Source: Deltaproteobacteria bacterium 13_1_40CM_4_68_19 (GTDB lineage Bacteria > Myxococcota > Myxococcia > Myxococcales > 40CM-4-68-19). Taken from it: a stretch of 43,704 bases of DNA. The stretch covers positions 1 to 43,704 of the forward strand of contig MNFJ01000094.1 in the NCBI GenBank assembly GCA_001918155.1, read 5' to 3'. Shown piece after piece: positions 1-43,704 of this stretch (position 1 is the stretch's first letter; each line of letters begins with the position of its first letter). The notes below the pieces were generated by a model. The model was not told the origin of the DNA. It saw nothing but the letters and a program-made list of their open reading frames with translations, and ran no database searches. The translations under genes and the position numbers were made by a program.

Positions 1-1377
1 GAACCGTTCGGATACCTGCTCAAGCCGTTCGACGAGCGCGAGCTGCACATCGCCGTCGAGCTGGCGATCTACCGGCACCAGGCGCAGCGAGAGCACGAAA
101 ACTTCCTTCAGGAACAGGCGGCGCGCTCGGCCATCGAGGAGCAGCACCGATGGGTGCGCTTCCTCGCCGAGGCGGGAGCGCAATTGTCGGCAACGCTGGA
201 CGTGCGCGCCACCTTGGAGTCGCTCGCGCGGTTGGCGGTGCCGCATCTCGCCGACCTGGCGGCCGTCCATTTCATGGAGGGAAGGGAGATCCGCACGCCG
301 GTCATCCACCAGGTGGAGGGCAAGGAAGGACTGGTCCGCGAGCTGCTGGGCCGCCATCCGCCGGGAGCGGATCTCCCGCTCGGATATCCGCGGGTGATCC
401 GCACCGGCGAGCCCGAGCTGCTCAGCGAGATTGGCGACGAGGTCCTCGCGGGCTTCGCCGTCGACGAAGAGAACCTGCGGCAGCTGCGCAATCTGGGGCT
501 CCGGTCGCGGATCTGCGTCCCGCTGACGATCCGGGGATCGACGGCTGGCGCGCTGACCCTGGGCATCATCGGATCGGACCGCAGGTTCGGCCAGGAGGAT
601 CTGGATCACGCGATGGAGCTCGCCCAGCGGTGCGCAACCGCCCTGGAGAACGCGCAGCTCTATCAAGCCGCGCGAGAGGCGATCGCGGTGCGCGACGAGT
701 TCCTCTCCGTGGCATCGCACGAGCTGCGCACTCCGCTCACCTCCATGCTCCTCACCGTCCAGGGACTGGAGCGCGTGGTGCTGCGCTCTGAGGACGAGCG
801 CCTTCGGGAGAGGACCGGGCGCGTCGCCCACCAGCTCAGTCGCCTGATCAAGCTGGTCGATTCCCTGCTGGACGTTTCCCGCATCGCGGCAGGCAGGATG
901 GAGCTGTCCACCGAGGAATTCGATCTTGGGGCGCTGGCGAGAGAGGTTGCCGCCCGCTTCATGGAGACGGCGCGCGTGAACGGATCGGCGCTCGAGGTGC
1001 GCGCGCCGGACCGGCTGGTGGGAGTCTGGGACCCGATGCGCGTCGACCAGGTGCTGACGAACCTGCTTTCGAACGCAGTGAAGTTCGGCGCGGGAAAGCC
1101 GATCGAGCTCGCCGTCCAGGGAGATGATGCGGCGGTGAAGCTGATGGTCGCCGACCGGGGAATCGGGATCTCGAAGGAGAAGATCGCGCTGGTGTTCGAT
1201 CGGTTCGAGCGCGCCGTTCCGGTGCGCAAGTACGGCGGCCTCGGGCTCGGCCTGTACATCGCGCGGCAGCTGGTCGAAGCGCACGGCGGGCGGATCGAGG
1301 TCGAGAGCGAACCCGGGCAGGGAGCCACGTTCATCGTGCAGCTCCCGCGCTGGCGTCCGGACGTCGCCGCGAGGTGA
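1..1377 (+). CDS. Hybrid sensor: receiver fragment-GAF-histidine kinase (5' end outside window)
   Basis: The reading frame is open from base 1, so the gene starts before the window. The first codons read EPFGYLLKPFDERELHIAVE, the beta5-alpha5 end of a response-regulator receiver including its conserved Lys-Pro. A short coiled linker leads into a GAF domain (about 150-650 nt), then a HisKA dimerisation domain with the phospho-accepting His in ASHELRTPL, then an HATPase_c domain with an N box (LTNLLSNAVKFG), G1 (DRGIGI), F box (FDRFERA) and G2 (GLGLGLYI). It should be a soluble hybrid kinase that receives a phosphoryl group on its receiver and autophosphorylates on His. No membrane segment is visible in the part present. 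Its stop abuts the stop of the convergent single-domain response regulator, a plausible partner. Domain calls are secure; the signal is unknown. Confidence 0.93.
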   Translation, partial: EPFGYLLKPFDERELHIAVELAIYRHQAQREHENFLQEQAARSAIEEQHRWVRFLAEAGAQLSATLDVRATLESLARLAVPHLADLAAVHFMEGREIRTPVIHQVEGKEGLVRELLGRHPPGADLPLGYPRVIRTGEPELLSEIGDEVLAGFAVDEENLRQLRNLGLRSRICVPLTIRGSTAGALTLGIIGSDRRFGQEDLDHAMELAQRCATALENAQLYQAAREAIAVRDEFLSVASHELRTPLTSMLLTVQGLERVVLRSEDERLRERTGRVAHQLSRLIKLVDSLLDVSRIAAGRMELSTEEFDLGALAREVAARFMETARVNGSALEVRAPDRLVGVWDPMRVDQVLTNLLSNAVKFGAGKPIELAVQGDDAAVKLMVADRGIGISKEKIALVFDRFERAVPVRKYGGLGLGLYIARQLVEAHGGRIEVESEPGQGATFIVQLPRWRPDVAAR

Positions 1378-1734
1378 TCAATCCGGCGTCGTCACGCCCT
1401 CGATCGCGCGGACGATCTCGTCCACGCTCACGGGTTTGCGCAGTGAATACGCCACGTCGACCAGCTTGCCGGCGGCCGAAAGAGAGATCACCGGGATGCC
1501 GGCGGTGCGCGGATCGCTTTTTTGCTCGGCGCGGAAGTCCCACCCGTCGAGGTCGGGCATGAAGAGATCGAGGAGGATCACGTCGGCCCCGGCCCCGCCT
1601 TTGAGATAGTCGAGAGCCTCGCGTGCGCTGGAGAACTGGGTGACCTGGTAGCCTTCCTCGCGAAGCGCCTCGCCCAGGCTGTCGCGGATGTCCGGATCGT
1701 CGTCGACGATGAGGATCTTTGCGCGCAGGGCCAT
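1378..1734 (-). CDS. Single-domain response regulator (CheY-like receiver)
   Basis: The 118-residue protein is one receiver domain with no output domain. The acidic pocket is DDDPD near residues 10-14, the phospho-acceptor Asp lies in LLDLFMPDLDG, the Thr/Ser switch position is the Ser of ISLS, and the conserved Lys is in the RKP motif near residue 100. Such proteins relay phosphate or act by protein-protein contact. The gene is convergent with the upstream hybrid kinase, and the two stop codons are adjacent with no intervening base, so a functional link is plausible but not shown. I see no strong Shine-Dalgarno before the ATG. Confidence 0.9.
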   Translation of the reverse strand: MALRAKILIVDDDPDIRDSLGEALREEGYQVTQFSSAREALDYLKGGAGADVILLDLFMPDLDGWDFRAEQKSDPRTAGIPVISLSAAGKLVDVAYSLRKPVSVDEIVRAIEGVTTPD

Positions 1735-1794
1735 CTACGAGAAGAGAATCGCGGAATGCGGCATCCCTGCGCAAGGGGGGTCAGGCCGGGGAGG

Positions 1795-1800
1795 TTGACA
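1795..1800 (+). promoter_or_regulatory. Possible -35 element of the terC-like gene
   Basis: A perfect TTGACA lies 62 bases before the GTG start. The matching -10 region is poor (CAGCCT at 17-nt spacing), so the promoter is only suggested. If real, transcription would begin near 1830, which argues for the GTG at 1862 over the ATG at 1802 as start codon. Confidence 0.3.
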
Positions 1801-1861
1801 CGTGGACCAGGGGCTTGCAGCCTCGGACGGAGTGGAAGTCAGGCACCGCCCGGAGGATCCG

Positions 1862-2734
1862 GTGAACGACAAGGCAACCGAGAGCACGCCCTGGCGCAGG
1901 AACGTGGCGTGGAGCGCCGGCTGGATCGCGCTGGCTCTGACCTTCGGAGGATGGATCGCCCTCTCCCGCGGCAGCACCGCGGCGGCCGAGTACTACGCGG
2001 CGTATCTGCTGGAGAAGTCGCTCTCCGTCGACAACATCTTCGTATTCGTCATCATCTTTTCCGAGCTCCACATCCCTGCCCGGCATCAGCGGCGGGTGCT
2101 GCGGGCCGGGATCGCCGGGGCGCTCGTGCTCCGGGCCGTGGTGATTCTCGCCGGCATCGCGCTGATCCAGCGCTTTCAATGGATCACCTATCCGTTCACC
2201 GCGCTGATCCTCTTCGCCGCCTGGAGGCTCCTCTTCGGCGAGCAACGCGAGCGGCGCGCGGTCGCCAAGGCCTGTAACGTCTGCGAGACCTGGATCGCGC
2301 GCCTGCTGCCGGTCAGTCCCGTGGTCAGCGGAAACCGGTTCTGGCGGCGCGACCGCGGCCGGCTGGTTGCAACGCCCCTCTTCGTCGCACTGGTGGTGAT
2401 CGAGACGACGGACATCGTCTTCGCGCTCGATTCCGTACCCGCGGTGCTCTCGATCACCCGCGACCCCCTGCTCGTGTACAGCTCGAACGTGATGGCGATG
2501 CTGGGGTTGCGTTCGCTCTACTTCGTGGTCGCGGATGCGCTGAACCGCCTCCGGTTCGTGCGGCAGGGGCTCGCGGTCGTCCTCCTGTTCACGGCCGTCA
2601 AGTTGCTCGCGAGCGGGTGGGTCCAGATCAGCCCGCCCGCCTCGGTGGCCGTGATCGCCGTCGTGCTTGGCGCGACGGCGCTCGTCTCGGTCTGGCGGCC
2701 GAGGGCCGTGACCGACCGATCGGGCGTCCCATGA
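1862..2734 (+). CDS. TerC/Alx family integral membrane protein
   Basis: A 290-residue polytopic membrane protein of the TerC family, whose members are linked to tellurite resistance and to manganese export (Alx, MntX types). Family signatures are the early helix with LLEKSLSVDNIFVF and the later helix with ETTDIVFALDSVPAVL, which carry the conserved membrane acidic residues. About seven to eight hydrophobic helices are visible. I chose the GTG at 1862 because GGAGG at 1852-1856 sits five bases upstream; an in-frame ATG at 1802 would add 20 hydrophilic residues without a ribosome site. Metal-ion efflux is the best guess; substrate is not readable. I looked for a yybP-ykoY manganese riboswitch upstream and did not recognise one. 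Confidence 0.9.
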   Translation: MNDKATESTPWRRNVAWSAGWIALALTFGGWIALSRGSTAAAEYYAAYLLEKSLSVDNIFVFVIIFSELHIPARHQRRVLRAGIAGALVLRAVVILAGIALIQRFQWITYPFTALILFAAWRLLFGEQRERRAVAKACNVCETWIARLLPVSPVVSGNRFWRRDRGRLVATPLFVALVVIETTDIVFALDSVPAVLSITRDPLLVYSSNVMAMLGLRSLYFVVADALNRLRFVRQGLAVVLLFTAVKLLASGWVQISPPASVAVIAVVLGATALVSVWRPRAVTDRSGVP

Positions 2735-2761
2735 GATGCTCCGATCCCCGGACTGAGTCGA

Positions 2762-4069
<1,308 letters not shown>

Positions 4070-4080
4070 CTCCGGGCAGT

Positions 4081-5010
4081 CTACCCGGGATCCAGGGCTC
4101 GCCCTCCGCGATTGGCGTCTCCCTGGATCTCGGCGCTGCGGGTGATCTCGCCCATCCGGCCGCTCTCGTAATCCTCGAATGCCTGGACGAGCTCCGCCCG
4201 TGTATTCATCACGAACGGGCCGTAGCGCGCCACCGGCTCACGGAGCGGGACGCCACCGAGCAGCAGAATCCGCCCTGGACGCGCCGCTCCCGCTAGCCGA
4301 ACGGAATCGCCGGTGCCGAGGATGGCAAGCTGACCTTCCTCCAGCGTGGTGCCGTTCGGACCGATCCGGACCGAACCCTCGAATACGTACACCAGCATCC
4401 GGAGGTCGGGCGTGAAAGGAATGGTGACGTCGGCACCTGGCTGCAGGGTCCAATCCTGGAAGACGATCGGGGTTCGCGTCTCGATCACGGCGTGGGCCCC
4501 GAGCGCCTCGCCGGCGATGACGCGGACCTGCGCCTTGCCGTCGCCGGTGTTCGCCTGCGGCAGCTTCTCACGCGAGTACTCCTGGTAGCGTGGGCGGATC
4601 AGCTTGTCCCGCCTGGGCAGGTTCAACCAGACCTGGAAGCCGTGCACCCGGCCGCCTTGCTCGCGAATGCGCCGCGAAGGCATCTCGGAATGGACCACGC
4701 CGCCCCCGGCGGTCATCCACTGCACGTCGCCGGGTCCCAGCTTGCCGCGGTGTCCGGCGGAATCCTCGTGCTCCATCTCGCCTTCGAGCACGTAGGTGAC
4801 CGTCTCGAAGCCCCGGTGGGGGTGGTCGGGGGCGCCGATCGCCTCGCCGGGCGCGTAGTCGACCGGCCCCATCTCGTCGATGAGGAGGAACGGGTCGACC
4901 GAATCGATCTCGCCGGGGAACGGCCGGCGGACGACGAATCCGCCGCCCTCCAGCTGCCTGTGCGCGGTCACCACCTGCTCGATTTCGCGGACCCTGTTCT
5001 CCCTTGCCAT
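4081..5010 (-). CDS. Pirin family bicupin protein
   Basis: A 309-residue pirin with two cupin barrels. The iron ligands of human pirin (His56, His58, His101, Glu103) match H63 and H65 in DHPHRGFETVTYVLEG and H107 and E109 in GGGVVHSEMPSR. Bacterial pirins include quercetin 2,3-dioxygenases and redox-linked regulators of central metabolism; which applies here is unknown. A MarR regulator diverges from it with an inverted repeat between them, so the regulator probably controls it. The GH1 gene follows 11 bases downstream. Confidence 0.94.
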   Translation of the reverse strand: MARENRVREIEQVVTAHRQLEGGGFVVRRPFPGEIDSVDPFLLIDEMGPVDYAPGEAIGAPDHPHRGFETVTYVLEGEMEHEDSAGHRGKLGPGDVQWMTAGGGVVHSEMPSRRIREQGGRVHGFQVWLNLPRRDKLIRPRYQEYSREKLPQANTGDGKAQVRVIAGEALGAHAVIETRTPIVFQDWTLQPGADVTIPFTPDLRMLVYVFEGSVRIGPNGTTLEEGQLAILGTGDSVRLAGAARPGRILLLGGVPLREPVARYGPFVMNTRAELVQAFEDYESGRMGEITRSAEIQGDANRGGRALDPG

Positions 5011-5033
5011 GACCCGATCTCCTTGCGTCCCAG

Positions 5034-5068
5034 TTCATTCAGAGTTAACTGATTCCGAGTTGAATGAT
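5034..5068. promoter_or_regulatory. Candidate MarR operator between pirin and marR
   Basis: Half-sites TTCATTCA (5034-5041) and TGAATGAT (5061-5068) form an inverted repeat. Between them lies an 8-bp palindrome, AGTTAACT (5043-5050). GAGTTAACTGATT and GAGTTGAATGATG also read as an imperfect direct repeat. The site sits between the starts of pirin (5010) and marR (5093), as expected for an autoregulating MarR repressor. Confidence 0.55.
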
Positions 5069-5092
5069 GCCTGCCACGGCCGGAGGATTCGA

Positions 5093-5566
5093 TTGGGCAC
5101 ACACTACCAGGGACACGCTGCCGAGGTGCGCGCGCTCGACGCCCTGATCAAGCTGGTGCGCTGTGCTGCGTCGCTCCAGGGCCGCCTCGAGATCGGGATC
5201 CGCGAGGAGGGGTTCACGCCCAGCCAGTTCGGAGTCCTCGAGGCGCTCCTGCACCTGGGTCCTCTCGAGCCGTGCGAGCTCGGTCCCAAGGTGCTCACCA
5301 GCCGGCCGAACATGGTGGTGCTCGTCGATCAGCTGGAGGAACGTGGCCTCGTGCGCCGCGTGCCCGTGGTGGGCGACCGCCGGCGCCTGCGAGTCGAGCT
5401 GACCGCGGCCGGGAAACGCGCCATCCGCAAGGCCTTCCAGCGGCACGTCCCACGCGTCGTCAAGGAGCTTTCGGCGCTATCCGCTGCCGAGCAGGAGCAG
5501 CTCGGGCGCCTGTGCAGGCGGATCGGACGGCAGGACGTCGAAGCGGCGCAATCGCGGACCGCCTGA
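5093..5566 (+). CDS. MarR family transcriptional regulator
   Basis: A 157-residue winged-helix MarR regulator. The frame is open far upstream, but GGAGG at 5082-5086 lies six bases before an in-frame TTG at 5093, giving the expected N-terminal dimerisation helix (LDALIKLVRCAASLQGRLE). The recognition helix region is LGPKVLTSRPNMVVLVDQLEERGLV, followed by the wing with GDRRRLRVELT. It diverges from the pirin gene and probably represses both genes through the intergenic inverted repeat. Its ligand is unknown; phenolics are typical for the family. It is convergent with the intradiol dioxygenase gene, 16 bases away. Confidence 0.9.
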   Translation: MGTHYQGHAAEVRALDALIKLVRCAASLQGRLEIGIREEGFTPSQFGVLEALLHLGPLEPCELGPKVLTSRPNMVVLVDQLEERGLVRRVPVVGDRRRLRVELTAAGKRAIRKAFQRHVPRVVKELSALSAAEQEQLGRLCRRIGRQDVEAAQSRTA

Positions 5567-5582
5567 CCAGCTTCGGTTCCAA

Positions 5583-6425
5583 TCACGCCGTTTCGAGGAC
5601 GAAGTCGTATTCGACGAGGAAGTGCGGGCGCCCGCGCGCATCCGTGCCGTCGGACTTGAAGTGGACCACCAGCGAGCTCTTCACGCCGAAGACTGGATCC
5701 GCGTCCAGTTGCTCATCGCCTTCGGCGAAGAGCTCGGTGACGAGCCTGCGAAAGCCCGGAGCGGAGACGATGAAGTGTGAATGCGCAGGCCGGTAGGGCT
5801 GCCGCCCCTGCAGAGCGAGGAGCGCACCCACCGGCCCATCCGTCGGAATCGGATAACTCACCGGCTTGAGGGTGTGGAACTCGTAGCGTCCGTCGGCTCC
5901 GGTCTGGAATTTCCCTCGCAAGTGCATGGGCGGCTGCGAAGGGTCCTGGATGTCGTAGAAGCCGCTCGCCGCCGTCTGCCAGACCTCGAGCACCGCGCCG
6001 GCGATCGGTTCCCCGCGAGGCGTCAACACGCGGCCGCGAAACGTGGCGGTCTCGTCGGAATCCTCCGCCGCCAGGTCGGTCCCGCGCTCGCGCGCAGGCG
6101 CGCCTTCCACGTAGAAGGGGCCCAGCACCGAGCTCTCGGTACCGCCGGCGGTCATCCGGTTGTTGATGGCGTCGACCAGCATCGAGATCCCGAGCGTATC
6201 GGAAAGGAGGATGAACTCCTGCCGCTTTTCGTCGCACATCTTTCCCGTCTCGGTGAGGAACCGGATGGCCGCAAGCCACTCCTCGGGCGTGGGCTCGACC
6301 TCGCGCACGATAGCGTGCAGATGGCGGATGATGCTCTGGAGCATCCTCCGCGTCCGCGCGTCCTCGCAACCCACGGTCCGCGCCAGGACTGCCTCGGTGA
6401 GGTTTGCTTCGGTCAGGTTGCGCAT
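5583..6425 (-). CDS. Intradiol ring-cleavage dioxygenase, hydroxyquinol 1,2-dioxygenase type
   Basis: A 280-residue non-heme Fe(III) dioxygenase with the alpha-helical N-terminal dimerisation domain of catechol/hydroxyquinol dioxygenases and the beta-sandwich catalytic domain. Predicted iron ligands are Y157 (SGFYD), Y191 (SYPIP), H215 and H217 (RPAHSH), matching Tyr-Tyr-His-His in characterised enzymes. Hydroxyquinol as substrate is inferred from length and from the maleylacetate reductase in the same operon, since hydroxyquinol cleavage gives maleylacetate; catechol or chlorocatechol cannot be excluded. The frame extends upstream through the permease gene, but that part is its shadow. The true ATG at 6425 overlaps the permease stop by 13 bases. 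It is the last gene of the long catabolic operon. Confidence 0.92.
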   Translation of the reverse strand: MRNLTEANLTEAVLARTVGCEDARTRRMLQSIIRHLHAIVREVEPTPEEWLAAIRFLTETGKMCDEKRQEFILLSDTLGISMLVDAINNRMTAGGTESSVLGPFYVEGAPARERGTDLAAEDSDETATFRGRVLTPRGEPIAGAVLEVWQTAASGFYDIQDPSQPPMHLRGKFQTGADGRYEFHTLKPVSYPIPTDGPVGALLALQGRQPYRPAHSHFIVSAPGFRRLVTELFAEGDEQLDADPVFGVKSSLVVHFKSDGTDARGRPHFLVEYDFVLETA

Positions 6426-7429
6426 GCCCGGTCCCTCTCCGGCGGGATCAGCCGCCGATGCACGGGGAAGAAATGCAGATCGAACCTGCGGGAGACAAAG
6501 CCCCACAGCCCGGCGGGAAACTTGAGGGTCACTACAACCGCCAGAAGACCCAGGCCTACCAGGTACCAGGTGCCGTAGTCCGAGAAGAGCTTGTTCAGCA
6601 GGTAGAACAGCGCCACTCCCACTAGCGTGCCCTCCAGCGTGCCCACTCCGCCCACCACGACGATGAAGATGGCGAAGGCGCTCCAGTTCACGGTGAACGC
6701 CGCGTCGGGCGAGATGCGCAAGTTGCCGAGGAAGTAGAGCGCTCCCGCCAGGCCCGCGCCGGCTGCGGCGATCAGGTACACGGCGCGCTTCGTCCGGGTC
6801 ACGTCGACGCCCTGGCTCTCCGCGGCGGTCTCGCTGTCGCGAAGCGCGAGCAGGGCCAGGCCCTCCCGCGAGCGCAAGAACCCGTAGACGGCAGCGACGG
6901 CCGCCGTCGCGCCTGCAAGACAGAGCCAGAAGGTCGCCGCCTCGCGCGTCGACCGCGAGATGCCCCGCAACGCGGTGAGGCTGGTGCCCGAACCGCCTCC
7001 GACCGTCGAGATGTTCGCGATGGAGATCCGGAACACCTCCGCGATGACCCAGGTGCCGATGGCGAAGTACCCGCCCTGCAGCCGGAAGGCGATGAACGAG
7101 ACGGGCACCGCCAGAGCGAGCGTCGCGACCATCGCCAGCGGCACCGCCAGGAACGGATTGACGTGAAGGTGGTTGCCGAGGACCAGCAACGCGTAGCCGC
7201 CCAGTCCCACGAACGCCTGCTGCCCGATCGAAACCATGCCGCCATACCCGGCGAGCAGGTTCCACATCAGCGCGAAGATCAGGTAGCAAGACATCTCCTC
7301 GAATTCGCGCATCCATCCGGGATCGGCCCACCATGGGAAGGTCGAGAGCCAAAGCACGAGCACCGCCGCGACGGCGCCGCCGATACGGCTCGCGCGCGTC
7401 GCCCGCGAGACGGTGAATGCAGCCGTCAT
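6413..7429 (-). CDS. Branched-chain-type ABC transporter permease (LivM family)
   Basis: An inner-membrane permease of 338 residues with about nine to ten hydrophobic helices and the LivM-type segments MWNLLAGYGGMVSIGQQAFVGLGGY near the N-terminus and GGVGTLEGTLVG near the C-terminus. It pairs with the LivH-type permease to import branched-chain amino acids or, in catabolic operons, aromatic acids. The ATG at 7429 is chosen because it overlaps the preceding stop as ATGA; an earlier in-frame start would run into the upstream gene. Its place inside a ring-cleavage operon suggests an aromatic substrate. Confidence 0.92.
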   Translation of the reverse strand: MTAAFTVSRATRASRIGGAVAAVLVLWLSTFPWWADPGWMREFEEMSCYLIFALMWNLLAGYGGMVSIGQQAFVGLGGYALLVLGNHLHVNPFLAVPLAMVATLALAVPVSFIAFRLQGGYFAIGTWVIAEVFRISIANISTVGGGSGTSLTALRGISRSTREAATFWLCLAGATAAVAAVYGFLRSREGLALLALRDSETAAESQGVDVTRTKRAVYLIAAAGAGLAGALYFLGNLRISPDAAFTVNWSAFAIFIVVVGGVGTLEGTLVGVALFYLLNKLFSDYGTWYLVGLGLLAVVVTLKFPAGLWGFVSRRFDLHFFPVHRRLIPPERDRACAT

Positions 7430-8289
7430 CTCGTCCTCGGAAACAGCCCGCTCGGCCGCAGGAGCAGAGCGCCGAGGAACACGACGTGACCGGTCCAGAT
7501 CCCCCATCCCGGATCGATGCGGAAGCCGATGTCCTGCGTGACGCCCAGCAGCATCCCGCCGACCAGCGTCCCGTAGAACGAACCCATGCCGCCGATGATG
7601 ACTGCTTCGAACGCGTAGAGGAGCAGCGATGGTCCGTCGGTAGCCGAGACGGTCGTCTTCATGCCGTGGAGCGTGCCCGCGAACGCCACCACGAGAAAGG
7701 CGATGCCGGTCGCCAGCGCGTACACGTGGCGATGATCGAGGCCCATCAGCTCGGCGGCCTCGCGATCGTCGCTCACCGCGCGGAATGCTCTGCCGAGATC
7801 GGTGCGGTCGAAGAGCAGCTGCAAGCCCACCGTCAACGCCAGAGCGGCGGCGAAGATGAGCAACGGGAGTGCCCCGATCGAGAAGCCCTCGGCGAGCTGG
7901 AAAGTGGCGGTGTTCAGGCCACCCGAGTCGATCGAACGGGGGTCGGCGGTATAGATCTGTTGCAGCACGTTCTGGATGACGATGGCCAGCCCGAAGGTGA
8001 CGACGAGCGACCGCATCGGGTCCTTCCCGATGGTTCCGTTGAGCACCAGCCGCTGCAGCAGATAACCGCCGGCGAACGCCAGCGGAAGCAGGACGATCAG
8101 CGCCAACCAGGGCGACCCCGTCACCACCGCGAGGGACCAGGCCACGAATGCCGAGAGGATGATGAAGTCACCGTGAGCGGTATTGGTCAGGCGCATCACG
8201 CCGAAGAGCAGCGACTGGCCCAGCGCGAAGAGCGCATAGAGACCTCCCAGGAGCACGCCCTGCACCAGCGTGTCGAGGAAGCTCAGCAT
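7426..8289 (-). CDS. Branched-chain-type ABC transporter permease (LivH family)
   Basis: A 287-residue permease with about eight membrane helices. It has the LivH features LLGGLYALFALGQSLLFGVMRLTNTAHGDF near the N-terminus and EAVIIGGMGSFYGTLVGG near the C-terminus. The open frame continues upstream through the livF-like gene, but homology begins at the ATG at 8289, two bases after the livF stop. Its own stop overlaps the LivM start. Together the two permeases form the transmembrane channel of the importer. Confidence 0.92.
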   Translation of the reverse strand: MLSFLDTLVQGVLLGGLYALFALGQSLLFGVMRLTNTAHGDFIILSAFVAWSLAVVTGSPWLALIVLLPLAFAGGYLLQRLVLNGTIGKDPMRSLVVTFGLAIVIQNVLQQIYTADPRSIDSGGLNTATFQLAEGFSIGALPLLIFAAALALTVGLQLLFDRTDLGRAFRAVSDDREAAELMGLDHRHVYALATGIAFLVVAFAGTLHGMKTTVSATDGPSLLLYAFEAVIIGGMGSFYGTLVGGMLLGVTQDIGFRIDPGWGIWTGHVVFLGALLLRPSGLFPRTR

Positions 8290-8291
8290 CG

Positions 8292-8990
8292 TCACACGCC
8301 GAAATACGCCCGCGAGATCCGCTCGCGGGTCAGCTCGCTCGAAAGCCCGTGGAGCGTGATCCGGCCTTCCTGCATGCAATAGAGCCGGCGCGAAACCCGC
8401 TGCGCGACCGCCACGTCCTGCTCCACGATCACGGCCGTCACGCCGTCGCGGCACACCTGCTCGAGCGCCTGGTAGATCTCCTTCACCACCACGGGCGCGA
8501 GGCCGAGGGACAGCTCGTCGCAGATCAAGAGCTGCGGGTTGCTCATCAGGGCGCGCCCGATCGCCACCATCTGCTGCTCGCCACCGGAAAGAGAGGCGGC
8601 GGGGTGAGCGCGCCTCTGCTGCAGTCTGGGGAAGAGGCGGTAGACCGAGTCGAGCTTCCAGGGACCGGCGCGCTTCACGTACCCGCCCATCATGAGGTTT
8701 TCCTCGGCCGAGAGGCTGGGAAACAGCCGCCTGCCCTCGGGCACCAGCGCGATCCCGCGCCGTACGATCCTGCCAGGCGCAAGACCGCCGATCGGCTCTC
8801 CGGCGAACCTGACCGCTTCCCGCGGCGCCCGCAGCAAGCCGCAGACAGTCTTGAGGAGAGTGGACTTTCCCGCGCCGTTCGCGCCGACGAGCGCCGCGAT
8901 TTCGCCGCGCTCGATCTCGAAATCCACGCCGAACAGCACCTGGGAATCGCCGTAATACGCGTCGAGCTTCCGGGTGGAGAGGAGATCCAT
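8292..8990 (-). CDS. ABC transporter ATP-binding protein (LivF family)
   Basis: A 232-residue ATPase. Walker A is GANGAGKST (near residue 36), the ABC signature is LSGGEQQM, and Walker B is LLICDELSLGLAP. The ending ISRAYFGV is typical of LivF proteins. It energises the importer with the LivG-type subunit, whose stop lies two bases before this ATG. It is cytoplasmic and peripheral to the LivHM permeases. Confidence 0.94.
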   Translation of the reverse strand: MDLLSTRKLDAYYGDSQVLFGVDFEIERGEIAALVGANGAGKSTLLKTVCGLLRAPREAVRFAGEPIGGLAPGRIVRRGIALVPEGRRLFPSLSAEENLMMGGYVKRAGPWKLDSVYRLFPRLQQRRAHPAASLSGGEQQMVAIGRALMSNPQLLICDELSLGLAPVVVKEIYQALEQVCRDGVTAVIVEQDVAVAQRVSRRLYCMQEGRITLHGLSSELTRERISRAYFGV

Positions 8991-8992
8991 GG

Positions 8993-9715
8993 TCAGGCCG
9001 CAAGCCCCATGTACACGCGCTGCACCAATGGATCCCCCATCACCGCGACAGGCGCGCCCTCGGCGATCTTGCGGCCGGCGTCGAGCACCAGCAGCCGCCC
9101 GGCCGCGGCGAGCAGCGCGTGCACGACGTGCTCGATCCAGAGCATGGTCACGCCAGTCCGCTGGATGCGGCGGATCTCCTCGACGAGCTCCATCGCCTCG
9201 TGCTCGGTCAGCCCGCCGGCGATCTCGTCCAGGAGGAGCAGCCGCGGTCCCGTCGCCAGCGCGCGCGCCAGCTCGAGGCGCTTGCGGTCGAGCAAGGTCA
9301 GGGTTCCCGCCAGTCGATTCGCCTTCGAGAGCAGACCGGTTTCGCCGAGGACCTGCACGGCACTGTCGTAGGTTTCCTTCTCCCGCTTCTGCGAGCCGAA
9401 GGACGCCGCCACGATCAAGTTCTCGAACACCGTCATTGCGCCGAACGGTTGCGGGACCTGGTAGGCGCGCCCGATCCCCAGGCGGCAGCGCCGGTGGGGC
9501 GGCTCGTGGCTGATCTCATGCCCCCCGAAACGGATCTGTCCTGCATCCGCGCGGACGTCTCCGCTGACGAGGTTGAAGAGCGTGGTCTTGCCCGCGCCGT
9601 TCGGTCCGAGGATGCCGAGGGTCTCGCCCTCCTCGACGGCGAGCGAGAGGCCGTCGATCACCCGAAGGGCGCCGTAGCTCTTCGACACCCCATCGAGGGC
9701 GAGGATCGCGCCCAT
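8993..9715 (-). CDS. ABC transporter ATP-binding protein (LivG family), divergent signature motif
   Basis: A 240-residue ATPase with Walker A GPNGAGKTT near residue 37, Q-loop region AYQVPQPFGAMTVFENL, and Walker B LLLLDEIAGGLTEHE. Where LivG proteins usually have an LSYGQ-type signature before RRLEIARAL, this protein reads LTLLDRKRLELARAL, so the canonical signature is absent while both Walker motifs are intact. The partner LivF subunit keeps LSGGE, so the transporter would have one consensus and one degenerate composite ATP site. The ATG at 9715 follows the binding-protein stop by two bases. Confidence 0.93.
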   Translation of the reverse strand: MGAILALDGVSKSYGALRVIDGLSLAVEEGETLGILGPNGAGKTTLFNLVSGDVRADAGQIRFGGHEISHEPPHRRCRLGIGRAYQVPQPFGAMTVFENLIVAASFGSQKREKETYDSAVQVLGETGLLSKANRLAGTLTLLDRKRLELARALATGPRLLLLDEIAGGLTEHEAMELVEEIRRIQRTGVTMLWIEHVVHALLAAAGRLLVLDAGRKIAEGAPVAVMGDPLVQRVYMGLAA

Positions 9716-9717
9716 CC

Positions 9718-10950
9718 TCAGGAGATCAGCTTGAGCTTGCCGGCCACCGGAATCTCGGGCGCCGCATGGTTGCTGACGATGACCAGCTCGTACCGGTGCT
9801 TCTTGCCCTTCACCCACTGGCCGAGGACGAGCGGCGTCTTCGAGACGTTCTTGAACGGGCCCCCACCGCCCCACTTCACCGGGCCCACGACGGTGGAAAG
9901 GTTGGTCGCGGCGACCGCGTCGCGCAGCTGCTTCTTGTCGTGCGGGTCCCGCGCCCGGTGCAGGGAGTCGACCGCCACCTCGAAGAGCGCGTGTGCAAAC
10001 CCGATGGGCTGCGTCCACTGCCTGCCGCTCGCCGATTCGTACGATTCCGCCAGCTGCCTAGCGCTCTGACCCGTGAGCGACGACTTGAACGGGTGCGAAG
10101 GCGACCACCAGACCTCGGTCGAGAGCCCTTCGCCGAGCTCGCCGAGCGCCTCGATGGCGCCGGGAAACAGCAGGGCCTTGCCCAGCGTGACGACCTTGGG
10201 ACGATAGCCTTGCTGCCGCGCCTGCGTGAGGAAGGTCTTGGCGTCGGGCGGGATCACCACGCCGGTGACGATGTCGGCAACCTGCTTGAACGCCGCGATC
10301 TGCGCGGAAAAATCGTTGTTCATGTTCTGGAAACGGCCGGGGTCGATCAGCGTGAAGCCCTCCGCCTGCAGCGGCTTCGGAAAGCCGCGCTCCTTGTCGC
10401 CCCAGGCATTGCCGTCTCCGTCGTTGGGGAAGAGGCCACCGACCTTCTTGTTGGTGGTTACCGACTTCCAGCCGGCGAGGAAGTTGCCGATCACGTCTTC
10501 GAGGCCCCAGAAGAAGTGATACGTCCACTCGAAGCCCTTGCCAGGGTCCCCGTTGCGACCGAAGAACCACGGCTGCCAGGGCACGACCGTGGAGATGCAG
10601 GGCACTTCGTTGAGCTCGCAGGCGTCGCAGACCGGGTTCGCCGTCTCCGGCGTCGAGGACACCAGCACCAGGTCGACTTTCTCCTTGAGGATGAGGTCGT
10701 TTGCGACTTCGCCGGCCCGGTTCGGGCTGGACTGGCTGTCCTTCTGCAGCACCTTGATCTCGGTCTTCTTGTCGGCCGCGAACAGCTTGTTCATCTGCTC
10801 GATGATGAACCGGTCCGCCTCGCCGAACGGCGCCAGCGCGCCGGTCTGCGGCGAGACGAAGCCGATGCGGATGGGCCGCTTTTGCGCAAAGGCAAAGCGC
10901 GGCAGTCCGAGAATCGCTGCGGCCTTGATCAACGCTCGACGTGTTGTCAT
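9718..10950 (-). CDS. Periplasmic substrate-binding protein of the branched-chain/aromatic ABC importer
   Basis: A 410-residue type-1 periplasmic binding protein (Peripla_BP_6 fold). The N-terminus MTTRRALIKAAAILGLPRFA is a twin-arginine-like signal (TRRALIK) ending near FAFAQ. The mature part starts with the family motif IRIGFVSPQTGALAPFGEADRF. A GGGGGGAG ribosome site precedes the ATG at 10950, which overlaps the maleylacetate reductase stop as ATGA. It would capture the substrate in the periplasm and deliver it to the LivHM permeases. Given the operon, an aromatic acid such as 4-hydroxybenzoate is more likely than leucine; this is inference from context. Confidence 0.92.
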   Translation of the reverse strand: MTTRRALIKAAAILGLPRFAFAQKRPIRIGFVSPQTGALAPFGEADRFIIEQMNKLFAADKKTEIKVLQKDSQSSPNRAGEVANDLILKEKVDLVLVSSTPETANPVCDACELNEVPCISTVVPWQPWFFGRNGDPGKGFEWTYHFFWGLEDVIGNFLAGWKSVTTNKKVGGLFPNDGDGNAWGDKERGFPKPLQAEGFTLIDPGRFQNMNNDFSAQIAAFKQVADIVTGVVIPPDAKTFLTQARQQGYRPKVVTLGKALLFPGAIEALGELGEGLSTEVWWSPSHPFKSSLTGQSARQLAESYESASGRQWTQPIGFAHALFEVAVDSLHRARDPHDKKQLRDAVAATNLSTVVGPVKWGGGGPFKNVSKTPLVLGQWVKGKKHRYELVIVSNHAAPEIPVAGKLKLIS

Positions 10951-11984
10951 ACGCTCCCCCCGGGCCTGCGGCCCTCCCAGGCGTCCTGCAAGAGCTGGCG
11001 AACGGCGCGGCGCTCCAGCGGTCGCGGGTTCGGATACGGCTGCATCGTGGCCATCTCCGCGGCCCGGTCGAGGCCACTCTCCGGCATGCCGAGATCGCGC
11101 AACGCCATGGACGCCCCGAGCCGCCGGGCGAGATCGTATACGCCGGAAGGGGCCTCTTTGGCGTTCAGAGCGGCGGCGATCCGCCGCATCGCCTCGGGCG
11201 CGGCGGACTGGTTGTAGGCGAGCGCGTGGGGCAGCACCGCAGCATGCGTTTCGGCATGCGGAAGGTTGAAGGTCCCGCCGAGCGTGTGACAGAGCTTGTG
11301 GTGCAATCCCATCGCCGCTCCGGCGAGGACGAGGCCGCAGAGCCATGCGCCATACAGACAGCGCTCGCCGTCCCCGGGAAGGCCCCCAGCGAGGGCGCGG
11401 ATCCCTTCCTCGGCGAGCAGGGCATGCACCGGCGCGACGTTCTCGGCGTAGAGGCCTTCGCAGCCGTGCGCGATCGCATTCATTCCGCTCATCGCGGCGA
11501 TCTTCGGGGGAAGCGGGGCAATGACCGCGGGGTCGTAGATCACCGTGCGCGGCAGTACCCGGACGTCGCGGCCGGTCTTCTTCTGCCCTCCTTCGGTGAT
11601 GCCGAAAACGGGCGTCATCTCCGAGCCGGAATAGGTGGTCGGAATGGCGAGGATGGGCAGGCCCGACTCGAGGGCAATGGCCTTGGCGAGTCCGATGGTC
11701 GAGCCGCCTCCGACGGCGATCGCGCAGTCGGCGTCGAGCCGCCGCGCCTCCTCGCGAGCAGCGCGCGCCACCTCGATCGGGACATGCATCACCGCGCCGT
11801 CGAAGATTCCAGCACAGCGGCCGGCGAGGCGGCGTTTGATGTCGTCGGCGGCTCGCCGGTGCGGCGTGGAAAGCACGAGCGCTCGCCTCGCGCCCAGAAG
11901 CTCGATCTCGCGCTCGAGGTGCGAGAGGCTTCCCGCTCCGAACAGCACCCGGGGACTGTGGAAGGCGAAGGAGATCATGCGCAC
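10947..11984 (-). CDS. Maleylacetate reductase
   Basis: A 345-residue iron-type alcohol dehydrogenase. The nucleotide site is GGGSTIGLAKA, followed by ILAIPTTYSGSEMTPVFG, and the maleylacetate reductase hallmark GGTFNLPHAETHAAVLPH lies in the helical domain. It reduces maleylacetate to 3-oxoadipate with NAD(P)H, the step after hydroquinone or hydroxyquinol ring cleavage. The start overlaps the CoA-transferase B gene by 10 bases; a second in-frame ATG lies at 11978. Its stop overlaps the binding-protein start. By position and chemistry it corresponds to HapF/PnpF. Confidence 0.94.
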   Translation of the reverse strand: MRMISFAFHSPRVLFGAGSLSHLEREIELLGARRALVLSTPHRRAADDIKRRLAGRCAGIFDGAVMHVPIEVARAAREEARRLDADCAIAVGGGSTIGLAKAIALESGLPILAIPTTYSGSEMTPVFGITEGGQKKTGRDVRVLPRTVIYDPAVIAPLPPKIAAMSGMNAIAHGCEGLYAENVAPVHALLAEEGIRALAGGLPGDGERCLYGAWLCGLVLAGAAMGLHHKLCHTLGGTFNLPHAETHAAVLPHALAYNQSAAPEAMRRIAAALNAKEAPSGVYDLARRLGASMALRDLGMPESGLDRAAEMATMQPYPNPRPLERRAVRQLLQDAWEGRRPGGSV

Positions 11985-12631
11985 ATGTCCTGTGGCGGAG
12001 GAACGAGCGCGGCGCGCGTGACCCGCTGCAGCTCGGCGAAGGTGAGCCCGTCCACCATCTCACGGACGCGCAGCCCGACAGGCGTGACGTCGATCACCGC
12101 CAGGTCGGTATAGATGCGATCGACGCAAGCGACGGCGGTGAGCGGATACCGGCAGCGCTCGACGATCTTGCTCTCGCCCGCCCGCGTGAGGTGCTCCATC
12201 ATCACGAGCACCTGCTTGGCGCCGATGGCCAGGTCCATCGCGCCCCCAACCGCCGGGATGGCGTCCGCCGCGCCGGTGTGCCAGTTGGCCAGATCTCCCG
12301 ACACCGAGACCTCGAACGCGCCGAGCACGCAGATGTCGAGGTGCCCTCCGCGCATCATCGCGAAGGAATCGGCATGGTGGAAGAAGGAGCCGCCCGGCAG
12401 CAGCGTGACGGGCTGCTTGCCCGCGTTGATCAGGTCGGGATCCTCCTCGCCCGGAGCCGGCGCTGGGCCCATGCCGAGGATCCCGTTCTCGCTGTGGAGG
12501 AAGATCTCGCGATCGCGCGGCAGGTAGTTGGCGACCAGTGTGGGCATGCCGATGCCGAGATTGACGTACGCCCCCTCCGGAATGTCGCGCGCCACCCGGG
12601 CCGCGAGCTGCTCGCGGGTCAGGCGCTTCAT
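11975..12631 (-). CDS. 3-oxoacid (3-oxoadipate) CoA-transferase subunit B
   Basis: The 218-residue beta subunit of a class I CoA-transferase. It has the SENGILGMGPAP motif containing the catalytic Glu that forms the CoA thioester, and the downstream PGGSFFHHADSFAMMRGGH. It transfers CoA from succinyl-CoA to 3-oxoadipate, the expected next step after maleylacetate reductase. The ATG at 12631 overlaps the subunit A stop as ATGA. Acetoacetate is an alternative substrate in this family; the operon favours 3-oxoadipate. Confidence 0.93.
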   Translation of the reverse strand: MKRLTREQLAARVARDIPEGAYVNLGIGMPTLVANYLPRDREIFLHSENGILGMGPAPAPGEEDPDLINAGKQPVTLLPGGSFFHHADSFAMMRGGHLDICVLGAFEVSVSGDLANWHTGAADAIPAVGGAMDLAIGAKQVLVMMEHLTRAGESKIVERCRYPLTAVACVDRIYTDLAVIDVTPVGLRVREMVDGLTFAELQRVTRAALVPPPQDMCA

Positions 12632-13290
12632 GCGACCACCACGCGATGGACGAAGATTCCCGGGGTGACGACGGCCTCGGGATCGAGCGCGCCGACATCG
12701 ACCACCTCGTCGACCTGGGCCACGGTGCAGGCCGCCGCCGTGGCCATCACCGGACCGAAGTTGCGCGCGGCCTTGCGGTAGACGAGGTTCCCCAGCCGAT
12801 CGCCGCGATGCGCCTTGATGAGCGCGAAATCGGCCGTCAGCGGGTACTCGAGCACGTGCGGCCGGCCCGCGATCAGGCGCGTCTCCTTGCCTTCGGCCAG
12901 CAGCGTGCCGTGGCCGGTCGGAGTGAAGAAGGCTCCGATGCCCGCGCCCGCCGCGCGGATGCGCTCGGCGAGATTGCCCTGCGGCACCACCTCCAGCTCT
13001 ACTTCCCCCGCCCGGTAGAGCGCGTCGAAGACGAACGAATCGGCCTGTCGCGGAAACGAGCAGACCATCTTGCGCACGCGGCGCGCTTTGAGCAGCGCCG
13101 CGAGGCCCCTCTCGCCATTGCCGGCGTTGTTGTTGATGACGGTCAGGTTTCTCGCACCTTGCGCGATCAAGGCATCGATCAATGCCGAAGGCTGCCCCGC
13201 CACGCCGAACCCGCCGATCATGATCGTCGCGCCGTCGGGCACGTCGGCGACGGCGGCTTGCAGCGAGGCGACGGTCTTGTTCACCATCAT
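12628..13290 (-). CDS. 3-oxoacid (3-oxoadipate) CoA-transferase subunit A
   Basis: The 220-residue alpha subunit, with the CoA-binding signature GATIMIGGFGVAGQPSALI near the N-terminus and the GIGAFFTPTGHGT region. The start is one of three clustered codons (TTG 13293, ATG 13290, ATG 13287); ATG 13290 shares one base with the dehydrogenase stop (TGATG), typical of translational coupling. It forms a heterotetramer with subunit B. Confidence 0.93.
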   Translation of the reverse strand: MMVNKTVASLQAAVADVPDGATIMIGGFGVAGQPSALIDALIAQGARNLTVINNNAGNGERGLAALLKARRVRKMVCSFPRQADSFVFDALYRAGEVELEVVPQGNLAERIRAAGAGIGAFFTPTGHGTLLAEGKETRLIAGRPHVLEYPLTADFALIKAHRGDRLGNLVYRKAARNFGPVMATAAACTVAQVDEVVDVGALDPEAVVTPGIFVHRVVVA

Positions 13291-14765
13291 CAATCCTGGC
13301 GCGGGTAATAGGCTGGGATCTGCGCGTCGATGTTGACCCAGACCGACTTGGCCTGCGTGTACTCGCGCATCGCCTCGAATCCCATCTCACGGCCGTAGCC
13401 TGAGCTGCCGGTGCCGCCGAAAGGCGAGGCGGGATTCACGCGCTTGTAGCAATTGATCCAGACCATCCCGCTCTTCATCTCGCGGGCGAACCTGTGCGCC
13501 CTCTGGACGTTCGCAGTCCACAAGCCGCCGCCCAGACCGTATTCGGTGCCGTTGGCGAGGGCCAACGCCTCGTCGTCTTCGCGGAAGGTGGTGACCGTCA
13601 CGAAGGGGCCGAACACCTCTTCCTGGTACACGCGGTCCGCCGGTTTCGCCCGCACCACGGTCGGCTCCACGTAGCAGCCGCGGGAGAGCTCGGAGCGGTC
13701 GGGAGGCGCTCCGCCGAGCAGGACCTCGCCGCCCTCGTCCTTCGCCACCCGCACGTACGACAGCACGCGGTCGCGATGCACTGTCGAGGTCAGCGGTCCC
13801 ATCTCCGTCGCGGGCTCGATGGGATTGCCGAGCCGGATCGAGCGCGCCAGGGGGAGGAACTCCGCCAGGAACGCGTCGGCGATCCTCTCCTGCAGGAGCA
13901 GCCGCGAACCCGCGATGCAGGCTTGACCCTGGTTGTGGAAGATCGCGAAGGCCGAGCCATTCACTGCCGCAGCGAGATTGGCGTCGTCGAAGACGATGTT
14001 GGCACCCTTTCCACCCAGCTCCAGCTGGACCTTTTTCAGGTTGCCCGACGACGCTTGAACGATGCGCCGGCCCGTCGCCGTCGAGCCGGTGAAGGCGATC
14101 TTGGCGACGCCCGGGTGCTCGGCCAGGTACTGTCCGGCCACGGCCCCCAGCCCCGGCACGATGTTCACCACGCCTTCGGGAAATCCGACCTCCGCCATCA
14201 ACTCGGCGACGCGGAGGCTGGAGAGCGGCGTGAGCTCGGCGGGCTTCATCACCACGCAATTCCCGGCGGCGAGCGCGGGAGCCATCTTCCAGCTGGTGAA
14301 CATGAGGGGGAAGTTCCAGGGGACCACCTGCCCCACGACGCCGAGCGGCTCGCGGAGGAGATAGTTGAGGAACCCCGCCTCCACCGGAATGACGGAGCCT
14401 TCGAACTTGTCCGCCATCCCGCCGAAGTAACGGAACGTCGCGGCAGTGCGCGGAGCGTCGAGGGCGCGCGTATCGCGCAGCGGATGGCCGGTGTCGAGCG
14501 TCTCCAGCCTGGCCAACTCCTCCGCGTGCTCCTCCATCCTCTCGGCCAGCTTCAGGAGCAACCGACCCCGCTCGGCAGCGGCGGTCCGGCTCCACTTCGG
14601 AAACGCGGCACGCGCCGCCTCCACCGCCTTGTCGATGTCCACTTTGCCCGCCATCGATACGTCGGCCAGCGGAGTGTTGTCGTGCGGGTTCAACGAGGGC
14701 AGCGTCGCGCCGTCCTCCGCCGGGACGAACCGTCCGCCGATGTAGAGCCGATGCTCGATCTCCAT
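13290..14765 (-). CDS. Aldehyde dehydrogenase, probable 4-hydroxymuconic semialdehyde dehydrogenase
   Basis: A 491-residue NAD(P)-dependent aldehyde dehydrogenase. Catalytic residues are visible: the Asn of VPWNFP, the general-base Glu of LELGGKGANIV and the nucleophile Cys of GQACIAGSR. In known hydroquinone pathways, HapE/PnpE of this superfamily oxidises 4-hydroxymuconic semialdehyde to maleylacetate. Its position between the hydroquinone dioxygenase genes and maleylacetate reductase makes that the most likely role. The superfamily is secure; the substrate is inferred from the operon. Confidence 0.9.
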   Translation of the reverse strand: MEIEHRLYIGGRFVPAEDGATLPSLNPHDNTPLADVSMAGKVDIDKAVEAARAAFPKWSRTAAAERGRLLLKLAERMEEHAEELARLETLDTGHPLRDTRALDAPRTAATFRYFGGMADKFEGSVIPVEAGFLNYLLREPLGVVGQVVPWNFPLMFTSWKMAPALAAGNCVVMKPAELTPLSSLRVAELMAEVGFPEGVVNIVPGLGAVAGQYLAEHPGVAKIAFTGSTATGRRIVQASSGNLKKVQLELGGKGANIVFDDANLAAAVNGSAFAIFHNQGQACIAGSRLLLQERIADAFLAEFLPLARSIRLGNPIEPATEMGPLTSTVHRDRVLSYVRVAKDEGGEVLLGGAPPDRSELSRGCYVEPTVVRAKPADRVYQEEVFGPFVTVTTFREDDEALALANGTEYGLGGGLWTANVQRAHRFAREMKSGMVWINCYKRVNPASPFGGTGSSGYGREMGFEAMREYTQAKSVWVNIDAQIPAYYPRQD

Positions 14766-14774
14766 GCCTCCCTC

Positions 14775-15119
14775 TCAACCCGCGATGCGGATCTTGCGCT
14801 CCGATACAGCGAGCGGAACTCGCGTCAGCGCGTCGCCCGCGCAGGGCCCTTCCTCGCAGAATCCGTCGTCGAACCGGAACATCGCGTAGTGCGTCACGCA
14901 GTAGATGCGCGAGTGATCGTAGATGAGGAACCGGTCCGGCTCGAGGTTGAGCGGCGTGCCGAAGTGAGGGCACCTGTTCACGTAACCCCAGACCCTTTCG
15001 CCGCTGCGCAACACCAGCAGCCGGAACGGTTCGCTCCCTTCCCCGTACACGAACTGCCGGGCCTTTCCGTCGGGCACCTCGTCGAGGGCGCAGACCTCGG
15101 TGCCCGGCGGAGGGGGCAC
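14775..15119 (-). CDS. Rieske [2Fe-2S] ferredoxin-like protein
   Basis: A 114-residue single-domain Rieske protein. The cluster ligands are the Cys-x-His of CPHFG (near residue 50) and the Cys-x-x-His of CVTH (near residue 74). No membrane anchor is present, so it is a soluble electron carrier. The start is probably the GTG at 15119, one base after the stop of the dioxygenase large-subunit gene, whose 3' end carries the GAGG that could serve it. It sits between the ring-cleaving enzyme and its dehydrogenase with no oxygenase or reductase gene beside it. It may keep the dioxygenase Fe(II) reduced or serve an unlinked oxygenase; both are guesses. Confidence 0.9.
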   Translation of the reverse strand: MPPPPGTEVCALDEVPDGKARQFVYGEGSEPFRLLVLRSGERVWGYVNRCPHFGTPLNLEPDRFLIYDHSRIYCVTHYAMFRFDDGFCEEGPCAGDALTRVPLAVSERKIRIAG

Positions 15120-15120
15120 C

Positions 15121-16149
15121 TCAGAACTCGACCGGATAGGGCTTGAGCTGGCCCGTCTCGTACAGCTTGGGCAGATCCATGCGCGCGTTCTCCCAGACGA
15201 GCAGCATGGAGCGCTTGGTGGCGAAACCCTGGTGGCGGATATCGGCCGGCATGCTGGCCACGTCGCCCGGGCGCATCAAGAGCCGGGCGCGGGGCTTGCC
15301 GGTCTCCTTGTCCTCCACCTCCCACTCGATCTCGTCGGTGAGCTGGACGAACCACTCGACGCGGTCGTTCCCGTGCTTGATGGGGAGGATGTATTCCTCG
15401 GTGGTCGGGCAGAAGAGCGACTCCCGGCAGACCGACGTCACGGACGGGTTCCAGGTGACGTCGGATCGCGAGAGGTACTTGAAGAGATTGATCGCGTGCA
15501 GCTTCCCTTCGAAGCCAGGCTCCACTTCGATGACGGGGTCGTCCTGCGGCACGTCGGCGAACGCGCGATTCACCGGAAGATCATCTCGCAGCGGAGAGTC
15601 GCCGGACATTCCCGGCATCCGCTTGGTGGCCACGCGCGTCCGCTCGATGGCCTCGATGTTGTCGCCGTTCTTCGGACCGGCCCAGGTCGAGCCGGTTTCC
15701 TCCGGCGCCGCGAAGGGATCGAATCCGGCGCTGCACCAATCGCGCAGGATGGCCTTGCAGGTGGCCATGGCGAAGGGCGAATCGAATTCCTCGACGTAGG
15801 AGAGCCCGGCCTTGTGATACGCCTCGTGGTACCGGCCGGCGAAGAACTGCACCCGCCCGTACAGGTTGCGGCTTCCGAACATCGGGTCGAAGTTCACCCA
15901 GCCGTAGAAGAAACCCCAGGCCACATCGCGCATCAGCGAGCGCAGGAACGCATCTGCCGACATGCGGTGCTCGAGCCGGCCCTGCGGCGTAGGCCAGCTG
16001 AGGTGGACGAAGTAGTCGTCGCGCAAGAAGTGGAATTGTCCCAGCTCGAAAGCGCGGAAGCCGGTCTTCGGGTCGGGCTCGCTCATCACCACATTGAACT
16101 GCGGTGGCCTCGCCGGCCCTCGCACTGCTGCCGATTCGGGCATTGCCAT
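15121..16149 (-). CDS. Hydroquinone 1,2-dioxygenase large subunit (HapD/PnpD type)
   Basis: A 342-residue protein (about 38 kDa), the size of the large subunit of the two-component Fe(II) hydroquinone 1,2-dioxygenases (HapCD, PnpCD, HqdAB). It has a cupin-like C-terminal half including NDRVEWFVQL and RPGDVASMPADIRHQG. It cleaves hydroquinone to 4-hydroxymuconic semialdehyde with O2. Start ATG 16149 follows GGAGA in the leader; an ORF extension to 16185 lacks support. The small-subunit gene ends 11 bases upstream. Identification rests on recalled family resemblance, subunit sizes and gene order with dehydrogenase and maleylacetate reductase, not on a search. Confidence 0.85.
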   Translation of the reverse strand: MAMPESAAVRGPARPPQFNVVMSEPDPKTGFRAFELGQFHFLRDDYFVHLSWPTPQGRLEHRMSADAFLRSLMRDVAWGFFYGWVNFDPMFGSRNLYGRVQFFAGRYHEAYHKAGLSYVEEFDSPFAMATCKAILRDWCSAGFDPFAAPEETGSTWAGPKNGDNIEAIERTRVATKRMPGMSGDSPLRDDLPVNRAFADVPQDDPVIEVEPGFEGKLHAINLFKYLSRSDVTWNPSVTSVCRESLFCPTTEEYILPIKHGNDRVEWFVQLTDEIEWEVEDKETGKPRARLLMRPGDVASMPADIRHQGFATKRSMLLVWENARMDLPKLYETGQLKPYPVEF

Positions 16150-16160
16150 GGCCGTCTCCT

Positions 16161-16655
16161 TCAGTGGGTGCAGATCTCCGCCCACTTCTGCTGGGTGAGG
16201 TCGCCGAGGATGGTCTGCTGGATCATCACGGAGGGCCGCGCTGCGCTGAACTGGTACGCGGCGCCTTTGGGGAGCAGGGCCTGGTGGCCACGCTTGAGAT
16301 GGATGCGGCCCATCTTCTTGCCGTTTGGAGGGCGAGGAAGGCGCTGGGTTCCATCCTTGCTGCGCGCGATCACCGAATCGCCGGGCTCGACGAACGAGAC
16401 CGTCACCTCGCCGTCCATCACCACCACGAATTCGTCGTGGCTGGCCGCAAACCAGTCGGAGGTGCCCTCGGCGCGGATCGCCTCGATCACGTAGTCGAGG
16501 TTCTTCGCTACCGCGACCTTGTCGTACGGCCGGGACTTCGACGCGACCTCGAATACGTTCGAGTAGCAGTAATGCTTGGGATCGTCGTCGATGATCGAGA
16601 GGTGGCCCCTCTCGAAGCTCTCGAGCGACCCCATGACCGTCGTGTAATGGCCCAT
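16161..16655 (-). CDS. Hydroquinone 1,2-dioxygenase small subunit (HapC/PnpC type)
   Basis: A 164-residue cupin-like protein (about 18 kDa) matching the alpha subunit of hydroquinone dioxygenases. Recognised family stretches are GSLESFERG, the SNVFEVASKSRPYDKVAVAKN region, the SHDEFVVVMDGEV strand and the end GDLTQQKWAEIC. Start ATG 16655 has a GGAGG ribosome site in the leader; a longer frame to 16706 would enter the promoter. It is the first gene of the catabolic operon and is preceded by a good sigma-70 promoter and an IclR-type operator. Confidence 0.86.
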   Translation of the reverse strand: MGHYTTVMGSLESFERGHLSIIDDDPKHYCYSNVFEVASKSRPYDKVAVAKNLDYVIEAIRAEGTSDWFAASHDEFVVVMDGEVTVSFVEPGDSVIARSKDGTQRLPRPPNGKKMGRIHLKRGHQALLPKGAAYQFSAARPSVMIQQTILGDLTQQKWAEICTH

Positions 16656-16677
16656 GCCCACCTCCAGGGAGGAGCGC

Positions 16678-16706
16678 AGCCTAGGCCCGCGGCCGGCAGG
16701 CGTCAA
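16678..16706 (-). promoter_or_regulatory. Sigma-70-type promoter of the hydroquinone operon
   Basis: On the minus strand, TTGACG (16706-16701) and TAGGCT (16683-16678) are separated by exactly 17 bases. Predicted transcription start is near 16671, giving a leader of roughly 15 bases to the HapC-type ATG. The IclR-type operator lies upstream of the -35, centred near -64, a position suited to activation. Confidence 0.6.
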
Positions 16707-16722
16707 GCGGTTTTTTCGCAGG

Positions 16723-16748
16723 GCGAACTCTTGTTCGCAATACGAACA
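16723..16748. promoter_or_regulatory. IclR-family operator with three half-sites
   Basis: Three copies of a GTTCG half-site occur in 26 bases: GCGAAC (16723-16728), GTTCGC (16733-16738) and CGAACA (16743-16748). The last two form the palindrome TGTTCGCAATACGAACA (16732-16748); the first two form GCGAAC-TCTT-GTTCGC. This resembles known operators of the IclR regulators PcaR, PcaU and PobR, which use GTTCG-type half-sites with an extra repeat. It lies between the two divergent promoters. Confidence 0.7.
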
Positions 16749-16759
16749 GGGACTAGACT
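16731..16759 (+). promoter_or_regulatory. Promoter of the iclR-monooxygenase pair, overlapping the operator
   Basis: TTGTTC (16731-16736), 17 bases, then TAGACT (16754-16759). The -35 lies inside the operator, so the bound regulator should repress its own gene. Predicted transcription start is at about 16766, directly at the GTG, implying a leaderless or nearly leaderless mRNA. Confidence 0.5.
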
Positions 16760-16766
16760 TCCGGCC

Positions 16767-17549
16767 GTGAATGCTCCAACACCACGCAGCGGCGATGCCT
16801 ACGTCCAGTCGTTCGCGCGCGGCCTCTCCGTGATCCGCGCGTTCAGTGGCGAGCGACCCGCGATGACGCTCTCCGAGGTCGCCGCGGCTGCCGGATTGAC
16901 GCGGGCTGGCGCGCGCCGGATCCTCCTCACGCTGGTCCAGCTCGGCTACGTCTCCCTCGACGAGCGCAAGTTCCGTCTGACCGCGCGCATCCTCGACCTG
17001 GGATTCGCCTACCTGTCATCGATGCCGTTCTGGAACCTGGCCGAGCCCATCATGGAGGCGCTGGTCGAGCAGGTGCACGAGTCCTCGTCGGCCTCCGTGC
17101 TCGAGGGCACCGACATCGTCTACGTGCTGCGTGTTCCGACGCACAAGATCATGACCATCACGCTCGGCCCCGGCAGCCGGCTGCCGGCGTACTGCACCTC
17201 GATGGGCCGCGTGCTTCTCTCCGGGCTGGACGACGCGCAAGTGGACTCGATCCTGCGCCGGTCGAAGATCGAAGCGCGCACGCCCTGGACGGTGACCGAC
17301 CGCGGTGAGCTGCGGAAGCTGATTGCCGAGGTGCGCGCCCGGGGCTGGGCGCTTGTGAACCAGGAGCTCGAGGAGGGCCTGGTCTCGATCAGCGCGCCGA
17401 TCCGCGAGCGCAACGGCCGGATCCTCGCCGCCCTCAATGTCAGCGGCCAGGCGAACCGCACCTCCCCGCAGCAGGTGGTGAAGCGTTTCCTCCCTCCCTT
17501 GCGCGCCGCCGCGGAGCGGCTCAGCGACCTGCTGCGGCGAAGGTCATGA
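16767..17549 (+). CDS. IclR family transcriptional regulator (PcaR/PobR-like)
   Basis: A 260-residue regulator with an N-terminal winged helix (MTLSEVAAAAGLTRAGARRIL is the HTH) and a C-terminal IclR ligand-binding domain (GRVLLSGL, EGLVSISAPIRERNGRI). Overall similarity is to the beta-ketoadipate-pathway IclR regulators that respond to aromatic acids or 3-oxoadipate. Start is the GTG at 16767: upstream frame is non-coding and no ATG fits. No Shine-Dalgarno is seen and the predicted +1 is at the start codon. It probably activates the divergent operon and represses itself. Its stop overlaps the monooxygenase start as ATGA. Confidence 0.92.
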   Translation: MNAPTPRSGDAYVQSFARGLSVIRAFSGERPAMTLSEVAAAAGLTRAGARRILLTLVQLGYVSLDERKFRLTARILDLGFAYLSSMPFWNLAEPIMEALVEQVHESSSASVLEGTDIVYVLRVPTHKIMTITLGPGSRLPAYCTSMGRVLLSGLDDAQVDSILRRSKIEARTPWTVTDRGELRKLIAEVRARGWALVNQELEEGLVSISAPIRERNGRILAALNVSGQANRTSPQQVVKRFLPPLRAAAERLSDLLRRRS

Positions 17550-18790
17550 AGTGCATCGTCGCCGGCGGCGGGATCGGCGGGATGGCCCTGGGCCTATCGC
17601 TTCACGACGCCGGCCTTCGCGACGTGGAGATCTACGAGTCGGCGCCGGCGGTCAAGGAGCTCGGCGTCGGCATCAACATCCTGCCCCACGCGGTGCGCGA
17701 ATTGACCGAGCTGGGCCTGGCGGAAGCGCTGGGCGCCGCCGGCATCCCGACCGCCGAGCTTGCCTATTACTCCCGGCACGGACAGCGGATCTGGGCCGAG
17801 CCTCGCGGCCTCGCCGCGGGTTACCGCTGGCCACAGTTCTCGATCCACCGGGGCCAGCTGCTGGGCATTCTCCATCGCGCAGTCCTCGCGCGGCTCGGCG
17901 CGGGCCGCGTGCATACCGGCCATCAACTGGTGCACTTCGGGCAGGAGCAAGGACGCGTCTGGGCCGAGTGCGCCGGGTATTCCCGTGTCGAGGGCGATGT
18001 GCTCGTCGGGTGCGACGGCATCCATTCCTGCGTGCGCCGCACCTTCCATCCCAAAGAAGGCCCCCCGAAGTGGAATGGAATCACCATGTGGCGCGCGGTG
18101 ACGGCCGGCAAGCCGTTTCTCACCGGCCGGACGATGATCATGGCTGGCCATTTCGGCCGGCGGATGGTGGTCTACCCCATCTCGAAGGCGCACGAAGAAA
18201 AAGGCCTGGCCCTGATCAACTGGGTGGCGGAGCTCAAGAACGCTCCCGACCAGGCCATGCCGGTGCAGAACTGGGAGCACACGGCGCGCGTCGACGAGGT
18301 GGTCGAGCCGTTCGCGTCGTACGTCTTCGATTTCCTCGACGTGCCGGCCATGATCCGGGGCGCCGGGACCATCTACCAGTACCCGATGGTGGACCGCGAT
18401 CCGCTTCCGACCTGGAGCTTCGGGCGAGTCACGCTGCTAGGAGACGCGGCCCACCCGATGTTCCCGGTCGGCTCCAACGGGGCGTCGCAGGCCATCATCG
18501 ACGCGCGCGTCCTCGCTCGGGAGCTGGCGCTGCAGCCCTCGATCGAAGCCGCGATCGACGCCTACGACGCCGCGCGGCGCCCGGCGACTGCAGCCATCGT
18601 GCTCGCGAACCGGCAGGCAGGTCCCGAACGATGCATGGACATCGTCGAGGAGCGGGCGCCGGACGGGTTCAGCGATCTCACGGCGGTCGTCAGCCAGGAG
18701 GAGCTGCTGGAGATCTCCAGCGCCTACAAACGGACGGCCGGCTTCGATCCGGCCATCCTCAATGCGCGGCCTTCGCTGTCAGTGCGCTGA
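17546..18790 (+). CDS. FAD-dependent aromatic monooxygenase, PhzS/salicylate hydroxylase-like
   Basis: A 414-residue group A flavoprotein monooxygenase. The Rossmann motif GGGIGGMALGLSL starts near residue 7, the NAD(P)H/FAD DG motif is VGCDGIHSCVRR, and the ribityl-binding GD motif is LLGDAAHPMFPVGSNGASQA. Several stretches (GVGINILPHAV, SIHRGQLL, QYPMVDRDPLP) resemble PhzS, which performs decarboxylative hydroxylation. Co-transcribed with the IclR regulator and divergent from the hydroquinone operon, it is a good candidate to make hydroquinone from 4-hydroxybenzoate (1-hydroxylation with CO2 loss) or hydroxyquinol from a dihydroxybenzoate. The family is secure; the substrate is inference. 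Confidence 0.9.
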   Translation: MKCIVAGGGIGGMALGLSLHDAGLRDVEIYESAPAVKELGVGINILPHAVRELTELGLAEALGAAGIPTAELAYYSRHGQRIWAEPRGLAAGYRWPQFSIHRGQLLGILHRAVLARLGAGRVHTGHQLVHFGQEQGRVWAECAGYSRVEGDVLVGCDGIHSCVRRTFHPKEGPPKWNGITMWRAVTAGKPFLTGRTMIMAGHFGRRMVVYPISKAHEEKGLALINWVAELKNAPDQAMPVQNWEHTARVDEVVEPFASYVFDFLDVPAMIRGAGTIYQYPMVDRDPLPTWSFGRVTLLGDAAHPMFPVGSNGASQAIIDARVLARELALQPSIEAAIDAYDAARRPATAAIVLANRQAGPERCMDIVEERAPDGFSDLTAVVSQEELLEISSAYKRTAGFDPAILNARPSLSVR

Positions 18791-18794
18791 TCGC

Positions 18795-19268
18795 TCAGCC
18801 GCGCTCGTAGGCCTGCTTCAGCTTGTCGATCTCCATCTTGTCCATCTGCAGCATGGCTTCCATCACGCTCTTCGCCTTCTTCGCGTTCTTGTCCTGCAAG
18901 AGCTCGCCCAGGATGGTGGGCACGACCTGCCAGGAGAGGCCGAACTTGTCCTTGAGCCAGCCGCACCGGTCGGTCTTTCCGCCCTGGGAAAGCTTGCCCC
19001 AGAAGTAGTCGACCTCCTCCTGCGTCTTGCAGTTCACCACGAACGAGATCGCGAGGGTGAATTCAAACTGGGGGCCGCCGTTCAACGCCACGAAGTCCTG
19101 TCCATCGAGCTTGAAGGCGACGGTCATCACCGATCCCTTCGGGCCAGGCCCGGCCTCGCCATATCGCGCGACACTGACGATCCCGGAGTTCTTGAAGATC
19201 GAGGTGTAGAACCTCGCGGCCTCCTCGGCCTTCGTGTCGAACCACAGGAACGGGGTGATCTTTTGCAT
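18795..19268 (-). CDS. VOC family protein (PhnB-like)
   Basis: A 157-residue protein of the PhnB-like group of the vicinal oxygen chelate superfamily (annotated 3-demethylubiquinone-9 3-methyltransferase domain in some databases). Diagnostic stretches are ITPFLWFDTKAEEAARFY at the N-terminus, FVALNGGPQFEFT in the middle and LSWQVVPTILGELL near the end. Enzymatic role is unknown for most members. It is convergent with the FAD monooxygenase, four bases away, and divergent from the MBL-fold gene. Confidence 0.93.
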   Translation of the reverse strand: MQKITPFLWFDTKAEEAARFYTSIFKNSGIVSVARYGEAGPGPKGSVMTVAFKLDGQDFVALNGGPQFEFTLAISFVVNCKTQEEVDYFWGKLSQGGKTDRCGWLKDKFGLSWQVVPTILGELLQDKNAKKAKSVMEAMLQMDKMEIDKLKQAYERG

Positions 19269-19427
19269 CTCAGCGTTCTCCTTGGTTGGTCATCCCATGC
19301 TTGGACGGTTGGAGGCAGCGAAAATCATCGGTGCCGCCACCGCGGCGGATTCTCGGCCAGATCTGGCCGCCTGTCAGTCCTGAACGCAACCCTCGCGGGG
19401 ATGCGGCATCCTTGCTGTTGGGCGTAA

Positions 19428-19441
19428 GTTGTATATACAAC
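19428..19441. promoter_or_regulatory. Palindromic operator GTTGTATATACAAC overlapping a promoter
   Basis: A perfect 14-bp palindrome 20 bases before the MBL-fold start. A promoter can be drawn as TTGCTG (19412-19417), 16 bases, TATACA (19434-19439), so the palindrome covers the -10. The MarR regulator at the end of this two-gene unit is the obvious candidate to bind it. Confidence 0.55.
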
Positions 19442-19461
19442 CCAATCCCAGGAGGCAAGTC

Positions 19462-21282
19462 ATGGATCGTCCATCCACAGCTCTCGTCGCCATCGCTCTC
19501 ATCGGAGCGGCGTGCTCCTCGATTCCGAGGCCCGCGCCGCAGCTTGCGCAGAACCGCGAAGTGGAAGGCTTCGCCGCGGCTGCCGCCTGGCCGAACGCCG
19601 AGGTGGCGGTCCCCATCATCGCCGCCCAGGAGTTCATGGCCGCGCGGCACGAGCGGGACGGATACGAGTACTTCCAGCGGCTCGCCCGTGAGCAGCCTGA
19701 CCGCCCGGTGCTCACCTCCCTGGAAGGTCTGCTGCAAGCGCGCAGCGCCGGCGAGATTCCGCTCCTGCAGCGCGTGGCCTGGGTCGAAGAGGCGATTCGC
19801 AAGCTGGACCGGGGCGCCGAAGCCGAGCCAGTCGCCGGGCAGCTCCTGCGGGGACTCGTCTTCGCCGACCTGCCGGAGCGGTTCGGCAAGGCGAAGCAGG
19901 CCGTCGCGGATCTGGAGGCGTCGCTCGCCAGACGCGATGCCTTCCCGATCGAGATCGATCGAGGGGTGTTCCGCGCGCTTGCGAATGCCTGGCGGACGCT
20001 CGGCGACGAGAGACGCTCGCAGGAGATGCTGCGGCGCGCCGGGTATGACTCCGCAGACGGACCCGCCGTCCCCGGAAACATCTCGGTCGGCCCGGACGCG
20101 GGATTCCGGTTCACGAATCCGAAGCTCGTCCGGGAAGCCGACGGAGTGTACGTCGCGGAAGGCTTCGATTTCGCGAACATCAGCTTCCTGGTGGATCCGG
20201 CGGGCGTCATCGCCATCGATGCCGGCACCACGGAAGACAGCGCCCGGACGGCGATGAAGGCGCTGCGCCAGATCACCAACGCGCCGGTCCGTTACGTCAT
20301 CCTGACGCACTCGCACTGGGACCATGTCGGTGGCCTCTCCGCGGTTCGCGAGCCCGGCACGGTCGTCATTGCCCGGGCGAACTTTGCCCAGGAGTTGTCG
20401 CGGATGCGCAGCTCGCAGCGGACCTTCAACTGGTTCTTCGGCAACCGGCCGGTCGGGCTGGACGTGCGCGTCGACCGTCTCGTCACCGCGGAGGAATCCC
20501 TGCGCTTCGGAACCTTCGATCTCCGGCTCATCCCCGTCCGCGGCGGTGAGACGGAGGATGCGCTGTTCATCCATCTTCCCCGCCAGGGATTCCTCTTCGT
20601 CGGCGACGCGTTCATGCCCTACGTAGGCCCTCCCTTCCTCTCCGAAGGATCGCCGGCGGGATACATCGAGACGCTCGCGACCGTCCGCTCGATCGCGCCG
20701 CGCAGGCTCATCCACGGGCATCCCCCGCTGACCCGGTTCTTCAACATGGAGGCGATCGCGGGCCTCGAGGCGGCGCTGCGAAATCTGTACGAGCACTATG
20801 TGCCAGAGATGCAGCGCGACCGGCCGCTGGCGGAGATCCTGCACGACAACTATCTGTCTCCGACGCTGCGCGAGAGCCCGAAGGCAGTGATCCCGTACCT
20901 CGTCACCCGGGATCATTTCCTTCAGAGGCTGCATCGTGCGGAGGCTGGCTACTGGCAGGCGGACGGCGAAGGGATGGACGTCATGACCCGCGGTGAACGG
21001 GCAGCCTTGCTCGACCAGTTTGGCGGTGGGACCGAGGCGGCCTTCACGCGGGTGGCCGAAGACCTGATCGCGAGAGGCGACGCACCGCTTGCGCTGAGCG
21101 CGACCGACATGGGCTTGCTGAGGTACCCGTCCAGCGAAAGACTTCGCAAGGACCGCACGCAGGCGCTCTCCATGCTGATCGAGCGATACAACCCGGTGAA
21201 CCCGTTCCGCTTCATCATCTACTCGCAATGGGCAGGCATCCCATTGCGGCCGATCGGCGATCCCGAGCGAGGCGCTCAGTGA
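19462..21282 (+). CDS. Exported metallo-beta-lactamase-fold hydrolase, alkylsulfatase-like organisation
   Basis: A 606-residue protein. The first 20 residues form an export signal ending in IGAACSS, a weak lipobox. About 170 residues of helical sequence follow, then an MBL-fold domain with metal motif THSHWDHVGG (near residue 283) and later metal-binding GDAFMP and HGHPPLTR. A helical region and a C-terminal extension complete it. The length and layout recall exported MBL-fold hydrolases and SdsA-like alkylsulfatases; substrate is not identifiable. ATG 19462 is preceded by AGGAGG at proper spacing. The marR gene overlaps its stop, and a palindrome overlaps its promoter. Confidence 0.88.
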   Translation: MDRPSTALVAIALIGAACSSIPRPAPQLAQNREVEGFAAAAAWPNAEVAVPIIAAQEFMAARHERDGYEYFQRLAREQPDRPVLTSLEGLLQARSAGEIPLLQRVAWVEEAIRKLDRGAEAEPVAGQLLRGLVFADLPERFGKAKQAVADLEASLARRDAFPIEIDRGVFRALANAWRTLGDERRSQEMLRRAGYDSADGPAVPGNISVGPDAGFRFTNPKLVREADGVYVAEGFDFANISFLVDPAGVIAIDAGTTEDSARTAMKALRQITNAPVRYVILTHSHWDHVGGLSAVREPGTVVIARANFAQELSRMRSSQRTFNWFFGNRPVGLDVRVDRLVTAEESLRFGTFDLRLIPVRGGETEDALFIHLPRQGFLFVGDAFMPYVGPPFLSEGSPAGYIETLATVRSIAPRRLIHGHPPLTRFFNMEAIAGLEAALRNLYEHYVPEMQRDRPLAEILHDNYLSPTLRESPKAVIPYLVTRDHFLQRLHRAEAGYWQADGEGMDVMTRGERAALLDQFGGGTEAAFTRVAEDLIARGDAPLALSATDMGLLRYPSSERLRKDRTQALSMLIERYNPVNPFRFIIYSQWAGIPLRPIGDPERGAQ

Positions 21283-21722
21283 AGCATGCAGGCTGGAGGC
21301 AGGTCGGACGCCGGATCGCTTCGGAATGCCTGGCGATCCGGGTCCGCCGCCTCGGCCGCGTGATCACCCGCATCTACGATACGGCGCTGACTCCGTACGG
21401 CATCAGCATCGCCCAGGTGAACCTCCTCGCGGCCATCGCGGTCGCCCGGGGTGTCCGGCCAACGGATCTGACGCAGGTGCTGGACGTGGAGAAATCGACG
21501 CTCAGCCGCGATCTGAAACGGATGGAAGACCTCGGCTGGGTGCGCTCCGGTCGAACCGCGCGGGGCCGCGGCCGTTCCCTGACCCTCACGCCCGCCGGAG
21601 AACGGCTACTGGTGCAGGTCGGTCCAGCGTGGGAGCAGGCGCAACAGATGGCGTCGGCGGAGCTCGGGAAGCAACCGTTCGAACAGCTTCGGAAGCTCTT
21701 GTCGCCATTCGCGCCGCTGTGA
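21279..21722 (+). CDS. MarR family transcriptional regulator
   Basis: A 147-residue MarR-type regulator starting at GTG 21279, which overlaps the stop of the MBL-fold gene as GTGA. The winged helix includes VRPTDLTQVLDVEKSTLSRDLKRMEDLGWV and the wing GRGRSLTLTPAG. It is translationally coupled to the hydrolase and probably represses the pair through the TTGTATATACAA palindrome upstream. Confidence 0.9.
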   Translation: MKHAGWRQVGRRIASECLAIRVRRLGRVITRIYDTALTPYGISIAQVNLLAAIAVARGVRPTDLTQVLDVEKSTLSRDLKRMEDLGWVRSGRTARGRGRSLTLTPAGERLLVQVGPAWEQAQQMASAELGKQPFEQLRKLLSPFAPL

Positions 21723-21775
21723 GCCGGCGCGCGCGCAGCGATCTCTGCGGGGCCTTGCCGGCGATCCTGTTAGTC

Positions 21776-22174
21776 CTACTTGCCGCTGGGAAGCCCGGGT
21801 AGCTTCCCCTGCTGGATGAGCCACGGGAGCTGGCCGGAGACGCCGAGCACGCCGACCGCGAGGAGGAAGACGAGCAATGCGACGGCGCCTCCGGACGCAT
21901 CCTTCATCACGGGGATCATCTCGTCGAACCCGCGGTAGGCGAGAAAGAACGAGGCGAAGCCGACGACGCTCGACACGACGTAAAGGATTGCATCCGCGAG
22001 GCAGTGCGAGAGCACGAAGGACCAGTACGACTGCTTTCCGGTGTATGGCGTGTTCTGGTGCCTCGGCTTGTTCCCGTACACGAGCTGGTTGTGCCAGCCA
22101 CGCCAGCCTTGAAACGCGGTCGCCACGCCGGCCAGCGCGATGTACGTCCAGTGCGGCCAGACGATCAGATCCAC
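21776..22174 (-). CDS. Small integral membrane protein of unknown function
   Basis: About 132 residues with three to four hydrophobic helices (around WTYIALAGVATAFQGW, ILYVVSSVVGFASFFLAY and ALLVFLLAVGVLGVSG). Between the first two is a hydrophilic loop with YTGKQSYWSFVLSH. I do not recognise a family. The GTG at 22174 is chosen because GGTAGG lies upstream; an ATG at 22228 would add 18 residues rich in Arg and Pro. It is convergent with the marR gene. Confidence 0.65.
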   Translation of the reverse strand: MDLIVWPHWTYIALAGVATAFQGWRGWHNQLVYGNKPRHQNTPYTGKQSYWSFVLSHCLADAILYVVSSVVGFASFFLAYRGFDEMIPVMKDASGGAVALLVFLLAVGVLGVSGQLPWLIQQGKLPGLPSGK

Positions 22175-22327
22175 CGGCGACAGCCTACCAGAGCCACGCC
22201 GGGGGGCGACCGGAAGTGGGTTTTGCATCGAGGCCCCATTTGCGGAGGAAACGGCGGGCAAGCAGCGCGCGTGCTTTCCGCCCGACGAAGTTGCGGCTGC
22301 CGCGCGCTGCGACGAGAGACTGATGGG

Positions 22328-22711
22328 CTACTTTGGTCGCCGAGTGCTCGGCGCGTCGCCACGCCGATCCGTGCCGTAGCCGTACACGGTGCGGCCGCTG
22401 GTTTCGACGAACGGCCCACCCGTCTCCTCGGGCACCTCTTCGTTGAGATTTTCCTCGGCGGGAGTCTGGCCGGACGTCGCGGCCTCCACGGATTCCTCGC
22501 CGAGCTCCTCGGCGAGGTCGTCGTCTTCGGCTCCAGGAATGAGAGTTTCCGGCTCCTCGCGTTCGCGCTCCGGGTCCGCGCGGTCGCGCTGTGTCAACAG
22601 GCCGCTGCTCGGGGTGGAATCTCCGCTCTGTGCAGCAGTCGCACGCGGCCGCTTTTTCGCCGTGCGGTTGCCGCCTGCCGTCCCTGAACCATGCTTTCGC
22701 TTTCCGGCCAC
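22328..22711 (-). CDS. Small charged low-complexity protein, unknown
   Basis: 127 residues starting at GTG 22711, with GGGAGG five bases upstream, which supports a real gene. The N-terminal third is basic (AGKRKHG, AKKRPR); the middle is strongly acidic (EREREEPE, EDDDLAEELGEE); the end carries the ordered-looking GGPFVETSGRTVYGYGTD. No signal peptide or membrane segment. I do not recognise a function. It lies 87 bases downstream of the adaptor gene of the DevBCA-type exporter. Confidence 0.6.
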   Translation of the reverse strand: MAGKRKHGSGTAGGNRTAKKRPRATAAQSGDSTPSSGLLTQRDRADPEREREEPETLIPGAEDDDLAEELGEESVEAATSGQTPAEENLNEEVPEETGGPFVETSGRTVYGYGTDRRGDAPSTRRPK

Positions 22712-22798
22712 GATGTCCTCCCTGGCAATCCTCTCGCTCGCCGGAAGGATAACAGCCTGATTCGGGACCGCCCTTGTCTTCGAACCGACAGCTCGCGG

Positions 22799-23737
22799 TC
22801 ACCTGCGAATCGCCAGCTCCACGCGCTGGCCGAGCCGTAGCGGCGCGCTCTCGAGCAGCGCAATCTTCGCCCGCACCACCCTCGTGTCGGAGGGCCGCCC
22901 GGGATCCTCGGGCTTGACTCTCCGCGGCACCACCTCGTCCGGTATCTCCGAGACGGAGCCGCGGAAAGACTTGCCGGACAATCCTTCGACCGTCACGGCC
23001 ACCTCGGCTCCTTCGCGGAGCGCAGGGGCGTCGAACTCGTCGACTTCGGCCTCGACCCGGGTGCGCGACAGATCCGCCACCGTCACCAGCGGCGCTCCCG
23101 ACGCCACCGTCTCGCCCTCCTCCGCATGGTGCGACAGCACGACCCCGTCGATCGGCGAGACGATCCTCGCTCGATCGACCACCGCGCGCAGCCGTCCCGC
23201 TCCTGCCTGTGCCGCCGCTGCCCTCGCCGCGGCGCCGGCGATGCGCGCCGCCGCCTCGTCCATGCGTGCGTGCGCGTCGTCGCGATCGCGCTGGGCCTTG
23301 TCGACCTGCTCCTGCGCGAACGTGCCCGACTCGACCAGGTGCCGCGCGCGCGAGAGCTGCACCTCCGCCAGCTTCAGGCTCGCCTGCGCGGCGCGCTCCT
23401 CCGCCCGCGCCTGGCCCTCGTCGGCGAGCGCCAGCTGCCGTTGCGCGAGCATCTCCTGCAACGCCGCGCGCTGCTCGTCGGCGCGCAGCTCGAGCAGCAT
23501 CTGCCCCTTCTTGACCTGCTGCCGGTCCTGTACCGCGAGGCGGATGATGGTGCCGGCCATCTCCGTCCCTACCACGACGTGCGCTCCCGGTTCTGCTTCG
23601 AGCCGCCCCTCGGCCCGGATGGTCGCCGGCGGCGGCAGGACCGCCGCGGGAGCGCGGGCCGGGGCGGAGATCCAAGCGAGGGCGAGCGCCGACGCGGCAC
23701 CGACTGCGGCGATGACGGGGATGATTCGCGAGCTCAT
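22799..23737 (-). CDS. Periplasmic adaptor (membrane fusion) protein, DevB/HlyD type
   Basis: 312 residues: N-terminal membrane anchor, a biotinyl-lipoyl domain (GRLEAEPGAHVVVGTEMAG), a long alpha-hairpin coiled coil rich in Ala, Arg and Glu (about residues 85-190), the second lipoyl half (IVSPIDGVVLSHHAEEGE) and a beta-barrel region. It links the inner-membrane ABC exporter to an outer-membrane channel. Start ATG 23737 has GGAGGA upstream. It is the last gene of the tetR-devC-devA-devB unit. Confidence 0.92.
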   Translation of the reverse strand: MSSRIIPVIAAVGAASALALAWISAPARAPAAVLPPPATIRAEGRLEAEPGAHVVVGTEMAGTIIRLAVQDRQQVKKGQMLLELRADEQRAALQEMLAQRQLALADEGQARAEERAAQASLKLAEVQLSRARHLVESGTFAQEQVDKAQRDRDDAHARMDEAAARIAGAAARAAAAQAGAGRLRAVVDRARIVSPIDGVVLSHHAEEGETVASGAPLVTVADLSRTRVEAEVDEFDAPALREGAEVAVTVEGLSGKSFRGSVSEIPDEVVPRRVKPEDPGRPSDTRVVRAKIALLESAPLRLGQRVELAIRR

Positions 23738-23762
23738 GGTTCCTCCAGTGTCTGCAAGCTGG

Positions 23763-24452
23763 TCATGCGGCGATCCTCGATTCCGCCAGCAGGGCTCCAT
23801 CGGCGATGCGCAGCACCCGGTCGCAGACCGCGCGGACGCGAGGATCGTGCGTGACGATCAGCAGCGCCCGGTTCTGCCGCCGCGCCAGCGAGCGGAAGAG
23901 CTCCAGCACCTGCGCGCCGACCTGCGAGTCGAGATTGGCGGTCGGCTCGTCGGCGAGAAGGATCGAGGGGCTGTTGCAGAGCGCGCGTGCGATGGCGATC
24001 CGCTGCTTCTGGCCACCCGAGAGATCGCGTGGCAAGAAATCGCGACGGTCCGAGAGACCGACCGCATCGATGAGCGCCTCCGCCTCCTTGCGCGCCTCGG
24101 GCCCGCGCACGCCCTTCACGTTCAGCGCGTATTCGACGTTCTCCACGGCGGTCAGCGCCGGGAAGAGATTGAACTGCTGGAAAACGAACCCGATGCTCTT
24201 GCGGCGGACCGCGGGCAAGAGCGAGGGCCGGGCGGGATCGATGCGCATGCCGTCGACGGTCAGCTCTCCGCGGGTCGCGGTGAGGATGCAGCCGAGGATG
24301 GAGAGGAGCGTGGTCTTGCCGGAGCCGGACGGTCCTTCGAGCGCAACCACTTCGCCGGGATGCAGGTCGAGCGACACGCCGCGGAGCACGTGGACCTGCT
24401 CTCGCCCCTCCTGGAACGTCTTGACGATCTCGTTCGCCGACAGCACCGCCAT
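23763..24452 (-). CDS. ABC exporter ATP-binding protein, DevA/MacB-LolD type
   Basis: 229 residues with Walker A GPSGSGKTT (near residue 40), Q-loop FVFQQFNLFPALTAVENV, signature LSGGQKQRIAIARAL and Walker B ILLADEPTANLD. This is the MacB/LolD/DevA branch of ABC ATPases, which drive mechanotransmission-type exporters. The gene starts 9 bases after the permease stop. Confidence 0.95.
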   Translation of the reverse strand: MAVLSANEIVKTFQEGREQVHVLRGVSLDLHPGEVVALEGPSGSGKTTLLSILGCILTATRGELTVDGMRIDPARPSLLPAVRRKSIGFVFQQFNLFPALTAVENVEYALNVKGVRGPEARKEAEALIDAVGLSDRRDFLPRDLSGGQKQRIAIARALCNSPSILLADEPTANLDSQVGAQVLELFRSLARRQNRALLIVTHDPRVRAVCDRVLRIADGALLAESRIAA

Positions 24453-24461
24453 GTGCTCCTC

Positions 24462-25589
24462 CTAGGTGCGAAAGACGAGTCCCGGATCGATGCCGGCCAC
24501 CTTGTTGAACGAAAGCAGCGAGGCCGCGATGCAGAACGCCACCGTGCCTCCCAGCACGAGCGCCATGAAGGAAGGCTGCAGGATGAGCTGGAGACCGCCT
24601 CGCGCCACGGCTGGCCGGATCAGCAGCGCCGGGATGGCGCCGAGCGCATATCCGATCAGCGCCGACACGGCCGCCTGGCGAGTGAGGATGGCGTAGATGT
24701 CCCGGTTGGTGCCGCCGATGGCCTTGACGGTGCCGAACTCCTTGAGGTGCTCCATCGTCGAGGTGTAGAGCGTCTGCGCCACCACCACGACGCCGACCAG
24801 GCAGCCGAGAAAGACCGTGATGAAGAGGTTGAAGCCCAAGCCGGTGTTCGCCACCCAGTAGCGCCGCGACTTGGCAGCCCATTCGCTGCGCGTGTGCACG
24901 TCGTTGAATGGCAAACGCCGCCTGATCTCCGCCGCGACCGATGGCGCGTCCGCGCCGGGAGCGATCTTGACCAGGATGTAGGTCGTGTTGCCCCGCAGGG
25001 TCTGCGCATTCAAGCGCTGCGCCAGGCGGAAATCGAGGAAGGCCATCGGCGTGGTGGTGAAGCTCTTCGCCCCACGGGTGCGGCCGATGATCCGGAGCCG
25101 CTCGCGGTTCACCTCGCGGTAGTCGCCCAGCGCGAAGGGCCCGAACCGTTTCGCTGCACTCTGGTCGAGAAAGAGGTAATCGCCGCGGCGCAGATCGGAG
25201 AGATTGCCCTCCCAGGTTCCCCAGGGGATGCCCCAGCGCTCGAAGTCCTCGAGCGCGTAGGTGACGACGCTCTCCTGCGACCCGCTGGGCAGGTCGATGT
25301 TCAGGAAGCTGACGATCAGGTTGTCGGCGCGCGCCACTCCGGGAACGGAGCGCACGCGATCGACGCGCGACTCGGGAAAGGCGTGGCTGAAATCGACGTT
25401 CGGCGTGTTCTTCGAGGTGACCCAGAGGTCGGCATCGATGTGCTCGACGGTCACCGAGGCGTTGTCCAGCAGGCCGAGGAAGAGCCCGACCTGGAACAGG
25501 ACCAGCAGGACCGCAAACGCCACGCCGGCGACGGTGATGGTGAATCGCGTGCGGTCGTGCAGGAGCGTCTTGAGGGCGAGATCGACCAT
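24462..25589 (-). CDS. ABC exporter permease, DevC/FtsX-like
   Basis: 375 residues with the MacB-type topology: one N-terminal membrane helix, a large periplasmic domain (about residues 40-250) and three C-terminal helices containing the FtsX-like segment LKEFGTVKAIGGTNRDI. The overall sequence matches DevC, the permease of the DevBCA exporter known from heterocyst glycolipid export. In this organism the cargo could be a lipid, glycolipid or drug. It begins 9 bases after the tetR stop. Confidence 0.92.
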   Translation of the reverse strand: MVDLALKTLLHDRTRFTITVAGVAFAVLLVLFQVGLFLGLLDNASVTVEHIDADLWVTSKNTPNVDFSHAFPESRVDRVRSVPGVARADNLIVSFLNIDLPSGSQESVVTYALEDFERWGIPWGTWEGNLSDLRRGDYLFLDQSAAKRFGPFALGDYREVNRERLRIIGRTRGAKSFTTTPMAFLDFRLAQRLNAQTLRGNTTYILVKIAPGADAPSVAAEIRRRLPFNDVHTRSEWAAKSRRYWVANTGLGFNLFITVFLGCLVGVVVVAQTLYTSTMEHLKEFGTVKAIGGTNRDIYAILTRQAAVSALIGYALGAIPALLIRPAVARGGLQLILQPSFMALVLGGTVAFCIAASLLSFNKVAGIDPGLVFRT

Positions 25590-25598
25590 GGTTTCTTC

Positions 25599-26225
25599 TC
25601 AGCGAGCGATGCCGCGCATGAGCGTATCGAGCAGGTGGTTGAGGCGGGTCTTGATCGGCCGCCAGCGGATGGGGCCGGAGGCGGTTTCGCTCATGACGAT
25701 CGCGAGCGCCGAGAGTCCGTGCACCGCTGCCCAGAGCGTCTGTGCGACGAGGTCTGCGTCCGACGAGGTCGGGCGAAACCGGTCCTCGTCGATGCACTGC
25801 TGCACGACCGACCGCAGCATCGCGTATGCATCGCGCTCGGGCACGCCGCGGCCCTCTAGGCTGGCCTTCTGCCCGGCACCCTTGGGAGTCATGAACATGA
25901 GCCGGTAGCTGCTCGGGTGCTCGAGCGCGAACTCGACGTAGGCGCGGCCGAGCTTGCGCAGGCGCGCGAGCGGGTCGGCCTCGCGCGCGACGCGCACGGC
26001 GGCCTCGGCCAGCGCGGCGAAGTCGCGCTCGCAGATCTCGCGCAAGAGCGCATCCTTGTCCGGGAAATACTGGTAGATGGCGGTGGCGGAGTATTCGATG
26101 CGCCCGGCGATCTTGCGCATGCTGACCGCCTCGACGCCCTCGCTCGCGAACATCTCGCGGGCCGTCCCCAGGATCTTCTCCCGCAGACTTTCCTTCTCCC
26201 GCTGTCTGCGCTGTGCCGAGCCCAC
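25599..26225 (-). CDS. TetR family regulator of the DevBCA-type exporter
   Basis: 208 residues with a TetR helix-turn-helix (EAVSMRKIAGRIEYSATAIYQYFPDKDALL) and a TetR_C-like ligand domain. The GTG at 26225 is chosen because GGAGG lies four bases upstream. It is the first gene of the unit with the exporter genes, and a perfect palindrome lies 24 bases before its start, so autorepression of the exporter operon is likely. Confidence 0.9.
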   Translation of the reverse strand: MGSAQRRQREKESLREKILGTAREMFASEGVEAVSMRKIAGRIEYSATAIYQYFPDKDALLREICERDFAALAEAAVRVAREADPLARLRKLGRAYVEFALEHPSSYRLMFMTPKGAGQKASLEGRGVPERDAYAMLRSVVQQCIDEDRFRPTSSDADLVAQTLWAAVHGLSALAIVMSETASGPIRWRPIKTRLNHLLDTLMRGIAR

Positions 26226-26249
26226 GCATCCTCCGAACGGCGCTCACTT

Positions 26250-26266
26250 ACTTAACGTCGTTAAGT
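26250..26266. promoter_or_regulatory. TetR-type operator ACTTAACGTCGTTAAGT
   Basis: A perfect 17-bp palindrome (8-bp arms, central T) between the stop of the MBL-fold gene (26267) and the tetR start (26225). Arm length and position fit a TetR autorepressor site. Confidence 0.65.
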
Positions 26267-27250
26267 CTACTGACGCCGTTGTGATGCGTCAAGCGAAAGG
26301 GGGATTCGGCCGCCGGTTGCGACGATGACCGCTTGTCCGCCGATCTGGAGCTTTTCGACCTTCACCGGGCCAGCCTGCCCTCGTCGCAGCGCCTCCTCGA
26401 GCGCCGCTTCGCAGTCCCCTCGAGCATCCAGCGAATTGATGAAGGTGGCAAAGTGGATGGGGACCATGACCGCCGCGTGCAGATCGTTCGCCGCCTGCAG
26501 GGCCTGACCCGGGTTCAAGTGATGCTTCAACATGATCTCCGGGGGCGCGATGGGACCGATCGGCAGCAACGCCAGGTCGATCGGACCAAACCTGCGCGCG
26601 ACGTCGGCGAAGAGCGATTCCCGGTATGCCGTGTCTCCGGGAAAGTAGACCGTGATCCCCTGATACTGGATGACGTAGCCGGTGAACGCTTGCGGATGGG
26701 AGCCCGAGTCGAGAAATCGTCCTCCGTCGTGATCGACCGGAACTGCAGTGACGATCAGCCCGTTCTTCCTCCACTGGCGCCAATAGGGAACCTCTTCGAC
26801 GCGGTAGCTGCCCTTTGGAATGTCCGCGGCTGCGCCGACGGGCACGAGCACGTTGGTCAGCTTCCCGCGAAGCAGGCGGAACGTGGCTGGCGACAAGTGG
26901 TCGAAATGGCGGTGCGAAACGAGGGCGACATCGACCCTGGGAAGGTGCTCGGGCGCGATACCGGGCGCTACCAGGCGCCGCGACAACCCGCCGACGGTCG
27001 AGGTGAACACGGGATCGGTGAGGATCAATTTGTCACCGATCTGGACGAGGGCCGTCGCGTGCCCCACCCAAAGGACTGCGAGCTTCGCCTCCGGACGAAC
27101 CGGATCCGCGATCGGATTCTCGACTTCGTCCGGGGTCCTGAAGAACGTTCCCACATTGCGCACGGCGATCGCGCCAAACGTGCAAGCCCCCGCGGTACCC
27201 ATCGAAGCGACACTGAGCGCGATCACGGGGAGCGCGGAGTGGAGTTTCAT
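26267..27250 (-). CDS. MBL-fold hydrolase, UlaG/NAPE-PLD-like, exported
   Basis: 327 residues with an N-terminal signal segment ending near TAGACTFG, then an MBL fold with VLWVGHATALVQ, the metal motif SHRHFDH, a second site PVDHDGG, and the GDTAYRES and PIHFATF regions. This is the UlaG / N-acyl-phosphatidylethanolamine phospholipase D-like branch. Substrate is unknown. It is on the same strand as the tetR-dev unit, 41 bases upstream of tetR, and the 17-bp palindrome directly follows its stop, so the downstream unit probably has its own promoter. Confidence 0.9.
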   Translation of the reverse strand: MKLHSALPVIALSVASMGTAGACTFGAIAVRNVGTFFRTPDEVENPIADPVRPEAKLAVLWVGHATALVQIGDKLILTDPVFTSTVGGLSRRLVAPGIAPEHLPRVDVALVSHRHFDHLSPATFRLLRGKLTNVLVPVGAAADIPKGSYRVEEVPYWRQWRKNGLIVTAVPVDHDGGRFLDSGSHPQAFTGYVIQYQGITVYFPGDTAYRESLFADVARRFGPIDLALLPIGPIAPPEIMLKHHLNPGQALQAANDLHAAVMVPIHFATFINSLDARGDCEAALEEALRRGQAGPVKVEKLQIGGQAVIVATGGRIPLSLDASQRRQ

Positions 27251-27375
27251 CGGCTGCGCTATGTCCGCCGCAGGCCGCGGCTTCCACGGCCAGAGGTCAC
27301 GGTCGTGGTCATGCCGCAGGGGTGACGTGGCGCGAAGACAGGCGCGAACGCATACTCGCCGCGGGAGTCGCCCAC

Positions 27376-28557
27376 ATGGTCAGCTCCGTCGAGAGACCGG
27401 CAGAACGCTTCGTCACGCCCGGCGTCTCGTTTGCCTGCATCGCCACCACGGCCGCCGGTCTGATCAAGGCGGTCACGTCACGACACCACTCGGCCCCGTC
27501 GCTGGCATTGCTCATCGCGCTGGCCGGCTTCCACGCGCTGCTCGGGACGGCGGGCCTCTATCTCGCCGAGCGGCGCGGAACGAAGACCCATCTCCTTCTG
27601 AATCTCGCGGCGATGTTCGCCACCGGCGCGGCCGCCGTGGCGGTGAGTCGCGGCGAGGCGTTCCTCCTGCTCATGCCGCTCGTCACGTATGGAGTGCTCT
27701 TCCTCTCTCCCGCCGGCGCCGGAGCAGTCGCCGCCGCCTGCTCGGCGGTGACACTGACGGCGTGGGTGTCCCGAGCGTCATCCGTCGCGGAGATCGTTCG
27801 GGACGTCGCGGTCTGGACCGCCACGCTGGCATTCGTGCTGGTCGTCTCGCGCATGCTCCTGCTCCAGCACGAGGCCCGGTCCGAGGTGGAAGGCCTCGCG
27901 CACAAGCTTGCGGAAGCGAACGATCAACTTCGCGCGCAGGCCGCCGACATCGAAGAGCTGGCCAAGACGAAAGAGAGAAACCGGATCGCGCGCGACATCC
28001 ACGATGGTCTCGGACACTATCTCACCGTGGTCCACGTGCAGCTCGAGGCCGCGCAGGCGCTGCTCGGGCGCGATCCGACCGGCGCGCGCCGGGCGCTGCT
28101 GAAGGCGCAGGAGCTGACGCGCGAGGGGCTCGCCGACGTCCGTCGAAGCGTGGCGCTGCTGCGGGGCTCGGTCCCGGCGCAGCGCCCCCTGCTGGCGGCG
28201 ATCGAGAAGCTGACCTCCGAGTGCAAAGCCGGGGGGATCGAGGCCGCCCTCAAGCTGAGCGGAACGCCGCGCCCTTTGCCCGAACCGATCGAGATCACCC
28301 TCTTTCGCGCGGCGCAGGAAGCGCTCACGAACGTGCGCCGCCATGCGCGTGCCTCCCGACTCGACATCGAGCTCGCGTTCGCCGCCGGCGGCGGGATCCG
28401 GCTGCGGGTGGAAGACGACGGCGTCGGAGCCGACCAGGTGGATCCGGGCTTCGGGCTTCTCGGCCTGCGCGAGAGGGCCGAGAGCGTCGGAGGCCGGATG
28501 ACCGTCCAAAGCGTGCGCGGCCGGGGCTTCACGCTGGAGATGGAGCTGCCCGGATGA
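27376..28557 (+). CDS. Sensor histidine kinase, NarL/DesK (HisKA_3) type
   Basis: 393 residues. About six hydrophobic helices occupy residues 12-175; a coiled linker leads to a HisKA_3 domain with the phospho-accepting His in RIARDIHDGLGHYLT, then an HATPase_c domain (EALTNVRRHA, DDGVGAD, GFGLLGLRERA). The ATG at 27376 has GGGAG eight bases upstream; an in-frame GTG at 27322 would add 18 residues. The signal is unknown. The stop overlaps the response regulator start as ATGA, so the two form a cognate pair. Confidence 0.92.
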   Translation: MVSSVERPAERFVTPGVSFACIATTAAGLIKAVTSRHHSAPSLALLIALAGFHALLGTAGLYLAERRGTKTHLLLNLAAMFATGAAAVAVSRGEAFLLLMPLVTYGVLFLSPAGAGAVAAACSAVTLTAWVSRASSVAEIVRDVAVWTATLAFVLVVSRMLLLQHEARSEVEGLAHKLAEANDQLRAQAADIEELAKTKERNRIARDIHDGLGHYLTVVHVQLEAAQALLGRDPTGARRALLKAQELTREGLADVRRSVALLRGSVPAQRPLLAAIEKLTSECKAGGIEAALKLSGTPRPLPEPIEITLFRAAQEALTNVRRHARASRLDIELAFAAGGGIRLRVEDDGVGADQVDPGFGLLGLRERAESVGGRMTVQSVRGRGFTLEMELPG

Positions 28558-29198
28558 TCCGCGTGCTGATCGCTGACGACCAGGCTCTTTTTCGCGAGGG
28601 GCTGCGCAAGGTGCTGGAAGCGAACGGCTTCGAGGTCGTGGGCGAAGCCGCCGACGGCGAGGAAGCGGTCCGGCTGGCGAGCGAGAGCGCGCCGGACGTC
28701 GTGCTGATGGATCTGCGGATGCCGGTGCTGGATGGAGTCGGAGCGACCCGGCGGATCGCGCAGCTTCCTCGAGCGCCGCGCGTCCTGGCTCTCACCACCT
28801 TCGACGACGACGCCTCCGTGTTCGACGCCCTGCGCGCCGGGGCCCTCGGCTATCTGCTCAAGGACACGCAATCGGTCCGGCTGGTGGAGGCCGTCGAGCT
28901 CGCGACGCGCGGTCACGCCTGGCTGCAACCGAGCGTCGCGGCCAAGGTGGTGAACGAGTTTGCCCGCAGCCCTCCTGCTCCCGGCAAGCGCGACGTCGCG
29001 GCCGATCTCGGGCTTTCCGAGCGCGAGGTCGCGGTGGTGCGCGCCCTCGGCGCCGGAGCGAGCAACAAGGAGATCGCCGTTGCGCTGCGAATTGCGGAAG
29101 GCACGGTCAAGAACCACGTCACCAACATCTTCGCCAAGTTGAAGGTGCACGACCGGACGCAAGCAGCGCTGCGCGCCCGCGAGCTCGGTCTGATGTAG
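28554..29198 (+). CDS. NarL/FixJ family response regulator (receiver-LuxR HTH)
   Basis: 214 residues. Receiver: IADDQALFREGL, phospho-acceptor Asp in VVLMDLRMPVLDG, conserved Thr in LALTTFDDD, Lys in LLKDT. Output: GerE/LuxR helix-turn-helix LSEREVAVVRALGAGASNKEIAVAL...VKNHVTNIF. It is the partner of the overlapping kinase gene. Its TAG stop is the first three bases of the 33-nt hairpin repeat. Confidence 0.96.
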   Translation: MIRVLIADDQALFREGLRKVLEANGFEVVGEAADGEEAVRLASESAPDVVLMDLRMPVLDGVGATRRIAQLPRAPRVLALTTFDDDASVFDALRAGALGYLLKDTQSVRLVEAVELATRGHAWLQPSVAAKVVNEFARSPPAPGKRDVAADLGLSEREVAVVRALGAGASNKEIAVALRIAEGTVKNHVTNIFAKLKVHDRTQAALRARELGLM

Positions 29199-29228
29199 TC
29201 GCGGCCGCCGAAGGCGGCTTAGCGACTA
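29196..29228. repeat. 33-nt REP-like hairpin, copy 1
   Basis: Outer arms TAGTCGC and GCGACTA enclose an inner stem GCCGCC-GAA-GGCGGC. The element is 31/33 identical to the copy at 42966-42998, differing only in two bases of the internal loop (TTA versus ACA). It includes the stop codon of the response regulator gene. No T-tract follows, so it is not a standard terminator. Confidence 0.75.
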
Positions 29229-29334
29229 TGTCTTCAGGCTGTACACGTCGGCATCAGAGTCACCATTCCCCCCTGACCACGACCATGACCTCTGCTCCAT
29301 GGAGCGGCGCGCGCTGGGCTCTTAGGCTGCGTTC

Positions 29335-30258
29335 ATGGCAGACGAACAAGTCAAGCGCGGGCGGCGCAAGGTCCTCGGCGCCGCGGTCGGTCTCGGAGGC
29401 GGCCTGGTCGGATTGAGCGCGAGAGTGGCGCTGGGCAGCGCGCGCCCTGCTGTCGCACCGCGAAGGATCGGCGTGAGGCGGTTCGAGGGCAAGGTCGTGA
29501 TCGTCACGGGCGCCACCTCCGGGATCGGCCGGGCCGCCGCGCTCGCCTTCGCCGCCGAGGGCGCCAAAGTCGGCTTTTGCGGCCGGCGCGAACAGCTCGG
29601 TCGCGCGGTGGAGCAGGAGATCGCGGCGGCCGGGGGCGAGGCCACGTACGTGCGCACGGACGTACTTGTCGAAGAGGAAGTCCAGGCCTTCGTCGAGCAG
29701 GTGGTGAAGGCGTATGGCCGGCTGAACGTCGCGTTCAACAACGCCGGCATCACCCTGGAGAAACCGCTCCACCTCTTCAGCCGCGACGAGTGGGACCTGG
29801 TCCTGAATACCAACTTGCGCGGCGTCTTCCTGGCTCTCAAGTACGAGATCCCGCACCTGATCGCCTCGGGCGGTGGCAACGTCGTGGTGACGTCTTCAAC
29901 GAATGCCATCGCGTCCGAAGCCGGCCGCGCCGCGTATGCCGCCAGCAAGCGCGCCTTGGTGGGCCTCGTCCAGTGCGCCGCGCTCGACTACGCCCAGGCA
30001 GGGATCCGCGTGAACGCGCTCTTGCCGGGGACCACCGACACCGCTCTGGTCCGCGGAGTGGCAGGCACGAAGAACGTTCCCGACGCGGCCTGGCGGGTGA
30101 TGGCCAGCATCTGGGGTAAGTCGCACGTTCCGCAGGGGCGGATGGCGACTCCCGAGGAGATCGCCTCATTCGCGCTCGCGCTCGCGTCCGACGAGCACCC
30201 GTACCTGAGTGGCGCCGCGTTGGCGATCGACGGCGGAAAGACGGCCTATGGCGGCTAA
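29335..30258 (+). CDS. Short-chain dehydrogenase/reductase with twin-arginine-like leader
   Basis: 307 residues. A leader of about 40 residues starts with charged VKRGRRKVLG and a glycine-rich hydrophobic stretch, resembling a Tat signal. The SDR core follows: cofactor motif TGATSGIG, NNAG, catalytic Ser region VVTSSTNA, and YAASK. The end SGAALAIDGGKTA is typical of classical SDRs. Most SDRs are cytoplasmic, so a Tat-exported one is unusual. Substrate unknown. The next gene overlaps its end by 11 bases. Confidence 0.9.
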   Translation: MADEQVKRGRRKVLGAAVGLGGGLVGLSARVALGSARPAVAPRRIGVRRFEGKVVIVTGATSGIGRAAALAFAAEGAKVGFCGRREQLGRAVEQEIAAAGGEATYVRTDVLVEEEVQAFVEQVVKAYGRLNVAFNNAGITLEKPLHLFSRDEWDLVLNTNLRGVFLALKYEIPHLIASGGGNVVVTSSTNAIASEAGRAAYAASKRALVGLVQCAALDYAQAGIRVNALLPGTTDTALVRGVAGTKNVPDAAWRVMASIWGKSHVPQGRMATPEEIASFALALASDEHPYLSGAALAIDGGKTAYGG

Positions 30259-31144
30259 GAGACTGCGAGGCGCGTCGATCGCCTGCTTGCTGCTCTCGCT
30301 GGCGCCGGCCGGCCGGGCGCAATCGGCGCTTCAGTATTCCGGCACGCTGTTCACACAGATGAATCCGCGTGCGCTGGCGCTGGACCTGCGCGCGCAGTAC
30401 CGGCAGCCGCTCGGATCGGACGGCATCACGATTGGCGCGATCGCGGGGCTCATCACTGCTCCCGGCATGGTGCGTCCAAGCGTCGGCGTCGAGATCCAGC
30501 CCCTGGTCAACCTCTCTCTCGGAATCGGATACGCCGCGTCCTATTACTTCGGATTCCTGCAGGCGCAGTCCTATCCGTCGCCACGCGCCAACTATGGCAG
30601 CGGCGTGCTCTCCGGGCCGGCAGAAGGACCGGGCGGCGGATATTCGCTCTTCGTACACCAACTCAACCTGAACGCCACACTGCAAGGCCTGATTGGTCCG
30701 TTCGCGGTGCGCAGCGCGACCCGGGCAGTGCGCTTCTTCGCGGACCTGCACAATGGCGATACGGTCCTCTACGACCCTGCTCTCGACGTCGCCGTCTTCA
30801 AGGACGGCTGGGTGGCGCAGAACGAGACCGACCTTCTTTATTCCTGGAGGCCGGAACTCGCCGTCGGCCTCCGCCACACGCTGACGCTCGCCTGGTATCC
30901 CGACCGGGCCTATGCACCGGGCGAGCCGAAGGACAACCCGAATACGCCGATCAGCAAGCTGGGACCGTTCGCGCTCTACCGGCTCTTCGAGAGCGAGCCG
31001 GGCATGGTCAAGCGCGCCGATTTGCTGCTGGTGGCGCAGTGGTACGTCGCGCACCGCTTCCGGACTGGCGAAACGGTGAGCGGGGCGTTCCCGCTGCTCG
31101 GAATCGGACTCGTCCTGTCGGGGGACCTGCAACCCACAAGATGA
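30248..31144 (+). CDS. Exported protein, probable outer-membrane beta-barrel, unknown
   Basis: 298 residues with a signal peptide (AAKRLRGASIACLLLSLAP, cleavage near GRAQS) and many alternating amphipathic strands rich in Tyr, Gly and aromatics (NLSLGIGYAASYYFGFLQAQ, LRHTLTLAWYPDRAY), suggesting a barrel. No family recognised. ATG 30248 overlaps the end of the SDR gene, so the two are co-transcribed and may act together in the envelope. Confidence 0.8.
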   Translation: MAAKRLRGASIACLLLSLAPAGRAQSALQYSGTLFTQMNPRALALDLRAQYRQPLGSDGITIGAIAGLITAPGMVRPSVGVEIQPLVNLSLGIGYAASYYFGFLQAQSYPSPRANYGSGVLSGPAEGPGGGYSLFVHQLNLNATLQGLIGPFAVRSATRAVRFFADLHNGDTVLYDPALDVAVFKDGWVAQNETDLLYSWRPELAVGLRHTLTLAWYPDRAYAPGEPKDNPNTPISKLGPFALYRLFESEPGMVKRADLLLVAQWYVAHRFRTGETVSGAFPLLGIGLVLSGDLQPTR

Positions 31145-31325
31145 ACCTCCTGATTCGGTAGACTCCCGGGGGCCATGGGAGAAACCCCGGCTGCCCTCCG
31201 GAATGGACGCAGGCCACGCCGACGAGGGGCGTCGCGGCGTTCCTGGCGAGCGCGAGCGTGCAAATCGCCTGGGAGCGGCGAAGATGGCGGCAGTGGGACG
31301 AGCGGGTTCCGCGCTGAGCGCCGCG

Positions 31326-33176
31326 CTACGCGGTCGCTGCAGCGGCGAGCCGCGGCCCTGTTTCCCTGCCGACACGGCGCAGCAGGTCGTCGAGTTGGAC
31401 GCCCGAGAGCGTTTCGTTCGCCAGCAGGAGCCCTGCCGCGTCATCGAGCAGCGCACGGTTCGCCAGCAGGATCGCCTGCGCCCGCTGGAATTGCGTCTCG
31501 ACGATGCCGCGCACCGCGACGTCGATCTCGCGCGCCGTCTCTTCTGCGTAGAGCCGCTGCGAGCCGTACGCCTGCCCGAGGAGCGTCGTGGGCTCGCTCT
31601 CGTACGTCACGGGGCCGAGCGCCGCGCCCATACCAAACCGTGTCACCATGCTCCGCGCGATGTCGGTCGCCTTGGCGAGGTCGTCGGCAGCGCCGGTCGA
31701 GAGATGGCCGAAGACCACGTGCTCCGCGGCGCGTCCGCCGAGGAGGACCGCCATCTTGTTCTCCAGCTCTTCGCGCGTCATGAGATAGCGGTCCTCGGTC
31801 GGGCGCTGGATGGTGTATCCGAGAGCGCCGATCCCGCGAGGAATGATGGAGATCTTGTGCACCGCGTCGGTGCCGGGCAGCGCGGCCGCGACGAAAGCGT
31901 GGCCCATCTCGTGATGTGCCACGATCTCGCGCTCGCGCGGGTTGAGGAGGCGGTTCTTCTTCTCCAGACCGGCGACGATCCGCTCGATCGCCACGTTGAA
32001 ATCGTTCATGGTGATCCGGTCCGCGCCGCCGCGGGTCGCGACCAGCGCCGCCTCGTTGACGAGATTCGCGAGATCCGCGCCGGTGAATCCGGGCGTGAGC
32101 GCGGCGACGTCCTCGAGCTTCACATCGGTGGCGAGGACGACCTTGCGCGTGTGGACCTTCAGGATCTGCTGGCGTCCGACCCGATCCGGCCGGTCCACCA
32201 ACACCTGCCGATCGAAGCGGCCCGCCCTGAGCAGGGCCGGATCGAGGATCTCGGGCCGGTTGGTCGCCGCGATGAGGACGATCCCCGAAGCAGGATCGAA
32301 CCCGTCCATCTCCACCAGGAGCTGGTTCAGCGTCTGCTCCTTCTCGTCATGGCCTCCCAGGCCGGGCATCGTGCCGCGGGCGCGGCCGAGCGCGTCCAGC
32401 TCGTCGATGAAGATGATGCACGGGGCCTTGGCCCGGGCCTGCTCGAACAGGTCCCGCACGCGCGCTGCGCCCACACCGACGAACATCTCCACGAACTCCG
32501 ACCCGGAGATGGAGAAGAACGGCACACCCGCCTCGCCCGCGACCGCCTTGGCAAGCAGCGTCTTGCCCGTGCCGGGAGGTCCGACCAGGAGGACGCCCTT
32601 GGGCATGCGGGCGCCGAGCCGCCCATGCTGCTTCGGATCCCTGAGGAAGGAGACCACCTCCTGCAGCTCCGCCTTGGCCTCGTCCACTCCCGCCACGTCG
32701 GCGAACGTCACCTTGGTATCGGTCTCCACGTAAACCTTCGCCTTGGACTTGCCGATGGCCATCAGCCCGCCGGCCGGGCCGCCGAGCTGCCTGGCCATGC
32801 GGCGGCCGACGAAGATCCAGAGGCCGAAGAAGAGCGCGATGGGCACGACCCACGAGAGGAGCAGCGCCGTCAAGTTCGACTCGAACTGCCCGCGGTACTC
32901 GACCCCGTGCTCGTCGAGCTCTTTGGCGATGTCGGCGTCCACGCGGACGGCGACGAAGCGCTTCTTTCCGGCGATCGGCTCCTTGAATTCGCCCGAGAGC
33001 TGGTCCTGCCCGACGATGACGTTCGCGATCTTGTCTTCCCGAACCAGCTTCTGGAAGTCGCTGTAGGGAATGGTCGCGACGGCCTGCTGGCGGCTCCACA
33101 CGGTTTGCAGGATGAGAACGCCCATGACGGCGACGAAAACGTAAGCGAGGTTGAAACCGGTCTGTTTCCTGTTCAT
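31326..33176 (-). CDS. ftsH: ATP-dependent zinc metalloprotease FtsH
   Basis: 616 residues. Two membrane helices (about 11-28 and 102-124) flank a periplasmic domain; the AAA+ ATPase has Walker A GPPGTGKT (199-206), Walker B IIFIDELD and the second region of homology [21 protein letters not shown]. The zinc protease site is H422-E423-x-x-H426 (HEMGH). It degrades misfolded membrane and selected soluble proteins as a hexamer in the inner membrane. Length and layout are ordinary. I cannot tell whether it is the housekeeping copy or a paralogue. Confidence 0.97.
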
Positions 33177-33293
33177 GAAAACCCCGTTCCGGACGACGGG
33201 CGCCGGATCTCCCTGCGGGCGGGTCGCGCCGCGCTCGATTAGGAAGCGTAACAGCCGCCCGGGACCGACGCGAGGCGGATTCTCCGACCGTGC

Positions 33294-34473
33294 TCACCGT
33301 CGGAAAAGGGCGACTCCGAACGCCAGCAGGGCGATCGCCAGCCCGATGATGAAGACGTCGTAAGAGATGACCAGCATCTTCCTTCTCATCAGCATCAACT
33401 GGCGCTGGAAATAGAGCTCTTCCAGCAATGCCTGCTTGAGGGCGGCTGGATCGGCGGCAAGACGGTTCATGCCCACGATGAAGTCGTCGAGCGAAAGCGG
33501 CGTCTGGTTGAACAAGGAGAGGAGATTGCGCTCGTAGACTGGCGCGTCAGCGCCCCAGACCCGCTGCATTCCCTTCCGGCCGACGCGCATCGAATAGATC
33601 GAGACCAGGATCGTGCTCACGTTGACGGCCAGCAGCAGAAGCGTCGGGGCTATCAACTCGCGGTGCGTTTCGACGTGCCGGGGCAGGAGCGCGACGATCA
33701 GCGAGATCATGATCCCGTTGACTTGGATCATGGTGGCGGTACGGCGCTCGGCGATGGCGAAGGCACGCATCCCGTTCCGGGTGAGCGAGTCGAAGATGTC
33801 TTCGACGGTCCTGCTCAGGCCCTTCGACGCCTTGGTCTGCTCCGCGACCTGCCTCGCGGCTTCTTCGATCTGCTTGCGGAGCAGCTTGTGCAGCGCGACC
33901 AGGTTCGTCGCGCGGCGCTCGTGATACTCGAGCTGCGCATATCGCGTCCTGAACGGATGGCTCTCGAGGAACGCGATGCACGTCTGTGTCCACTCGACGT
34001 CCGTCTTCGGCTCCCCGTTGCGTCGCTCCCGCTCCAGCCGGACCTGCTCCATTTCGGAGAGATAGCCCTTGGTCGCCGTCGGCACGAGCAGCGCGTCGTA
34101 CAAGACGTCATTGACGAGGTTGCCCGCCGCTCCGTCGTCCGAGGCTTCGATGCACCTCGCGACGGCGTCCGCGAGGCCCTGCGGCTGCTTTTGCGAGGCG
34201 AGAAACGATCGCGCGAGCTCGGCGCTCTTGGGCCGATCGCCGTCACGCGCGGCGGCATAACCCGCGTCGTGGAACCAGGCGGCGAGGAGGACGACCGTCA
34301 GGTCTCCGTCCTCCAGCTTGGATCCCTTGGCGATGTCCCGGCAGGACGCGACGAGCTCGCGGGTGCGGGCGAAATTGTGGAACACCAGGGGGGGTATCGG
34401 CGCCAGCGCCCTGGAAGATCTCGAACACGTGCTGCGCGGCGAGGCGGACGATCGGTGGGTCGTGCTTGCTCAA
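33294..34473 (-). CDS. HD domain-DUF5706 (Pycsar-effector-like) membrane protein, frameshifted at a G7 tract
   Basis: An N-terminal HD-type hydrolase domain (VFHNFARTREL, AAWFHDAGY) is followed by a helical linker and a C-terminal DUF5706/Pycsar-effector transmembrane module: ATMIQVNGIMISLIVALL, APTLLLLAVNVSTILVSIYS, RNLLSLFNQ and a last helix near the end. In Pycsar anti-phage systems proteins with this TM module respond to cyclic UMP or CMP. The frame from 33294 opens only at 34385; the missing 29 residues (SKHDPPIVRLAAQHVFEIFQ, GAGAD) lie in another frame starting at TTG 34473. The two meet at seven G (34388-34394, C on the coding strand); six would join them. No cyclase gene is adjacent. 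It follows the BamA-fusion gene by 10 bases. Confidence 0.75.
34388..34394 (-). other. Seven-base homopolymer at the HD-DUF5706 frameshift
   Basis: A run of seven G on the plus strand (seven C on the coding strand). With six, the coding sequence would read through as DTPLVFHNF, the expected start of the HD domain; with seven it reads DTPPGVPQF and leaves the domain frame. It could be a contingency tract, programmed slippage or a sequencing error. Confidence 0.7.
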
Positions 34474-34483
34474 GCGCTCCCCC

Positions 34484-36937
34484 TCAGAGCCCGAACCCCG
34501 TGGACACGTAGAACGCCGTCCGCTCGTCGGAACGGACGATCATCGCATTGACGGAGGTCGCTAGCACCAGACCGGGCCCCGCGGCGAAGACGGCGAGCCA
34601 CAGCCCTCCCCCGGCGCCGTTGTGCCAGGTGGATGAGGGTATATGGGCGCGAAAGACGCGGCCGACGTCAGCGACGCCGGAGATTCCGTACCGGAACGGC
34701 AGCAGGGCGAGGAACCTCCCGATGGCGATCCGCAGCTCGGCGTTTCCCCCGACGGCGGCGTCCCCCGCGTACCGGTTCGCGTCGAATCCCAGCAGCGGAA
34801 TGCCGCCCATGCCGGTGAGGGCGAGCGGGACCGGCAGGGCAGCGCCGCCGAGAAACGCTGCGTCGAAGAACGGATACGTCCCCCAGTTCTTCTCCGCGGC
34901 GAGGTGGAGGTCCAGGAACACGTCCGTGATCAGGCGCCCGCCGACCGACGCGGACGCGGAGGCGTGGAGCTTGCTGAACGCGTGCGGGTTGCTGAAGATG
35001 GCCGGCGTATGCCGTCCGGCGAGGCGGAAGCGGAAACCTCGCTGCGAGGTGAGCGCGCCGGTCCTGGTATCGAGCAGGAGGCCCACCTCGCCACTCCCCT
35101 GTGTCATTCCGGCCGATCCGTACTCGCTGCCCGCCACGCTCCCGCTGTTCTGGATGGCGGAGACGTGCTTGATGGGAAAGCCGGCGTACGCGCGAAGGGG
35201 TCCGGTCACGTTCAACTGCAGGGCGGGAAACGCGGCCAGGTGCTCCTGCCGCACGTCGTAGTGTCCGGCCGATTGCTCCGCGTCGATCCGCTGCGTGTCG
35301 TTCCCGAACCCGTAGAAGTTCAAGACCTCGACGCCCGAGTACCAGAGCGAAACCAGGACGCTCAGCGGCGAACGCGTGCGGAACTCGGTGGTGTATTGAA
35401 GCCGTGGGCGGCTCACGGCCGTCGCCCAGGCGGCGGCAAAGTCCATCCGCGACGCGTAAGGATGAAGCTCGAAGCCGTAGCTCGTCAGCTCGGCGCGGAC
35501 GCCGGGGAACAGGCCTCGCGTCGAGTCGTAGGAGAAGACAGGGAAGAAGAGCAGATCCCGTCCCCAGTCGCGGACGGGCTCGTATCGCGCGCGAACCGGT
35601 TCGGGCTCGCGCGGGTCCGGAGGAACGATGCGGACGCGGATGCCGCCGTCCGAGCCTTCGTCGACGACGCGGCCGCCGCGGGGAGTGTACACGCGCAGCT
35701 CCGAAGTCTCCTCCGAGACGAAGACGCGCCGGAAGCGCGGGGTGCTGACCTCGACGGACCCCTGCGGCTGCCGGCGCACGCGGATCGTCTCACCCTCGGC
35801 CGCGCGCAGGTCGACCTCTGAAGCGAGAAGCCGGTAGTAGTCGCGCGACGCCGCTACGAGCCCGTCCCGCCTCGCACGCAGCAGCCGCTCGAGCTCTGCC
35901 CCTCCTTTGGCATACATCGCGGACGGCAGCTGGCGAACCGCATTCGAGATCACCTCGTCCGTGATCTTGCCGACTAGATCGGCCGTTTCCGACTCCCACG
36001 TCCCGCGGTCGAGCCAGACGAGAAATCGCCGGTCGGTGAAGCGGCCGGAGAACGTCAGCTTGTCCATGGGGGGATAGCTCTCGCCGAAGCCCGCGAGCTG
36101 CTTGGTGTAGTACTCGGCGACGCTCGGGATGATGCCGCCGAATCGGCTGAACGCCTGGTCGCGGTCTCGCGGGATCGGCCGCCAGACGGTCCGGCCGTCC
36201 TGGTCGAACCTCGCCCAGCGCCATTGGTCGAGGTGCCGATCCCAGTCTCCGACGAGCACGTCGATGAGGCGGGCGCGCAGGTAATTGCGTGAGTCGACCT
36301 CATCCTTCGAGCGCGTCTCCAGCCGCACGAAGACGCTCAGCGTGTCCTTCAGCTTGTCGACGCCGACCTCGCTGCCCTCGTCCCGCTCCTCCAGGAGACC
36401 AAGCATACCGACGAACATCGCGCGGAACTCACCCAGCTCCGGGTCGTCCGGCATCACCGCCAACTGTGGATGCGCATGCACGACGCCGGTCGCATCGAGG
36501 AACGGAGGCACCACGAGCGCCGCTCCGGGATGGATGGTGCTGGTCAGGTCCTGGAGGATGTCGCCGAAGATGGACGCTCGCGTATCGGGGTCCAGCAGGC
36601 CCGACACGTCCTTGTCGACCGAGCGAAAGACCCAGGCGTGGCCGTTGCCGCTCTTCAGCCGGAGATTCCTCGTCTGCAGGCCTCCGCCGCGGCGCTGCGG
36701 ACGGAGCCCTCCATCGAAACCTTGCAGGTCGAGCACGGGCACTTCCACGGGCGTCGTCCATAGGTCTCGCCACTGTTCGCCGAGCAGCAACCTTCGGAAC
36801 CAGCCGGCACCGTACCCGGGTCCGGGCGTGACGACCTCGACGCGCGTCTCGCTGGCAGGAACCGCATCCGCCGCGCTCGCCCACAGCCCGACGATCAGCG
36901 CGAGCGGTGCCACTGCATGATCCAGGAAATTGCCCAT
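34484..36937 (-). CDS. Kinase-like domain fused to BamA/Omp85-type outer-membrane barrel
   Basis: 817 residues. A signal peptide (about 1-26) is followed by an N-terminal domain of roughly 350 residues and a linker, then an Omp85/bacterial surface antigen barrel (about 480-817) with strands such as SPLSVLVSLWYSGVEVLNFY and GEVGLLLDTRTGALTSQRGF, ending AFYVSTGFGL. The N-terminal domain carries LRLKSGNGHAWVFRSVDKD, then LVGDWDRHLDQWRW and IPRDRDQAF. The last two resemble the catalytic loop and metal-binding motif of Fam20C/CotH/HipA-like kinases (DRH, DxD). A similar layout exists in uncharacterised BamA/TamA family proteins of other phyla as I recall. Function is unknown; a periplasmic kinase tied to a barrel is inference. 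Confidence 0.82.
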   Translation of the reverse strand: MGNFLDHAVAPLALIVGLWASAADAVPASETRVEVVTPGPGYGAGWFRRLLLGEQWRDLWTTPVEVPVLDLQGFDGGLRPQRRGGGLQTRNLRLKSGNGHAWVFRSVDKDVSGLLDPDTRASIFGDILQDLTSTIHPGAALVVPPFLDATGVVHAHPQLAVMPDDPELGEFRAMFVGMLGLLEERDEGSEVGVDKLKDTLSVFVRLETRSKDEVDSRNYLRARLIDVLVGDWDRHLDQWRWARFDQDGRTVWRPIPRDRDQAFSRFGGIIPSVAEYYTKQLAGFGESYPPMDKLTFSGRFTDRRFLVWLDRGTWESETADLVGKITDEVISNAVRQLPSAMYAKGGAELERLLRARRDGLVAASRDYYRLLASEVDLRAAEGETIRVRRQPQGSVEVSTPRFRRVFVSEETSELRVYTPRGGRVVDEGSDGGIRVRIVPPDPREPEPVRARYEPVRDWGRDLLFFPVFSYDSTRGLFPGVRAELTSYGFELHPYASRMDFAAAWATAVSRPRLQYTTEFRTRSPLSVLVSLWYSGVEVLNFYGFGNDTQRIDAEQSAGHYDVRQEHLAAFPALQLNVTGPLRAYAGFPIKHVSAIQNSGSVAGSEYGSAGMTQGSGEVGLLLDTRTGALTSQRGFRFRLAGRHTPAIFSNPHAFSKLHASASASVGGRLITDVFLDLHLAAEKNWGTYPFFDAAFLGGAALPVPLALTGMGGIPLLGFDANRYAGDAAVGGNAELRIAIGRFLALLPFRYGISGVADVGRVFRAHIPSSTWHNGAGGGLWLAVFAAGPGLVLATSVNAMIVRSDERTAFYVSTGFGL

Positions 36938-36951
36938 TGGAGCTCGCCCGC

Positions 36952-37545
36952 TCAAGTCGCCCCGGCGACCTCGGCAGGTGCTGCGACATTTGTAGGCGAA
37001 TGAGCCGTGCTCTGCGCGGGCTCGATGTCCCACCGGGAGTCCGACTCGAGATCGGCGGCGATCACTTGCTCGTTCTGGGAGACCGCCATGCCGCAGGGAC
37101 CGCCGTCGGGATACGCAGGGCTTCCGTCGATCGCCCGGATGAAAGCAAAGGGAAGCCCAGGTGCGGCGCCGTGGCGCAGCCGCTTCTGGCTCTCGACTTC
37201 GTGGAAAGCCTCCGCCAATTGCGCCGTCCGCTCCGCGACCACCGCCTCCAGCCCCTCCTGGGCGCGATGGAGCGCCTGTTCCGCCCGCTGGCGCACGCTG
37301 ATCTCGTCCGCCAGTTGCGCGTTCTGCCGGTGGATCATCCAGCCCACCAACGCACCGATGGCCAGGGCGATGACTGTTGCGCCGGCGATCCCATACCAGA
37401 ACAGATCCACCAGCGACCGGAACCGGGCGCTTTCGCGGCCCACGATCAGGGCGAACAAGGCGAGCACGAGCACGCACAGCGCGAAGTACTCGCCCGCCAG
37501 TCGGGAGGGGGAGAGGCGGAAGAAGCTCCTCCCTTTCAACTGCAC
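36952..37545 (-). CDS. Truncated membrane sensor (two TM helices, coiled coil, partial GAF)
   Basis: 197 residues from GTG 37545 (GGGAGGAG upstream). Two helices (about 17-36 and 50-70) precede a HAMP-like coiled coil (QRAEQALHRAQEGLEAVVAE). Then comes the middle of a GAF domain (FIRAIDGSPAYPDGGPCGMA, VIAADLESDSRWD), after which the sequence turns into STAHSPTNVAAPAEV and stops. No HisKA or HATPase domain follows. GAF domains of this type are normally longer and feed a kinase, so this looks like a sensor gene that has lost internal and C-terminal parts. It ends 14 bases before the BamA-fusion start. Confidence 0.65.
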   Translation of the reverse strand: MQLKGRSFFRLSPSRLAGEYFALCVLVLALFALIVGRESARFRSLVDLFWYGIAGATVIALAIGALVGWMIHRQNAQLADEISVRQRAEQALHRAQEGLEAVVAERTAQLAEAFHEVESQKRLRHGAAPGLPFAFIRAIDGSPAYPDGGPCGMAVSQNEQVIAADLESDSRWDIEPAQSTAHSPTNVAAPAEVAGAT

Positions 37546-37625
37546 CGGATCTCCTCCCTCAGCGTGCGACGGTCGCGGTTCCGAAGTCCATTATTACCAG
37601 CGCCTGTTCGAGATGGCGACCGGAG

Positions 37626-37898
37626 TCAGTGGGCGCTGACGTCGACGGCCCCTGCCCGCTGCGGCCGGCGCATGAGGACGATCACCCAGCTTACGGCGAG
37701 AAACGCGAAGGCCAGCAAGAGGAAGTTGTTGGTCGAGACCCAGGCGATCTGGTCGAGCGGGGTCCCGAAGTTGGCGCGGATGTCGTTCAGCGCGACGTTG
37801 ACGATGGAGATGTCCAGGAACGCCATCAGACCCGCGAGCATCGCGCCCGCGCTGATGAGCGGCTTGCTGCCGCGAAGGATGGCGGCCTCCGCGCTCAT
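37626..37898 (-). CDS. Internally deleted EmrB/QacA-type MFS transporter remnant (90 aa)
   Basis: The first 54 residues are the typical N-terminus of an EmrB-type 14-helix transporter (AGAMLAGLMAFLDISIVNVA, LDQIAWVST). They run directly, in frame, into what looks like the last helix and tail (NNFLLLAFAFLAVSWVIVLM, RRP). Normal members have about 500 residues, so some 400 are missing between WVST and NNF. The start overlaps the EmrA-type stop as ATGA, the normal emrAB arrangement. The product cannot be a working transporter. It is either a real in-frame deletion or an assembly collapse. Confidence 0.75.
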   Translation of the reverse strand: MSAEAAILRGSKPLISAGAMLAGLMAFLDISIVNVALNDIRANFGTPLDQIAWVSTNNFLLLAFAFLAVSWVIVLMRRPQRAGAVDVSAH

Positions 37899-39112
37899 CA
37901 GTCCTTCGTCCGGACGGTGACGTCCGCGCTCATGCCGGGGCGCAGCTCGACTCCGGCGGAGCCATCCAGGCGGATGAGCACCGGGATGCGCTGCACCACC
38001 TTGACGAAATTTCCCGTCGCATTGTCGGGTGGCAACAGGGCGAAGCGCGCGCCGGTCGCACCTGCGATGCTCTCGACGTGGCCGCGAAACTTGCGCCTGC
38101 CGTAGGTGTCCAGGCGGACCGTTGTGCTCTGGCCCGCGCTCATCCCGGCGAGTTGGTCTTCCTTGAAGTTGGCGACGACCCAGACGTCGTCGAGCGGCAC
38201 GATGGCGAGCAGTGGACGCTCGGGGCCGACGCTCTGGCCCTGCTCGACGGTGCGCCGCGAGATGACTCCTCTGTGGGGCGCGCGCACGGTCGTATAGGAG
38301 AGGTTCAGCTCCGCCAGCTTGAGGGCCGCCTCCGCTTGCAGCGTTTTCGCCTCCGCGAGGGCGAGCGCGGCGCGCGCCGAGGCGACCTGCTCCGCAGCCG
38401 TCTGGGCGGCGCTCAGCCGCCCCTTGGCGAGCACGACGCCACCGCCGGATCCGGCGCGGCCGGCCAGCGCCGCGGCCAGACGGGCCCGCTCCCTCTGGTA
38501 TTGCGCGCTCGCGGCGTCGAACTCGCTCTGCCTCTGGTCCAGATCCGCCGCGGGCGTCACGTTCGACTCGACCAGCGCACGCGTCCGCTTCAGGTTGATC
38601 TCCGCCAGCGATTGACGCGAGTCGGCGGCGGCGAGGTCTGCCCTCGCCTGCTCGATCTCCGCCTCAGCCGAGGTGAGCGAGAAGGTCGCGGCGATGAGAC
38701 CGCCCCGGGCCTGGACGAGGTTTGCCGGCGCCGCCTTCTCCGTGAGCGTGAGCGTCGAGCGGGCGCCGTCGGCTGCCGCTCGCGCCGCCGCCAGATCCGC
38801 GCGAGCGGCATCGAGCTTCGCCGCATAGTCGGCCGGGTCGAGCTCCACCAGGACCTCGCCCGCGTCGACGACCTGGTTGTCCTCGACGCGCACGCGGAGC
38901 ACTTGCCCTGCAACGCGGGGCGAAACGCTCATCACGCGTCCTTCCACCTGGGCGTCGTCGGTCGATTCGCGACCGAGATGAAGCAGGTACCAGGCGCCTG
39001 AAACCAGCACCGCCGCGGCGCTCAGACCGGCGATGAGGAATGGAGTCCGCTTGCGGCGCGTCATTGGAAGTTGCGCCGGTGGAGCCATCGAGACTGCCGT
39101 CGAGCCGCTCAC
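37898..39112 (-). CDS. EmrA/HlyD family efflux adaptor protein
   Basis: 404 residues: N-terminal membrane helix ([20 protein letters not shown]), the EmrA signature [21 protein letters not shown], a long Ala-rich coiled-coil hairpin (about residues 85-235), and the second lipoyl half [22 protein letters not shown]. It would connect an EmrB-type pump to an outer-membrane channel; here the pump gene is internally deleted. Start GTG 39112 overlaps the thiolase stop as GTGA. Confidence 0.92.
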
Positions 39113-40347
39113 GACACCCTCTCCAGGATGGTTGCGATTCCTTGGCCACCGGCGGTGCACAACGCGATCAGGGCGGTCTGTTTGTCGCGGCGCTCGAGCT
39201 CCTCGAGGGCGGTGCCGAGGAGCATGGCACCCGTGGCGCCGAGCGGGTGGCCGAGCGCGATCGCCCCGCCATTCACGTTGACGCGCTCGGGATCGAGATC
39301 GAGCTTGCGCATCGTCTGCAGCACCACCGCGGCGAACGCTTCGTTGATCTCCCAGAGGTCGATGTCGCGCGCGCTCATTCCGGCGAGACGCAATGCCTTC
39401 TCGCTCACCGGCGCCGGAGCCGTGAGCATGATGACGGGCTCGCTGCCCAACGTGGCCATGGCGCGGATGCGCGCCCGGGGAAGCGCGCCGGTCTCGCGGA
39501 CATACCGCTCCGACGCGATGAGCACCGCGCCGGCGCCGTCCGCGATCCCGCTCGAGTTGCCGGCGGTGTGGACGTGACGGATCTGCCTTGCCTGCGGGTA
39601 GGCGGCGACGGCGATCTGATCGAGCGTCTCGCCGTTCGGTCCGGCCGCCGTCCCACCGAGAGCGACGAATGCGGGCGCGAGCCCGGCGAGTCCTTCGCGC
39701 GTCGTGTCAGGGCGGAGGAGCTCGTCGCGCTCCAGGACGAGCTTGCCGGTGATGGGATCGGCAACGGGTACGAGCGACCCGGCAAAGCGTCGCTCCTCCA
39801 CCGCGCGGGCGGCGCGCCGCTGCGAGCGGAACGCGATCTCGTCTACTTCCTCTCGGGAAAAGTTCTCCAGCGTGGCGATGAGGTCGGCGCTGATCCCTTG
39901 CGGGACCTGGAAGAAGCGCTCGCGAAGGCGAGTGTTGCCGCCGTCCTCGCCGGCGCCGTCCGAACCCATCGGGACGCGCGACATGCTCTCCACGCCGCCC
40001 GCGACCACCAGGTCGAGCGTGCCGGAGGCGGCGCCCATCGCCGCGAAATTGACCGCCTGCAGGCCTGAGCCGCAGAACCGGTTGAGCGTGGTCGCGCTCA
40101 CCTCGATCGGCCAGCCCGCGCTGAGCACCGCGTTGCGAGCCAGGTTCGCGCCCTGCTCGTCCACCTGCGAGACGCACCCCGCGATCACGTCGTCCACGCG
40201 CGCAGGGTCGAAGCCATTGCGGCGGGCGAGCGCCACCAGCAGCTGCCCGAACAGCTCCTGTGGATGGATCCCGGAGAGCGCGCCCTTTCCCGGCTTTCCG
40301 CGTCCGCGAGGAGTGCGCACCGCATCGATGACGTAGCTCGTCGTCAT
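39109..40347 (-). CDS. Acetyl-CoA C-acyltransferase (thiolase)
   Basis: 412 residues with the acyl-accepting Cys in [10 protein letters not shown] (near residue 90), His in [16 protein letters not shown] and the second Cys in CTAGGQG. It either condenses two acetyl-CoA or cleaves 3-oxoacyl-CoA. A 3-oxoadipyl-CoA thiolase would complete the hydroquinone pathway, but this gene is 23 kb away in a TetR/efflux operon, so fatty-acid or general acetyl-CoA metabolism is equally possible. ATG 40347 overlaps the tetR stop as ATGA. Confidence 0.93.
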
Positions 40348-40943
40348 GACCGTTCTCCCTTTCCGCCCCGCGCGGCGGCCGCGCCCAGCGCGCGGCAAGC
40401 GCGGAGCACCTCGTCGGACAGCTCGGTTCCCTTCACAGCGCGGGCCAGGCTGAGCCCGCCGTACATCAGCGCGACGAGCCCGATCGCGAGCGTCCGGCGC
40501 GGGACGATCGCCGTCGCCGGCAGGCGTTGCGCGAGGCCGTCGACCAGGGCCGTCACCTGGTGTCCGATGACGGCGCGGTGCTGCGGCGCCGTCGTGCCGA
40601 CCTCTCCGATCACCGCCGGAAAGGGGCAGTCGGGCGCGCCGCCGTCGCGGTGGTCGGGCGAGAGGTATCGCTTGAGGATGGCTTCGGCCCGATCGGCCTC
40701 GGCCTTCGCGTCGAGGCGCTCGAAGAGGCGCTCGCGCAGCGTGGCGCCGGTGCGTCGGATCGTTTCGTCCACCAGTTCGTCCTTGGAGGAGAAGTGCGCG
40801 TAGAAGCCGCCGACCGTGAGCGCAGCGCCCTTCATCACGTCCGCCACGGCGGCGCCCGAGATCCCCTTTTCACGGACCAGCCGCGCGGCGGACTGCAGGA
40901 TCGATTCGTGCGACCGTTCCTTCCGTTCGACCTTGGCGTTCAT
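40344..40943 (-). CDS. TetR family transcriptional regulator
   Basis: 199 residues with a TetR helix-turn-helix ([30 protein letters not shown]) and a C-terminal domain with [12 protein letters not shown], as in many efflux-linked TetR proteins. ATG 40943 is chosen for GAGGAG upstream; an ORF extension to 40976 lacks support. It leads the operon with thiolase, EmrA and the EmrB remnant. A 28-bp inverted repeat lies 55 bases upstream. Confidence 0.91.
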
Positions 40944-40997
40944 CTGCGCTCTCCTCGCACCGGTTTGTGGGCTCACTTCAGCGAAATGCCGGCTCGC

Positions 40998-41025
40998 CGT
41001 ATGGACCTTATATTACGTCCATACG
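40998..41025. promoter_or_regulatory. TetR operator: 9-bp inverted repeat CGTATGGAC / GTCCATACG
   Basis: Perfect 9-bp arms at 40998-41006 and 41017-41025 with a 10-base A/T-rich spacer containing TAATAT on the minus strand, a plausible -10 for the tetR operon. Arm sequence and spacing suit a TetR autorepressor. Confidence 0.65.
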
Positions 41026-41206
41026 ATGACAACCTCAACGCCGGGATTCGGGCTCGGCGCGCGCTGCTTCAGGAAGCCGCGGTGGCTGCCGGATCTTCGA
41101 CAGCTATGACGTCGGCTGCGCCAGCCCGAGTGCACGTCGTGCGTTGGCACCGCAGGTGCAATGCGATAGTGGACGCGGCCAACTCTTCCTCCGAAAGGAC
41201 ACGCCC

Positions 41207-41731
41207 ATGACCTCCGGCATCACCACGTTCACGTTGTTCCACGTTCTCTTGAGTCTCGTCGGGATCTTCGCCGGATTCGTCGTCGCGGGAGGCCTCGCCG
41301 CGGGGAAGCGCCTCGACGGCTGGACCGGCGTCTTCCTGGTGACGACGATCGCGACGAGTGTGACCGGGTTCGGGTTCCCCTTCGAGACTTTCCTGCCGTC
41401 GCATGGCGTCGCGATCATCTCGCTCGTCATCCTGCCGATCACGATCGTCGCGCGCTACGTCAAGCAGCTCTCTGGAGCCTGGCGCGGAATCTACGTGATC
41501 GGCGCCGTGCTCGCGCTTTACCTGAACGTCTTCGTCTTGATCGCGCAGCTCTTCCTCAGGCTCCCGGCCCTGATGGCTGCCGCACCGACCCAGAAAGAGC
41601 CGCCATTCCTGCTCACCCAGCTCCTCGTGCTGGCGCTGTTCGTCTGGCTGGGTCGGGCGACCGTGAAGGGGTTCCGTGCAGAGGCGGGGGCACTGGCGCA
41701 CGGGGGATCCGGCTCGCTACCGCGAGCATGA
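41207..41731 (+). CDS. Small polytopic membrane protein, unknown
   Basis: 174 residues with four hydrophobic helices (about FHVLLSLVGIFAGFVVAGGL, TGVFLVTTIATSVTGFGFPF, IISLVILPITIVARYV, GIYVIGAVLALYLNVFVLIA) and a fifth near LLTQLLVLALFVWLG. ATG 41207 is preceded by GAAAGGA at proper distance. I recognise no characterised family. It diverges from the tetR gene and is convergent with the broken sigma-54 regulator. Confidence 0.8.
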   Translation: MTSGITTFTLFHVLLSLVGIFAGFVVAGGLAAGKRLDGWTGVFLVTTIATSVTGFGFPFETFLPSHGVAIISLVILPITIVARYVKQLSGAWRGIYVIGAVLALYLNVFVLIAQLFLRLPALMAAAPTQKEPPFLLTQLLVLALFVWLGRATVKGFRAEAGALAHGGSGSLPRA

Positions 41732-41749
41732 AGGCGAGCCGGCCGCGAC

Positions 41750-42644
41750 TTACGCGGCGGAACGAGGTCGAGACTCGATGCCGAGCTTCTTCATGCGGGC
41801 GATGAGCGTCGTCCGCTTGAGACCGAGTCTCGCCGCGGCGCCTTCGAGGCCTCCCACGCGCCCACCCGCTTCCCGCAGGGCGAGGAGGATCTCGTCCCGT
41901 TGTGCCTGTTGCAGCGCGTCCCGGACGTTCTTCAGCGGCAAGGGCTGGACTTTGGCGTCAGTCGTGCGCCTTGGCGCTTCGTGAGGCTTCAGGTCTGGGG
42001 TGTCGATTTCGAGGACGGGGCCGCGCGAGAGGATCACCGCGCGCTCAATCACGTTCTGGAGCTCCCGGATGTTGCCCGGCCAGGGGTACCGGCACAGCTC
42101 GCTCATGCCGGCCGAGCGCGAGTACGCCGACCGCGCGATCTCGAACGGCGAGAGGAAAGACACACGCGCTGCGCAGTCGCTCGAAGACCGACTCTCTCTC
42201 GGCCTGCTCGCGCATGCGGGCCGGGTTGCCGACCCAAGGCGTGCAGGAACGCAAGACGGTGCCGAGAAGTCCTCGTCCCACGGGATGGAGTTCCTCGTCG
42301 CTGTCCGGTTCCTTGCCGTCGGGATGGGCCTGGGCGCAGAGCCGCAGGCGCCGCGCCTCGTCGTCGGACAGGAACACGGCCACCGCGTCACAGCGCAAGA
42401 TCGCGCAGAGGCGGCCCGCGATTGCGCGGATCATCTCCGGCAGCGGGAGATTCGCTGCCACCGCTTCATTGAGGTCGAGGAGAAGCCGAAGGCGCTCGTT
42501 CTGCCGCCTCAATTCGAGCTGCGTCGCGAGGAAGCGATCTTCGGTCTGGCTTCGCGGGGTGATGCCGTCGATTCCTGCAGCGAGCAGCTCGGCCCGATTT
42601 CCAGACGCCTCGGGCACTGCCAGGTGCACGGCGTTCGTCATCAT
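41750..42644 (-). pseudogene. Sigma-54-dependent regulator that has lost its AAA+ domain (GAF and Fis-like ends remain)
   Basis: The 5' part (from ATG 42644 or 42641) encodes a GAF domain (LPLPEMIRAIAGRLCAIL, LHPVGRGLLGTVLR, SACVFPLAVRDRAVGVLALG). Around 42105-42120 the sequence switches to the end of an NtrC-type AAA+ domain (YPWPGNIRELQNVIERAVIL) and a Fis-like helix-turn-helix (GGLEGAAARLGLKRTTLIAR) that ends at 41750. The two parts are in different frames, and the GAFTGA, Walker A and Walker B segments are absent, so about 200 or more residues are missing. The intact ancestor would have been an FhlA/NorR-like activator. It is probably non-functional, or the junction is an assembly error. 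Confidence 0.75.
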
Positions 42645-42699
42645 GATGCCGGATTGCAGCACGCAGCGCGACGCAAGTCTCTAGTACTTTGGTGTCCCT

Positions 42700-42712
42700 A
42701 TACCTTCGTATC
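42700..42712. repeat. Palindrome-like repeat ATACCTTCGTATC, copy 1
   Basis: Imperfect inverted repeat (ATAC / GTATC) just upstream of the broken sigma-54 regulator start. It is 12/13 identical to the copy at 42866-42878. Confidence 0.4.
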
Positions 42713-42863
42713 CCGAGGCCCCTACTTCGGGGTGACCGGGAGCTTGAGGATGCCAGCCATGCGCACCAGGTCCGCCAGGGAAGGCGCGCATGGATCACTC
42801 CATTCGCGCCATGTGACGGCCAGGAGTCGCAGCCAGCATGGATGACGGGATCGAGGAAGTCCA

Positions 42864-42879
42864 CGATACCTTGGTATCG
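42864..42879. repeat. Perfect palindrome CGATACCTTGGTATCG, copy 2 of the ATACCTT repeat
   Basis: A 16-base inverted repeat with 7-bp arms and a TT centre, 166 bases from the related copy. It could be an operator or a small hairpin. Confidence 0.45.
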
Positions 42880-42965
42880 GGTCGCTGGAGGGGCGCGGCC
42901 TTTGCACCGCATCGGTGTCAGCGGTGTCAACGGAACTGGCGCCGGCATTGACATCGACGGCCCGC

Positions 42966-42998
42966 TAGTCGCGGCCGCCGAAGGCGGCACAGCGACTA
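42966..42998. repeat. 33-nt REP-like hairpin, copy 2
   Basis: Same outer arms (TAGTCGC / GCGACTA) and identical inner stem-loop as the copy at 29196-29228; two bases of the internal loop differ. It lies 41 bases downstream of the alpha/beta hydrolase stop (the hydrolase is on the minus strand). Confidence 0.75.
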
Positions 42999-43039
42999 CG
43001 CTTGAGCGCGAACCCGTGCCGGCAGCTGCGCGGTCGGCC

Positions 43040-43704
43040 TCAGAGCTGGTCGATCTTGCCGGCCGCGGCCAGGATGACGGCGGCGACATCCTTGGGACGC
43101 GACTGCATGGGCACGTGGCTCGTCGGCAGCACGGTGGTGGACGCATTGATCTTCTTCGCCATCGCGCGCTCGAGGGCTGGCTGGATCATCCGGTCCTTCT
43201 CCGCCACGATGAACCAGGACGGCCTGTTCTTCCAGGCGGCGTTCGTCACCTTCTCCCCGAAGGCCTTGGCGAAGATGGGCCCCTGGGTCGCGGCCATCAC
43301 CCGCGTCTGCGCCGCGGGCAGATCCGGGGCAAAGTCCTTGGCGACGCCCTGGGGCGTCAAGTACAGGAATCCCGCGGCGTCGGGGTGGATGCTGGCCGAT
43401 CCTGGAGGAGGCGGAAGGTCCTTGCCGAGGTCGACCGTCGACTCGCCCACGTCCGGCGCGAACGCAGCCACATAGACCAGCGCCGCGACCCTCTCGTGGA
43501 CGCCCGCTTCCGTGATCACCGTGCCGGCCCAGGAGTGGCCGACCAGGATGACCGGCCCGGTCTGGGCGTCGATGACGCGTCTGGCTGACGCCACGTCGTC
43601 CCCTAGCGAGGTCAGCGGATTCTGGACCGCGACGACCTTCAGACCCTTGGCCTGGAGCAAGGGGATCACCTTGTCCCAGCTCGAACCGTCCGCGAATGCG
43701 CCGT
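43040..43704 (-). CDS. Alpha/beta hydrolase (5' end outside window)
   Basis: At least 221 residues, with the frame open to the right edge; upstream codons read GAFADGSSWDKVIPLL, the usual start of this family. The nucleophile elbow is GHSWAG, the oxyanion-side motif ALVYVAAFAPD follows, and the C-terminal SWFIVAEKDRMIQP and TSHVPMQS carry the likely catalytic Asp and His. Members resemble EstC/HNL-like esterases that are common in soil bacteria. Substrate unknown. Confidence 0.9.
   Translation of the reverse strand, partial: GAFADGSSWDKVIPLLQAKGLKVVAVQNPLTSLGDDVASARRVIDAQTGPVILVGHSWAGTVITEAGVHERVAALVYVAAFAPDVGESTVDLGKDLPPPPGSASIHPDAAGFLYLTPQGVAKDFAPDLPAAQTRVMAATQGPIFAKAFGEKVTNAAWKNRPSWFIVAEKDRMIQPALERAMAKKINASTTVLPTSHVPMQSRPKDVAAVILAAAGKIDQL

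Follow-up and report, generated by a model that had tools for sequence, protein, structure and literature searches.

What does a Rieske protein do in an operon for ring cleavage? The window (the whole stretch of DNA that was analysed, 43,704 nucleotides) encodes such a protein next to a hydroquinone dioxygenase (Table 1). To our knowledge, the upkeep of oxygen-sensitive Fe(II) ring-cleaving dioxygenases in bacteria is known in detail only for XylT, which reportedly reactivates catechol 2,3-dioxygenase (Polissi and Harayama 1993 and Hugo 1998, as cited in PMC2590616). The original prediction was that the Rieske protein, having no oxygenase or reductase partner in the operon, would be dedicated in the same way to the dioxygenase beside it.

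Table 1. Genes of the operon and its surroundings, with positions in the window
Feature	Coordinates	Strand	Evidence
Intradiol ring-cleavage dioxygenase, probable hydroxyquinol 1,2-dioxygenase	5583..6425	-	PF00775 E 3e-39; PF04444 E 3e-30
ABC transporter ATPases and permease, same system as the substrate-binding protein	7426..9715	-	PF00005/PF12399 at 8993-9739; PF02653 at 7426-8217; second ATPase by inspection
Substrate-binding protein, branched-chain-type ABC transporter, 410 aa	9718..10950	-	Open frame, neighbours, sequence inspection
Iron-type alcohol dehydrogenase family, probable maleylacetate reductase	10947..11984	-	PF25137/PF00465; matches annotated maleylacetate reductases of plasmid clusters
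3-oxoacid CoA-transferase subunit B	11975..12631	-	PF01144 E 1e-44
3-oxoacid CoA-transferase subunit A	12628..13293	-	TIGR02429 369.6 bits, cut-off 128.5
Aldehyde dehydrogenase, probable 4-hydroxymuconic semialdehyde dehydrogenase (HapE/PnpE)	13290..14765	-	PF00171 E 5e-175; substrate from context
Rieske [2Fe-2S] protein, 114 aa, C-x-H-x21-C-x2-H	14775..15119	-	PF00355 E 3e-7; alignment A1; predicted fold
Hydroquinone 1,2-dioxygenase large subunit (HapD/PnpD)	15121..16185	-	PF18191 E 1e-58; PDB 4zxa E 7e-151
Hydroquinone dioxygenase small subunit (HapC/PnpC)	16161..16655	-	Position and conservation beside HapD in L015-L019
IclR-type regulator, divergent	16752..17549	+	PF01614, PF09339
FAD-dependent aromatic monooxygenase-like protein	17546..18790	+	PF01494 E 3e-20; NF005720 578.8 bits, cut-off 400

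The Rieske gene starts with GTG (15117-15119), a single base away from the TGA of the large subunit (15121-15123), and the ATG of the aldehyde dehydrogenase lies 9 bases past its stop. This one-base distance had been noted at the outset, and the PF18191 and PF00171 matches of the two neighbours confirm that the gene is wedged between a ring-cleaving dioxygenase and a dehydrogenase. HapD of the window has all of H271, N273, E277 and H318, which we take to be the counterparts of the PnpD iron ligands. The small subunit gave no match in a Pfam search; its probable ATG start at 16655 was chosen by position, in an open frame that extends to 16706. The intradiol dioxygenase gene forms the distal end of the same-strand run that contains the Rieske gene. 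In three other genomes, Rieske proteins with 58-62% identity are encoded at the same place, so the presence of the gene in this operon is more than chance; the dehydrogenases encoded at the loci L015-L017 are 83-84% identical to that of the window.

The match to PF00355 (30.7 bits, Pfam cut-off 20.3) comes with a ligand motif, C50-P-H52 ... C74-x2-H77, in which 21 residues separate H52 from C74. Among the 24 relatives aligned in A1, C50, P51, H52, C74, H77, F81, G86, G91, and L98 are invariant, and C88 is kept in at least 90%. An AlphaFold model computed from four sequences (pLDDT 79.7, pTM 0.77) has Rieske ferredoxins and other Rieske proteins as its closest predicted matches (Z up to 8.3), with a best Foldseek E of only 2e-3. 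A phmmer search of the solved structures with the window protein alone gave no relative at significant E, and the best match of a profile search was a biphenyl dioxygenase ferredoxin (E 6e-9). A Rieske protein of the bc1/b6f type was considered and rejected, since the extra cysteine pair of that type (CTHLGC ... CPCH), present in the genome's own L005, is absent from the window protein, which has CPHFGT and CVTH. By its ligands and predicted fold, the protein is a stand-alone Rieske ferredoxin. It has this fold in common with BphF, CarAc, and T4moC, the Rieske ferredoxins of ring-hydroxylating oxygenases, but its ligand pairs are 21 residues apart as against 16-17 in 1fqt and T4moC. A second cysteine pair, C88-x4-C93 (GxCxxGPCxG; codons 88-93, window 14841-14858), is retained in most relatives in A1 and lost in the L057/L058 types.

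BphF, CarAc, and T4moC serve oxygenase systems, whereas no oxygenase or ferredoxin reductase gene was found within the operon of the window. The search was extended to the rest of the draft genome (3.46 Mb, 74.8% complete), which holds six Rieske matches, only one of them on the contig of the window. Neither PF00848 (Rieske oxygenase) nor PF14759 (GR-type ferredoxin reductase) has a match in this draft, and PF00175 has a single one, on another contig. The missing partner in the operon is thus as first noted, and the distal Rieske oxygenase that might have used the protein was looked for and not found, which is no proof of its absence since the draft is incomplete. The other Rieske proteins are bc1-like (L005), double-domain (L003/L004), of 152 aa (L001), or small and linked to rluC (L002). 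We therefore consider it improbable that the protein is an orphan electron carrier whose partner, be it a Rieske oxygenase or some other redox enzyme, is encoded elsewhere. Its modelled fold, which is that of oxygenase ferredoxins, and the incompleteness of the genome speak for such a role, but the draft offers no candidate by PF00848 or PF14759, its remaining Rieske genes are of the types just listed, and the repeated linkage to ring-cleaving enzymes described below would be left unexplained.

The nearest relatives of the Rieske protein are found in metagenome-assembled genomes (MAGs) of Betaproteobacteria. Since in the window's own family the search gave only the rluC-linked Rieske type, apart from the window itself, the operon was probably acquired horizontally. 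The family-level relative G028 has hapC, hapD, and the dehydrogenase without a Rieske gene in between (L056, 3400-4210); its hapD lacks approximately residues 83-158 and changes frame, which may reflect deletion and decay or a misassembly.

If the Rieske protein is dedicated to the hydroquinone dioxygenase, its gene should be found with hapCD elsewhere. We collected 34 HapD loci (20 plasmid places, the window, L015-L019, L047, six further genomes of the search in the order, and G028), of which 33 are informative, as L018 ends at the end of a contig and was left uncounted. A Rieske gene of the subfamily lies within 10 kb of HapCD in 22 of the 33 and within 16 kb in 24 of them, so the predicted co-occurrence survived the survey. 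The 22 loci comprise 16 of the 20 plasmid places (by coordinates), the window, L015-L017, L047, and G483; the two others, G222 and G264, have the Rieske gene 12-16 kb from hapD on the same contig, directly after the intradiol gene. The gene is lacking in the remaining nine, which are two plasmids of Sphingobium cloacae, Variovorax, Massilia, G199, G283, G351, G547, and G028. A third S. cloacae plasmid, with a consecutive accession, does carry it, and in Massilia a copy is found next to a VOC gene at a distance of about 66 kb. Of 296 genomes from the phylum of G199, an Actinomycetes MAG, only 2 contain relatives of the Rieske protein, and these score below 60 bits.

The order of the genes is reshuffled among HapCD clusters and the linkage of the Rieske gene is retained: it follows hapD in the window and in L015-L017, the dehydrogenase in L047, and elsewhere the intradiol gene or a YciI gene. 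Instead of HapCD, the partner might be the hydroxyquinol-type intradiol dioxygenase that the same operon encodes. An intradiol gene does belong to the gene run of the window, and the Rieske gene comes directly after it in L105, L106, and L107, the first two being 12-16 kb from hapD. We regard this as quite unlikely, given that the Rieske gene follows hapD in the window and in L015-L017, that L047 has no intradiol gene within about 8 kb, and that the hmgA, hppD, and VOC contexts presented below have none either. Furthermore, intradiol dioxygenases work with Fe(III).

Part of this linkage is on record. The figure legend available from PMC6063337, where ten clusters are compared, labels PnpX2 as a 'ferredoxin' in pnpC1C2DECX1X2 clusters, with the order small subunit, large subunit, dehydrogenase, maleylacetate reductase, intradiol dioxygenase, YciI, and ferredoxin. 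We liken the Rieske gene to pnpX2 by its position: Pseudomonas sp. JS425 has the order of the PnpX2 clusters with the Rieske gene last, whereas in the window it comes directly after hapD with no YciI gene before it. Hence, the presence of a Rieske gene in p-nitrophenol clusters is already known as an annotation. In clusters of Pseudomonas and Burkholderia, the intradiol gene and the Rieske gene are separated by a YciI-family gene at the pnpX1 position (L010, 6672-6989; L013, 6678-6989).

What appears to be new, judging by the literature searched, is the wider linkage of the Rieske subfamily to hmgA, hppD, and VOC enzymes. A search of plasmids with the Rieske protein of the window matched 49 records, for 38 of which the context is known. 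The other 11 (SMMA_5_TC, five Bradyrhizobium, two Roseomonas, two Acinetobacter, and P. liaowanqingii) are mostly near-duplicates. In 33 of the 38, the Rieske gene adjoins a dioxygenase gene of aromatic catabolism: 16 HapCD, 7 hmgA and/or hppD, and 10 VOC. In Paracoccus it follows hppD, in a stretch without hmgA. The five negatives are Roseomonas mucosa, Bradyrhizobium BWA-3-5, P. sprentiae, Acinetobacter baumannii, and Nonomuraea. The Bradyrhizobium sp. BWA-3-5 member (L061) lies between fdxB and nif/Fe-S assembly genes, in a nitrogen-fixation cluster.

The phylum of the window gave a similar picture, with matches to A1 in 56 of 193 genomes. All 45 places scoring at least 110 bits are beside a dioxygenase gene (37 hmgA/hppD, 7 VOC, and the window), counts that do not represent independent events because the genomes are related. 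Among the 17 places with lower scores, eight were examined and none is beside such a gene. Conversely, 37 of the 60 strong hmgA loci of the phylum have a Rieske gene within about 1.5 kb and 23 do not, in a tally made by hand where G110 was counted via the contig that holds part of hmgA. The linkage to hmgA and/or hppD is thus found in two bacterial groups, the phylum of the window and the seven plasmids. The idea of a Rieske protein dedicated to a dioxygenase therefore stands as regards linkage, which extends beyond HapCD to HmgA, HppD, and VOC enzymes, but is weakened by the HapCD loci without the gene, by its frequent position after the intradiol gene, and by two groups of relatives without any dioxygenase (see below).

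Since the VOC partners have an invariant set of H, H, and E and match structures of 2,3-dihydroxybiphenyl dioxygenase, they are probably Fe(II) extradiol enzymes. Five loci (L150, L153, L157, L178, L179) share a conserved cluster of VOC dioxygenase, Rieske protein, FAD monooxygenase, and LysR-like regulator, an uncharacterised aromatic pathway to which several of them add a prolyl-oligopeptidase-like hydrolase or an FAA hydrolase.

The range of partners bears on another explanation, in which the electrons of the Rieske protein reduce the quinones and semiquinones of hydroquinone, hydroxyquinol, and homogentisate, returning the diol to the pathway. Para-diols, which oxidise to quinones, are the substrates in the HapCD, intradiol, and homogentisate contexts alike; the frequent position of the Rieske gene after the intradiol gene would also fit. 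The resemblance of the VOC enzymes to catechol-type extradiol enzymes argues against this explanation, as does the predicted fold, which implies no quinone site, and we hold it to be unlikely.

The reading that we prefer, and to which we give an even chance, is that of a dedicated Rieske electron donor that would return oxidised dioxygenase iron to Fe(II), as XylT does. In the hydroquinone dioxygenase, O2, H2O2, or turnover would oxidise the Fe(II) of the active site to Fe(III), a general cellular reductase encoded elsewhere would reduce the Rieske protein, and the latter would donate one electron to the active site, thereby restoring the dioxygenase. The analysis shows the Rieske fold and ligands, the operon, a draft genome without a Rieske oxygenase match, and a repeated linkage to several kinds of Fe(II) dioxygenase that persists through changes in gene order. 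That electrons are transferred at all, in which direction, to which partner, and from which reductase is what we infer.

A close parallel is that with XylT, for which the reactivation of the extradiol enzyme is established (as cited in the part of PMC2590616 available to us). Both are [2Fe-2S] carriers that have an Fe(II) ring-cleaving dioxygenase as their genetic neighbour and no reductase of their own. They differ in fold, as XylT is of the plant type while the window protein matches PF00355 alone and has Rieske ligands (two Cys and two His), and in partners, which are catechol 2,3-dioxygenase for XylT and would be HapCD, HmgA, HppD, and VOC enzymes for the Rieske subfamily. In addition, the class of XylT is basic (same part of PMC2590616), whereas the window protein, with a calculated net charge of -3.3 at pH 7, is acidic; so is HapD.

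The available passages of PMC3222310 report that O2 and H2O2 each inactivate a purified hydroquinone dioxygenase and that Fe(II) with ascorbate restores part of the activity lost to O2; they suggest, citing chlorocatechol dioxygenase, that ferredoxins reverse this loss in vivo. They also report that Fe(II) does not reverse the substrate-driven loss of the TTNP3 enzyme; simple iron oxidation thus does not account for all inactivation. Our literature search, made in titles, abstracts, and passages with few subscription journals covered, returned neither a function for this Rieske protein nor any paper that describes its linkage to hmgA, hppD, or VOC genes. Hence, of the novelty originally claimed, the naming of a 'ferredoxin' in such clusters and the general suggestion of reactivation by ferredoxins have precedents in the passages cited above (PMC6063337 and PMC3222310), and the function itself is without one in the literature searched. 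Several points count against a donor role: pnpC1C2DE is called sufficient for hydroquinone conversion and recombinant PnpC1C2 is active in vitro, according to the parts available of PMC6063337 and PMC4871426, respectively. To these are added the HapCD and hmgA loci without a Rieske gene (9 of 33 and 23 of 60), a clade of 11 loci linked to SbtA instead (see below), and the acidic charge unlike that of XylT.

A broader version of the donor reading covers the whole subfamily, which may be a general and exchangeable maintenance partner of non-heme Fe(II) enzymes that act in aromatic catabolism and have unrelated folds (the cupins HapCD and HmgA, and HppD and the VOC extradiol enzymes), reducing their oxidised iron. 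We put this forward more tentatively, as somewhat under an even chance. HppD and HmgA contain non-heme iron and are sensitive to its oxidation. Because non-heme iron and this sensitivity are common to the partners, reducing oxidised iron is the simplest function that they could share. If true, the problem that XylT solves would have been solved a second time, and independently, by the Rieske subfamily. A gene that many clusters for pollutant degradation list as no more than 'ferredoxin' or 'X2' would then have a function, and biotechnology would gain a simple route to stabilising such dioxygenases.

To place these contexts in the history of the subfamily, a tree of 105 rows was built (leaving out L004, at 43 bits). 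The context labels need 15 changes on this tree, as against a mean of 64 for shuffled labels. The labels include 12 'house' rows, seven of which (L089, L091-L096) were assigned by score, their flanks being only about 1.5 kb long, and L033, L034, L049, and others are labelled 'none'. In AU tests made without the long-branch rows L161, L093, L091, L022, L061, and L115, a single clade was not rejected for the 67 ring-associated rows (p 0.48) nor for the 32 homogentisate-type rows (0.81), and was borderline for the 13 HapCD rows (0.0455). Several independent origins of the association between Rieske proteins and dioxygenases are thus not supported, and we do not claim repeated recruitment, since a single clade of ring-associated rows is compatible with the data. 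Mantel tests were considered as a special signal between Rieske protein and HapD and were rejected as such: the distances of HapD correlate with those of the Rieske protein (r 0.80) and with those of the dehydrogenase as well (0.85), which shows joint inheritance only.

The search in the order shows where the linkage ends. Among its 21 places above 115 bits, four are with HapCD, two are 12-16 kb from it, one is with an intradiol gene (on a contig of 3.2 kb), three are with VOC genes, and 11 are of the SbtA type. The same A1 query gave well over 100 further places with lower scores, few of which were examined. The 11 Burkholderiales loci (L044-L046, L097-L104) are near an SbtA-type bicarbonate transporter (PF05982), mostly with a PII-like gene and with no dioxygenase; a Pfam match identified the transporter in one locus and inspection by eye did so in others, and not all 11 showed it. 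Their rows form one starred clade of the tree. A widespread, lower-scoring Rieske type, found in the arrangement rluC-HAD-Rieske, is also without a dioxygenase. Because of these two groups, the subfamily is not exclusive to dioxygenases.

These other neighbours in related clades, together with the lack of the gene in some clusters, would suit a redox buffer, a sensor of iron or Fe-S stress, or a passenger inherited along with catabolic clusters, with no direct partner. Such a role seems rather unlikely to us, as the linkage survives changes in gene order and spans several unrelated dioxygenases.

The SbtA-linked clade lies by purE/purK/purC-type genes, and in L044-L046 the Rieske gene adjoins a gene for an FAD-linked oxidase of roughly 975 aa with Fe-S domains. 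Small Rieske genes beside or near an RluC-type pseudouridine synthase (L112-L116, L154-L156, L162-L164; names by eye) are accompanied by a HAD phosphatase in Burkholderiales and by an isocitrate/isopropylmalate-type dehydrogenase in the family of the window.

Follow-up and report, generated by a model that had tools for sequence, protein, structure and literature searches.

A predicted kinase-fold domain joined to an Omp85-type outer-membrane barrel, and its linkage to HD-PycTM genes

Among the Omp85 proteins described by Heinz and Lithgow (2014), the 'Metallo' subfamily carries an N-terminal metallophosphoesterase domain (PF00149), and the 'noNterm' barrels are devoid of POTRA domains; both are expanded in the Bacteroidetes/Chlorobi, and their description nowhere uses the word kinase (PMC4104836). 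PlpD, a patatin–Omp85 protein, has its enzyme domain on the periplasmic side (PMC11116518), and CotH is reported to have residues corresponding to D166, N171 and D184 of PKA (PMC12189002). A literature search for kinase and Omp85 together returned no match. To our knowledge, kinases are hardly known between the bacterial membranes, and we know of no ATP-driven kinase established in the Gram-negative envelope.

The stretch of DNA analysed here (the window) comprises the 43,704 nucleotides of contig MNFJ01000094.1 from Deltaproteobacteria bacterium 13_1_40CM_4_68_19, the assembly of which is incomplete (3.46 Mb, 196 contigs, 75% complete). The reading frame of interest runs from an ATG at 36937 to a stop at 34484, with six stops on the plus strand over the same interval, and its product, P0001, was modelled at full length (pLDDT 90.4) as a signal helix, a kinase-like domain, a seven-strand linker and a 16-strand barrel (Table 1). 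The two motifs picked out by a first-pass annotation, GDWDRHLDQW (residues 230–239) and IPRDRDQAF (residues 255–263), are present at the positions it gave, with the strand now corrected to minus. Its description of a secreted domain ahead of an Omp85-type barrel is likewise borne out, by a signal peptide in the sequence and the 16-strand barrel in the model.

Table 1. Coordinates in the window of the P0001 gene, its predicted parts and the adjoining genes
Feature	Coordinates	Strand	Basis or remark
Exported outer-membrane protein (predicted), 817 aa (P0001)	34484..36937	minus	Signal peptide + kinase-fold domain + β linker + Omp85 barrel
Signal peptide region, P0001 1–26	36860..36937	minus	Sequence and model; modelled helix 4–22
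Predicted kinase-fold domain, P0001 33–372	35822..36841	minus	AF2 pLDDT 94.4; Foldseek to CtkA, PI4K-II, CotH
Gly-rich loop GGGLQT, P0001 84–89	36671..36688	minus	Between two N-lobe strands; G84/G85/G86 conserved
R105-S-V-D-K109 of P0001	36611..36625	minus	Candidates for the β3 lysine role
Catalytic-loop-like GDWDRHLDQ, P0001 230–238	36224..36250	minus	D233 as putative catalytic Asp; Q238 in Mg-binding Asn position
PIPRDRD, P0001 254–260	36158..36178	minus	D258 as putative DFG-type metal Asp
Seven-strand β linker, P0001 374–438	35624..35818	minus	Replaces POTRA domains; secondary structure of the model
Predicted Omp85 barrel, 16 strands, P0001 460–813	34499..35560	minus	Model; BamA/TamA matches; L6 motif LGF
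HD-PycTM (DUF5706) gene	33294..34473	minus	Starts 10 bp past barrel gene; frameshifted
GAF-like sensor fragment	36952..37545	minus	14 bp upstream; Pfam GAF_2 E 4.9e-5, sub-cutoff

The N-terminal domain of P0001 is predicted with high confidence to adopt a two-lobed kinase fold (AlphaFold2 with an 88-row alignment; pLDDT 94.4, pTM 0.93). When the domain model was compared with the PDB using Foldseek, all 15 of the matches with E ≤ 1e-3 were to atypical kinases: CtkA from Helicobacter was the best (2.8e-6), PI4K-II and CotH from Bacillus (5jda) scored 5e-6 and 7e-5, respectively, and 7vkb_A, named 'a bacterial kinase complex', was also among them. Weaker matches, in the range 0.005–0.03, were to HipA, HipT and Fam20C (5yh2; 0.015), and the best matches in a viral library were to proteins named as PI3/4-kinases, CotH or protein kinases, or to unnamed proteins. 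The TM-scores are modest, at 0.36–0.40 by query and 0.50–0.56 by CtkA, and, therefore, the domain represents a distant family and not a member of CtkA, PI4K-II, CotH, HipA or Fam20C. Comparisons of sequence profiles were weak yet consistent: GDWDRHxxQW aligned weakly with GNFDRHNGNW of CtkA (E 0.78), and hhalign in local mode gave scores of 29.6 with CotH and 28.3 with HipA, against maxima of 22.7 and 24.1, respectively, for nulls consisting of 15 column-permuted profiles; the score with HipA is weak, though above the nulls, and brings the catalytic loop into register.

Pfam gave no match to P0001, a kinase or defence assignment was absent from its Pfam, NCBIfam and PADLOC results, an anti-phage role found no support from PADLOC, and phmmer against the PDB returned an irrelevant match (0.32) and nothing else. 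Moreover, none of the kinase families in Pfam was matched at E ≤ 1 by the 88 domain relatives among the matches listed (25 of 36 chance-level families), and the family is, therefore, a separate one. Membership of CotH (PF08757), of HipA (PF07804) and of Fam20C was considered and rejected in each case, as the respective Pfam model was unmatched by the 88 relatives at E ≤ 1 among the matches listed; nor was CotH matched in the window's own genome. Where the first-pass annotation likened the motifs to those of these kinases, a kinase-like fold ahead of the barrel is supported by structure prediction, Foldseek and residue conservation, and assignment to the CotH, HipA or Fam20C families is not.

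The barrel is confidently predicted to be of the 16-strand Omp85 type. The modelled structure matches BamA/TamA at 1e-8 to 1e-6, and the NCBIfam model Omp85_fam gives an E-value of 2.5e-18 for P0001, a match that falls short of that model's curated cut-off. The Arg of the L6 R-G-F/Y motif is present in 65 of 69 members, the window protein having L716-G-F, and Pfam matched no POTRA domain in P0001, where the β linker takes its place. The family of kinase-fold proteins on outer-membrane barrels is real and widespread, with at least 583 loci, and neither the libraries nor the papers searched recognise its predicted kinase fold. It occurs in three architectures: kinase-like domain and barrel; metallophosphoesterase, kinase-like domain and barrel; and barrel-less lipoproteins, which carry a lipobox. 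The short form accounts for ∼50 of the 88 relatives in the fetched loci, and ∼27 have a long N-terminal extension; in the single long form tested (L077), this is a metallophosphoesterase (PF00149 together with Omp85 in Pfam). PF00149 is absent from the window protein according to Pfam, and a metallophosphoesterase gene adjoins a short-form member in three loci. Those relatives whose N-termini were read look exported, with evident signal peptides. The nearest named relative (L026) comes from a soil MAG of the Deltaproteobacteria; tblastn searches for the family gave five weak Bacteroidota records from plasmids, annotated as hypothetical or unannotated, and none from phages. The window's own genome contains a second family copy on contig C193 (L025, 5815–6651), in which the signal peptide and linker are kept, the kinase core (profile positions 36–318) is cleanly absent in frame, and the barrel is truncated by a tandem repeat.

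The first-pass annotation also proposed that P0001, the HD gene that follows and the truncated sensor that precedes it form one membrane-associated system, and the spacings on which it drew, 14 bp to the GAF fragment and 10 bp to the HD gene, are exact. The HD gene, which begins with TTG at 34473, carries DUF5706, now named PycTM; PycTM is the membrane domain of Pycsar effectors, such that control of HD-PycTM by cyclic nucleotides is possible. Linkage to this gene is strongly supported. The suggested survey of co-occurrence finds an HD-PycTM gene no more than 10 kb away in 32 of the 80 loci and, across 23 Bacteroidota genomes chosen for the kinase-like gene and not for the HD gene, 24 of the 29 full-length HD-PycTM genes have a family member within 10 kb, compared with 0.29 expected. 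The sister genome (G022) keeps the gene order, and its HD gene is intact and begins 12 bp past the kinase–barrel stop; in G039, the HD-PycTM gene is on the other side. Linkage to the sensor is not supported: a homologue of the GAF fragment is absent from the flanks of relatives, and the sister genome has a different sequence upstream of the kinase–barrel gene, on which grounds the fragment was rejected as a component. The window HD-PycTM gene is frameshifted at a C7 run (34388–34394) that falls past the initial ∼28 codons and ahead of the HD motif, through either assembly error or real decay, and some HD-site residues are lost both here and in its Myxococcota-side relatives. A second, full-length HD-PycTM copy lies elsewhere in the same genome (G000, contig C148, 3135–4226), with no kinase-like gene found on that contig.

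Other neighbours also recur. An SdiA-regulated propeller is found in 22 loci, usually directly upstream of the family member, together with PPK1 (16 loci), PAP2 (13), a GAF protein (10), a SixA-like phosphatase (6) and a class III cyclase (5). The class III nucleotide cyclase adjoins the kinase-like and HD-PycTM genes in L050, L054, L096, L098 and L105.

We consider it reasonably probable that P0001 belongs to the atypical protein-kinase superfamily and is an enzyme anchored in the outer membrane and facing the periplasm. The sequence shows a Sec signal that would export the protein, and the predicted barrel would fix it in the outer membrane, with the N-terminal domain forming a putative two-lobed kinase that presents a Gly-rich loop, a hinge, a catalytic D233, Q238 and a metal-binding D258. 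The reaction would most likely be transfer of phosphate or nucleotide to an envelope molecule, be it protein, lipid or glycan, and the metallophosphoesterase that many relatives have in the same chain, or encoded just upstream, could remove the modification. The linked HD-PycTM, SdiA-regulated propeller, PPK1, PAP2 and SixA genes would be consistent with a phosphate-centred envelope physiology. A variant of this explanation, differing in substrate and not contradicting it, has the kinase fold modifying not proteins but a lipid or other small molecule (inositol lipid, phospholipid, lipid A or glycan). PI4K-II features among the best fold matches, the neighbours include the PAP2 phosphatase, PPK1, the phytase-like/SdiA-regulated propeller and the metallophosphoesterase, and the enzyme is predicted to be at a membrane, all of which make the variant a tentative possibility; however, CtkA and CotH, which are protein kinases, match equally well, and the fold alone does not specify the substrate.

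The positions conserved in the 88-row alignment are G84, G85 and G86 (85, 86 and 83 of 88, respectively), R105 (88/88), K109 (86/88), D130, E183, D233 (85/88), R234, H235, Q238 (88/88), D258 (88/88), R259 and D260. Two motif patterns were used as search queries in gathering part of this alignment, and the counts are partly biased as a result; nevertheless, among further relatives that profile searches of whole genomes brought up independently of the motifs, D233 and Q238 are each present in 20 of 20 and D258 in 19 of 20. The motifs are, therefore, not due to chance, and the conservation of the DRH and DxD residues (D233, R234, H235, D258 and D260) that the first-pass annotation wished to see checked is found in this partly motif-selected alignment. 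In the model, R105 lies inside the third N-lobe strand (β3), K109 just past it and D130 in αC. The spacing of D233 and Q238 (+5) equals that of D166 and N171 in PKA, the unusual features being Gln at the N171-type Asn position and Arg at the β3 position. Judged by alignment and by position, the Gly-rich loop, D233, Q238 and D258 may be assigned roles as kinase residues.

Some paralogues are degenerate. L165 has DWDQQ and NRD; in L079, a tandem paralogue (11405–12631) adjoining an intact copy has lost the Gly loop and bears GDWERN and DKS motifs, the two being likely a pseudokinase pair; and L089 (8131–11476) and L095 (8114–11476) hold a divergent barrel-less pair, of which one member has a lipobox and keeps GDWDRH intact and the other has GDWSRR. 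Such visible degeneration fits expectation if some copies lose activity. It could also be read, along with the Gln and Arg substitutions and a periplasm with no obvious donor, as a sign that the domain is itself a pseudokinase, binding nucleotide, polyphosphate or a partner and regulating the barrel, the fused metallophosphoesterase or HD-PycTM without phosphotransfer. The periplasm is considered to be free of ATP, and we know of no ATP supply in that of Gram-negative bacteria. This point and the two substitutions also weigh against the preferred explanation, as do the modest TM-scores, the weak sequence relations and the lack of Pfam kinase matches among the matches listed. We, nonetheless, regard this reading as doubtful: D233, Q238 and D258 are near-universal across distant paralogues and phyla, and binding alone would not obviously need them.

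Returning to the periplasm-facing enzyme that we prefer, a periplasmic location of the kinase-fold domain is favoured by analogy, because PlpD keeps its enzyme domain there (PMC11116518). In an early proposal, PlpD exported its enzyme domain through the barrel (described in PMC4104836), and the domain of P0001 could similarly be a surface-exposed passenger, moved through the barrel in a type Vd-like manner to modify outside targets, but the patatin domain was subsequently shown to remain periplasmic (PMC11116518) and barrel-less lipoprotein versions of the family exist, which render this improbable. Finally, assembly roles have been suggested for 'noNterm' and similar barrels (PMC4104836), but it is highly improbable that the domain is an unrelated, non-kinase adaptor replacing POTRA in an outer-membrane assembly factor, with coincidental motifs, given the high-confidence kinase fold, the fact that every significant PDB match is a kinase and the placement of the conserved residues at kinase positions.

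An enzyme of the preferred kind would add a kinase to those enzymes already built onto outer-membrane barrels, and it would provide a specific candidate, open to experiment, for phosphorylation within the envelope of Gram-negative bacteria. As the family is widespread, commonly has a metallophosphoesterase fused or adjacent and is strongly linked to HD-PycTM genes, several orphan families could gain a function together. A more elaborate scheme, in which outer-membrane kinases with their own same-chain phosphatase would use a non-canonical donor and signal with inner-membrane HD-PycTM, we consider unlikely; polyphosphate would be a candidate donor because PPK1 is a recurrent neighbour.

In comparison with known systems, the window family shares with the Metallo and noNterm proteins an Omp85 barrel without POTRA, and its long relative L077 has their combination of PF00149 and Omp85; by contrast, a kinase-fold domain between PF00149 and the barrel went unrecognised in those proteins, and the window protein is without PF00149. 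The CtkA/HipA-type kinases provide the best fold match, with GNFDRHNGNW of CtkA aligning to GDWDRHLDQW, whereas the window family is set apart by its export, its barrel anchor and its Gln in place of Asn, and shows no Pfam HipA_C match among the matches listed. The kinase fold of CotH is matched by the window domain, but Pfam finds no CotH among the matches listed for the 88 relatives, and we know of no barrel on CotH. The secretory-pathway kinase Fam20C, albeit a weak fold match, is likewise an atypical kinase in an extracytoplasmic compartment. PlpD has the same plan as the window protein, namely, a signal peptide, an enzyme domain and an Omp85 barrel, although a lipase and a POTRA domain in PlpD stand where the window protein has a predicted kinase fold and a β linker.
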